Shown here piece after piece: positions 1-38,003 of a stretch of DNA of 38,003 nt (the stretch's first letter is position 1; each line of letters opens with the position of its first letter). A program made the translations under genes and the position numbers. Source of the stretch: a virus. Under the pieces are notes generated by a model. That model saw nothing but the letters and a program-made list of their open reading frames with translations, was not told where the DNA came from and did no database searches. The stretch is from positions 1-38,003 of IMG/VR virus record IMGVR_UViG_3300042115_000109; one strand, written 5' to 3'.

Positions 1-207
1 GACGCCGTCTTGTTCGAATGAAAATAGGACGAAGTCACCGCTAAGGACGCCATCCGCAAGGGCTTCGTAGTGCCCAAGCGTCACGATGCTATAGAGCTCA
101 TCGCGGTTGTTCGTTCCGGTGTAGTTGTCGAACCGAAGGGTGACGGGGGCGGCGTGTGCGACGACCGCATTGATCGCCAACGCTACGCCGGCTAGGAACT
201 GCTTCAT
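1..207 (-). CDS. Exported protein, 3' end cut by window edge (possible PEP-CTERM family)
   Basis: The first 69 codons of a leftward gene are present and run off the left edge without a stop. The N-terminus (MKQFLAGVALAINAVVAHAA, then PVTL) is a clear signal peptide with a likely cleavage after AHA. The mature start resembles the N-terminal end of many PEP-CTERM secreted proteins, but the diagnostic C-terminus lies outside the window, so family membership is an inference. The start codon is ATG with a weak GAGATC-like ribosome site. The 249 bases between this gene and the repressor contain nothing I can name apart from two copies of TAAACG (410-415 and 451-456). Confidence 0.6.
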   Translation of the reverse strand, partial: MKQFLAGVALAINAVVAHAAPVTLRFDNYTGTNNRDELYSIVTLGHYEALADGVLSGDFVLFSFEQDGV

Positions 208-456
208 AGGATCTCGTTATCCAGCGACAAGGTGCGCGGTTGTCCTGAAGTGTGTTGCGGGATGTAACCGAGCGCGCGAACGTCCTTCCACAGATGTGAT
301 GACGTTCCGGGTAGTGGCCTTCAACTCCGCGCGATCGCATCAGCAGTAACTGAAGCGCTGCTGCTCAACGGCGATGCCCGCCTGGTCGGCCCACGTTCTC
401 GGCTTCAACTAAACGCGGTGAGCTTCCGGCCAGCCGTTCGGCTTGCGATCTAAACG

Positions 457-897
457 CTACGAAAGTCGCCGCGCAAGAACGGGAATGAGATCCGCGGCGT
501 TGCGCTTGGGGTCCGCCACAAGCTCTCTCAGAAGCCCGGCAATGCTTGCACGCTCGCCTGGGTCCGCCTTTTCCGCAGCTGCGGCGATCGCTTCAAGGGC
601 CTTGGTGATTGACGGCGCCGAGTAGCGCTGCACCAGAGCCGGGTCAACCTCTGCATCTGACTGAGCGGCAAGGGGTGCCCCTTCTCCGGTGATGACCCAG
701 GTGGCCGAGATGCCATACCTGCCCTGAGCGTTGAGTGCTCCTGCCTTTGACACGCCACGCCTTGCCCAGTTCGTAATGGTCTGGGGGGACTCGCCGAGTT
801 CCGCTGCCAGCATGCTTGAGTTGGTCACGCCAAGCGACATGACCCCCTCCAAGAGGCGAACGAAGGACGGGTGGACATTTTTTGATGCGTGCAGCAC
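457..897 (-). CDS. CI-like phage repressor (HTH, no peptidase domain)
   Basis: This 146-residue leftward protein is transcribed divergently from the Cro-like gene and probably maintains lysogeny. A helix-turn-helix lies at about residues 30-50 (LAAELGESPQTITNWARRG), and the following segment up to VITGEG matches the N-terminal domain of the CI repressor HTH family. The C-terminal half is short and Ala-rich, likely helical, and shows no Ser/Lys LexA-type self-cleavage domain. Induction may therefore need an anti-repressor or another route rather than RecA-stimulated cleavage (inference). The start is GTG at 897 without a strong ribosome site. It is the only leftward gene in the early region. 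Confidence 0.85.
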   Translation of the reverse strand: MLHASKNVHPSFVRLLEGVMSLGVTNSSMLAAELGESPQTITNWARRGVSKAGALNAQGRYGISATWVITGEGAPLAAQSDAEVDPALVQRYSAPSITKALEAIAAAAEKADPGERASIAGLLRELVADPKRNAADLIPVLARRLS

Positions 898-925
898 GGT
901 CCGATTGTCGCCGGGCGAAACGCGG

Positions 926-977
926 CGTTGTTAAACGTGGCGACTTCGTTTATAGTAAACGCAGTGTTTTTATAAAC
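926..977. promoter_or_regulatory. CI/Cro operator region with repeated half-sites
   Basis: Between the divergent repressor and Cro genes the hexamer TAAACG occurs three times in the same direction (932-937, 956-961, 973-978). The middle copy is part of a clean palindrome, CGTTTA-tag-TAAACG (947-961). A second symmetric site is CGTT-gtta-AACG (926-937), and a weaker one is GTTT-ttat-AAAC (966-977). The arrangement of three sites over the divergent promoters resembles a lambdoid operator. Binding by CI or Cro is inferred from position. Confidence 0.65.
928..956 (+). promoter_or_regulatory. Predicted rightward early promoter (PR-like)
   Basis: TTGTTA (928-933) and TATAGT (951-956) are separated by exactly 17 bases, a good sigma-70 match. 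Transcription would start near 963, about 23 bases before the Cro-like ATG. The -35 lies in the first operator-like site and the -10 in the central palindrome, so a bound repressor would block it. A leftward -10 candidate (TATAAA on the minus strand, 949-954) with a poor -35 (971-976, 16-base spacer) could serve the repressor gene. Confidence 0.55.
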
Positions 978-985
978 GCCATGAA

Positions 986-1198
986 ATGACAACTGACCCT
1001 CTACTCCAGGCTGACATTGCGCTGATCAAGCGGCTTGGCGGGCCAGCAAAGTTGGCCGCCACGCTGGGCTACCGGCGATCGCAGCGGGTGCACAACTGGC
1101 TTAGGCGTGGGATTCCGCCTCGCGTGAAGCTCGATCACCCAGAGATCTTCCTGCGGCGCGTTGACACGCAAATCGCAGTGGAGGATGCCCATGCGTGA
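986..1198 (+). CDS. Cro-like DNA-binding protein
   Basis: This 70-residue protein is the first rightward gene after the operator region. Residues about 11-45 form a compact helix-turn-helix (IKRLGGPAKLAATLG followed by RVHNWLRRGIPP). This is the Cro/YdaS-type pattern in which the start of the recognition helix is followed by NW-x-RRGIP. It would repress the leftward promoter and favour lytic growth. The ATG at 986 has no obvious ribosome site; a two-codon minigene (ATG AAA TGA) begins at 981 just before it. The 3' end carries the ribosome site of the next reading frame. Confidence 0.8.
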   Translation: MTTDPLLQADIALIKRLGGPAKLAATLGYRRSQRVHNWLRRGIPPRVKLDHPEIFLRRVDTQIAVEDAHA

Positions 1199-1535
1199 CG
1201 CTCTTCATCGCTGCATCCGCTGGCGCCGCATCCGCGCCTCGAACTGCTGGTTCCGATCGGGCAGCCGTACCGAACTGAACTTCATCAGCAACTTCCCGCC
1301 GACGACGCGCGCTGTCATCACGGACAGCAGCCTGTGCTCCGGAATGCCTGGCTGCGCATGCACACGCAGCGTGACCGACGTGTTGATCACGAGCGTGCCC
1401 TCTGCGTGCGGCATGGCTGCCACGGGGTCGAACCTGTCTGGTCTTGCTGGTGAGGTCATTGGCGTCAGTGTGCCGAGCCACCCCAGCGAAGTCACTGCCA
1501 AGAAGTCACCGAATCTGCCAGGAGCCCTAGCATGA
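1191..1535 (+). CDS. Hypothetical early protein (coding frame uncertain)
   Basis: The 114-residue reading frame starts at an ATG that overlaps the end of the Cro-like gene, 6 bases after a perfect GGAGG (1180-1184). Its stop overlaps the next gene's start as ATGA. These features argue for translation. The product is unfamiliar, with seven cysteines and many Ser and Arg residues, and no domain is recognised. The opposite strand (1205-1459) also encodes an 84-residue reading with ordinary protein composition, and the wobble positions of both frames coincide, so third-base GC cannot decide between them. I favour the plus strand because of the ribosome site and the coupling. Confidence 0.45.
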   Translation: MRDALHRCIRWRRIRASNCWFRSGSRTELNFISNFPPTTRAVITDSSLCSGMPGCACTRSVTDVLITSVPSACGMAATGSNLSGLAGEVIGVSVPSHPSEVTAKKSPNLPGALA

Positions 1536-2053
1536 ACGTCCGAGGTCTTCTTCACGCTGCTGTGCGCGGCTTCCGCGGCGCTGGTCCAGATGACTCGAAT
1601 GGCGCGACCGGCTTGGCTGCGTACATGAGCATCTCGCCCACCAGCCTGAGCCACAAGGTTGCACCCAGCCACCCGAGTGCCCATTGCAGCCCGGAGGAGG
1701 TGGTGGACATCTGCCGGTTGACGGGCGACCACTCGCCCTTGCAGGCCATGGCCTTCCAGCTCGGCTATGTGCTGGTGCCCATCGAATCGAGCGGCGGCAT
1801 GAGCGCGGCCGATGCCTGTCGCATCGCTGCATCCGCCAAAGAGTTCGGCGAGTTCTTGGCAGAGGCCGCGTCCAACGCTGCCGCCAAGGGCATCAAGGAC
1901 GCGGACATGGTGCGCATCACCAAGGAGTTCGCCGAGTCGATGGCTGCCCAGGCTGCGCTGTTCGCGCATCTGCAGGCCACGCATGACGCAGGCAAGCCCG
2001 AGGGCCAGCGACGCCGTGCTGTCGTGGATCTTGCTGTCCGCGAAGCGGCCTGA
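1532..2053 (+). CDS. CII-type phage regulator (Phage_CP76 family)
   Basis: This 173-residue protein follows the Cro-like gene in the early operon. The segment at about residues 30-85 (MSISPTSLSHKVAP, then SPEEVVDICRLTGD and AFQLGY) matches the CP76/CII family of phage transcription regulators, with a predicted helix-turn-helix. The C-terminal half is helical and Ala-rich and may multimerise. In related temperate phages such proteins activate repressor synthesis during establishment of lysogeny. A good AGGAG lies 8 bases before the ATG, which overlaps the previous stop. A later ATG at residue 32 would also leave the conserved domain intact. Confidence 0.82.
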   Translation: MNVRGLLHAAVRGFRGAGPDDSNGATGLAAYMSISPTSLSHKVAPSHPSAHCSPEEVVDICRLTGDHSPLQAMAFQLGYVLVPIESSGGMSAADACRIAASAKEFGEFLAEAASNAAAKGIKDADMVRITKEFAESMAAQAALFAHLQATHDAGKPEGQRRRAVVDLAVREAA

Positions 2054-2169
2054 CCCCAACAGTTTGACGCCACGGCTAGGTGCGGGGTAGCTCCCCAAGC
2101 CGAAAGGGCGGTGCCACCTTCCGCCCCCGCCGCTGGTTTCTTTTGAAGGTGTTCCTGAAGAAGGTGGCC

Positions 2170-2499
2170 ATGACAGAAGCAGTCCAACAGAACGACGACG
2201 ACAGCAGCCCGCCCACCTGGGCCGACCTGCGCGAGCAGGGCTCGATCCTCGTGGATGAGGCGTACGCCAAGCTGGCGGTCTACGTAGGTGGCGATGGCCA
2301 TGTGGTCGTCGCGGCGAGCCAGTCCGAACTCGAGGTGGAGTACATAGCCGTGCATTGCAACAGCGTGCCCGCGCTCATCAAGGCGCTGGCCGAGGCGTTG
2401 CCACAAGCAGTCGAAGAAGACCGCCAGGCGCAGGCCCGATGGGAGGCTGCAGAACGCGAGTACGAGGCACACGCCGCACAGCGGCAGGGCAACGCATAG
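2170..2499 (+). CDS. Hypothetical early phage protein
   Basis: The protein has 109 residues. The ATG at 2170 is chosen because the reading upstream of it is basic and has no convincing ribosome site, whereas the protein from residue 1 (MTEAVQQND) is acidic and well behaved. Residues about 40-85 look like a small alpha/beta domain, followed by a charged Ala/Glu-rich helix (about 86-109). No family is recognised. It sits just before the replication initiator with a 3-base gap and is likely co-transcribed with it. Confidence 0.65.
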   Translation: MTEAVQQNDDDSSPPTWADLREQGSILVDEAYAKLAVYVGGDGHVVVAASQSELEVEYIAVHCNSVPALIKALAEALPQAVEEDRQAQARWEAAEREYEAHAAQRQGNA

Positions 2500-2502
2500 C
2501 CA

Positions 2503-3540
2503 ATGGTCACCGACGCACGCATCGCGACGGGCCTGCCCGAGCACCCCAAGACGAAGAAGCTGATCCGCCGACTCGGCCAGGCTGCGGCTTGGAACCTGGT
2601 CCGCCTGATCCTGTGGACGGCGGTCAACCGTTCTGACGGTGACCTATCCGGCATGAGCCATGAAGACATCGAACTCGCAGCCGACTGGCAGGGCGAGGAG
2701 GGCGTCTTCGTCAAGACCCTTGCAGACGTGCGCTTCCTTGATGAGGTCGATGGCGTCTGCCGAATGCACGACTGGTCGGAGCACAACCCTTGGGCGGCCG
2801 GTAGCGAGCGCAGGTCCGAGAAGGCATCGTGGGCTGCGCTGTGCAAGCAGTACGGACGCTCCGAGGCTGCTCGCATGATGCCCGAGTACGCCGCACGCCT
2901 TGCCGGAGCACGCGCCAAGGATGCCGGTGGCGTGCCAGATGCACTGCCAGAAGGTGCTACTAGCACTCAGGTAGCACTGCCAGAAACTGCTAGTGGCACC
3001 CAGGATGCAGAAGGTAGCAGTGCCCCGTCTCCGTCTCCGTCTCCGTCTCCGTCTCCGTCTCCTAAGAAGAAAACCTCTATGGGGGGCAAGCCCCCCGAGG
3101 ATGCCTTGCCTGCGGGCTTCGTTCGATTCTGGAGCCTCTACCCGCGCAGCAAGCGCAAGGAGGCCAAGGGCGAATGCGAGAAGCTCTGGCGGCAGCGGGG
3201 ATACGAGGACATCGCAGACACGGTGCTGGAGCACCTGCAGGCGCGGATCTCACGCACCGACTGGATGAAGCAGAACTGCCAGTATGTCGAGGCGCCGATC
3301 GTGTACCTCCGAGGTAGGCCGTGGGAAGGTGCAGAGCTCACGCTGACTTCGGGAACTGCCACGCTCGCGGTGCTCAAGCCCGGAACCGACGAGTACTTCG
3401 CCGCGCACCGTGAGGCGCAATGGTGGAAGGACGCCGGCTTCGCCAACGTGTACGAAGCGCACAACGGCATGTGCTGGCACTGGAACGCCGACAAGTTCCG
3501 CGACGGTCGCAAGCTGACCGCCGAGGAGGCGCACGCGTGA
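2503..3540 (+). CDS. Replication initiator-like protein (lambda O type)
   Basis: The N-terminal 110 residues (MVTDARIATGLPEHPKTKKL, then AADWQGEEGVFVKTLADVRFLD and CRMHDWSEHNP) match phage replication proteins with a winged-helix DNA-binding domain. A repetitive linker (about 147-190) carries two ALPExxxxTQx units and a Pro-Ser run. The C-terminal domain (about 200-345) begins with FVRFWSLYPRSKRKEAKGEC, a motif of O-like/DnaT-like proteins that contact the helicase. The protein has 345 residues. The phage origin often lies within such genes, and the repeat stretch at 2941-3060 is a candidate. It is coupled by a GTGA overlap to the primase-helicase, consistent with helicase loading. Confidence 0.8.
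   Translation: MVTDARIATGLPEHPKTKKLIRRLGQAAAWNLVRLILWTAVNRSDGDLSGMSHEDIELAADWQGEEGVFVKTLADVRFLDEVDGVCRMHDWSEHNPWAAGSERRSEKASWAALCKQYGRSEAARMMPEYAARLAGARAKDAGGVPDALPEGATSTQVALPETASGTQDAEGSSAPSPSPSPSPSPSPKKKTSMGGKPPEDALPAGFVRFWSLYPRSKRKEAKGECEKLWRQRGYEDIADTVLEHLQARISRTDWMKQNCQYVEAPIVYLRGRPWEGAELTLTSGTATLAVLKPGTDEYFAAHREAQWWKDAGFANVYEAHNGMCWHWNADKFRDGRKLTAEEAHA
2941..3006 (+). repeat. Two 33-bp in-frame tandem repeats in the replication gene
   Basis: The units at 2941-2973 and 2974-3006 both begin GCACTGCCAGAA and encode ALPEGATSTQV and ALPETASGTQD. They lie between the two domains of the O-like protein. They could act as iterons for an intragenic origin or simply lengthen the linker; the divergence between copies means the duplication is not recent. 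Confidence 0.8.
3025..3060 (+). repeat. (CCGTCT)6 perfect hexanucleotide repeat
   Basis: Six perfect copies of CCGTCT encode (Pro-Ser)6 in the linker of the O-like replication protein. The unit is a multiple of three, so slippage changes linker length without a frameshift. Such identical tracts are prone to copy-number change. Confidence 0.95.
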
Positions 3541-5327
3541 AGGCCAAGGACGTGAGCCAGGCGCTGGCGCGCGAAGCCATCCGAGTGGCCGACTACCTCC
3601 TGCCGCAGGGCAAGAAGGCTGGCCGCGAGTGGAAGGTCGGCAGCGTGGCCGGTGAGCCGGGCGACAGCCTGTCGGTCTGCGTCGCGGGCAACAAGGCGGG
3701 CGTGTGGAGCGACTTCTCGACCGGCGAGGCTGGCGACCTGATCGACCTCTGGATGGCCGTGCGGAACCTTTCGTTGGCCGAGGCGATCGCTGAGGCAAAA
3801 GGCCTTTTGGGCGTGCACGACGACATGCCCGAGCGCGAGCGCAAGGTGTTCACCAAGCCGGCCAAGCCGAAGGGCAGGGCGGCAGCAACAACCGAGAGCA
3901 GGGTGCTGGCGTGGCTGCAGGGGCGCGGCCTGACCCAGGAGACCGTGGCCGCGTTCAGGGTCGTGGAGCAGACGCGCGGCGAGGCCGTCTATGCGCTGTT
4001 CCCGTACCTGAGCGAGGACGGCGACTACCTCAACGGCAAGGCTCGCAACATCGACAACAAGAAGGACATGCGCCAGGAGCCTGGCGCCATGCCATGCCTG
4101 TTCGGCTGGCCGCTGCTGGACCGCAAGAGTCGGACCGTGATCATTGCCGAGGGCGAGCTGGACGCCATGACGCTGCACCAGGCCGGCCTGCCGGCGCTGT
4201 CGGTCAACGCTGGCGCCGGAAACCATCAGTGGATCGAGAACGACTTCGACCGCCTGGCGCGCTTCGATGACATCGTGGTCTGCTTCGACAACGACGAAGC
4301 TGGCGAGAAGGGCGCGCGCGAGGTCATGCAGCGCCTGGGCCTGGAGCGCTGCCGGCGCATGACCTTTCCCGGCGCCAAGGACGCGAACGAGTACCTGCAG
4401 GGTGGCGCCGAGCCGGTGGACTTCCACGACGCCTTCAAGGCGGCCAAGGCCCAGGACCCGGAAGAGTTGCGGTCGGCCGCCGACTACCTCGGCCAGGTGT
4501 CGGCCCTGTTCTACCCGCCGCACGACGCTCCGCGCGACCCTCCGTTGTTCATCGACAAGGCCCTGGAGTGGTTCGAATTCCGCGGCGGCGAGGTCACGGT
4601 CTGGACCGGCATCAACGGCCATGGCAAATCGCTGCTGCTGCAGCACGTGCAGATCGGCCTCATGGCCGCGGGCGCCAATTTCGTGGTGTTCTCGGGTGAG
4701 ATGAAGCCGGCCCGACTGCTCAAGCGGGCCATGAAGCAGGCCAGCGGCCTGGATCGCCCGAGCCAGGCCTATCTCCGCGCGATGGCAGAGTGGATGCGCG
4801 AGAAGTATTGGCTGTTCGACGTGCTCGGCACGGCCAAGCTCGATCGCCTGCTGGAGGTCTTTCTGCACGCGCGCCGCCGCTACGGCTGCACGCACTTCGT
4901 CATCGACTCGCTGATGATGACCGACGTGCCCGAGGACGGCCCCGGCGCCATGACGGCGCAGAAGGAGGCCATGCGCAAGCTGTGCGCCTTCGCGCGCGGG
5001 CAGGGCGTGCACCTGCACCTGGTGGCCCACCCGCGCAAGGCTCGCGACGAGTCCCAGGCCCCGAACAAGATGGACGTGGCCGGCAGTTCCAAGATCACCG
5101 ACGGCGCCGACAACGTGTTCAGCGTCTGGCGCGCCCAGAAGGACCAGGCGCAGACCGACGACGGCAGCTGCGACGCCAAGCTCGAGCTGCAGAAGCAGCG
5201 CAACGGCGAGGTCCAGAACTACACGCAGCTGCTGTGGTTCGACCGCGAGTCCATGCAGTACCGCACTCAGGAGCGGCGCTATCCCCTTTCCTTTGTTCCC
5301 TACTCATCCCGGGAGGCCAACCCGTGA
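3537..5327 (+). CDS. Bifunctional primase-helicase (T7 gp4-like)
   Basis: This 596-residue protein would prime and unwind DNA at the phage fork. A TOPRIM domain is shown by EGELDA (from residue 205) and DND (251-253). A DnaB/RecA-type helicase follows, with Walker A GINGHGKS (358-365) and Walker B FVIDS with Asp457. The segment WSDFSTGEAGDLIDLW near residue 60 is typical of the primase N-terminus. The usual zinc-finger cysteines are not evident; only one cysteine is found in the first 100 residues. The GTG start at 3537 overlaps the stop of the O-like gene (GTGA). Initiator and helicase are thus adjacent and translationally coupled. Confidence 0.9.
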   Translation: MKAKDVSQALAREAIRVADYLLPQGKKAGREWKVGSVAGEPGDSLSVCVAGNKAGVWSDFSTGEAGDLIDLWMAVRNLSLAEAIAEAKGLLGVHDDMPERERKVFTKPAKPKGRAAATTESRVLAWLQGRGLTQETVAAFRVVEQTRGEAVYALFPYLSEDGDYLNGKARNIDNKKDMRQEPGAMPCLFGWPLLDRKSRTVIIAEGELDAMTLHQAGLPALSVNAGAGNHQWIENDFDRLARFDDIVVCFDNDEAGEKGAREVMQRLGLERCRRMTFPGAKDANEYLQGGAEPVDFHDAFKAAKAQDPEELRSAADYLGQVSALFYPPHDAPRDPPLFIDKALEWFEFRGGEVTVWTGINGHGKSLLLQHVQIGLMAAGANFVVFSGEMKPARLLKRAMKQASGLDRPSQAYLRAMAEWMREKYWLFDVLGTAKLDRLLEVFLHARRRYGCTHFVIDSLMMTDVPEDGPGAMTAQKEAMRKLCAFARGQGVHLHLVAHPRKARDESQAPNKMDVAGSSKITDGADNVFSVWRAQKDQAQTDDGSCDAKLELQKQRNGEVQNYTQLLWFDRESMQYRTQERRYPLSFVPYSSREANP

Positions 5328-5620
5328 ACACCTTGACCCCAGAAGTCGCCGCCCAAGTCGTGCTCGGAGACCTGCCGAAGCCGCCCGCGTTCGGCGCTGG
5401 AGCCCACGTCATGCTGTGGAGCCAGTCGCAGTGCGCGTTGCACATCGAGCCTGTCGAGGCGATGCTGAGATCCAACCGCCGCGCCTATGCTGACGACCGG
5501 CGCACGGACTTCGTGCCGTTGTACATCGGCACCGATGAGGACTGCCGTGCGATTGCCGATGACATCCGCGGGACGATGCGCAATCGTCAGGACGCCCGTG
5601 CCGGAGCGGCGCGCGCATGA
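5324..5620 (+). CDS. Hypothetical early phage protein
   Basis: The 98-residue product has no family I recognise. The GTG start overlaps the helicase stop and is preceded by a strong GGGAGG (5311-5316). The middle (residues about 25-80) alternates polar and hydrophobic residues like a small alpha/beta domain, and the C-terminus is Arg/Ala-rich. It lies between the helicase and the late regulator and is coupled to both by 4-base overlaps, so it is part of the early operon. Confidence 0.65.
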   Translation: MNTLTPEVAAQVVLGDLPKPPAFGAGAHVMLWSQSQCALHIEPVEAMLRSNRRAYADDRRTDFVPLYIGTDEDCRAIADDIRGTMRNRQDARAGAARA

Positions 5621-6015
5621 GTGTTGTCGCTGAACGCCGCGGCCGCGCATCCATCGACTTCCACGCCGTCGAGCCGCATCAACGTGCCATGGACCGTCGC
5701 CTGGCCAACTGGGCGCGCTGGTGCAACGGCACCTCGGCGCCGATGACTTCACCCATGTTCCGCATGACGCCGCCGCCCCCTCGCGTCCGTGCGGACATGG
5801 CCTACCAGATCTCGGATGTGCTGGACACGGCCGATGCCACGAAGATGGCCAAGGCGGTGGCCGCGCTGCCGCAGTCGAACCGCACTGCGATCAACTGGCA
5901 CTACGTCAAGCCTGTGAGCCCGAAGCGCGCATGCCAGGCGCTCGGCACCACGATGGAAGAGCTGGCGAAGCTGGTACGCGACGGTCGTCAGATGTTGATC
6001 AACCGTGAAGCCTGA
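5617..6015 (+). CDS. Putative late-gene regulator (antiterminator Q-like, sigma region-4-like fold)
   Basis: The product has 132 residues. Residues about 25-40 contain LANWARWCNG, a signature near the start of Q-like antitermination proteins. The second half (ATKMAKAVAALP, then INWHYV, SPKRACQALGTTMEELAKLV) is a helix-turn-helix of the kind seen in sigma region 4 and phage antitermination proteins. Its place at the end of the early operon is where lambda-like phages keep Q. It would switch on the late operon. The ATG overlaps the preceding stop (ATGA). The late genes do not start until about 12 kb, after the cargo. The assignment is by pattern and position only. Confidence 0.62.
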   Translation: MSVVAERRGRASIDFHAVEPHQRAMDRRLANWARWCNGTSAPMTSPMFRMTPPPPRVRADMAYQISDVLDTADATKMAKAVAALPQSNRTAINWHYVKPVSPKRACQALGTTMEELAKLVRDGRQMLINREA

Positions 6016-6023
6016 AGCTGCGG

Positions 6024-6215
6024 CTAAGGTCCAATTTCTCCGGACGCCGGCACATCCATCGTCACGGCGAGCCATTCCACGCCGCGCTCTGGCGGTTCAG
6101 TAGGCGCTTCGAACGCTTGATCCATGGGCTCCTCGTAGTCTTCTCCACCGCCACATGCGGTCAGCGACGCAGTAGAAGCAACGAGCGCAAGTGTGAGGAT
6201 GAACTGGTGGAACAT
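6024..6215 (-). CDS. Small lipoprotein
   Basis: This leftward 63-residue protein has a lipoprotein signal peptide with lipobox LTAC and the acylated cysteine at position 21, followed by GGGEDYEEP. The mature part is only about 42 residues, acidic and Pro/Glu-rich, and has no recognised domain. The absence of an Asp at +2 suggests outer-membrane sorting by the usual enterobacterial rule. Its orientation opposite to the late operon fits a gene expressed from its own promoter in the lysogen (a moron). Confidence 0.72.
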   Translation of the reverse strand: MFHQFILTLALVASTASLTACGGGEDYEEPMDQAFEAPTEPPERGVEWLAVTMDVPASGEIGP

Positions 6216-6364
6216 TTGGCGTGCGAAGTGAGCGAATCGATGTCGATATTGTTTCGCTCCTTAATGCAACCCTTGCGGCACAAACGCACACGGGCCCCGC
6301 TGTCCTACGCGGTCGACACAGTTCCTCCACAGTCATATGAGTGGCGGCGACTTCCTTGCTTCGG

Positions 6365-7009
6365 CTAACGGCGCTGTCCCATCCGGCGCCGCACCCATGC
6401 AAGAAGGCCGAGTCCAGCCATCAGCAAGCCCAGCGATTTAGGCTCTGGGACTTCGGAAACTGCATCGAACTGCACGGAGGTCAGATCCAGGGAGCCACCG
6501 AAGCTTCTGCCGGCAAAAAAGGAGGCAGACGATGCGTCCAGGTCGATCGTCCCCGGGCGGAGCGTTTTGGGGTCGACGCCATCGAAGAGCGAGCCGAACA
6601 GCGTCAAGCTTGCAAACCAGTATGGGAAAGAGAAGTCGGGCGAGAACGTGGTCCTCTTGCCGCTCGCATCGTTCGTCAGATACAGCGCGTTGTTCCCGTT
6701 TGAACCATCGAAGAGAACTGTTGCCTGTCCTGGGACTGAGAACGTGAGCTTCATCCGTCCCGGCTCGAAGATGGTGAAGCTGGACTCTGCATCCTCCTCA
6801 GCCGGTGGCGGGAGGCTGCTCGTGTCCAACCAGAACGTGCCCGTCACCGTGGCTCCGTCAAAGTTTCCGGGGTTCGGGCTCGTGCCGTTGATTCGAGAGC
6901 CAAACGCCACGCCAGCAAACGTGCCGCTCACTGGGGCCGAGTGCACTGCGCTGGCGCAGGCCAGCCCCAACGTCAGAACGGTCGCGGTAAACGCATGGAT
7001 CGGGCCCAT
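6365..7009 (-). CDS. PEP-CTERM exosortase-substrate protein
   Basis: This 214-residue exported protein has a signal peptide (cleavage after about VHS-A) and a C-terminal sorting signal: VPEP from residue 187, a hydrophobic helix (LGLLMAGLGLLAWV) and a basic end (RRRMGQRR). Exosortase/archaeosortase enzymes recognise this signal, and such proteins are linked to exopolysaccharide and floc or biofilm formation. The mature domain is beta-rich, beginning PVSGTFAGVAFGSRINGTSP, a pattern common in PEP-CTERM proteins of unknown function. The start is supported by AAGGAG five bases before the ATG. No exosortase is encoded in the window, so the host must supply it. Confidence 0.9.
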   Translation of the reverse strand: MGPIHAFTATVLTLGLACASAVHSAPVSGTFAGVAFGSRINGTSPNPGNFDGATVTGTFWLDTSSLPPPAEEDAESSFTIFEPGRMKLTFSVPGQATVLFDGSNGNNALYLTNDASGKRTTFSPDFSFPYWFASLTLFGSLFDGVDPKTLRPGTIDLDASSASFFAGRSFGGSLDLTSVQFDAVSEVPEPKSLGLLMAGLGLLAWVRRRMGQRR

Positions 7010-7335
7010 CTGATCTCCTTGATGAATTAGGCGAAAGAGTCTGGGCGCTTCAGGGCGAGGTGTAAAGAGGGCCGCAGGGGCACCCCGTAAGCCGGAGCCA
7101 CGCGATCCAACGTGCGCCTTCGCGATTGGCCTGGATGGAAACCCCTTGTGCGTGGCTCAATGTTCGTGTATCGTCCTACCCCAACGACTGAGCGAAAACG
7201 CATACCCAGGGTCGCCCATCCATGTAGGAGGTGGCGGTGTGCCGGTAGCTCAGTTGAACCAGAGCCCTCCCATGTGGAGGGCTTTCGCGTTTCTGGACGC
7301 CGTGCCTACGATGTTTGCTTTGCCTCGGAGGCAAC
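7010..7335. other. Intergenic stretch with one terminator
   Basis: It holds the upstream region of the leftward PEP-CTERM gene and the terminator at 7263-7292. A weak sigma-70-like pair (TTGTGC 7146-7151, TATCGT 7169-7174, 17-base spacer) points rightward. At 7240-7265 a short stretch resembles the D-arm half of a tRNA (GGTAGCTCAGTTG then GAGC) but no T-arm follows. I see no gene. Confidence 0.5.
7263..7292 (+). terminator. Rho-independent-like terminator
   Basis: A perfect 8-bp stem AGCCCTCC (7263-7270) / GGAGGGCT (7276-7283) with a CATGT loop is followed by TTCGCGTTT. Read rightward it would stop transcripts before the gene at 7336. The same stem occurs again at 8060-8079. Confidence 0.7.
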
Positions 7336-7671
7336 ATGAGCGAACCAAATCGCAGTCAACGCATCCTCAACGCGTTGAACCAACTGCAGCAGTTTCTTCC
7401 TGCCCGTCGGTCGAACGACCAGGTGGCGGTCAACGTGCTGACCGGCGCGAGCGTCACGGCTGTGGCCTCCGATGACAAGGACAGCGGAATGCTGTTCGTG
7501 AAGTTCCCGGGCGGCGAGTCGATCGAGGTCAATGGAGACCTTTATCTCGATTTGCAGGTCACGCAGTGCGCCCGGTTGACGGTCGATGGGTCTCTTGACG
7601 GTGATGGCAGCTATGCCAAGCAGAGCGCGAGCGACTCTGCGCGCATCCACCAAAAGCACGAGCTTGATTGA
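7336..7671 (+). CDS. Hypothetical protein
   Basis: The product has 111 residues and no recognised family. The ATG at 7336 has a GGAGG four bases upstream. Residues about 1-30 are helical and Gln/Arg-rich; the middle (about 32-90) alternates like a small beta-rich domain (VAVNVLTGASVTAV, then GMLFVKFPGGESIEV). A terminator precedes the gene and a perfect inverted repeat follows it, so it is probably a single-gene unit in the cargo region. Confidence 0.68.
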   Translation: MSEPNRSQRILNALNQLQQFLPARRSNDQVAVNVLTGASVTAVASDDKDSGMLFVKFPGGESIEVNGDLYLDLQVTQCARLTVDGSLDGDGSYAKQSASDSARIHQKHELD

Positions 7672-7681
7672 GGGCTGGCGT

Positions 7682-7703
7682 CATGTGGGTCAGTTCCCAC
7701 ATG
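7682..7703. repeat. Perfect 8-bp inverted repeat after the 7336-7671 gene
   Basis: CATGTGGG (7682-7689) and CCCACATG (7696-7703) are separated by TCAGTT. There is no T-run on either side, so it is either a weak transcript end or a protein-binding site for the following gene's control region. Confidence 0.7.
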
Positions 7704-7795
7704 GACGAGCGCTCCTGCATGACATTTGCCGATGCGCGTCGTTCCTACTGTGAGCCCGTGGGCCATCCGGTTCACGCAACACAGGAGACTTTAAG

Positions 7796-8038
7796 ATGAC
7801 GCAACCGAACCAGAACCAGGGCCAGAACTCCAACCCGCAGTCGCCCCAGACGCAGCAGAGCGCGACGAACCCCAGCACCAGCGGCATGGATAACAAGGGC
7901 CAGCAGATGCCGAACCAGGGCAACCAAGCTGGGCAGAACAGCCAGCAGCCTGGTCAGCAGCAGATGGACCCGAACCAGAAGCAGACAAGCGGCCAGCAGG
8001 GGCAGCAGGGGCAGCAGTCTCCCAATCAGCAGAAGTGA
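7796..8038 (+). CDS. Gln/Asn-rich low-complexity small protein
   Basis: This 80-residue protein is made largely of Gln, Asn, Pro, Ser and Gly, with almost no hydrophobic residues and no signal peptide. AGGAG lies eight bases before the ATG, and a clear terminator follows at 8060, so it looks like a real single-gene unit. The composition predicts an intrinsically disordered protein, and the Q/N content resembles prion-like or condensate-forming segments. No function can be assigned; similar short Q-rich proteins occur in Burkholderiales genomes from general knowledge. Confidence 0.7.
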   Translation: MTQPNQNQGQNSNPQSPQTQQSATNPSTSGMDNKGQQMPNQGNQAGQNSQQPGQQQMDPNQKQTSGQQGQQGQQSPNQQK

Positions 8039-8059
8039 AGCCGTTGTCAGCGGCTGGCG

Positions 8060-8085
8060 AGCCCTCCATGTGGAGGGCTTCTTAA
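8060..8085 (+). terminator. Terminator of the Gln/Asn-rich gene
   Basis: AGCCCTCC (8060-8067) pairs with GGAGGGCT (8072-8079) around an ATGT loop, followed by TCTT. It lies 21 bases after the stop codon. The stem is identical to that at 7263-7283. Confidence 0.7.
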
Positions 8086-8130
8086 TGGGTGAGCCGACCG
8101 ACTGGGGCGGGTTCACGATTCTTGCGCCGA

Positions 8131-8727
8131 TCAGGTCCCTGGTGTGCCATTCGCTCCACCAGCGCCTTTGGGACCGTCGACTGGCAGGGTGATCTGGCAT
8201 ATCAGTCGCAGCTTGATCAGGAAGGTCGTTGCCTGGGCGCCAGTTGTAACGTTCGACAGAGTGTCGATATGGTTTGCCACTCGCTGCTGAAAATCGCGTT
8301 GAGCGGCGACGGCTTGCTCCGCTGAAAATCCTGAAGTGGTCAGCGCCGCCTGCCCAGCGTTTGCCGCGCCGGCAACGCCCCCCCAAGCGGCGATAGTGGA
8401 CTTCGCTGCGGCCTTGGCTGCAAGTGCTGGTACGACAATGGATCCGGCGATGATGCCAACGCCCGCGATTGACAGCTGCAGCTTCCGAGACTTGTTGGTT
8501 AGTAAACCCAGCTCATCGGCCCGGTCTTCACAGGCGGAGAGTTCGGCCAAGACTTTCTCGTAGAAGTTCGCGACACCAGGATCATCAGCTGCGCCTTTAC
8601 TGAAGTCCGTGGCCGAGATGTCAGCGAGTTGCTGCGAAGTCATTCGTGAGGCGCATCCGCTGAGTAGTGAGACGGCGAGTAGGGCACTGAGGGCGGCAGA
8701 TGCGGTGTGCTTTCGAGTCGGGTTCAT
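8131..8727 (-). CDS. Lipoprotein with central hydrophobic segment
   Basis: This leftward 198-residue protein has a lipobox LSGC with the acylated cysteine at position 25. A helical region (about 30-80) is followed by a hydrophobic Ala/Gly/Ile stretch (about 88-130) that could insert in or lie on a membrane, then a Gln-rich helix and a Gly/Pro-rich tail. I do not recognise a family. AAAGGCG upstream of the ATG is a reasonable ribosome site. Together with the lipoprotein at 6024 and the PEP-CTERM genes it makes the cargo region rich in envelope proteins. Confidence 0.75.
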   Translation of the reverse strand: MNPTRKHTASAALSALLAVSLLSGCASRMTSQQLADISATDFSKGAADDPGVANFYEKVLAELSACEDRADELGLLTNKSRKLQLSIAGVGIIAGSIVVPALAAKAAAKSTIAAWGGVAGAANAGQAALTTSGFSAEQAVAAQRDFQQRVANHIDTLSNVTTGAQATTFLIKLRLICQITLPVDGPKGAGGANGTPGT

Positions 8728-8835
8728 GTTTTCGCCTTTGCGTCAGTGGCGGAAAATCTTAGGGGCCAGGAGATTGAGAGCCATCCTCTAAATTGACGAT
8801 GTCGAGATTCGTAAGCTAGGTGCCATCTACAGGAA

Positions 8836-8860
8836 CCTGCTTCGGCGGGCTTTCGCGTTT
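8836..8860 (+). terminator. Terminator-like hairpin with TTCG loop
   Basis: CCTGC (8836-8840) and GCGGG (8845-8849) flank a TTCG loop, followed by CTTTCGCGTTT. The 18 bases at 8847-8864 are identical to 7279-7296 downstream of the first cargo terminator. No rightward gene ends just upstream, so it may be a transferred or leftover terminator. Confidence 0.45.
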
Positions 8861-8966
8861 CTGGTGGGTTAAGCACTCCGCGCGGCGCCGCATGTGCAGG
8901 GTCGGAAGTTCCCGGCCGCCCGCCGCCTTGTTCCCGCTCTGCCTCGGCATCGGGCTGAAGTCCAAC

Positions 8967-9011
8967 TCCCCCGGATTCGGGGGAATTGGCCGCCCGGGCT
9001 GACGCCGGGCG
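8967..9011. repeat. Two adjacent GC-rich hairpins
   Basis: TCCCCCG (8967-8973) / CGGGGGA (8978-8984) with a GATT loop is followed by CGCCCGG (8991-8997) / CCGGGCG (9005-9011) with a 7-base loop. Neither has a T-run. They may be remnants of an intergenic repeat or mRNA-stabilising structures. Confidence 0.55.
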
Positions 9012-9123
9012 CCGCAGGAACTGCCGCAATTAGGACATGGTGCGTTTCAGTGCCGGTGTTGCCGGAATTCATAACGGGTAGCCTTCCAACAAGCTGCATC
9101 AAACGTCGAAAAAATTGACATAA

Positions 9124-9138
9124 GTAACTGCAAGTTAC
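9124..9138. promoter_or_regulatory. Palindrome, possible operator
   Basis: GTAACT-GCA-AGTTAC is a perfect 6+6 inverted repeat just after a TTGACA hexamer (9115-9120), about 110 bases upstream of the PEP-CTERM start and about 48 bases before the sigma-54-like -24 element. An activator or repressor site is an inference. Confidence 0.45.
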
Positions 9139-9185
9139 AGACACTGGAGAGTGAAGTTCTTTGAATTTCCTTGCAAAGTTTGTTA

Positions 9186-9200
9186 TGGCATGAAGTGTGC
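9186..9200 (+). promoter_or_regulatory. Candidate sigma-54 (RpoN) promoter
   Basis: TGGCATG-AAGT-GTGC keeps the invariant GG (9187-9188) and GC (9199-9200) with the required 10-base spacing and differs from TGGCACG-N4-TTGC at only two positions. Transcription would start near 9212, giving a 35-base leader before the ATG at 9247. RpoN with the PrsK/PrsR two-component system is known to control some PEP-CTERM genes in floc-forming betaproteobacteria. Confidence 0.45.
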
Positions 9201-9246
9201 TTTCGAGAGGAATTCAACTGCGTTCAACACAGCCCGAACCCATCCA

Positions 9247-9846
9247 ATGTTGCTTAACTCCTTCCGCGCCGCCCTTGCCGCAATCTCTTTGAGCCTGGGG
9301 GCGTCGGCTGCCAGTGCAGCCCCGATCCAGTATGTTTTCAGTGGCACCGCAACGTCTGGGGCGCTCGCCGGACAGGAGTTTTCAAACACCGTTTTCGAGT
9401 TCCGCATGTTTGGCGATACGGCCAACGTCGCGGGAGACTGCGCAGCGCTTTGTAAAAACATTGCCTCGTCCGTATCTTTCTCGATCAGTGGGATTGGCAG
9501 TGGCACGCTTGACCTTTCGTACGCCATCTTTCTCAACGCTACGAGTACTGCCGTGGGAATGCAGCTCGCCAATGATTTTGATCGTGTGGACCTGTATGGT
9601 GTTCCATCGATCGTCGGGTACGACCTCGCTTCCAACTTCGGACCCCTGACGTCCGGTTTCTCATTTGTCGGCCAATTCAACCCGGACCCCACTTCTGCGG
9701 GAAGCCTGTCGTTGGTGGGTGGGACTGGAGTCACGTTTCAGGCGATCATGCAGGACACCCAGGCAGTGCCCGAACCTGCTTCTCTCGCGCTGGTCGGCCT
9801 TGCGCTGGTCGGGCTTGCGGCAAGTCGCCGGCGCAAATCTGATTGA
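9247..9846 (+). CDS. PEP-CTERM exosortase-substrate protein
   Basis: This 199-residue exported protein starts at the ATG at 9247, where the signal peptide begins (MLLNSFRAALAAISL, cleavage after about ASA-A). The C-terminus is a textbook PEP-CTERM signal: VPEP from residue 174, hydrophobic LALVGLALVGLAA, then SRRRKSD. The mature domain starts APIQYVFSGTATSG and contains TFEFRMFGD-like beta strands typical of the group. Exosortase would process it at the inner membrane during export. It is not similar enough to the 6365-7009 protein to be a recent duplicate. Upstream lie a sigma-54-like promoter and a palindrome. Confidence 0.9.
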   Translation: MLLNSFRAALAAISLSLGASAASAAPIQYVFSGTATSGALAGQEFSNTVFEFRMFGDTANVAGDCAALCKNIASSVSFSISGIGSGTLDLSYAIFLNATSTAVGMQLANDFDRVDLYGVPSIVGYDLASNFGPLTSGFSFVGQFNPDPTSAGSLSLVGGTGVTFQAIMQDTQAVPEPASLALVGLALVGLAASRRRKSD

Positions 9847-10205
9847 TTCGGCTTTTCGCCCGACCAACCTACTGACGACCTCCAAGCACTCAAGCAGCAA
9901 CTGGGGCAGGCCGGCAAACAGATAGCCGAGCCAGCCGGATTGGCCAGCACCAGCAGTGGCGCAACTAGTTCAGGGGCGCCCAGCCGCGCGCTATGAGCCC
10001 ACACATGGCGTTCTTCCTGGTCGCGCGCCTGGCGCTGCACGCCTCAGATCGGAACCGACGAGTAGGAGCAAGCTGGATCAGCCGCCGAGCGTGCGCGCTC
10101 GTTGGGCCCTACAGGCATACATCAGTCAGAGATTCGGGTGAAATATCGCCGGATCGCGTAACCGGCACGAATCGTGGTGATGCCGCGCAGGGCGCCCGCG
10201 GCGGA
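9847..10205. other. Intergenic region with a possible gene remnant
   Basis: No intact gene is seen. Directly after the PEP-CTERM stop the same frame stays open for about 48 codons to a TGA near 9993 and reads like real protein (contains DDLQALKQQLGQAGKQIAEP), but it has no start codon. A small hairpin (CGAGCG-TGCG-CGCTCG) lies near 10087-10102. The stretch may be a remnant of a lost gene. Confidence 0.4.
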
Positions 10206-10454
10206 CTAAACCCGCTCCAGCCAGCCCTGTCTGATGCAGTAGCGCAGAAACGCATGAGGGTCCACGGCTTCATTGTCCCGGCGGCCTTCAGTGAGCGCAT
10301 CCACCAATATCCAATACTGCAACGCAGAGACGGGCTTGGCGAATTCCAACTCGATCTTGATCCAAGCTGGCGCCCGCTTCCCCCGATATGGGCGTGGCTG
10401 CCTGGCCAATCGATAGTGGCCGCCGCATATTGAATCGTTGATGAACCGATGCAT
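10206..10454 (-). CDS. Hypothetical small protein
   Basis: The leftward 82-residue reading begins MHRFINDS at an ATG at 10454 and reads like a folded protein (APAWIKIELEFAKPVSALQY, then ILVDALTEGRRDNEAVD and FLRYCIRQGW). No family is recognised and the ribosome site is weak. It lies downstream of the DUF2441-like gene on the same strand, separated by about 230 bases. That gap itself contains coding-like fragments in shifting frames, so the gene may be the surviving end of a larger, broken one. Confidence 0.5.
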   Translation of the reverse strand: MHRFINDSICGGHYRLARQPRPYRGKRAPAWIKIELEFAKPVSALQYWILVDALTEGRRDNEAVDPHAFLRYCIRQGWLERV

Positions 10455-10685
10455 GTTGAGGCTCGTGTCAGCGCCTTGGGCTGATTGGCAGCCCGTTCCG
10501 CGTGGCCTGCAGTGCATTTTGCCGTAGCCGCACCACCGCAAAGCGCATCCTTCACCCCTTCGCGCAAATCTTGTCCGTGCTGGATCGCGGTCGGCGACTT
10601 CTTCCACTCCCGACCATCCCGGCACTCAGGCGCTGGCCCGCCACGGGGAAATGGCGGGGCAATTCTGCCGACAGCTGAGCGGTGC

Positions 10686-11219
10686 CTAGGCGACTTGCTT
10701 GCCGACTTTGGCGGGTAGTGGGATTACCGTCTCCCATGTTGGCGTATGCGCCGGGTTGTTGAGGGTTTCCCCGCGCCAATACATGTGAAGCCTCATGTCT
10801 AGGCTGGCGGTGGTTCCGGCGATGCCGTAGATGCTCATGTCGCCACGGTGCGGCGCTCGTTCCGGGTGGAGTTCATAGACCGGGTTGGCACCGTCGCCGT
10901 GGGTCATCCGAAACTTCAGGCACTCATCAATCGAGTTCCAAGCGAACACGGACTGATATCGGCATGGCTTTTGTGGATAGTGGGCGTGTCGAACCGCCTC
11001 CAACATCAATTCGATCAGCGCCCCAGGCGTGGCGAGGTTAAAACGGTCTAAGAGGATGTCTGCAGACCCGAAGTATTGGTAACCATGAGCGGAAAGACCC
11101 GCCGGGTAGCGGTCCTTGATATGCATGACGATTTCATTGTCCGTTGGCGGGAGCGGAGCGAGAAGCATTGGCTGCCCCTCCACGTAGGTCCTCCTTCTGT
11201 CGACAGAGTAGTACTTCAC
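10686..11219 (-). CDS. DUF2441-like protein (possible ADP-ribosyltransferase fold)
   Basis: The product is a 177-residue leftward protein starting at GTG (MKYYSVDRRRTY). The central motif, KPCRYQSVFAWNSIDECLKF (residues about 85-105), resembles the PSR-x-SVFA-x-x-x-x-EA signature I recall for DUF2441, which Pfam, to my recollection, groups with ADP-ribosyltransferase-like folds. A late Glu (VYELHPE, about residue 122) could be the third motif. No signal peptide is present, so it should act in the cytoplasm. In a prophage cargo region an ART-like protein could be a toxin, a defence effector or a modifier of host proteins, but no antitoxin is obvious. The family call is moderate and the activity is speculative. 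Confidence 0.55.
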   Translation of the reverse strand: MKYYSVDRRRTYVEGQPMLLAPLPPTDNEIVMHIKDRYPAGLSAHGYQYFGSADILLDRFNLATPGALIELMLEAVRHAHYPQKPCRYQSVFAWNSIDECLKFRMTHGDGANPVYELHPERAPHRGDMSIYGIAGTTASLDMRLHMYWRGETLNNPAHTPTWETVIPLPAKVGKQVA

Positions 11220-11380
11220 GGTCTTTTGTTGATGGTCTTGGTCATGGCGCGAAGTATCGCAATCCCAGGGTGTGACCTGGGAACTTGAGGCTGACGGTCA
11301 CTGGTCACCGCGCGCGTCGGCGCAAAAGCACAGCTGAGCCCACGACGGTTACATTCCTCGCTCTTTTTCTGGGAGGTGGC

Positions 11381-11947
11381 ATGTCTTCATGGATCGGCAC
11401 TGCTATCGGATCGTCTATTGGCCTGATCGCCATTCTCGTCGGTGCCCTTTGGAATTCCCATCTCACAAGAAAGCGAGACAGGACCATGCGCGAAGAAGAA
11501 GTCAGGGCCATCTCCAATGCAATCGGCGCCGAGATGTCGAGCGTCCTCGAACTCAACATGGGCAAGATGACGCAGTTGGAGCCCGGCATTGTCCGGTCCA
11601 CAGAAATCCTCATCGCTCTCGGCCCAAGTGAGCCTGTGGTGTGGCCTAAGCTTTGCGACAAGGTCGGTTGGCTGGAAGCAGACCTGGCGCACGATGTGGT
11701 TCGGGCCTGGACGCTGATGCAATGGCATATCGGGATGCACAAGGCGACCATCGAACAGACACGAAACGGCTCAATGGACAAGGAGACCTACCTGCAGCGG
11801 TGCCGCTTCATGGTGATGGACCACCGGTTCATCCAGGGCGTGCTCACCCGGCTTACTAGTCGGCCGCCAAAGGAACTGCTGTTGCCTTCATTGCTGCAAT
11901 TGGAGCGGTTCAAGACGAGATCTCATGGCGATCAAATCGGAGCTTAG
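11381..11947 (+). CDS. Membrane-anchored hypothetical protein
   Basis: This 188-residue protein has one N-terminal transmembrane helix (WIGTAIGSSIGLIAILVGALW, residues about 4-24) followed by a basic stop-transfer segment (LTRKRDRTMREEE), giving a short periplasmic N-terminus and a cytoplasmic helical domain. The ATG at 11381 is chosen because GGGAGG precedes it by a few bases. No family is recognised. A single-helix anchor plus helical cytoplasmic domain at the end of prophage cargo resembles superinfection-exclusion or abortive-infection proteins in architecture only. Confidence 0.65.
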   Translation: MSSWIGTAIGSSIGLIAILVGALWNSHLTRKRDRTMREEEVRAISNAIGAEMSSVLELNMGKMTQLEPGIVRSTEILIALGPSEPVVWPKLCDKVGWLEADLAHDVVRAWTLMQWHIGMHKATIEQTRNGSMDKETYLQRCRFMVMDHRFIQGVLTRLTSRPPKELLLPSLLQLERFKTRSHGDQIGA

Positions 11948-11949
11948 CG

Positions 11950-12141
11950 GTGCCTTGTACGGCATGCGCCGCCCGCCGTGCCTGGCTGGCCAAGTGGACC
12001 AAGGTAGCCTATGAACGAGCCCGATCAATCCTTGAACCTGAACATCGCCAAGCTGGTCCAGGCCATGCACCTGCAGACACAGGCGATTACCCGCCTGGCA
12101 GCCAGCAACGAGGCACTGGTGCAGGCGATGGCAGAGGCTGA
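11950..12141 (+). CDS. Possible small CxxC protein overlapping the next gene
   Basis: The 63-residue frame starts at GTG with GGAG seven bases upstream and just after the previous stop. Its first 25 residues (PCTACAARRAWLAKWTKVAY) look like the CxxC-ARR small proteins often found before phage packaging genes. The remainder overlaps the 12011 gene in another frame and reads like a shadow. Either the two genes overlap by 131 bases or this frame is chance. Confidence 0.3.
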   Translation: MPCTACAARRAWLAKWTKVAYERARSILEPEHRQAGPGHAPADTGDYPPGSQQRGTGAGDGRG

Positions 12142-12205
12142 CGACGCAGGACAAGGCGACACCGAGACACCGCCGCGGGTGGGGCTCAATGGCCGTCCGC
12201 TTTGA
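12011..12205 (+). CDS. Hypothetical small phage protein
   Basis: The 64-residue protein is predicted to be mainly helical (LNLNIAKLVQAMHLQTQAIT, then RLAASNEALVQAMAEAD) with heptad-like hydrophobic spacing that suggests a short coiled coil. A Gly/Pro-rich tail follows. It overlaps the HNH gene by 17 bases and therefore probably belongs to the packaging operon. Function unknown. Confidence 0.6.
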   Translation: MNEPDQSLNLNIAKLVQAMHLQTQAITRLAASNEALVQAMAEADDAGQGDTETPPRVGLNGRPL

Positions 12206-12476
12206 CGACCACGACGGCAGGCTACGAGGCCGCAGAGCACAGGCGCGCCGCCTGAGGCTGTGGACCAAGGACCCGCACTGCGCCCACTGCCGCAAGTTGA
12301 CCGACTGGCCCCACGGCTTCCAGGCTGACCATATCGTCCCGCTCCACAAGGGTGGTGAGGACGAGGACAAGAACATGCAGGTGCTGTGCCTCGTGTGCCA
12401 CGACAGGAAGACCAGCGACGACATGGGCAGGCGGCACACGCCCCGCATCGGTGAGGACGGCTGGCCCATCCCGTGA
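12189..12476 (+). CDS. HNH endonuclease of the packaging module
   Basis: This 95-residue protein has a complete HNH motif: zinc ligands C31-x2-C34 and C67-x2-C70, the catalytic Asp47-His48 in ADHIVPLHKGG, Asn62 and His71. HNH proteins encoded beside the terminase genes of HK97-type phages bind the terminase and are needed for specific cos cutting. The position directly before the small terminase gene fits this role. The length is normal for the family. Confidence 0.9.
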   Translation: MAVRFDDHDGRLRGRRAQARRLRLWTKDPHCAHCRKLTDWPHGFQADHIVPLHKGGEDEDKNMQVLCLVCHDRKTSDDMGRRHTPRIGEDGWPIP

Positions 12477-12530
12477 TGCACCACGGCGCTGTGACCGGGC
12501 CGACCGAGGCAGGGGGGGAGACTTGTGGTT

Positions 12531-12570
12531 CTGGGGCAACGATCCTGGACACCGCGCCCCCAGGTCTTTT
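12531..12570 (+). other. Possible cos region / terminator-like hairpin before small terminase
   Basis: CTGGGG (12531-12536) can pair with CCCCAG (12558-12563), followed by GTCTTTTTT. A G7 run lies just upstream (about 12522-12528). Phages with an HNH-TerS-TerL order usually carry cos in exactly this gap, and the GCGCCCCCAGG-type motif resembles those I recall there. A terminator with a long loop is the alternative reading. Confidence 0.4.
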
Positions 12571-12587
12571 TTCACACCGTCAGGTTA

Positions 12588-12602
12588 GAAAAACCGTTTT
12601 TC
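12588..12602. promoter_or_regulatory. Perfect 7+7 palindrome before the small terminase gene
   Basis: GAAAAAC-C-GTTTTTC is symmetric around one base and ends 10 bases before the ATG of the small terminase. In the cos region this could be a terminase-binding site; it could also be an operator for the late operon. Confidence 0.55.
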
Positions 12603-12612
12603 GAGGTGCTAC

Positions 12613-13035
12613 ATGCCAGGTCCCGGTAAGAAGCCGGCCAGCCTGAAGGTCATCGCCGGCACGGAACGAAAGGACCGCGCTGCGGAGCCTTCGGCCGAGC
12701 TGCCCGTCGTCACGGAAGTGCCCAAGCCACCCAGCTGGCTGCCCAACGCGCACGCGGTCAAGGAGTGGAACCGGTTGGCCCCGATCCTGGTGGCCAACAA
12801 GCTGCTGAGCGAGGGCGGTCTGAGCGCCTTGGCCATGCTGTGCAGCCTGCATGGCAAGCTGGTCCAGTTGTTCGCCGCGGGCGAGGCTCCAGTCGCGTCC
12901 ATGGTGGCGCAGTACCGGAACCTGATCAACGACTTCGGCCTGACGCCTGTCGCACAGGGCAAGGTGAAGGCAGTGGGCAACGACACGCCCGAGGGCAACA
13001 AGTTCGCGCGCAATGGCCGACGCGCAGCCCCGTGA
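12613..13035 (+). CDS. terS: Terminase small subunit (P27 family)
   Basis: The 140-residue protein begins MPGPGKKPASLKVIAGTERK, the classic opening of P27-family small terminases, and continues with the WLPNAHAVKEWNRLAPILV helix. It would recognise the packaging site and recruit the large subunit. GAGGTG precedes the ATG. The C-terminus (NKFARNGRRAAP) matches the usual conserved end, NKFARNG. It overlaps the large subunit gene by 23 bases. Confidence 0.92.
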   Translation: MPGPGKKPASLKVIAGTERKDRAAEPSAELPVVTEVPKPPSWLPNAHAVKEWNRLAPILVANKLLSEGGLSALAMLCSLHGKLVQLFAAGEAPVASMVAQYRNLINDFGLTPVAQGKVKAVGNDTPEGNKFARNGRRAAP

Positions 13036-14725
13036 CTTCGTCGCGATAGCGAAGGGCTACGCGCAGAAGGCACTGGATCCGAAGAACCGCAAGCGGTTCG
13101 GCATCTGGATGCGGTTCGCCGCGCAGCGATTCCTGAACGACCTGGAGCGCGCGAAGGCGGATGACGCCCCGTTCCGATTCGATGAGTGGCACGCGACCGA
13201 CGTGTGCGACTTCGCAGAGAAACTTCCCCACGTTGAAGGGACGTGGGACACCCCGACCATCGTGCTGCACGAGTCGCATGTGTTCTTCCTGGTGCAGCTG
13301 TTCGGCTTTCGCAAGCTGGACGGCACCAGGCGGTTCACGACGGCCCTGTTCGCCATCGCGCGCAAGAACGCTAAGAGCACGCTGGCGTCGATCATCTCGC
13401 TGTACTGCCTGACCTGCGAAGGCGAGGTCGGTCCGCAGGTCATCACCGCGGCGACGACGTACGACCAGGCCAGCATCGTCTTCAAGGTCGCCAAGCGCAT
13501 GGTGGAGAAGACCACCGACCTGCGCGAGGCCTTCAGCCTGGAAGCGTTCGCGAAGGCGATCGCCAGCTACGAGAACGGCGGCACCTACAAGGCACTGCAC
13601 GCGAAGGCCAGCACGCAGGACGGCCTGAACCCATCGTGCACGGTGCTGGACGAGCTGCACGCGCACAAGAACCACGACCTTTTGAACGTGCTGAAGTCGG
13701 CGGCCGGCGCGCGCAAGAACCCGCTGTTCCTGTACCTGACGACAGAGGGCTACGCGAACCCGGGCCCGTGGGAGGAAGAGCGCGAGTTCGCCAAGAAGGT
13801 ACTGCGTGGCCTGATCGAGGCCGACCACTACCTGGCGCTGTACTACGCCGTTGACGAGAAGGACGAAGACCTCGGCACCGAGGCCGACGACGACTTCGAT
13901 GAGGAGGCCTATCACAAGGCCAACCCTCTGATGGAGGTCAACCCGCTGTTGCTGGACGAGATCCGCAAGCTGGCCATCGAGGCGAAGGACAAGCCCGGCA
14001 CGCACGCCGAGTTCAAGATCAAGCGGCTCAATCGGCCGTCGTCGGTGTCCAAGGGGTGGGTGAACCTGACCAAGTGGCGCGAGTGCAAGCGCGAAGTCGA
14101 CCTGGAATGGCTTCGCAAGCACCCGTGCTGTGGCGGGCTCGATCTGTCCAGCACGACCGACTTGGCATCGTTCCGGCTTGTCTGGGACATCAAGGGCGAG
14201 ATCTACACGTACGGCTGGCGCTTCGTGCCGGCGTCGGCGGTGCGCCGGCGCACGCTGCGCGGCCTGATCCCGTACGCGGGCTGGGTGCTAAAGGGACTGC
14301 TGATCGAGTCGGGCGACGAGGCCATCGACTACAAGGTGATCGAGGACAAGATCATCGAGGTGCACCAGACGTTCAACCTGCAGTCGGTTGGCTATGACGG
14401 CTGGAACGCGGCGCAGACGGTGCAGCGGCTGCGTGCAGCCAACGTTCAGATGGAGCAGTTCATCCAGGGCCCGAAGAGCTACCACCCGGCCATGCAGGCG
14501 CTGGAGGTGGCCTACCTGAACGGCCGGTTCGTGCACGGCAATGACCCGATCCTGAACTGGAACGCGTCCAACATGGTCGCGCGCCAGGACGCCAACCTGA
14601 ACAACGCACCGGACAAGCGCAAGGCCGCCGAGAAGATCGATGACTTCTGCGCCTTGCTGATGGGCGTTGGTCGCACGCAGCTGCATGCGCCGCCAAAGAA
14701 ATTGGTCCTGGCTGTCGCCGGATGA
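13013..14725 (+). CDS. terL: Terminase large subunit (Terminase_1, HK97 type)
   Basis: This 570-residue packaging motor and nuclease has an ATPase domain with a Walker A-like ARKNAKST (about 116-123) and Walker B VLDE (about 210-213), preceded by the adenine-contact region LVQLFGF. The nuclease domain shows the acidic positions GLDLSSTTD (about 375-383) and KIDDF (about 545). Length and order are normal for the family. It starts inside the small subunit gene. It translocates DNA into the prohead and cuts at the packaging site together with the HNH protein. Confidence 0.95.
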   Translation: MADAQPRDFVAIAKGYAQKALDPKNRKRFGIWMRFAAQRFLNDLERAKADDAPFRFDEWHATDVCDFAEKLPHVEGTWDTPTIVLHESHVFFLVQLFGFRKLDGTRRFTTALFAIARKNAKSTLASIISLYCLTCEGEVGPQVITAATTYDQASIVFKVAKRMVEKTTDLREAFSLEAFAKAIASYENGGTYKALHAKASTQDGLNPSCTVLDELHAHKNHDLLNVLKSAAGARKNPLFLYLTTEGYANPGPWEEEREFAKKVLRGLIEADHYLALYYAVDEKDEDLGTEADDDFDEEAYHKANPLMEVNPLLLDEIRKLAIEAKDKPGTHAEFKIKRLNRPSSVSKGWVNLTKWRECKREVDLEWLRKHPCCGGLDLSSTTDLASFRLVWDIKGEIYTYGWRFVPASAVRRRTLRGLIPYAGWVLKGLLIESGDEAIDYKVIEDKIIEVHQTFNLQSVGYDGWNAAQTVQRLRAANVQMEQFIQGPKSYHPAMQALEVAYLNGRFVHGNDPILNWNASNMVARQDANLNNAPDKRKAAEKIDDFCALLMGVGRTQLHAPPKKLVLAVAG

Positions 14726-14749
14726 CCGCAACGAGAAAGCGAGGACGCC

Positions 14750-15301
14750 ATGAGCGCCCAACACGTCACCTTCTGCGAGATGGTTCTGAAGGGCGTCAGC
14801 GAGGACCTGCGCCAGATCACGGGCATTGCGACGACCGGCAGCATGGACCGGCACGGCGAGGTCCTGGACATCGCATCCGCGCGTTTCCGTCCCGAGGTGC
14901 CGCTGATCTGGCAGCACCAGCAGAGCATGCCGGCGATCGGCCGCGCGCAGCTGTTCAAGGACGGCGACGCGATCCGCTTCGTGGCCAACTTCGCCAAGCT
15001 GACCGAACCGGGCCTGCTCAAGGAACGCGCCGATCTCGCATGGCAGGCTGTCAAGTCCGGCCTGGTCAAGTTCGTGAGCATCGGCGCCATGGGCGGCCGC
15101 CGCTTCGTACGCAAGAGCGGCCCGCCGCTGCTGGTGGACATGGAGGTGGTAGAGCTGTCGCCCGTGACCGTGCCGGCCAATGCCGACGCCACCATCGACA
15201 CAGTCAAGGCGCTGTACGCGCGCCAGCGCGGCGCCATCGAACTCGTGAGCGCTGTTCACGCACCCAACCTCAAAGGGGCCATCCAACTGGTTCGCCCCTG
15301 A
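14750..15301 (+). CDS. Prohead protease (HK97 gp4-like)
   Basis: The 183-residue serine protease matures the prohead by cutting the delta domain from the capsid protein. The catalytic His56 (IWQHQQSMPAIG) and Ser110 (FVSIGAM) are in the order and context of the HK97 family, and the ELSPVTVPANADA segment near residue 135 is the family's end motif. A GC-rich gap and a terminator separate it from the capsid gene. Unusually, the portal gene is not next to it but 2 kb downstream. Confidence 0.9.
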   Translation: MSAQHVTFCEMVLKGVSEDLRQITGIATTGSMDRHGEVLDIASARFRPEVPLIWQHQQSMPAIGRAQLFKDGDAIRFVANFAKLTEPGLLKERADLAWQAVKSGLVKFVSIGAMGGRRFVRKSGPPLLVDMEVVELSPVTVPANADATIDTVKALYARQRGAIELVSAVHAPNLKGAIQLVRP

Positions 15302-15380
15302 TCCGGTCGGCCGCCTGCTGTTGCAAGCAGGCCGCACGACCATAGAGCCCGCGCCGTCGTCCTGACGGCACCCATCGTTG

Positions 15381-15403
15381 AACCGCCCTCGAGGCGGTTT
15401 TTG
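15381..15403 (+). terminator. Terminator between protease and capsid genes
   Basis: AACCGCC (15381-15387) pairs with GGCGGTT (15393-15399) around CTCGA, followed by TTTG. It lies 19 bases before the capsid ATG. In a late operon under antitermination it may act as an attenuator; it may also shield the capsid message. Confidence 0.75.
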
Positions 15404-15421
15404 CGTTCTTGAAGGACCAAA

Positions 15422-16816
15422 ATGAAGACGTACACCCAACAACTCGCTGATCTGAAGGCGACCCGCGCGGCCAAGGCCGAAGAACTGAACGTCGTCGCTC
15501 GCAAGTCGGTCGATGAAGGCCGCTCCATGGACACTGGAGAGGCCGAGCAGTTCGACACGCTGCAGTCCGCGATCAAGTCGCTGGACGGCGACATCGCGCG
15601 CTTCTCGCGCATGGCCGAGATCGAGGCAGCCGAGAAGGACAGCGCCAAGCCCGTCGACACGACCCAGAAGGCCGGCGCCGTCGCGGTCGGTGGCGCGGCC
15701 GAGCGCCTGCCGGTGCAGGTGAAGAACACCGAGAAACTCGACGCCGGCATCGGCTTCGCGCGCGTGGCGCGTGTAAAGGCCCTTGCCCACATCGACCACA
15801 TCGACCCGGCGCAGATTGCCAAGTCGCTCTACCCGGACGACGAGAAGCTGGTCGCTGCCGTCACCAAGGCGGCCGTGCCCGCCGCGAACACCGCGAACCC
15901 CGGCTTCGCTGGCAATCTGGTGCTGACCGGTGGCGCCTACTTCGCCGACTTCGTGGAGCACCTGCGCGCACGCACCGTGGTGGGTCAGATCAGCGCCCTA
16001 CTGCGTCGGCTGCCCTTCGACGTTCCTGTGCTGGTCCAGGGCTCCGGCGGCACGGCCAAGTGGCGCAAGGAAGGCGATGCAGCCGCCTTGACGCAATGGG
16101 CCTACACGAGCGCGAAGCTGGTGCCGCTGAGCGTGGCCGCGATCGCAGCTGCTACGAAGGAGATGCTGGCGCGCGCCTCGGTCGCGGCGGATGCCCTCAT
16201 CCGCGACGAGCTGACTCGCTCGTGCACGGCAGCGATCGACGGAACCTTCGTCAGCAATGCCGCCGCAGTTACCGATACGGCCCCCGCAGGTCTTCGCAAT
16301 GGCGTGACGGCCCTCACGCTGGCCGGCGACGGCTCGGTCGAAGGCATCCGCCAGGACATCGCCGCTTTCATGAAGGCGCTGGTGGGCGTGAACCTGACCG
16401 TCTCGGGTTCCTTCTGGGTGCTGCCCGAAACGGTGGCCATCGATCTGTCGATGGCGACCAACCTCGCTGGCGCACCGGCCTTCCCTGGAATCGGCCCGAC
16501 CGGCGGCACGCTGGCAGGCCTGCCGGCGTTCACCTCGCAGTTCATGCCGGCCAACACCGTGATGCTGGTCAAGGGCGACGAGATCTTCCTGGGCGACGAA
16601 GGCGGCATCGAAGTGTCGATCTCCGATCAGGCGAGCCTGCTAATGGATGACGCCCCGGCAATGAACAGCACGACCCCCACGCCGGCGCAGTCGGTCAGCC
16701 TGTGGCAGACGAAGTCCATCGGCTTCATGGTCGATCGCTACATCAACTGGCAGAAGCGTCGCGCCTCTGCAGTGGTGTGGGCGACCGTGAACTGGACGGG
16801 CATCCCCACTCCTTAA
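15422..16816 (+). CDS. Major capsid protein (HK97 fold)
   Basis: This 464-residue protein has an N-terminal helical delta (scaffold) domain of about 110 residues (KTYTQQLADLKATRAAKAEE, then a coiled coil to about residue 75), followed by the HK97 fold. A long loop, ALLRRLPFDVPVLVQGSGGT, and the ending QKRRASAVVWATVNWTGI are typical. The protease encoded upstream should remove the N-terminal domain after assembly. GAAGGA precedes the ATG and a terminator lies just upstream, so capsid expression may be tuned separately. Confidence 0.93.
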   Translation: MKTYTQQLADLKATRAAKAEELNVVARKSVDEGRSMDTGEAEQFDTLQSAIKSLDGDIARFSRMAEIEAAEKDSAKPVDTTQKAGAVAVGGAAERLPVQVKNTEKLDAGIGFARVARVKALAHIDHIDPAQIAKSLYPDDEKLVAAVTKAAVPAANTANPGFAGNLVLTGGAYFADFVEHLRARTVVGQISALLRRLPFDVPVLVQGSGGTAKWRKEGDAAALTQWAYTSAKLVPLSVAAIAAATKEMLARASVAADALIRDELTRSCTAAIDGTFVSNAAAVTDTAPAGLRNGVTALTLAGDGSVEGIRQDIAAFMKALVGVNLTVSGSFWVLPETVAIDLSMATNLAGAPAFPGIGPTGGTLAGLPAFTSQFMPANTVMLVKGDEIFLGDEGGIEVSISDQASLLMDDAPAMNSTTPTPAQSVSLWQTKSIGFMVDRYINWQKRRASAVVWATVNWTGIPTP

Positions 16817-16831
16817 ACCAGCCAGCTGGTG

Positions 16832-16859
16832 CAAGGGGCTTTCGCAAGGAGGCCCCTTG
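16832..16859 (+). terminator. Hairpin after the capsid gene
   Basis: CAAGGGGC (16832-16839) and GCCCCTTG (16852-16859) form an 8-bp stem with a 12-base loop. It has no T-run, so it may act as an mRNA end that stabilises the abundant capsid message rather than as a strict terminator. Confidence 0.5.
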
Positions 16860-16877
16860 TGCAAGAGGAAGGACACC

Positions 16878-17114
16878 ATGAGCCAACTCATCTTCACATT
16901 CAACGGCGGCCGCACGCGCAAAGTCAGCCAGGCCGAGGCGCGCCTGCTGACGCGCATGGGCAAGGGGTCCGTGGTGGTGGCCGAAGCCGCTCCCGACCTG
17001 GACGCCATGGACGCCGACGCACTGCGCACGCTGGCGCAGGAGCGGGGCTTGAAGATCCACCACAACGCTGGCGCTGACAAGCTGCGCGCGGCGCTGCGCG
17101 AGGCCTCGGCGTGA
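16878..17114 (+). CDS. Small phage protein with HeH/SAP-like C-terminus
   Basis: The 78-residue protein starts at the ATG at 16878 after GAGGAAGG. Residues 1-40 look like a small beta sheet (LIFTFNGGRTRKVS). Residues about 44-76 (MDADALRTLAQERGLKIHHN, then LRAALREA) resemble the helix-extension-helix motif of HeH/SAP-like domains found in small capsid-associated phage proteins. It lies between capsid and portal and could be a head decoration or completion protein. Function is inferred from position. Confidence 0.6.
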   Translation: MSQLIFTFNGGRTRKVSQAEARLLTRMGKGSVVVAEAAPDLDAMDADALRTLAQERGLKIHHNAGADKLRAALREASA

Positions 17115-17302
17115 TCGATCGCTTGAAGCGCGTCGCTGCCCAGCCGCTGACGGCCGTTCTCGGCCTGGGCGCAGCCGGCGCATCGTGCGTCGTCGCGGGC
17201 GTCTTCGTGATCGCGGGCACCGGCTGGGCGCTCGTGTGCGGCGGCGCCTTCCTGCTGGCGACCGCCTCGTTGATCTCCAAAGGGATGACCGCCGATGAAT
17301 GA
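17111..17302 (+). CDS. Small two-helix membrane protein
   Basis: The 63-residue protein starts at GTG overlapping the previous stop (GTGA). It has two hydrophobic helices, about residues 15-35 (LGLGAAGASCVVAGVFVIAG) and 38-56 (WALVCGGAFLLATASLIS), separated by a very short turn. Its stop overlaps the portal start. A membrane protein inside the head module is odd; it could be a holin-like accessory or a host-modifying protein. No family recognised. Confidence 0.6.
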   Translation: MIDRLKRVAAQPLTAVLGLGAAGASCVVAGVFVIAGTGWALVCGGAFLLATASLISKGMTADE

Positions 17303-18728
17303 ACTGACCGTCCTCGGCGCGCTGAAAAGCGGGCTCACGCGTCAGAAAGCGCTGAGCATGGTGCCCGGCGCCTGGCGCAACCAGTGGCGCACGATCTCCG
17401 AGCCGTTCGCGGGCGCGTGGCAGAAGAACATCGAGGAAAGGCAGTCCGACCTGGTCACCTACCCGACCCTGTATGCGTGCATCAACCGCATCTCGTCGGA
17501 CATCGGCAAGCTCCCGTTCTCCCTGCGCAGGCGCGAGAAGGGCGGCAATTGGGTCGAGGTGGAGAACCCGGCCTATGACCCGGTGCTGCGCAAGCCCAAC
17601 GACTACCAGACGCCGGCCCAGTTCCGCGAGCACTGGATGCTGAGCAAGCTAAACGCCGGCAACACCTACATCCTGAAGCGGCGCGACGCCCGTGGCGTGG
17701 TCAACGCGCTGTACATCCTCGATCCCGAGCGTTGCCTGCCGATGATCTCCGAGTCGGGCTTCGTGTTCTACCAGCTGCAGACCGACGCGCTGAACTCACT
17801 GCCCGCGGGCTACCCGGCCGATGGCCTGGTCGTTCCGGCCAGCGAGATCATCCACGACCGGTGCATGACCCTTTTCCACCCGCTGGTAGGTGTGCCGCCC
17901 GTTGCCGCCGCGCACTGGCCGGCGATGAAGAACATGAAGATCCTGCGCAGTGCGACCGAGTTCTTCGCAAACAACGCGCAGCCCGGTGGCCTCCTGACAG
18001 CACCCGCGGGCATGTCTGATGAGGATGCCGAGGAGGTCAAGGCCTACTGGAACAAGGAGTTCACTGAAGGCAAGTCCGGCAAGGTGGCTGTGATCGGCGC
18101 CGACATGAAGTTCACGCCCTTCGCGATGAAGTCGATCGACTCGCAGATGGTCGAGCAGATGCGCTACTCCGACGAGCAGATCTGCCAGCCTTTCGGCATC
18201 CCGCCGTTCAAGGTTGGCATCGGCACCATCCCCGCGGGCATGAAGGTGGACGACCTCAACCAGCTGTACTACTCCGACGCGCTGCAGACGCACATCGAGC
18301 ACATGGAGTTTCTTCTGGACCAGGGCCTGGCTATTGCCGCGCCGCTCGGGGTTGAGCTCGACCTTGACCCGCTGCTGCGCATGGACGAGGCCAAGCGCGC
18401 TGAAGTGGAGTCCACGCTGGTGCAGGGCAAGATCAAGACGCCCGACGAGGCTCGTGGGCGCTTCAACCTGCCGCCGACTGGCGGCGGCGGCACGCTGTGG
18501 GGGCAGCATCAGGACTACCCGCTGGGCGTGCTGGAGAAGCGCCAGGACCTCACTGCAGCGGCGGCCTCGGATGCTGCCCCAGCTCCAGCTCCAGCTCCCG
18601 CGCCTGCGCCCGCTCCCATGTCCGAAGAAGACCAAGTAACCGTGGATGCGGCGAAAGCCGTCGTGTCGACGCACAAGGCGATCGCAGCCATGCGCAAAGC
18701 CACAAACCCGGAGGCCGTGAATGTTTGA
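17295..18728 (+). CDS. Portal protein (HK97 family)
   Basis: This 477-residue protein forms the dodecameric DNA entry ring. The N-terminal region YPTLYACINRISSDIGKLPF is a hallmark of HK97-type portals, and the body includes IPPFKVGIG and the helix YYSDALQTHIEHMEFLLDQG. The C-terminus ends in a Pro-Ala run (about 430-445) and a helix. It is encoded downstream of the capsid gene rather than before the protease as in HK97. It overlaps its neighbours on both sides. Confidence 0.93.
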   Translation: MNELTVLGALKSGLTRQKALSMVPGAWRNQWRTISEPFAGAWQKNIEERQSDLVTYPTLYACINRISSDIGKLPFSLRRREKGGNWVEVENPAYDPVLRKPNDYQTPAQFREHWMLSKLNAGNTYILKRRDARGVVNALYILDPERCLPMISESGFVFYQLQTDALNSLPAGYPADGLVVPASEIIHDRCMTLFHPLVGVPPVAAAHWPAMKNMKILRSATEFFANNAQPGGLLTAPAGMSDEDAEEVKAYWNKEFTEGKSGKVAVIGADMKFTPFAMKSIDSQMVEQMRYSDEQICQPFGIPPFKVGIGTIPAGMKVDDLNQLYYSDALQTHIEHMEFLLDQGLAIAAPLGVELDLDPLLRMDEAKRAEVESTLVQGKIKTPDEARGRFNLPPTGGGGTLWGQHQDYPLGVLEKRQDLTAAAASDAAPAPAPAPAPAPAPMSEEDQVTVDAAKAVVSTHKAIAAMRKATNPEAVNV

Positions 18729-19623
18729 CCCCGAACTGTTCGGCCAGGCGATGGGCGAGGAAATCCGCAAGGCTGTCGCTCCGCTGCTGGCCGAGATCTC
18801 CGAGCTGAAGACGCAGCTAGCCCAGCGCCCCGACTTCACCGCCTTGATCGCGCAGGAAGTGGCCAAGGCCGCTGCCGCCATCCCAGTCCCTGCTGACGGC
18901 AAAGACTGCGACATGGAGGCCGTGCAGACGATGGTGACGGACGCCGTCAAGGCGCTGCCCGTGCCGAAAGATGGAAATAACGGTGAGGACGGTAAGGACG
19001 GTCGCAGCGTGACCATTGAAGACCTACAGCCGTTGATCGCCTCCGCCGTGAAGAGCGTCCGGGACGAGTCTGCAGACGCCGTCGCCGCTGCCATCAAGGC
19101 GCTGCCCGTGCCGAAGGACGGCAAGGACGGGGAGCAGGGCCCCAAGGGCGACCCCGGCAAGGACGGCGCGGACGGCATTGGCCTGGCTGGCGCCATGATC
19201 GACCGCGCCGGTGAACTGCTGGTGACGCTGACCAACGGCACGGTGAAGTCACTGGGCGCGGTGGTGGGCAAAGACGGCAAGGATGGAACCGACGGCACCA
19301 GCCTGGACGCCTTCGAAATGGAATACCTCGAGGAGAGCCACGAGGTGCGCATCAAGGCCGCGTGCGGAGGTCGCACAAGAGAAGTGCGCTATCCCGCTGG
19401 CGGCTTGCGACCAGCCGGCTACTGGCGCGAGGGCACAACGGCCAAGGCCTGCGAGGCCTGGGTGCATGACGGATCGTTGTGGATTGCCACGAAGGACACC
19501 ACGGGCAAGCCACAGGCGAAGGGTGACGACTGGGTCATCGCCGCGCGCAAGGGCCGCGACGGCGAGTCCATCGTGAAGACCGTCCCGGCCGGCCCGCCCG
19601 CACCCATCAAGCTGGGGGTCTGA
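18721..19623 (+). CDS. Collagen-like head-module protein
   Basis: The product has 300 residues. The N-terminal helix (about 1-50) resembles a trimerising coiled coil. It is followed by three PVPxDG modules and runs of Gly-x-y: GNNGEDGKDG, GKDGEQGPKGDPGKDGADG, GKDGKDGTDG and GRDGES. The C-terminal part (about 195-275) is a small globular domain with YWREGTTAKACEAWVHDGSLW. Phage collagen-like proteins form trimeric fibres or decorations. Here it overlaps the portal gene and precedes the head-tail connectors, so it may be a head fibre or a long tail-joining protein. The exact location in the virion cannot be told. Confidence 0.72.
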   Translation: MFDPELFGQAMGEEIRKAVAPLLAEISELKTQLAQRPDFTALIAQEVAKAAAAIPVPADGKDCDMEAVQTMVTDAVKALPVPKDGNNGEDGKDGRSVTIEDLQPLIASAVKSVRDESADAVAAAIKALPVPKDGKDGEQGPKGDPGKDGADGIGLAGAMIDRAGELLVTLTNGTVKSLGAVVGKDGKDGTDGTSLDAFEMEYLEESHEVRIKAACGGRTREVRYPAGGLRPAGYWREGTTAKACEAWVHDGSLWIATKDTTGKPQAKGDDWVIAARKGRDGESIVKTVPAGPPAPIKLGV

Positions 19624-19624
19624 C

Positions 19625-20017
19625 GTGGACCTGGTCACGATCGAGGAAGCCATGCGTCATGTGCGCACTGACACCAATGCGGACGGTCCCTGGTTCGCCA
19701 TCATGATCCCGGCCGTCAGCGAGGCCGTGCGGGACTGGCTCAAGGACGAATGGCGCCTGTACGTGCTGGCGCGAGATGCAGCCGGCGCCGTGGTGCGCGA
19801 CGAGAACGGCGTGCCGGTTCCAGCAGTGGACGGCGAGGGCAACCCGACCGTGCGGCACGTCGTCAAGGCTGCCGTGTTGATCGAGCTGGCGCAGCAGCAC
19901 CGCTTCCGCGACGGCGACGGCGCACCGGCGGTGCCGTCCCACGCCGGCCACGGCTACACCCTTGGGCAGGGTGCCACGGCGCTGCTGGCCAGCTCGCGCA
20001 GATCGACGGTGGCATGA
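19625..20017 (+). CDS. Head-tail connector (HK97 gp6-like)
   Basis: The 130-residue protein begins MDLVTIEEAMRHVRTDTNAD, then PAVSEAVRDWLKD, the typical four-helix opening of gp6/gp15-type connectors that bind beneath the portal. The start is GTG three bases after the collagen-like gene. A loop of charged residues (about 55-80) is longer than in many relatives. It stops with an ATGA overlap with the next connector. Confidence 0.8.
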   Translation: MDLVTIEEAMRHVRTDTNADGPWFAIMIPAVSEAVRDWLKDEWRLYVLARDAAGAVVRDENGVPVPAVDGEGNPTVRHVVKAAVLIELAQQHRFRDGDGAPAVPSHAGHGYTLGQGATALLASSRRSTVA

Positions 20018-20394
20018 CCATGGAAGCCGGCAAGCTGCGCCACGAGGTCCGCATCGAGCGGCTGGACCACCTGCGGGACGAGACCGGGCAGGCGATTCAG
20101 GACGACAACACCGGGGAGACCGTGCAGCAGTGGGTCGAGTTGGCCACTGTGTGGGCGTCCATCGAGCCCCTGAGCGCGCGCGAGTTCATAGCCAGCGCCA
20201 AGACGCAAGCCGAGATCGTTGCGCGCATCGTGATCCGCTACCGCGACGGCTTGGATGCATCCATGCGCCTCGTGCACGTGCGCACCGGCCGCCCGGATGT
20301 GATCTACAACCCGGCCGACTTCCTGCCAGACAAGGAATCGGGCTTGGACTACCTGACCGCGCCGTGTTCGCGCGGCGTGAGCGAGGGGCAGTGA
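20014..20394 (+). CDS. Head closure / head-tail adaptor (SPP1 gp16-like)
   Basis: The 126-residue protein starts MTMEAGKLRHEVRIERLDHL and contains WVELATVWASIEPLSAREF, the signature of the phage head-tail joining family. It would form the ring that seals the head below the first connector. The ATG overlaps the previous stop; a second ATG two codons later is an alternative. Confidence 0.85.
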   Translation: MTMEAGKLRHEVRIERLDHLRDETGQAIQDDNTGETVQQWVELATVWASIEPLSAREFIASAKTQAEIVARIVIRYRDGLDASMRLVHVRTGRPDVIYNPADFLPDKESGLDYLTAPCSRGVSEGQ

Positions 20395-20396
20395 CC

Positions 20397-20879
20397 ATGG
20401 CGGACACCTTCGACCTGCAAGGCTTCGACAACGCAATGACCAAACTCCGGTCCCTGCCTGAGGAAGTTCGGAAACGCACCGGCCGGTCCGCCCTGCGCAA
20501 GGGTGCCCAGCTCATCCGCGACGCGGCAAAGCAGAACGCGAGCCGGCTGGATGACCCGGAAACCGCCGAGCGGATTGCGGCCAACATTGAGGAGCGGTTC
20601 AGCACGGAGACCTTCAAGCGGACTGGCGATCTGGCGTTTCGCGTTGGGGTGCTGGGCGGCGCTCGCATCCCGAAAAGCCGGCCGAAGGGAACGGAGCCTG
20701 GCGGCCCTGGCGGCGACACGCGCTATTGGGCGTTCGTGGAGTTCGGGCACGAGCATGCACGCGCCCAACCCTTCATGCGCCCGGCCATCGAGCAAAACAT
20801 TGACGGCATTGTGAGCACCGTGGCAACCAACCTGGACAAGGGCCTGGATCGCGCACTCAAGCGGCAGGGAAAAACCTGA
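20397..20879 (+). CDS. HK97 gp10-like tail completion protein
   Basis: The 160-residue protein contains LRKGAQLIRDAAKQNASRL and the family end motif YWAFVEFGHEHARAQPFMRP. HK97 gp10-type proteins cap the tail tube and join it to the head. The start is taken as the ATG at 20397; a GTG at 20391 that overlaps the previous stop is possible and would add two residues. Confidence 0.88.
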   Translation: MADTFDLQGFDNAMTKLRSLPEEVRKRTGRSALRKGAQLIRDAAKQNASRLDDPETAERIAANIEERFSTETFKRTGDLAFRVGVLGGARIPKSRPKGTEPGGPGGDTRYWAFVEFGHEHARAQPFMRPAIEQNIDGIVSTVATNLDKGLDRALKRQGKT

Positions 20880-21256
20880 TGAACCCGCCCATCTTCAAGG
20901 CCGTCAACGTGCCGGCCGTGCAGGCACACCTGCGCGCGCTGCGTGGGCCGCTGCGCTTCTATGCCTTCGGCATGGCTCCGCAGAAGGCCGAGTACCCCTA
21001 TGCCGTCTGGCGCACCGCCGCGGGCACGCCCGGCAGCACGCTGTCCCGTCGCCCGCTGCACGACGCCGGCCTGTTCCAGATCGATGTCTACGCCTCGCAT
21101 TCGCAGGGCGTGGACACGGTGCGCGCCGCGGCCTTTGCCATCCGCGATGCCCTCGAGAGCCACGCCTACGTGACCTCCTGGCGCGGCGAGGACATCGACC
21201 CTCAGACCAAGAACTACCACGTCGGCTTCGACGTGTCCTGGATTGTCTTCCGGTAG
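20879..21256 (+). CDS. Tail terminator-like protein (DUF3168)
   Basis: The 125-residue protein has the DUF3168 layout: a helix, then PQKAEYPYAVWRTAAGTPGS, then FQIDVYASHSQGVD and a C-terminal strand VGFDVSWIVFR. Related proteins form the hexamer that ends tail tube growth. ATG overlaps the preceding stop by one base. Two hairpin terminators follow. Confidence 0.82.
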   Translation: MNPPIFKAVNVPAVQAHLRALRGPLRFYAFGMAPQKAEYPYAVWRTAAGTPGSTLSRRPLHDAGLFQIDVYASHSQGVDTVRAAAFAIRDALESHAYVTSWRGEDIDPQTKNYHVGFDVSWIVFR

Positions 21257-21278
21257 CCCACCGCTCCCGTTCCCCAAC

Positions 21279-21335
21279 AGGCCGCTCTTCGCGGCCTTTT
21301 TCTTTTCAACCTGTCGGCCGCCTTGCGGCCTTTCT
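21279..21335 (+). terminator. Tandem terminators before the tail tube gene
   Basis: AGGCCGC (21279-21285) / GCGGCCT (21291-21297) with a TCTTC loop and TTTTCTTTTC is followed by GGCCGC (21316-21321) / GCGGCC (21325-21330) with a CTT loop and TTTCTC. They separate the head-joining genes from the tail tube gene and would act as partial stops in the late operon. Confidence 0.78.
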
Positions 21336-21352
21336 CACTGGAGGCACCACAA

Positions 21353-22216
21353 GTGACCGTCAAGACCCAAGGCACCGACCTGTTCGGTATCGACCCCCGC
21401 GACAACAGCCTGCTCGTCGTGGGCTGCGTCACCACCATCGACGGCATCGACTCCGCGGTCGAGCAGATCGAGACGACCTGCCTGAACTCGGGCAAGGATC
21501 GCAAGTACGTGGCCGGCATGGGCACGCCCGGGGCCGGCTCGTTCGGCATCAACACCGACCCGTCCGACGCCTCGCACCTGAAGCTGTACGAGCTCAAGCA
21601 GCTGGGCCTGACCATCGAGTGGGCGATCGGCTGGGGTGACGGCCCGATGCAGCCGGATGGCACCATCGACCTGCCGCCCGAGGTGGCCGACGGCGACTTC
21701 GTGCTGCCCTCGGGCCGCTCCTGGCTCCTGTTCGAAGGCTACCTGTCCTCGTTCCCCTTCAGCTTCGCGCTGAACAGCGTGGTGCAGTCCACCGTCGGCA
21801 TCCAGATCAGCGGCACGCAGGTCCTGATCCCGAAGTCGGCCGGCAACCGCCCGCGCTGGTTCGTGGGCCCGGCCAACGCGCACTCGGTCGGCACGCAAGC
21901 CTTCCTGGACGGCGCCACGCAGTTCGGCAACGGCGGCACCAAGACCGGCCAGTTCACGATCACGACCACGACCGACAACTACGGGTGGGTGGCAGTGCCT
22001 GCGGACGTGTCCGCTGCCGGCGTGACCTTCACCGACTCCAGCAACACCCCAGGCGACTGGAACGGTGCCGGCGAGAGCGGCCCGAACACCGATGGCGGCC
22101 CGTCGCCCGCGCAGTCGAGCGTGACCTTCGCTGACGAGGAGAGCTTCGTGTGGCGCCTGTTCCGCATGGACTACCCGCACGCCGAGCCGACCCCTGCCAC
22201 CTGGACGATCAGCTAA
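21353..22216 (+). CDS. Major tail (tube) protein
   Basis: The 287-residue protein begins at a GTG (TVKTQGTDLFGIDPRDNSLL) with GGAGG nine bases upstream. The core (VVGCVTTIDGIDSAVEQIET, then LKQLGLTIEWAIGWGDG and FEGYLSSFPFSFALNSVV) fits the siphophage tail tube fold. The C-terminal half (about 190-287) looks like an added beta-sandwich exposed on the tube surface. Position before the tail chaperones and tape measure supports the assignment. It is followed by the esterase-like protein after only nine bases. Confidence 0.82.
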   Translation: MTVKTQGTDLFGIDPRDNSLLVVGCVTTIDGIDSAVEQIETTCLNSGKDRKYVAGMGTPGAGSFGINTDPSDASHLKLYELKQLGLTIEWAIGWGDGPMQPDGTIDLPPEVADGDFVLPSGRSWLLFEGYLSSFPFSFALNSVVQSTVGIQISGTQVLIPKSAGNRPRWFVGPANAHSVGTQAFLDGATQFGNGGTKTGQFTITTTTDNYGWVAVPADVSAAGVTFTDSSNTPGDWNGAGESGPNTDGGPSPAQSSVTFADEESFVWRLFRMDYPHAEPTPATWTIS

Positions 22217-22225
22217 GGAGCGCGC

Positions 22226-25200
22226 ATGCCTGAATTCACCACTCCCGTGGGCAGCCGGCAGCGCTACATCGCGGCCCTCAGCCGGTCGCAGGGCGACCGT
22301 GTGCCCGGCACCAAGAAGATCTTCGTTGACCGTCAGGATTTCCTCGACCGCATCGCCGACGAGCGCGCCTGCATCGCCATGGGCCTGCCGGTCTGGTTCA
22401 GCGGCATCGACCTGAAGATTTTGGCCGAGCCGGCCAGCGTGCAGCGCCTGTGGTCCCTCTCGACCTCTGCCGGCTCGCCGACGGCCAACGCCGCGGCCAG
22501 CCACGGCCGGACTGTCGTCGTCGGCGCGTTCTCCAAGGTGCTGTTCGCCGACGCCAGCCTGGTGCACGCCACGACCGGCGTGCCGGCACCCAGCCTGGGC
22601 GCAGACGGCGACCTGGCGCTCGACGCCGTGGCCGGCATCGTCTACGAGAAGGCGGCCGGCGCCTGGTCCCTGCTCGTGGCCATGTACGGCGGTGGCTCGA
22701 TTTCGCCGCTGGTGCCGAGCGCCGTGCGCAACCTGGCGGCCGGCACCGCGACCGCCAACGCGCAGCCGCTGACCTGGGACGCACCCGAGACCGGCGTGGG
22801 CCCGTTCACCTACCAGGTCGCCTACCGTCTGGGCACCTCGACCGGGGCGTTCACCAACTTCGGCGCGCCCGTCAGCGGCACCGCCGCGACGGTGACCGGG
22901 CTGGCGGCGAACACCGGCTATGACTACCAGATCACGCCGATCAACGCGGCCGGCCCTGGCGCCGTCGCGACGCTGGAGGACATCCCCACGGCGGCTTCGG
23001 GCGGCGGCACGGTGCCGACCATCGACGCATCGCCGAGCAGCCAGACCATCGGTCCTGGCGGCACGGCAACGTTCAACGTGTCCATCGGCGGCATCTACAC
23101 CGACGTGGAATGGCAGGTGCAACCTCCTGGCAGCGCCTGGGCCGATGTCAGCGAGTCCAGCACCACGCTGACCTTGACCGGCGTGGACATCGATGCAGAC
23201 CAGACCAAGGTGCGTGTGCGTGCCGTCAACGGCTCACTGTTCTCTGACTGGTCCAGCGAGGCCGTGCTGACCGTGGCTGAGGCCGGCGCCGTGCTGCGTG
23301 CTTCGGCACCGTTCGACGCGCTGTTCTCCGGCGCCCAGAACTCCAGCGCCAATGACGGCCGCATCAACCTGGGCAACGTCACGCTGCGGGCAGACGGCGA
23401 CTGGGCGGTGTTCGTCTCGACCGCCTGGCGCTCCGCTGCGCTGAACATGGGCGGTGGCATCGTGTCCATTGGCGACCAGTCGGACACGCTGCTGACGGGC
23501 AATTCAGCACTGGCCATCGGCATGTTCGGCTCGGGCGCATCCAACCCGTGGTCTGACGGCAGCTTCGCCGGTGTGCCGTTCGTTGTCGCGCGCGACGACG
23601 GCGGCGTCCGCGCGACCAACCGCACGCCGCCTGGAACCATGCTCCCGGGCACCATGAAGCCCTACATGCTGCTGGGCAAGGCCTCGACGCTCGCGGTGCC
23701 GGGCAACTCGGCGCACAGCTTCATGGTGACCTGTGAGTCCGGGGTGATCAAGTTCTGGGACTGCGACCCGGGGCACGAGCCCATCCTGCAGGACGCCGGG
23801 CCGGGTGGCAATACGACGACCGCGGATGGCGGCTTTGCCTTCACCGGCATCGCCAACAAGCCCATGTTCCTGGGCATGCTGAACCACGTCACCCAGAACA
23901 CGCAGCAACTGCGCACGTACTGGGGCGGCCCGATCAGCCAGGTCATCGTCTTCAACGGCGGTGCCATCACGAAGGCCCAGGCGCGGCTGCTGTCGCAAGG
24001 CATCGATGCGCGCGACGTGCTCACCTTCGACGCCGCGCGCGGTGATCGCTACTGGCCTGGCAACGCGCTGGCCGGAGATGCCACCAAGATGGAGGAGCTC
24101 ATCGCGGGCCAGCACGGCACGGTCGAGGGCACGGGCGTGACCTTCCCGGCGACCACCAAGCCTCAGCTGGTCTACGAAGCCGTGACCTGCGGCTGGCGTC
24201 CTGGCACGGTGTGGACGGCTGCAAATCAGCCGGCAACGACCACCACGCTGCGCATGTGGGGCCATCGGCGCGGCCCGGGAACGACGACCATTCAGGCGCG
24301 CATCGTCGCGATCACGGCCGCGTTCCCTGCAGCCGGCGCCGACATCGTCCAGGACTGGGCAGATGTCGCGACGGGCGTGGCAGACGGCCCGTGGGCCGGC
24401 AACTTCAATGTTCCGCACCTTGCCGGCTACTGGTTCGTGGAGACCCGCTTCCGCAAGGCCGACACTACCTGGTCGGATCCGGCTCGCCTGCAGGGTCAGT
24501 ACGCGATCGGCGATGGCGTCATGGTCATGGGGCAATCCATCCTGGCCAAGTTCAACGACGACGCTGGCACCCGGGCTGTCTCGGCCGGCGCGCAGGGCAA
24601 GATCAACACGTACAACAAGCACTTCCCGGTGTACTCGATCAACCGCGTGCTGGGAACCCACCGCACCGGGTGGCTGCGACGCGCGGCCACGTCGTACACC
24701 GACCTGTACGGTCAGACGCTGTACTGCGACCTGCTGGCGAACATCACCGGCCGGCACGCCTACATGATCCACAGCGCGATCCAGGGCATCAGCCTGTCGC
24801 GCTACAACGTGCCAGGCACCACGTGGGATCGGTGCAGGGAGGTGATCCACGAGGCGCGCCCGAAGAACTTCGTCTGGAGCAACGGCCAAGGCGATGCCGC
24901 GCAAAACGAGGCAGCCCGCTGGCCCGAGCTGGACAAGCTCTATGCGCAACTGGAAGAGGCCACGAGCACTGCCCCTGGCGGCGCCTACACGGATTGGGTG
25001 CTGGGCATCATCCCTGTTGGCTCGGACTTCGTCACCGCAGGCCTGAACACCACGCGCAACAGTGACCAGCTCTGGGTCGAGGCTCGGCAGGCGCAAGGCT
25101 GGAAGGTCTGCCTGGCAACGACGCTGACCGACGTGCCCAACACGCTGGATGGCGTCCACTACCGCCCGACCCTGAACGAGCAAGGTGCCTTGGCGGAACG

Positions 25201-25660
25201 CCTGGCCACGTTCGTCGGGTGGCGTGCAGGGTTCCTGCCGAACGACGGCAACGGCGGGTACATGAAGACCGCGACCTACACGTACGACTCCGGCTCGCAA
25301 ACCGTCACGATCCAGCAGCCCATCACGGGCGGCAACGGGTCGTACGCAACCAAGGGCGGCGGCAATCCCTCGGGTTTCCGCATCAGCATCAACGGCGCCG
25401 CGTCGGTGGTGCCGAGCACGAGCGCACTGGCCGGCAACGTGGTCACGCTGACGCTGACCGGTGTGGCGTCCGCTCCCACCAGCGTCGGGGTGTCGTACCT
25501 GTCCGGTTACCCCGGTCCCACGGCGGGCGGCGCGACGACGCCGGAGACGACTTCCGGCATCGACAACGCGCTGTACGACGTGCGCAGCGGCATGGTCAGC
25601 GCGAGCAAGGGTATGCCTGTCCGGGCGAACCCGACCTTGGTGATGGCAACCGCAGCGTGA
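22226..25660 (+). CDS. Multidomain tail protein with FN3, Ig-like, lectin-like and SGNH-esterase-like domains
   Basis: This 1144-residue protein is the largest surprise of the tail block. The N-terminal domain (about 1-160) is of unknown fold. It is followed by an FN3 domain (about 163-255), an Ig-like domain (about 262-350) and a LamG/concanavalin-like domain (about 353-600). A C-terminal SGNH/sialate-O-acetylesterase-like domain follows: MVMGQS with nucleophile Ser771, SNGQGDA around 885-891, and LDGVHYRP with Asp975 and His978. Such enzymes remove acetyl groups from polysaccharides. It is predicted to be a tail spike or tail-surface enzyme acting on capsular or exopolysaccharide. Location between tail tube and chaperone is unusual. 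Domain limits are by eye. Confidence 0.75.
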   Translation: MPEFTTPVGSRQRYIAALSRSQGDRVPGTKKIFVDRQDFLDRIADERACIAMGLPVWFSGIDLKILAEPASVQRLWSLSTSAGSPTANAAASHGRTVVVGAFSKVLFADASLVHATTGVPAPSLGADGDLALDAVAGIVYEKAAGAWSLLVAMYGGGSISPLVPSAVRNLAAGTATANAQPLTWDAPETGVGPFTYQVAYRLGTSTGAFTNFGAPVSGTAATVTGLAANTGYDYQITPINAAGPGAVATLEDIPTAASGGGTVPTIDASPSSQTIGPGGTATFNVSIGGIYTDVEWQVQPPGSAWADVSESSTTLTLTGVDIDADQTKVRVRAVNGSLFSDWSSEAVLTVAEAGAVLRASAPFDALFSGAQNSSANDGRINLGNVTLRADGDWAVFVSTAWRSAALNMGGGIVSIGDQSDTLLTGNSALAIGMFGSGASNPWSDGSFAGVPFVVARDDGGVRATNRTPPGTMLPGTMKPYMLLGKASTLAVPGNSAHSFMVTCESGVIKFWDCDPGHEPILQDAGPGGNTTTADGGFAFTGIANKPMFLGMLNHVTQNTQQLRTYWGGPISQVIVFNGGAITKAQARLLSQGIDARDVLTFDAARGDRYWPGNALAGDATKMEELIAGQHGTVEGTGVTFPATTKPQLVYEAVTCGWRPGTVWTAANQPATTTTLRMWGHRRGPGTTTIQARIVAITAAFPAAGADIVQDWADVATGVADGPWAGNFNVPHLAGYWFVETRFRKADTTWSDPARLQGQYAIGDGVMVMGQSILAKFNDDAGTRAVSAGAQGKINTYNKHFPVYSINRVLGTHRTGWLRRAATSYTDLYGQTLYCDLLANITGRHAYMIHSAIQGISLSRYNVPGTTWDRCREVIHEARPKNFVWSNGQGDAAQNEAARWPELDKLYAQLEEATSTAPGGAYTDWVLGIIPVGSDFVTAGLNTTRNSDQLWVEARQAQGWKVCLATTLTDVPNTLDGVHYRPTLNEQGALAERLATFVGWRAGFLPNDGNGGYMKTATYTYDSGSQTVTIQQPITGGNGSYATKGGGNPSGFRISINGAASVVPSTSALAGNVVTLTLTGVASAPTSVGVSYLSGYPGPTAGGATTPETTSGIDNALYDVRSGMVSASKGMPVRANPTLVMATAA

Positions 25661-25665
25661 CCACC

Positions 25666-25688
25666 TGCCGCCCCTTCGCGGGGCGGCA
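25666..25688. repeat. Strong intergenic hairpin
   Basis: TGCCGCCCC (25666-25674) and GGGGCGGCA (25680-25688) form a perfect 9-bp stem around TTCGC. No T-run follows. It lies 14 bases before the tail chaperone ATG, close to its ribosome site AAAGGA, and may limit or protect the message. Confidence 0.75.
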
Positions 25689-25702
25689 CCTGAAAGGACA
25701 AC

Positions 25703-26119
25703 ATGAAGAAACTCAAGGGCCTCGCCGGCATGAAGTCGGCCGGGGCCATCCGCGACCTCGCGCCGGTCATGCAGACCATCGAATGGAAGGGCGACGACGG
25801 CGAGGACTACTCGATCGACGTGTACGTCAAACCCATGGCCTTCGGCATGGCGATGGACCTGCAGACCGATGACTCGCCCGACAAACGCGCGGCGGCCATC
25901 GGTCAGATGGTCCTGGTCGAGGAGGGCGGCAAGATGGTGCCGCTGGGCACCGAGAACGCACGCGCGCTCAACTCGCAACTTGGCTTCAAGCTGCTGGTGG
26001 CCATCAACCAAGCCATGGGTGGTGGCGCAAAAAACTCACGGCCGCCGACGAGCTCCTCTGCGAACTCGTCCTCAACGGAATCGGCGGCCGAACCCTCGCA
26101 GAAGCCCGAGAGCGTCTGA
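25703..26119 (+). CDS. Tail assembly chaperone, short form (lambda G-like)
   Basis: This 138-residue protein is the zero-frame product. It opens with MKKLKGLAGMKSAGAIRDLA and has a beta-rich core (IEWKGDDGEDYSIDVYVKPM). After the slippery site (codon 109) it becomes a Ser/Thr/Pro-rich tail with no structure, as expected for the non-shifted end of a chaperone. Most ribosomes should make this form. In lambda-like phages G coats the tape measure protein before tube growth. Confidence 0.85.
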   Translation: MKKLKGLAGMKSAGAIRDLAPVMQTIEWKGDDGEDYSIDVYVKPMAFGMAMDLQTDDSPDKRAAAIGQMVLVEEGGKMVPLGTENARALNSQLGFKLLVAINQAMGGGAKNSRPPTSSSANSSSTESAAEPSQKPESV

Positions 26120-26376
26120 GCGCTGAAGAGGTGATGGTCTGGGCGGCGTACGTGGCCCGCTTCGGCACCTTGAACGTGGGCCATCGGCTGGAGTACTTGC
26201 TGGGCCGATCTGACTGGCGTCGCGACGCCAGCAACGGCGGCAAAGAGACGCTGGACAAGTTCCTGCGCTACCACGACGCGCCGCCCGAGGACGAGCCGGC
26301 CAAGCCCACAACCGCATCCCTGGAAATGATCGCGCGCATGTTCCGTGCGCCGGTGGAGGTACGCCATGGCAAGTAG
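25703..26376 (+). CDS. Tail assembly chaperone, long -1 frameshift form (lambda GT-like)
   Basis: Slipping back one base after AAC at 26033-26035 continues into the -1 frame from CTC at 26035, giving LTAADELLCELVLNGIGGRT, then EEVMVWAAYVARFGTLNVGH and on to a TAG at 26374-26376. The fusion has 111 + 113 = 224 residues. The added part reads like a genuine helical T domain, whereas it has no start codon of its own near its beginning (an ATG at 26134 would miss the first third). The T domain contacts tail tube subunits in lambda. Confidence 0.9.
26029..26090 (+). promoter_or_regulatory. Programmed -1 frameshift signal
   Basis: The heptamer A AAA AAC (26029-26035) is in the right frame for simultaneous slippage. 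Three bases later a perfect 10-bp GC-rich stem begins: CGGCCGCCGA (26039-26048) with TCGGCGGCCG (26081-26090). Within the loop CGAG (26049-26052) can pair with CTCG (26065-26068). The arrangement is a classic slippery-site-plus-structure signal. Spacer length is short, which may tune efficiency. Confidence 0.93.
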
Positions 26377-29062
26377 GTCTCTCGGCACCCTGACGCTCGA
26401 CTTGATTATGAAGATCGGCGGCTTCACGCAGGGCGCCACGCAGGCCGAGCGGCAGGCCGCGCGCACGGCGCGTGAGCTGTCCAAGCGCAAGAAGGAAATC
26501 GAGAAGGAATGGTCCACGCTGGGCAGCGCGATCGCCGCGGGCTTCGCCGGCATCACGATCGGCTCGACCTTCGCCAAGTTCATCCAGGAGTCCAAGGACG
26601 CCCAGGCCGAACAGGCCCAGCTGGTCGCCGTGCTCAAGAGCACCAAGGAGGCGGCCGGCTACTCCGCCGACGAGCTGAACGAGATGGCCTCGGCCATGTC
26701 GGGCGTCTTCAGCGACGGTGACATCAACCGCGCCCAGACGCGCCTGCTGGCCTACACCAACGTCGTCGGCAACGAGTTCCCCGAGGCACTGCAGGCCGCG
26801 ATCGACATGGCCGCCCGCCTGGGCATGACCGTCGAGCAGGCGGCCGAGACCGTCGGCAAGGCGCTTGATGTGCCGGCCGAGGGCCTGACTGCGCTGTCCA
26901 AGCAGGGCTTCCGGTTCACCGAGGACCAAAAGAAGTTGGTCGAGCGCCTGCAGGACACGGGACGCACGGCCGAGGCGCAGAAGATCATCCTGGACGCGCT
27001 CAAGGCGTCGTACGGCGGTGCGGCAGAGGCTGCGCGCAACACCTTCGGCGGCGCGGTCGCGGAGCTGCAGAACAGCCTGAACAGCCTCATGACGGGCGAG
27101 GACGGCAGCCTGCAGGGTGCCACCGAGTCCATCCAGGACTTGACGAAGCAGATGAACTCGTCGGAGACCAAGCAGGCGTTCGCCGCGCTCACGGCAGGAC
27201 TCGCGTCGGTGATCTCATTCCTGGCCTCGGCCACGACGCACGTCATCAACTTCAGCCGCTTCGTCGGCGAGGCCCTGGCCAAGATGGCCCATGGCTCGGC
27301 CGACCCCATCGAGCAGCTGAACGAGCAGATCTCGTCCCTTGAGATCGGTCTGGCAACTGCACAGCGTGCACTGAAGACGACGGACCCGCGTGCCGAGGGG
27401 TTCAAGGAGTACGGACGATATGTTGAGGAAACCACTGCCAAGCTGGGGCAACTTCGCAAGACGCGTGCGGGGCTCGTGGCCGATGCCAACAGGGCGCCCA
27501 CGCCGGGCGCCGATCCCGCCAAGGAACGGCCGAAGCCGGGCCGCATCGCCGTCAAGGGAGACGACGCGACCAAGAACCTGCTGGGCAACGAACTCAAGGA
27601 GTTCGAACGCCTGGTGCAGGAGCAGACCGCTCTGTTGGCAGATCGCAACCGCATGCTCGACCTGTACAACGGGCAGGGCCTGCTGTCGGTCCACGGCTTC
27701 TACGACGCGCAGCGCGCGATCCTGGAGGAGGCCACTGCCGGCCAGGTCAAGGCCTACGACGCGCAGATCGCCGCGCTGGAGAAGTACCGCAACGCAGCCG
27801 ACAAGAAGACCGACCGCGCAGACGCAGAGGGAAAGATCGCGGACCTGGTCGCCAAGCGCGCCAAGGTGCAGCAGGACGCCGGCCTGGCCGCCATCGAGCT
27901 GGACGAGAAGCAGCGGCAGAGCGCCAAAGACCTGGCCGACTCGCTGCAGGACGTGAACACGCGGCTGATGGAGCTGCGCGGGCAGACTGCGGAAGCCGCG
28001 GCGCTCAACTTCGACAAGGCCAACGAAGGACTGAAGAAGCTATTCACGGCGAACGGCAACCAGCAGGGCCTTGACGCGCTCGCCAAGCTCCGGGAACAGA
28101 CCGTGGCGCAGGCGGAGCTGAACCAGCTGACGCAACGGTTCACGCTGATCCAGGGAGATCTCAGCGACGCAGAGAAGCGCATCGCGATCGACCGCGAGGC
28201 CGGCACCATCAGCGAGATGGATGCCCTGCAGCGCACCGGTGCCGCGCGGCGCGAGCGCATCGCGCTGCTGCAGCAGGAGATCGACAAGTTCGTGCAGCTG
28301 CAGGCCGTTGCCGGTCTCACGCCCGAGCAGGCGCAGTCCTTCGGGCGCCTCAAGCTGCAGATGGAGGAGCTGAACGCGTCCGTCGACCCGCTGAACGACA
28401 AGCTCCGCTCCACCTTCGAAGGCTCGTTCTCCAACCTCTTCTCTGACCTGGCCGACCGGTCGAAGACCGCGAAAGACGCCGTCAAGGACTTCGGCAAGTC
28501 GATCTTCAACGAGTTCAACAGCCTGATCAGCAAGCAGCTCGGGCAGCAGCTGGTGAACTCGCTGTTCGGGGGGAAGGGCTCCTCGGGTGGATCGGGCGGT
28601 AGTGGGGCCTTCGGCACCTTGTTGTCGGGGGTCATGAGCTGGTTCGGTGGGGGCTGGGCCGACGGTGGCTACACCGGCGCAGGCGGCAAGTACCAGCCGG
28701 CCGGCATCGTCCACAAGGGCGAGGGCATCCTGAACCAAGAGGACATGGGCAAGATCGGGGGGCCGTCGGGCTTTGCCCGGCTCGTCGCGTCGATCCGCAG
28801 CGGGCGCAGCCATGCCGCTGGCGGGGTGGGCGGCTCCAGCAGCGTGCCCTTCGCGCCGTCGGCCAGCGGCCCGAGCACTGTGGTGAACGTGCATGCGCCG
28901 CCTGGCTCGACGGTCGAACAGTCCACCAGGCGCGGCAACGCCGGCCAGGAAATCATCGATGTGTTCATCAAGCAGGCCGTCTCGGCTGTCGCCGGGCAGC
29001 TGGCCAGCGACAGCGGGCCGGTCGGCCAGGCCATGCGTGCGCGCGGAAAGATGGGGATGTGA
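26366..29062 (+). CDS. Tail tape measure protein
   Basis: This 898-residue protein sets tail length and helps DNA eject. The N-terminal part (SLGTLTLDLIMKIGGFTQGA) and long helical, Ala/Gln/Lys-rich body are typical, with hydrophobic segments near residues 50-75 and 275-300. The C-terminal ADGGYTGAGGKYQPAGIVHK motif (about 765-785) is a hallmark of lambda-like tape measures, followed by a Gly/Ser-rich end. The ATG at 26366 has GGAGG seven bases upstream and overlaps the long chaperone's stop. By the usual ratio of about 1.5 angstroms per residue the tail would be about 130 nm long (rough estimate). Confidence 0.93.
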   Translation: MASRSLGTLTLDLIMKIGGFTQGATQAERQAARTARELSKRKKEIEKEWSTLGSAIAAGFAGITIGSTFAKFIQESKDAQAEQAQLVAVLKSTKEAAGYSADELNEMASAMSGVFSDGDINRAQTRLLAYTNVVGNEFPEALQAAIDMAARLGMTVEQAAETVGKALDVPAEGLTALSKQGFRFTEDQKKLVERLQDTGRTAEAQKIILDALKASYGGAAEAARNTFGGAVAELQNSLNSLMTGEDGSLQGATESIQDLTKQMNSSETKQAFAALTAGLASVISFLASATTHVINFSRFVGEALAKMAHGSADPIEQLNEQISSLEIGLATAQRALKTTDPRAEGFKEYGRYVEETTAKLGQLRKTRAGLVADANRAPTPGADPAKERPKPGRIAVKGDDATKNLLGNELKEFERLVQEQTALLADRNRMLDLYNGQGLLSVHGFYDAQRAILEEATAGQVKAYDAQIAALEKYRNAADKKTDRADAEGKIADLVAKRAKVQQDAGLAAIELDEKQRQSAKDLADSLQDVNTRLMELRGQTAEAAALNFDKANEGLKKLFTANGNQQGLDALAKLREQTVAQAELNQLTQRFTLIQGDLSDAEKRIAIDREAGTISEMDALQRTGAARRERIALLQQEIDKFVQLQAVAGLTPEQAQSFGRLKLQMEELNASVDPLNDKLRSTFEGSFSNLFSDLADRSKTAKDAVKDFGKSIFNEFNSLISKQLGQQLVNSLFGGKGSSGGSGGSGAFGTLLSGVMSWFGGGWADGGYTGAGGKYQPAGIVHKGEGILNQEDMGKIGGPSGFARLVASIRSGRSHAAGGVGGSSSVPFAPSASGPSTVVNVHAPPGSTVEQSTRRGNAGQEIIDVFIKQAVSAVAGQLASDSGPVGQAMRARGKMGM

Positions 29063-29418
29063 TGGCAGCACTACCGGACTATGTCTGCATCTTGCTGGAG
29101 GGGGCAGGCGAGGAGTTCGACCCGGGCGTGGTCGTCTCCGAAATGGAGCGGGGCCTGGCCAAGATGCGGGTCGGGCAGAGCAGGGTGATCGTGGACATTC
29201 CCGCATCGCTGATGTTCTACGCGCAGCAGGACACGATCAGCTTTGAGAACTGGTACTTCCAGACCATCAAGCGCATCGGCTTCTTCGACTGGCTCAACCC
29301 CCGCACGAACCAGCTGCTGAGCGTGCGTTTCAAGGGCGGAGACATCGGCAAGCTGGTCCCCGTCACCTCGGGCTACGCGCTGGCCAAGCGCGATGTCACC
29401 TTGCAGTACCTGCGATGA
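29062..29418 (+). CDS. Minor tail protein (lambda M position)
   Basis: The 118-residue protein follows the tape measure directly; an alternative GTG at 29059 overlaps its stop. It contains FENWYFQTIKRIGFFDWLNP, a pattern of tail-tip proteins adjoining the DUF1833 gene. It probably helps build the tail tip hub. The ending RDVTLQYLR resembles other tip subunits. Assignment rests mainly on gene order. Confidence 0.7.
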   Translation: MAALPDYVCILLEGAGEEFDPGVVVSEMERGLAKMRVGQSRVIVDIPASLMFYAQQDTISFENWYFQTIKRIGFFDWLNPRTNQLLSVRFKGGDIGKLVPVTSGYALAKRDVTLQYLR

Positions 29419-29876
29419 CCCAGTTCCGCGAACGCAACCAGCGGCTGACCAACACGGTCGGCCACGTCGAGTTGCTGGAGGTCACGAACCCCAGCTTCAC
29501 GGGGCCGATGCACATCTGCAACGACGTGCAGGACTTCACCAGCCAGGGCATCACCTACATCGCGCTGCCGTTCGGGTTCTCGCTGCCGGACGACGTGAGC
29601 GGCCAGGCGCCGCGCATGCAGCTGGTGATGGACAACGTCGGTCGGGACATCAGCACCGAGCTGGAGCGCCTGCTGCCCGGCACCACCACGATGGCGCGCC
29701 TGATCATTGCCGCGCGCGACACGCCGGACGTGCACGAGCACGTCTTCTGGATGCCGCTCACTGGCGTGGTGATCACAGGCAGCAGCGCCAGCGCCACGGC
29801 CAGCGTGGATGAGCTGATGCGCCAGGCGGCCTGCAAGCAGATCGCCAACCCCTTCACCTTGCCCGGCATCTTCTAG
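29415..29876 (+). CDS. Minor tail protein (DUF1833, lambda L position)
   Basis: The 153-residue protein has the DUF1833 layout: LLEVTNPSFTGPMHICNDVQ near the start, then ITYIALPFGFSLPDD and MQLVMDNVGRDI. In related phages this protein joins tape measure and tip. ATGA overlaps the preceding stop. No metal-binding cysteine cluster of the lambda L type is present. Confidence 0.85.
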   Translation: MTQFRERNQRLTNTVGHVELLEVTNPSFTGPMHICNDVQDFTSQGITYIALPFGFSLPDDVSGQAPRMQLVMDNVGRDISTELERLLPGTTTMARLIIAARDTPDVHEHVFWMPLTGVVITGSSASATASVDELMRQAACKQIANPFTLPGIF

Positions 29877-29877
29877 C

Positions 29878-30273
29878 GTGCACACCGACCGCTTCATTGG
29901 CATCCCGTATTGCCCGCGGAGGATGGACTGCGCCGACTTGGTCATGCTCGTGCAGCGCGAGCTGTTCGAGCGCGAGGTCGTCTTCGCTGGCAAGCGGCCC
30001 CGGCCGTTGGCCGATGCTGACCAGGACGCGGCCCTTGCAGCCTACACCGCCGAGTTGGCTCACCAGGTCGGCGAGCCGCGCGACGGCGACGTGGTGCTGA
30101 TGCGCGAGGGCGGCAAGACCATGGCCGGCCACGTCGGCACCTACTTCTTTCTGAGCCACATGCCCCACGTGCTGCACACCGCGGCATGGATGCAGGGCGG
30201 AAGTTCGCTGCACAAGATCAAGGACCTGCCGGGCATCGGCCTGACGGTCATGGGGTACTACAGATGGAACTGA
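29878..30273 (+). CDS. NlpC/P60-like tail peptidase (lambda K position)
   Basis: The 131-residue protein starts at GTG, two bases after the previous stop. It carries the NlpC/P60 catalytic pattern: MDCADLV with nucleophile Cys18, and GHVGTYF with His85; a later His (94, 97 or 100) could be the third residue. These enzymes cut peptidoglycan stem peptides and may open the wall during DNA entry. It overlaps the tip gene by 10 bases. Length is near the minimum for the domain. Confidence 0.82.
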   Translation: MHTDRFIGIPYCPRRMDCADLVMLVQRELFEREVVFAGKRPRPLADADQDAALAAYTAELAHQVGEPRDGDVVLMREGGKTMAGHVGTYFFLSHMPHVLHTAAWMQGGSSLHKIKDLPGIGLTVMGYYRWN

Positions 30274-33200
30274 ACCGCGCCGAGCTGGCTGCTGTTGACG
30301 GCGTCGAGGCGGAACTGCTAGACGCCTGCGGTCGCCTGGTCATCACGCCGAACTTTGCGACCCTGGAAGGGCAACGCAATGTCCCGGCCGACCTGCTGCC
30401 GGGCGAGTCCTTGGCTTCGTTCCTGGAGCGTCACGTGCCGGGCATCCACTCCGGCGCTTGGGCGGTCAGCATCGCGCGCAGGACCGTGCCGCCGGCCATG
30501 TGGTCCCGCACGTTCCCGAAGCACGGGATGCTGATCGCCTGCCGCGCCACGGCCGGCAAGCAGGTCGTGGCCATCATCGCCATCGCCGTCCTCACGTTCT
30601 TCTCGGCGGGCATCGCAGCCGGCATCTATGGTGCTGTCGGTGGGACCTTCGTCGCGGCATCTGCCGGCGCCACGCTCGCCGCGATCCAGGCCGGCGTCGT
30701 CATCGCAGGGACTGCGCTGATCAACAAGGTGCTGGCGCCCAAGGTGCCCAGCGCGTCGAGCGCGCCTGGCGCGCGCGCCATCTACAGCCTGAGCGGCCAG
30801 CGCAACAGCGTCCGCCCGTACCAGCCGATCCCGACACTGTGGGGCGAGATGCGCGTCACCCCGGACGCCGCCAGCGCCGCCTACACCTGGTTTGAAGGGG
30901 ACGAGCAGTACCTGAGCCTGATCCTGCTGGGTGGGGTCAATGTGCACACCGCTTCCGACTTCACCGTCGGCGACTCGCCCCTCAGTGGCTACAGCGATGT
31001 GACGGTGTTCTGCAGCGGGTTCCCGGGCATGGCCAGCCAGGACATTCCCCTGTACAGCAACGCCGACAGCATCACCGGCGCCGAGCTGGAGAATGACGGG
31101 GCATGGGTGACGCGGACCAGCTCGCCCGATGCGATTGCGCTGCAGTTCGACTTCGAGGGCCAGCTGTACGACATCGGCGGCAAAGGGCAGACGCAGACCA
31201 ACAGCGTGCCGGTCTACATCGAGACGCGGCCGGTCGGCACGTCCGACTGGTCCCCGGCGTTGACGCAGACGCTGACCAATGCGACGGCGGACGTGATGCG
31301 TCGGACGTTCACCGTCCAGGTCGCGAAGGGCCAGTACGAAGTCCGCGTGCGCCTGGGCGCCCCGACCTGGGATCAGGGCGAGGGGAAAGACCAGTGCAAG
31401 ATCGGCTGGAACGTCTTGCGCACCATCCAGCCCGACGAGACCGACTACAGCGACTGGGGCCGTATCGGAATCAAGATCAAGGCCAGTGGCCAGATCTCTG
31501 GAAGCCTGGACACGGTGCGCGCAACCTACCGCGCCCGGCCGATGCCCATCTGGAACGGCTTGGCGTGGGCCACGGCAACCACGCGCGAGGACGGGCTGTC
31601 CAACCCCGGCGCCATCCTGCTGCAGACCATGCGCGGCGTGTACGCCAACGGCGAGCTGCAGTTCGGCTTTGGGCTTCCCGACGAGCAGATCGACATCGAG
31701 GGCCTGAAAGCCTTCATGCTCCACTGCACGGCCAATGGCTACACCTACGACAAGTGGGTGACCGACGCAGTGTCGCTCGGGCAGTTCTGCCAGGAGGTGG
31801 CGCTGGCGGGCATGGGCGAGTTCAGCTGGACGGACGGCAGCCGACCGACGGCGGTGTTCGTGTCCAGCGGCCAGCCGCTGTCCGGCGTGGCGAACATGGC
31901 CACCATGCTGAAGGCTTCCTTCGAGGTCTCCTACAGCCTGAGCAACGCTGCCGACGGCATCGAGTACCAGTACCTGGATCGCGACCGGAACTGGGAGACG
32001 CAGACGCTGCGCGTGGCCGCGCCCGGCGTCACCACGATGCTGAACCCGGCCCGCATCACCGGCGAAGGGGTCACCAGCGAGGCGCACGCGGCCATCATGG
32101 CGCGCTACCACCTCGCCCAGAGCCTGTACCAGTTCAAGACGATCAGCTACACGGCCGACATCGAGCATCTGGACTACCGTCGCCTGTCGCTGCTGTCCAT
32201 CAGCCACGACCTGACGCAGTGGGGCTACGGCGGGCGGCTGATGTCGGCGCAGACCGTGGCCGGCAAGGTGGTGCTGCAGCTGGATGAGCCGGTGCCGCCC
32301 ATGCCGCAGGCGTTCATTGGCGTCCGGCTGCCTGGTTACCGCGACTACCGCGTGTTCCAGGTCGAGGCGCTGGCGGCGGCATCCGACCAGGTGACGCTGG
32401 CGGATCCGTGGCCGGCTGGGCTGCCCCTGCCCGGCGCGACCACGGACGACCCGGCGCATGACACCCTGTGGTGCTACGACTTCAAGCCAACGCCCGGCTA
32501 CCGCGTGCGCGTGGTCAGCATGGAGCCCGAGGCGGACCTGAAGGGCGCGCGCATCTCCTGCGTGCCGGAAGGCCCGGAGTTCTGGGACTACGTCATCAAC
32601 GGGAACTATGTCCCGGCGCCGAACGGCTCGTCGCTGACGGCGAACCTGCCGGTCGCGAGCGGCCTGCAGATCACGCGATCGCGCGTGAAGGTGGGGGCAG
32701 GCTGGGAACACGAGCTGTCTGCGACCTGGGATGTGACCGGCAACTACGACCACGCCCAGGTGTGGGCGGGGCCCGTGGGCCAGCCGCTGGTGCTGATCGA
32801 CAGCAACGTGTATGGCACGCGGCTGGCCTGGCGCGTGCCTTCCGACACGACCTGGTCGGTCGAGGTGCGCCCGTTCGATGGCCTGGGCCGGATGGGCACG
32901 GCCGCGTCCATCATCTTCGTGGACCCGAGCGTGGTGGTCGGCGAGGTGGTAGGCCTGGCGGCGTTCGTGGAAACCAACGGCATCGTGCTCCGGTGGAGCG
33001 CGCCCCAAGGCATCGACGCCATCGACTACGCCACCACGCGGATCCGCAGGGGCCTGGCCGGCGCGACCTGGGAGACCGCAACGCCGGCATTCGAAGGCCG
33101 CACCGACAGCGTGAACCTTGGGTGGCTGCAAGCCGGCACGCACGTCTTCTTCGCGTCGCACATCAACACCGCGGGCGATGAGTCCGTGCCCGTGAGCACC

Positions 33201-36134
33201 GCCCTGCTGATCGAGGCGCCGAGCCAGCCGATCGTGACGGGCAAGGCCTTCGGGTTGCAGGCCGAGCTGTACTGGACCAACTCGGCCGGCACGCAGCCGC
33301 TGCGCCACTACGAAGTGCGCGTCGGCCCGATCTACAACGAAGCCGACGTGCGCACCACCACCGATGCGCTGGGCTACATCTACAGCACGCCGTCGGCGGG
33401 CGTCTACATGCACTGGGTGACGGCCATCGACATGGGCGGTAACCGCTCGGCGCCCGGCTATGTGGAGATCACGACGCTGCCGGACATCGGCGAGGCAATC
33501 GCCGAGCTGGAGGAGGGGCTGGACGAAGCGGTCCTGGCCATCGGCGCGAACACGGCCGACATTGGCGTGATCAACGCGCAGCTGGCCGACATTGCCGGCG
33601 CGGCCGAGTGGGATGTGGGCGCCACCTACAGCGAGGGCGGCATCGTCAAGCACGACGGCGGCCTGTTCCGCTCGCTGCAGGACGGCAACGTGGGCCACGC
33701 GCCGGACACCTCGCCCACCTGGTGGCAGAAGATCGGCGACTACGACACCCTCGGCGAGGCCGTGGCCGCGCATGCTGTGCAGCTCTCGGAGCAGGCGACC
33801 CGTATCGAGGCCACCGAGGACGGCCTGCAGGCCCAGACCGAGCGCGTCGATCTGCTGGCCACCACCGTGACGACGGCGCAGCAGCAGGCCATCAACGCCG
33901 CTGTGCAGGAGGAGGCGGAGGCCCTGTCCAGCGAGATCGCCGCGGAGGCCCAGGCGCGTCAGCAGGTGGTGGCGAACATCACCAGCGCGAGCAGTGCCAA
34001 CCTGGTCACCAACCCGACCTTCGACCCGGCTGGCTGGCGGTATGCGGCCGATCCGACGATCGCAACCGACTATTTCGCGCGTGGCGGCGCGGGTGTACCA
34101 GCCGGGGCGCCGTCGGCCCGCGTGCTGCGGCTGACCAAGGGCACGGCGCTGGGCGTCTGGTCGGGACACAACATGCGCTTCGGCATCAGTGCCGCAACGC
34201 TGGCCGAGGCGCGTCCCGGCGAGATCGTGGACTTCTCCGTTTCGGTTTGGGCGCCGACCGGCACAACGTCCAACGCAGTCCACGTGCAGATGTTTGCCGT
34301 CGATGCCGCAAACGCGTTGATTGCGGGCACCCTCACAACCAGGTCCTACAACGGTGCTGCTGGCGGCTGGCAGGTACTGTCGGGCGTGCTGACGCTGCCG
34401 GCCGGGACTGTCGCGTTCGCCGGGCACTTCGCCATCGGCGATGCGGCCCCGGCAGGTCAGGTGATGTGGGTCGCCGAGCCCGATGTGCGCAAGCGCAGCG
34501 CGAGCGCGCTGGTGCTGGGCGCCAGTGTGGCCACGACCTCGCAGGCCCTGGCCACGCTGGACGGCAAGGTGGCGGCCAGCTACACCGTCAGCGTGCAGGC
34601 CGGCAACCTGGTCGCTGGCATCCGCCTCGGCACCGATGGCGCCACGTCGGACTTCGTGGTCCTCAGCCACAAGTTCGCCTGGGCCTACCAGGCCACCGGG
34701 GAAGTGAAGTACGGGTTCGTGGCTGGCCTGATCAACGGCGTGCCGTCGTTTGGCCTGAACGGCAACATGTTCATCGACGGCACCGTGATGGCGCGCATGG
34801 TGGGCGCCGACCAGATCCGCGGCACGCACATCCGCGGCGAGGAGATCGAGGGCCGGCACGTCAAGACCGGATCGCTGACGGCAGACAAGGCCGCTTTCGG
34901 CGTCAGTGCCAACTTGATCCCCAACTCGGTGCTGGTGACCGACAGCGGCTGGTTCGCCGACAACGGCAATATCGGTACGGCGTGCGTGCTCGCGCTGGAC
35001 TATCCAGATGCAAATTGGCGCCCGGCAGGGGGGCACGCCCTGTGCATCCACCAGCCCAATGAGGTGAACGCTGGCGCCAATCTGGTGGCCCAGTGGTACA
35101 CCGAGTCCATCCCGGTTGAGGGCGGCAAGCGCTACCAGTTCTCAGGCTACACCGCGGCGCACCGTTGCACGGCCTACGTCATGGTGGCTTTCTACGATGC
35201 CGGGGGCACCTACCTGGGGGAGTGGAATGCGTCGGAAATGAACGCGGCCACCCACGGGGGCGGCGTAGCGCTGTCGGGCTACAAGCGCCTCGGCGGCTTC
35301 GTGACGTGCCCGGCTTCCTCGGCATCGTGCCGCTTCTTCCTGCGCAAGTTTCCGACCCATCCAGGTGGTGGCAACAGCTACGCATGGTTGACGCAGCCGA
35401 TGTTGGCCGCGGCCGGCGCCTATCAGACGGCGTTGTCGGAGTACGCGGCGGCCGGCGTTGGCACGTTCATCGACGAGTCCGGCATCCGGACATCCAGCCT
35501 GGGCGCGCTGTCTCGCGACCTGGGCCTGGTCGTGTACGGCCGCATGGTGTCGGCCGACGGGCGGATGACCATCGACCTGGACGGCAAGTCGCTGTACATG
35601 CTCAGCGCCGGCCGTCGCGTCGAGCTCAGCCCGAACAGCGGCTTCTACGTCGGCGATGACGCAGGCGCAGGCAACTTCCTGCGCTACAACATCAACACGG
35701 GCCAGCTGCTGCTGCGCGGGGCCTTCACGGCCGACACGATCAACGCTGTCTCGACGCTGAACATCGCTGGAGGGGCTGTCACCACCAAGCGTTTCGCCTC
35801 GTCGGGCGGCCTGGCTTCTCAGGGCATCACGATGGTTGCCGGTAGCTCAGGCGTCGTGATTCGTGGCGTCGTTCACGTCACGATCGTTCCGGTCGGCGAG
35901 GGCAATCCCGCCGAGCTGACAGTCGGCATATACCGTGATGCAAGCAATTCGGAACTCAGTACCGCTCGCGTTGGCCTGCCCATCGGTGGGCAGCAGATTC
36001 GGATGAGCATCCCTCTGGACGCTTTCGATGCGGCGCCCATTGCCGGCTGGAACACGTACTCGCTCCGGTTCATCGGGCCGTCCTCTGGCCAGCTACACGG
36101 ATCGACCATCACATTGGAAGGAGGGCAGCGGTGA
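30264..36134 (+). CDS. Tail tip / host-specificity protein (lambda J-like)
   Basis: The product has 1956 residues and starts at the ATG at 30264. Residues about 1-80 resemble a tip-attachment domain, about 95-155 form a hydrophobic helical stretch, and about 175-880 the J-type hub with IPTLWGEMRVTPDAASAAYT. Two FN3-like domains (about 890-1075) are followed by a coiled coil and a CBM5/12-like carbohydrate-binding module (WDVGATYSEGGIVKHDGGLF, about 1115-1160). More coiled coil leads to two CenC-like beta-sandwich domains (from about 1245 and 1547) around a DUF1983-type segment (about 1425-1530, GFVAGLING and FIDGTVMARMVGADQI), then a C-terminal receptor-binding region. It recognises the host surface. 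Domain limits are by eye. Confidence 0.88.
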   Translation: MELNRAELAAVDGVEAELLDACGRLVITPNFATLEGQRNVPADLLPGESLASFLERHVPGIHSGAWAVSIARRTVPPAMWSRTFPKHGMLIACRATAGKQVVAIIAIAVLTFFSAGIAAGIYGAVGGTFVAASAGATLAAIQAGVVIAGTALINKVLAPKVPSASSAPGARAIYSLSGQRNSVRPYQPIPTLWGEMRVTPDAASAAYTWFEGDEQYLSLILLGGVNVHTASDFTVGDSPLSGYSDVTVFCSGFPGMASQDIPLYSNADSITGAELENDGAWVTRTSSPDAIALQFDFEGQLYDIGGKGQTQTNSVPVYIETRPVGTSDWSPALTQTLTNATADVMRRTFTVQVAKGQYEVRVRLGAPTWDQGEGKDQCKIGWNVLRTIQPDETDYSDWGRIGIKIKASGQISGSLDTVRATYRARPMPIWNGLAWATATTREDGLSNPGAILLQTMRGVYANGELQFGFGLPDEQIDIEGLKAFMLHCTANGYTYDKWVTDAVSLGQFCQEVALAGMGEFSWTDGSRPTAVFVSSGQPLSGVANMATMLKASFEVSYSLSNAADGIEYQYLDRDRNWETQTLRVAAPGVTTMLNPARITGEGVTSEAHAAIMARYHLAQSLYQFKTISYTADIEHLDYRRLSLLSISHDLTQWGYGGRLMSAQTVAGKVVLQLDEPVPPMPQAFIGVRLPGYRDYRVFQVEALAAASDQVTLADPWPAGLPLPGATTDDPAHDTLWCYDFKPTPGYRVRVVSMEPEADLKGARISCVPEGPEFWDYVINGNYVPAPNGSSLTANLPVASGLQITRSRVKVGAGWEHELSATWDVTGNYDHAQVWAGPVGQPLVLIDSNVYGTRLAWRVPSDTTWSVEVRPFDGLGRMGTAASIIFVDPSVVVGEVVGLAAFVETNGIVLRWSAPQGIDAIDYATTRIRRGLAGATWETATPAFEGRTDSVNLGWLQAGTHVFFASHINTAGDESVPVSTALLIEAPSQPIVTGKAFGLQAELYWTNSAGTQPLRHYEVRVGPIYNEADVRTTTDALGYIYSTPSAGVYMHWVTAIDMGGNRSAPGYVEITTLPDIGEAIAELEEGLDEAVLAIGANTADIGVINAQLADIAGAAEWDVGATYSEGGIVKHDGGLFRSLQDGNVGHAPDTSPTWWQKIGDYDTLGEAVAAHAVQLSEQATRIEATEDGLQAQTERVDLLATTVTTAQQQAINAAVQEEAEALSSEIAAEAQARQQVVANITSASSANLVTNPTFDPAGWRYAADPTIATDYFARGGAGVPAGAPSARVLRLTKGTALGVWSGHNMRFGISAATLAEARPGEIVDFSVSVWAPTGTTSNAVHVQMFAVDAANALIAGTLTTRSYNGAAGGWQVLSGVLTLPAGTVAFAGHFAIGDAAPAGQVMWVAEPDVRKRSASALVLGASVATTSQALATLDGKVAASYTVSVQAGNLVAGIRLGTDGATSDFVVLSHKFAWAYQATGEVKYGFVAGLINGVPSFGLNGNMFIDGTVMARMVGADQIRGTHIRGEEIEGRHVKTGSLTADKAAFGVSANLIPNSVLVTDSGWFADNGNIGTACVLALDYPDANWRPAGGHALCIHQPNEVNAGANLVAQWYTESIPVEGGKRYQFSGYTAAHRCTAYVMVAFYDAGGTYLGEWNASEMNAATHGGGVALSGYKRLGGFVTCPASSASCRFFLRKFPTHPGGGNSYAWLTQPMLAAAGAYQTALSEYAAAGVGTFIDESGIRTSSLGALSRDLGLVVYGRMVSADGRMTIDLDGKSLYMLSAGRRVELSPNSGFYVGDDAGAGNFLRYNINTGQLLLRGAFTADTINAVSTLNIAGGAVTTKRFASSGGLASQGITMVAGSSGVVIRGVVHVTIVPVGEGNPAELTVGIYRDASNSELSTARVGLPIGGQQIRMSIPLDAFDAAPIAGWNTYSLRFIGPSSGQLHGSTITLEGGQR

Positions 36135-36724
36135 ATTTTTGGATCGAACACGACGCGGAAGGCCGCGTTCTGGCCGCCTACGTTGGCGCAGGTGAACAGC
36201 GGGCTCTTCAAGGCGGCATCCTCGCTGAGGTGGACCGCCTGCGTAACCCGGCGCAGTGCCTGTACATAGACGGGGTGGTTCTGGATCTCGGGCCGGCGCC
36301 ATCGGATCGGCACGTGCTGGACGTCGAGGCGCGCGCTTGGGTGGTTCCGGGTGTCTCCGAACTAGAGCTCGCCCAGGCGGCGAAATGGAGCCAGGTCAAG
36401 GCTGAGCGCGATCGGTTGGAGACGTCGGGCTTCCCATACCTGGGCAAGTGGATCGACAGCGACGCCCGCAGCGTGCAGCGGATCACTGGGGCGGTGCAGG
36501 CTGCCCAGGCAGCGCTGGCTGCTGGCGCGGCCTTCGAGATCGGCTGGACGTGCGCCGACGACAGCGTGCTCGAGCTGGATGCCCAGCAGATGTTGGGCAT
36601 GACCGTCGCCCTGGCCAACCACGCCAACGCGCTGCACGTCGTCGCCCGCGATCTGCGCGAGTTCATCTACGCCGAGGACGCAACAGTCGCCAGCGTGGCC
36701 GCCGTCGCCTGGCCCGCCGAGTAG
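36131..36724 (+). CDS. DUF4376 tail-fibre-associated protein
   Basis: The 197-residue protein starts at a GTG overlapping the tip gene's stop (GTGA). Residues about 95-190 match DUF4376: ERDRLETSGFPYLGKWIDSD, then SVQRITGAVQAAQAAL and GWTCADDSVLELDAQQML. Such domains are common at the ends of tail fibres and in fibre assembly proteins. It may cap or help fold the tip protein's receptor-binding end. A terminator follows. Confidence 0.82.
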   Translation: MNFWIEHDAEGRVLAAYVGAGEQRALQGGILAEVDRLRNPAQCLYIDGVVLDLGPAPSDRHVLDVEARAWVVPGVSELELAQAAKWSQVKAERDRLETSGFPYLGKWIDSDARSVQRITGAVQAAQAALAAGAAFEIGWTCADDSVLELDAQQMLGMTVALANHANALHVVARDLREFIYAEDATVASVAAVAWPAE

Positions 36725-36743
36725 TCACCAAGGTTTCCAGTTC

Positions 36744-36771
36744 AAGCCGCCCACCGAGGCGGCTTTTCTTT
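36744..36771 (+). terminator. Terminator between tail and lysis genes
   Basis: AGCCGCC (36745-36751) pairs with GGCGGCT (36758-36764) around CACCGA and is followed by TTTCTTTT. It lies 20 bases after the DUF4376 gene and 17 bases before the holin ATG, separating the tail and lysis transcripts. Confidence 0.8.
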
Positions 36772-36787
36772 TGCCCGAAAGGCTCCC

Positions 36788-37114
36788 ATGAAGAAGAAGT
36801 TGTCGGCCGCGCTCGCTGCGGTCCTGGCGTTCCTTGCCCCGCGCAGTGCTGAGGCCGAGGTCGCCGCCGCGGCCGCCGCATCCAAGGGCATGTACACCGG
36901 CGCTGGTGTGTCCCTTGTCGGCGGTACGGCGTTGTCGAGCGACCTGCTGGGTTGGGCCGGTTTCGTTGTGGCAGTGGCCGGCTTTGCACTGAACGCCTGG
37001 TTCAAGTGGGACGCCCGCCGACGCGCCAAGCGCGAGCACACCGCCCGCATGCAGCGCATCCTCGGCGGACATCGCACAGATACCGACCTGCTGCCGCTCG
37101 GGGAAGACGATTGA
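36788..37114 (+). CDS. Holin
   Basis: The 108-residue protein has two hydrophobic segments, an N-terminal one (KLSAALAAVLAFLAP, about 4-20) that may act as a signal-anchor, and a second at about 52-72 (LLGWAGFVVAVAGFALNAWF). A very basic C-terminal tail follows (KWDARRRAKREHTARMQR). This is the usual layout of pinholin/class II-type holins in Burkholderiales phages. It would permeabilise or depolarise the inner membrane. Its stop overlaps the endolysin start (TTGA). Confidence 0.8.
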   Translation: MKKKLSAALAAVLAFLAPRSAEAEVAAAAAASKGMYTGAGVSLVGGTALSSDLLGWAGFVVAVAGFALNAWFKWDARRRAKREHTARMQRILGGHRTDTDLLPLGEDD

Positions 37115-37707
37115 ACGCAGCGCTGCGCAACAAGCTGCTGGCCGTGGCCGCCAGTGTGGCCCTGGCCAGCGGCACGGCCTATGTGGCCAGCCAGCAGCCT
37201 AGCGCTGAGGTCCTGCTGGCCATGGAGCTGGGCGCGCACTTCGAGAGCAGCGGCCGGCACATCGGCACGCCGTACGTGGACCGGCTCGGCCGCGGTCAGC
37301 CGCTCACGGTCTGCAATGGCATCACCGGGCCCGAGGTGGTGGCCGGCCGGCAGTACAGCCGCGAGGACTGCAAGCGGCTGGAGCTGCCGCGCTACCGCGA
37401 GGCGGAGAAGCAAGCCAAGGCCCGGCTGCGGCACTGGGGCACCTACAACGCCTGGGTACGCGCATCGTTCATCGACATGGTGTTCAACCTGGGGCCATCG
37501 GCCCTGGACGGCACCACGATCCAGCGCCTGGCGAACGCGGGCGACCTGGCCGGCGCGTGTGCTCAGATGCCGCGCTGGGTCTACGGCACGGTGGCCGGCC
37601 AGCGCGCCCGGCTGCCCGGTCTCGTGGACCGCCGCGACACCACGCGCGAGCTGTGTGCGGAGTGGGGCAGGGACGGCCACTTCTCGGCCGGCCTGCTGGC
37701 GCCATGA
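37111..37707 (+). CDS. Endolysin with SAR-type N-terminus (lysozyme family)
   Basis: The product has 198 residues if the TTG at 37111 (overlapping the holin stop) is the start. Residues about 9-27 (LLAVAASVALASGTAYVAS) form a weakly hydrophobic Ala/Gly-rich segment like signal-arrest-release domains. The likely catalytic triad is Glu45 (HFESSG), Asp57 (PYVDRLG) and Thr66 (LTVCNG), as in phage 21/P1-type muramidases, but Glu and Asp are 12 residues apart, wider than in T4 lysozyme. Cys68 could take part in activation. It would be exported by Sec and released when the holin depolarises the membrane. Confidence 0.82.
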   Translation: MNAALRNKLLAVAASVALASGTAYVASQQPSAEVLLAMELGAHFESSGRHIGTPYVDRLGRGQPLTVCNGITGPEVVAGRQYSREDCKRLELPRYREAEKQAKARLRHWGTYNAWVRASFIDMVFNLGPSALDGTTIQRLANAGDLAGACAQMPRWVYGTVAGQRARLPGLVDRRDTTRELCAEWGRDGHFSAGLLAP

Positions 37708-38003
37708 AGGTGCCGCGCTGGCTGTCGGCGCTTGGCCGCCGCATACGGGCGCCGCTATGGATCTGGTGGAACCTGGCCACGGCCGCACTCGGCCACCGCG
37801 TTGGTCACTTCGCCGACCGCCGCGGCACCTCGCTCGCTCGTCGGCTGGCCTGGCGCGTCCTGCTGACGATGGCGCTGCTGGTCAAGGCACCCGCCATGTT
37901 CGTCCTGGCCCTGCTGCTGGCTGCGCTGCTGGCGCTGGGCGTGCCCACCGGCCTGCTGGGCACCTACCTGTACGGCTCGCTGCGCGAGATCTGGAGGGAC
38001 TGA
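37704..38003 (+). CDS. Small membrane protein of the lysis cassette
   Basis: The 99-residue protein overlaps the endolysin stop (ATGA) and ends on the last base of the window. It has a basic N-terminus (KVPRWLSALGRRIR), a first weakly hydrophobic Trp-rich stretch (about 17-30) and a strong hydrophobic region (about 50-90, VLLTMALLVKAPAMFVLALL onwards). Its position is that of an inner-membrane spanin, but it lacks the long periplasmic coiled coil expected of Rz. It could be an antiholin, a second holin or a host-modifying protein. Confidence 0.65.
   Translation: MKVPRWLSALGRRIRAPLWIWWNLATAALGHRVGHFADRRGTSLARRLAWRVLLTMALLVKAPAMFVLALLLAALLALGVPTGLLGTYLYGSLREIWRD

Follow-up and report, generated by a model that had tools for sequence, protein, structure and literature searches.

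A SASA-like esterase gene beside the tail tube gene of a lambda/HK97-like virus record, and a recurring gene pair that may display such proteins on virions

Receptor-binding proteins with enzymatic activity are usually located on fibres or at the tip of the tail, and where tail tubes are known to be decorated, the decoration is a binding domain that belongs to the tube protein itself. The closest enzyme relatives of the protein analyzed here are acetylesterases of the SASA/CE6 type (PF03629), among them the 'sialate O-acetylesterase' of Rhizobium phage PPF1 and the acetylxylan esterase 1zmb. Phage-encoded SGNH hydrolases are also present in receptor-binding proteins such as G7C gp63.1, Possum gp66, and Klebsiella prophage fibres (PHROG 6102 'lipase'), and phage SGNH esterases that act on surface glycan have been documented (PMC13123978; PMC9569702). 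With respect to the tube itself, carbohydrate-binding modules on tail tubes have been documented in 936 phages (PMC6669499), and the decorated tubes include Ig-like tube domains, the carbohydrate-binding extensions of SPP1 and 936 TpeX (PMC6669499), and JBD30 (PMC11445458). Extensions of the SPP1/936 TpeX type are part of the tube protein, either directly or by frameshift, and have a binding role.

The window, by which we mean the whole stretch of DNA that was analyzed, is a virus record of 38,003 bases with the gene content of a lambda/HK97-like siphophage or prophage. Its genes follow the usual order of terminase, major head protein, portal, tail terminator, tail tube, tail assembly chaperone, tape measure, and J-like protein. 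The original prediction had placed an open reading frame of 1144 residues between the tail tube and chaperone genes, and both the frame and its neighbours (PF16460 upstream, PF16459 downstream) were confirmed. The gene in this slot starts with ATG preceded by GGAG, 9 nt past the stop codon of the tail tube gene (positions 22217-22225). Of the domain labels that had been given to the protein, FN3 was recovered by Pfam, and the Ig-like and lectin-like labels are plausible by eye, with no Pfam or PHROG profile matching either stretch. The features are the following, all on the plus strand:

21323-22216, plus: tail tube protein, 297 residues with a C-terminal extension (PF16460, 1.1e-52, residues 12-172)
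21839-22213, plus: C-ext domain, tube residues 173-297, candidate docking site
22226-25660, plus: slot gene, anchored SASA-like esterase of 1144 residues (frame and residues verified)
22226-22705, plus: anchor, residues 1-160 (55-64% identity to the slot proteins of L003, L004, L005, and L019; 31% to L028)
22718-22960, plus: FN3, residues 165-245 (PF00041, 2.9e-7; the sole Pfam domain seen)
23015-23278, plus: Ig-like stretch, residues ~264-351 (by eye only)
23282-24145, plus: lectin-like stretch, residues ~353-640 (homology to L067)
24503-25234, plus: SASA/CE6-like SGNH esterase domain, residues 760-1003 (hhalign, Foldseek, VIA-align)
24536-24538, plus: codon of Ser771, the proposed nucleophile, in block I GQS (invariant in the SASA alignment, kept in L067)
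25148-25159, plus: codons of Asp975 to His978, block V DGVH (invariant in the SASA alignment, kept in L067)
25238-25657, plus: C-terminal region, residues 1005-1144 (homology to L067)
25703-26119, plus: tail assembly chaperone, downstream border of the slot (PF16459, 1.7e-10; PHROG 1749, 4e-19)

Some further observations concern the rest of the record. An open frame at about 26002-26320 overlaps the 3' end of the chaperone gene in another frame, comparable to a lambda-like G-GT frameshift product. The J-like protein (30186-36134, 1982 residues) has a weak CBM_5_12 match (0.0076) at residues 1141-1181, possibly a second carbohydrate-directed element. PEP-CTERM genes, an unusual phage cargo, are located between the replication and packaging genes: one at 9151-9846 on the plus strand (PF07589, 3.1e-7), and a second PEP-CTERM-like C-terminus around 6451 on the minus strand. 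The original prediction had read PEP-CTERM as a sign of a host that makes exopolysaccharide; the gene does lie inside the virus record, which is no demonstration of exopolysaccharide production by the host.

We take the slot protein to be a modular virion protein, with its anchor docked on the C-ext and its esterase on the tail tube deacetylating a host glycan, and we give this reading a probability of roughly 0.55. The N-terminal anchor of ~160 residues would dock onto the C-ext of the tail tube protein, whose gene lies directly upstream, and the FN3, Ig-like, and lectin-like parts would act as spacers between the anchor and the esterase. The SASA/CE6-like SGNH esterase, with Ser771 as the putative nucleophile and Asp975 and His978 as the accompanying pair, would be held along the tail tube or on some of its rings, where, as the phage adsorbs, it would bind an acetylated polysaccharide of a Comamonadaceae-type host and remove O-acetyl groups from it. 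In this scheme we infer the host and the substrate, catalysis, the physical docking itself, and the copy number as well as the presence of the protein in virions. As in the decorated tubes described above, the tube protein of the window has a C-terminal extra domain, and a putative carbohydrate-directed function lies near the tube. Unlike in SPP1 and the 936 phages, that function is carried by a separate gene with an enzyme and a dedicated anchor. With the SGNH receptor-binding proteins the window enzyme would share the expected deacetylation of a surface glycan, but its gene occupies the tube-chaperone slot and the N-terminal anchor is a different one.

This N-terminal anchor is the new part of the protein, and of more interest still is the gene pair formed by C-ext and anchor. 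A scan with the tube protein gave three close relatives, namely a metagenome contig (L004) and two prophages, one in Pseudorhodoferax soli DSM 21634 (L003) and one in Pseudorhodoferax sp. Leaf274 (L005), all three having tube proteins 75-79% identical to that of the window. All four tube proteins end in the C-ext of ~125 residues, which in the window is 65-73% identical to the C-ext of these three and 41% identical to that of L028, and which matches PHROG 14098 (tail protein) weakly (1.2e-4). The three relatives also have a gene in the same slot; the first ~160 residues of its product are 55-84% identical to the other members, and past the anchor these proteins are unrelated to the remainder of the window protein. 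In the named relatives PAJU2, SOVA965, and Vibrio phage P2 the tube proteins measure 157-164 residues and lack the C-ext, and there is no slot gene, a small chaperone-type or hypothetical gene following directly after the tube. Residues 1-165 matched none of the PHROGs at E up to 1 and gave only chance-level matches in a profile search of the PDB, and so they fall into no known family of tail fibre or spike anchors in these two collections. In the named phage genomes the whole window protein found FN3 only, and the C-ext, the L028 anchor, the L067 protein, and the L066 C-ext found no match.

Among 401 genomes of the host family the C-ext was present in three (P. soli, Leaf274, and G081), and the near-full anchor, leaving aside its generic second-half linker, was present in the same three; a search at the level of the order with both parts returned P. 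soli only. Scanning viral sequences with the C-ext gave seven further loci (L065-L071). In five of these (L066 to L070) the gene after the C-ext begins with the anchor, with HMM matches between 4e-27 and 4e-50; the downstream match is weak in L065 (6e-4), and L071, itself a weak C-ext match, has no downstream anchor. In two scans of viral contigs with the anchor, every locus returned had the C-ext upstream. The C-ext gene thereby stands immediately upstream of the anchor gene in nine of nine clear loci, the window counted, which are not nine independent events since several are close relatives.

The C-ext is fused to tube proteins of three families, PF16460, PF08813 (L065), and PF18906 (L066 and L068), and it is found on non-tube proteins in L067, L028/L069, and L070, so the pair does not require the tube itself. 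In L028 (G081), apparently the same phage as L069, the C-ext ends an Ig protein among the head-completion genes, and the gene that follows encodes the anchor with an SGNH hydrolase. The pair of L067 (3818-10242) lies between endolysin-like and Rz-like spanin genes, and its C-ext protein of 294 residues matched no family. Since the anchor enzymes of L067 and L028/L069 sit in lysis and head-completion regions, the slot is not the essential point either.

Apart from the window protein, the anchor was seen in nine proteins with differing cargo, and weakly in a tenth. SASA-like cargo is found in the window and L067, GDSL cargo in the second copy of L019, in L069/L028, and, below the Pfam cut-off, in L070, and tail-spike-like cargo in L066 (PHROG 19988); binding domains are also among the cargo, and some of it is unassigned. 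The second anchor gene of P. soli (L019), located just before the tape measure gene, carries a GDSL hydrolase (PF13472, 9.1e-8; PHROG 6102, 8.6e-31), and PHROG 6102 'lipase' enzymes are thus joined to the same anchor in L019 and L028. Directly after the first anchor gene of P. soli, in the tail region, lies an FAD-oxidoreductase gene on the minus strand (L019:11680-14151, 823 residues, PF12831, 2.1e-52). In the Leaf274 prophage a GH26 gene (L005:10727-11851, 5.3e-29) stands between the anchor gene and the chaperone gene, directly after the former, and in L004 a GDSL gene (1e-9) directly follows the anchor gene. An unassigned protein of 252 residues (L004:5609-6367) comes after that GDSL gene, at the expected place of the chaperone.

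The recurrence of C-ext and anchor with swapped cargo suggests a plug-and-socket mode of display, in which a portable socket of ~125 residues on structural proteins, fused to tail tube proteins of the three families or to other virion proteins, would receive a plug of ~160 residues that is carried by the next gene and docks unrelated enzymes or adhesins. We hold this generalization tentatively, at a little short of even odds. The anchored GDSL enzymes (L019 second copy, L069/L028, and L070) count in favour of docked enzymes, and the second anchor gene of P. soli, which has no C-ext gene adjoining it, counts against docking. Judged purely by gene linkage, docking of the anchor on the C-ext would be the most economical reading, and attachment of the esterase to the tube is plausible on the same grounds. 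The slot protein might instead be a receptor-binding fibre of the ordinary enzymatic kind, attached to the tip of the tail, the neck, or the head, with its adjacency to the tube gene accidental and the C-ext an independent adhesin of the tube. Such fibres commonly carry SGNH hydrolases (PMC13123978; PMC9569702), the anchor's second half (G-D-N-G-D-L ... Y-x-K ... G-A-W) is not confined to the pair but matches other proteins as well, and the L067 pair is located in a lysis region, all of which would fit. An accident of gene order, however, leaves unexplained that C-ext and anchor are adjacent across three tube families and several genome positions, and we regard an ordinary fibre as unlikely, although worth keeping in view.

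For the type of enzyme, ordinary searches came up empty. The catalytic domain had no direct family match in Pfam, NCBIfam, PHROGs, or PDB sequences; the Pfam SASA profile (PF03629) did not match it at E up to 10, nor in hmmscan; and tblastn found no homologue in phages, plasmids, or the 401 Comamonadaceae genomes. Those weak tblastn matches that were examined were antisense or otherwise due to chance and were rejected, as was the one match, by chance, in a DNA-motif scan for [VI]W[ST]NGQGD. G7C gp63.1 was dropped as a yardstick, being of the GDS type, whereas the window enzyme is of the GQS/SASA type and has no PHROG 6102 match. We therefore assembled a reference family of phage SASA-type acetylesterases from L039, which has a Pfam SASA match, and its phage relatives, annotated as 'sialate O-acetylesterase', 'putative acetylesterase', 'tail fiber protein', or hypothetical. 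Because pairwise Smith-Waterman comparisons with single SASA proteins failed, scoring no higher than shuffles except in one borderline case, profiles were required.

Against this family the domain alone reached an hhalign score of 32.3 (P 5.9e-4) with blocks I to III in register, the best of 150 shuffles being 23.8. Against an enlarged family it scored 31.4, compared with at most 22.8 for 300 shuffles, at most 18.7 for 23 other pieces of window proteins, and 15-18 for GDSL-type SGNH domains. With scores of 31-32 above all control maxima, the SGNH/SASA-type triad of the original prediction is more than a chance motif, and it sits where it had been placed, Ser771 within VMVMGQS and Asp975 and His978 within LDGVHY. 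Kinship with SGNH families, missed by the Pfam SASA profile, was brought out by the profile-profile comparison. When the domain is aligned with four further SASA proteins, GQS, W884/G887/D890, and D975/H978 do not vary, so that the nucleophile block is exact, and both Ser771 of block I and the Asp975-x-x-His978 of block V, as used to define the SGNH superfamily, are conserved. The window domain shares with SASA/CE6 enzymes GQS, the block II A-x-x-G, W-x-x-G-x-x-D, and D-x-x-H, all in register; it differs in lacking the PF03629 match, in its ~20% identity, in its block III, WSNGQGD, which nevertheless aligns ungapped to the WxQGExD family consensus, and in being fused to an anchor and spacer domains. 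We name the domain SASA-like and do not file it under PF03629.

The one homologue of the window esterase is the L067 protein (5384-9838), with an anchor 30% identical, and it retains GQS and DGxH. Smith-Waterman scores between the two proteins were 187 for the esterase domain (best shuffle 60), 111 for the C-terminal region (at most 59 in 300 shuffles), and 240 for the lectin-like region (at most 78 in 500 shuffles), so the lectin-like stretch has a genuine homologue. A profile of this pair matched the phage acetylesterase family over 196 columns with blocks I to V in register (hhalign probability 90.6, P 1.3e-6). Structure prediction of residues 638-1005 by AF2 from the single sequence was unusable (pLDDT 32), and a 5-row alignment gave a low-confidence model (pLDDT 46, pTM 0.51) whose fold may have been shaped by the SASA proteins in that alignment. 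The PDB matches of this low-confidence, SASA-informed model were almost all SGNH hydrolases, including CE2, CE3, CE6-type, and GDSL esterases; the best was CE2 2wab with Foldseek (E 6.7e-4) and CE3 2vpt with VIA-align (Z 12.1), the latter program giving Z 11.1 for 1zmb over 189 residues. On account of the hhalign result with the L067 pair and the model matches to SGNH carbohydrate esterases, the assignment of the domain as an SGNH hydrolase of SASA/CE6-like type is well supported, and deacetylation of sugars on the bacterial surface is the most likely function of the slot protein. That the domain is catalytically dead and acts in glycan binding is improbable: block III does depart from the consensus, and the lectin-like and FN3 parts hint at binding, but Ser, Asp, His, and the motifs are retained both in the window and in the distant L067.

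A read-through extension of the tube protein, comparable to SPP1 or the lactococcal 936 frameshift extensions, was considered since C-ext and next gene are in frame in the first five loci (gaps of 9, 12, 12, 12, and 15 nt in the window, L003, L004, L005, and L028), but was rejected as barely credible because the gaps of L066, L067, and L068 (52, 14, and 77 nt) are out of frame, each of those first five starts is preceded by GGAG, and the window esterase, with its own frame and start after a tube gene ending in TAA, is not translationally continuous with the tube as TpeX-type extensions are.

The family libraries searched recognize neither the anchor nor the C-ext/anchor pair, and such proteins therefore currently carry either a hypothetical label or one that names just their cargo. 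If our reading is true, a virion could be armed in another manner, by a separate enzyme that sits on a tube socket and can be swapped to change the glycan target, and the socket would be an easy means of protein display on siphophage tails. Unrelated phages could in that case equip their tails with interchangeable glycan-modifying enzymes.
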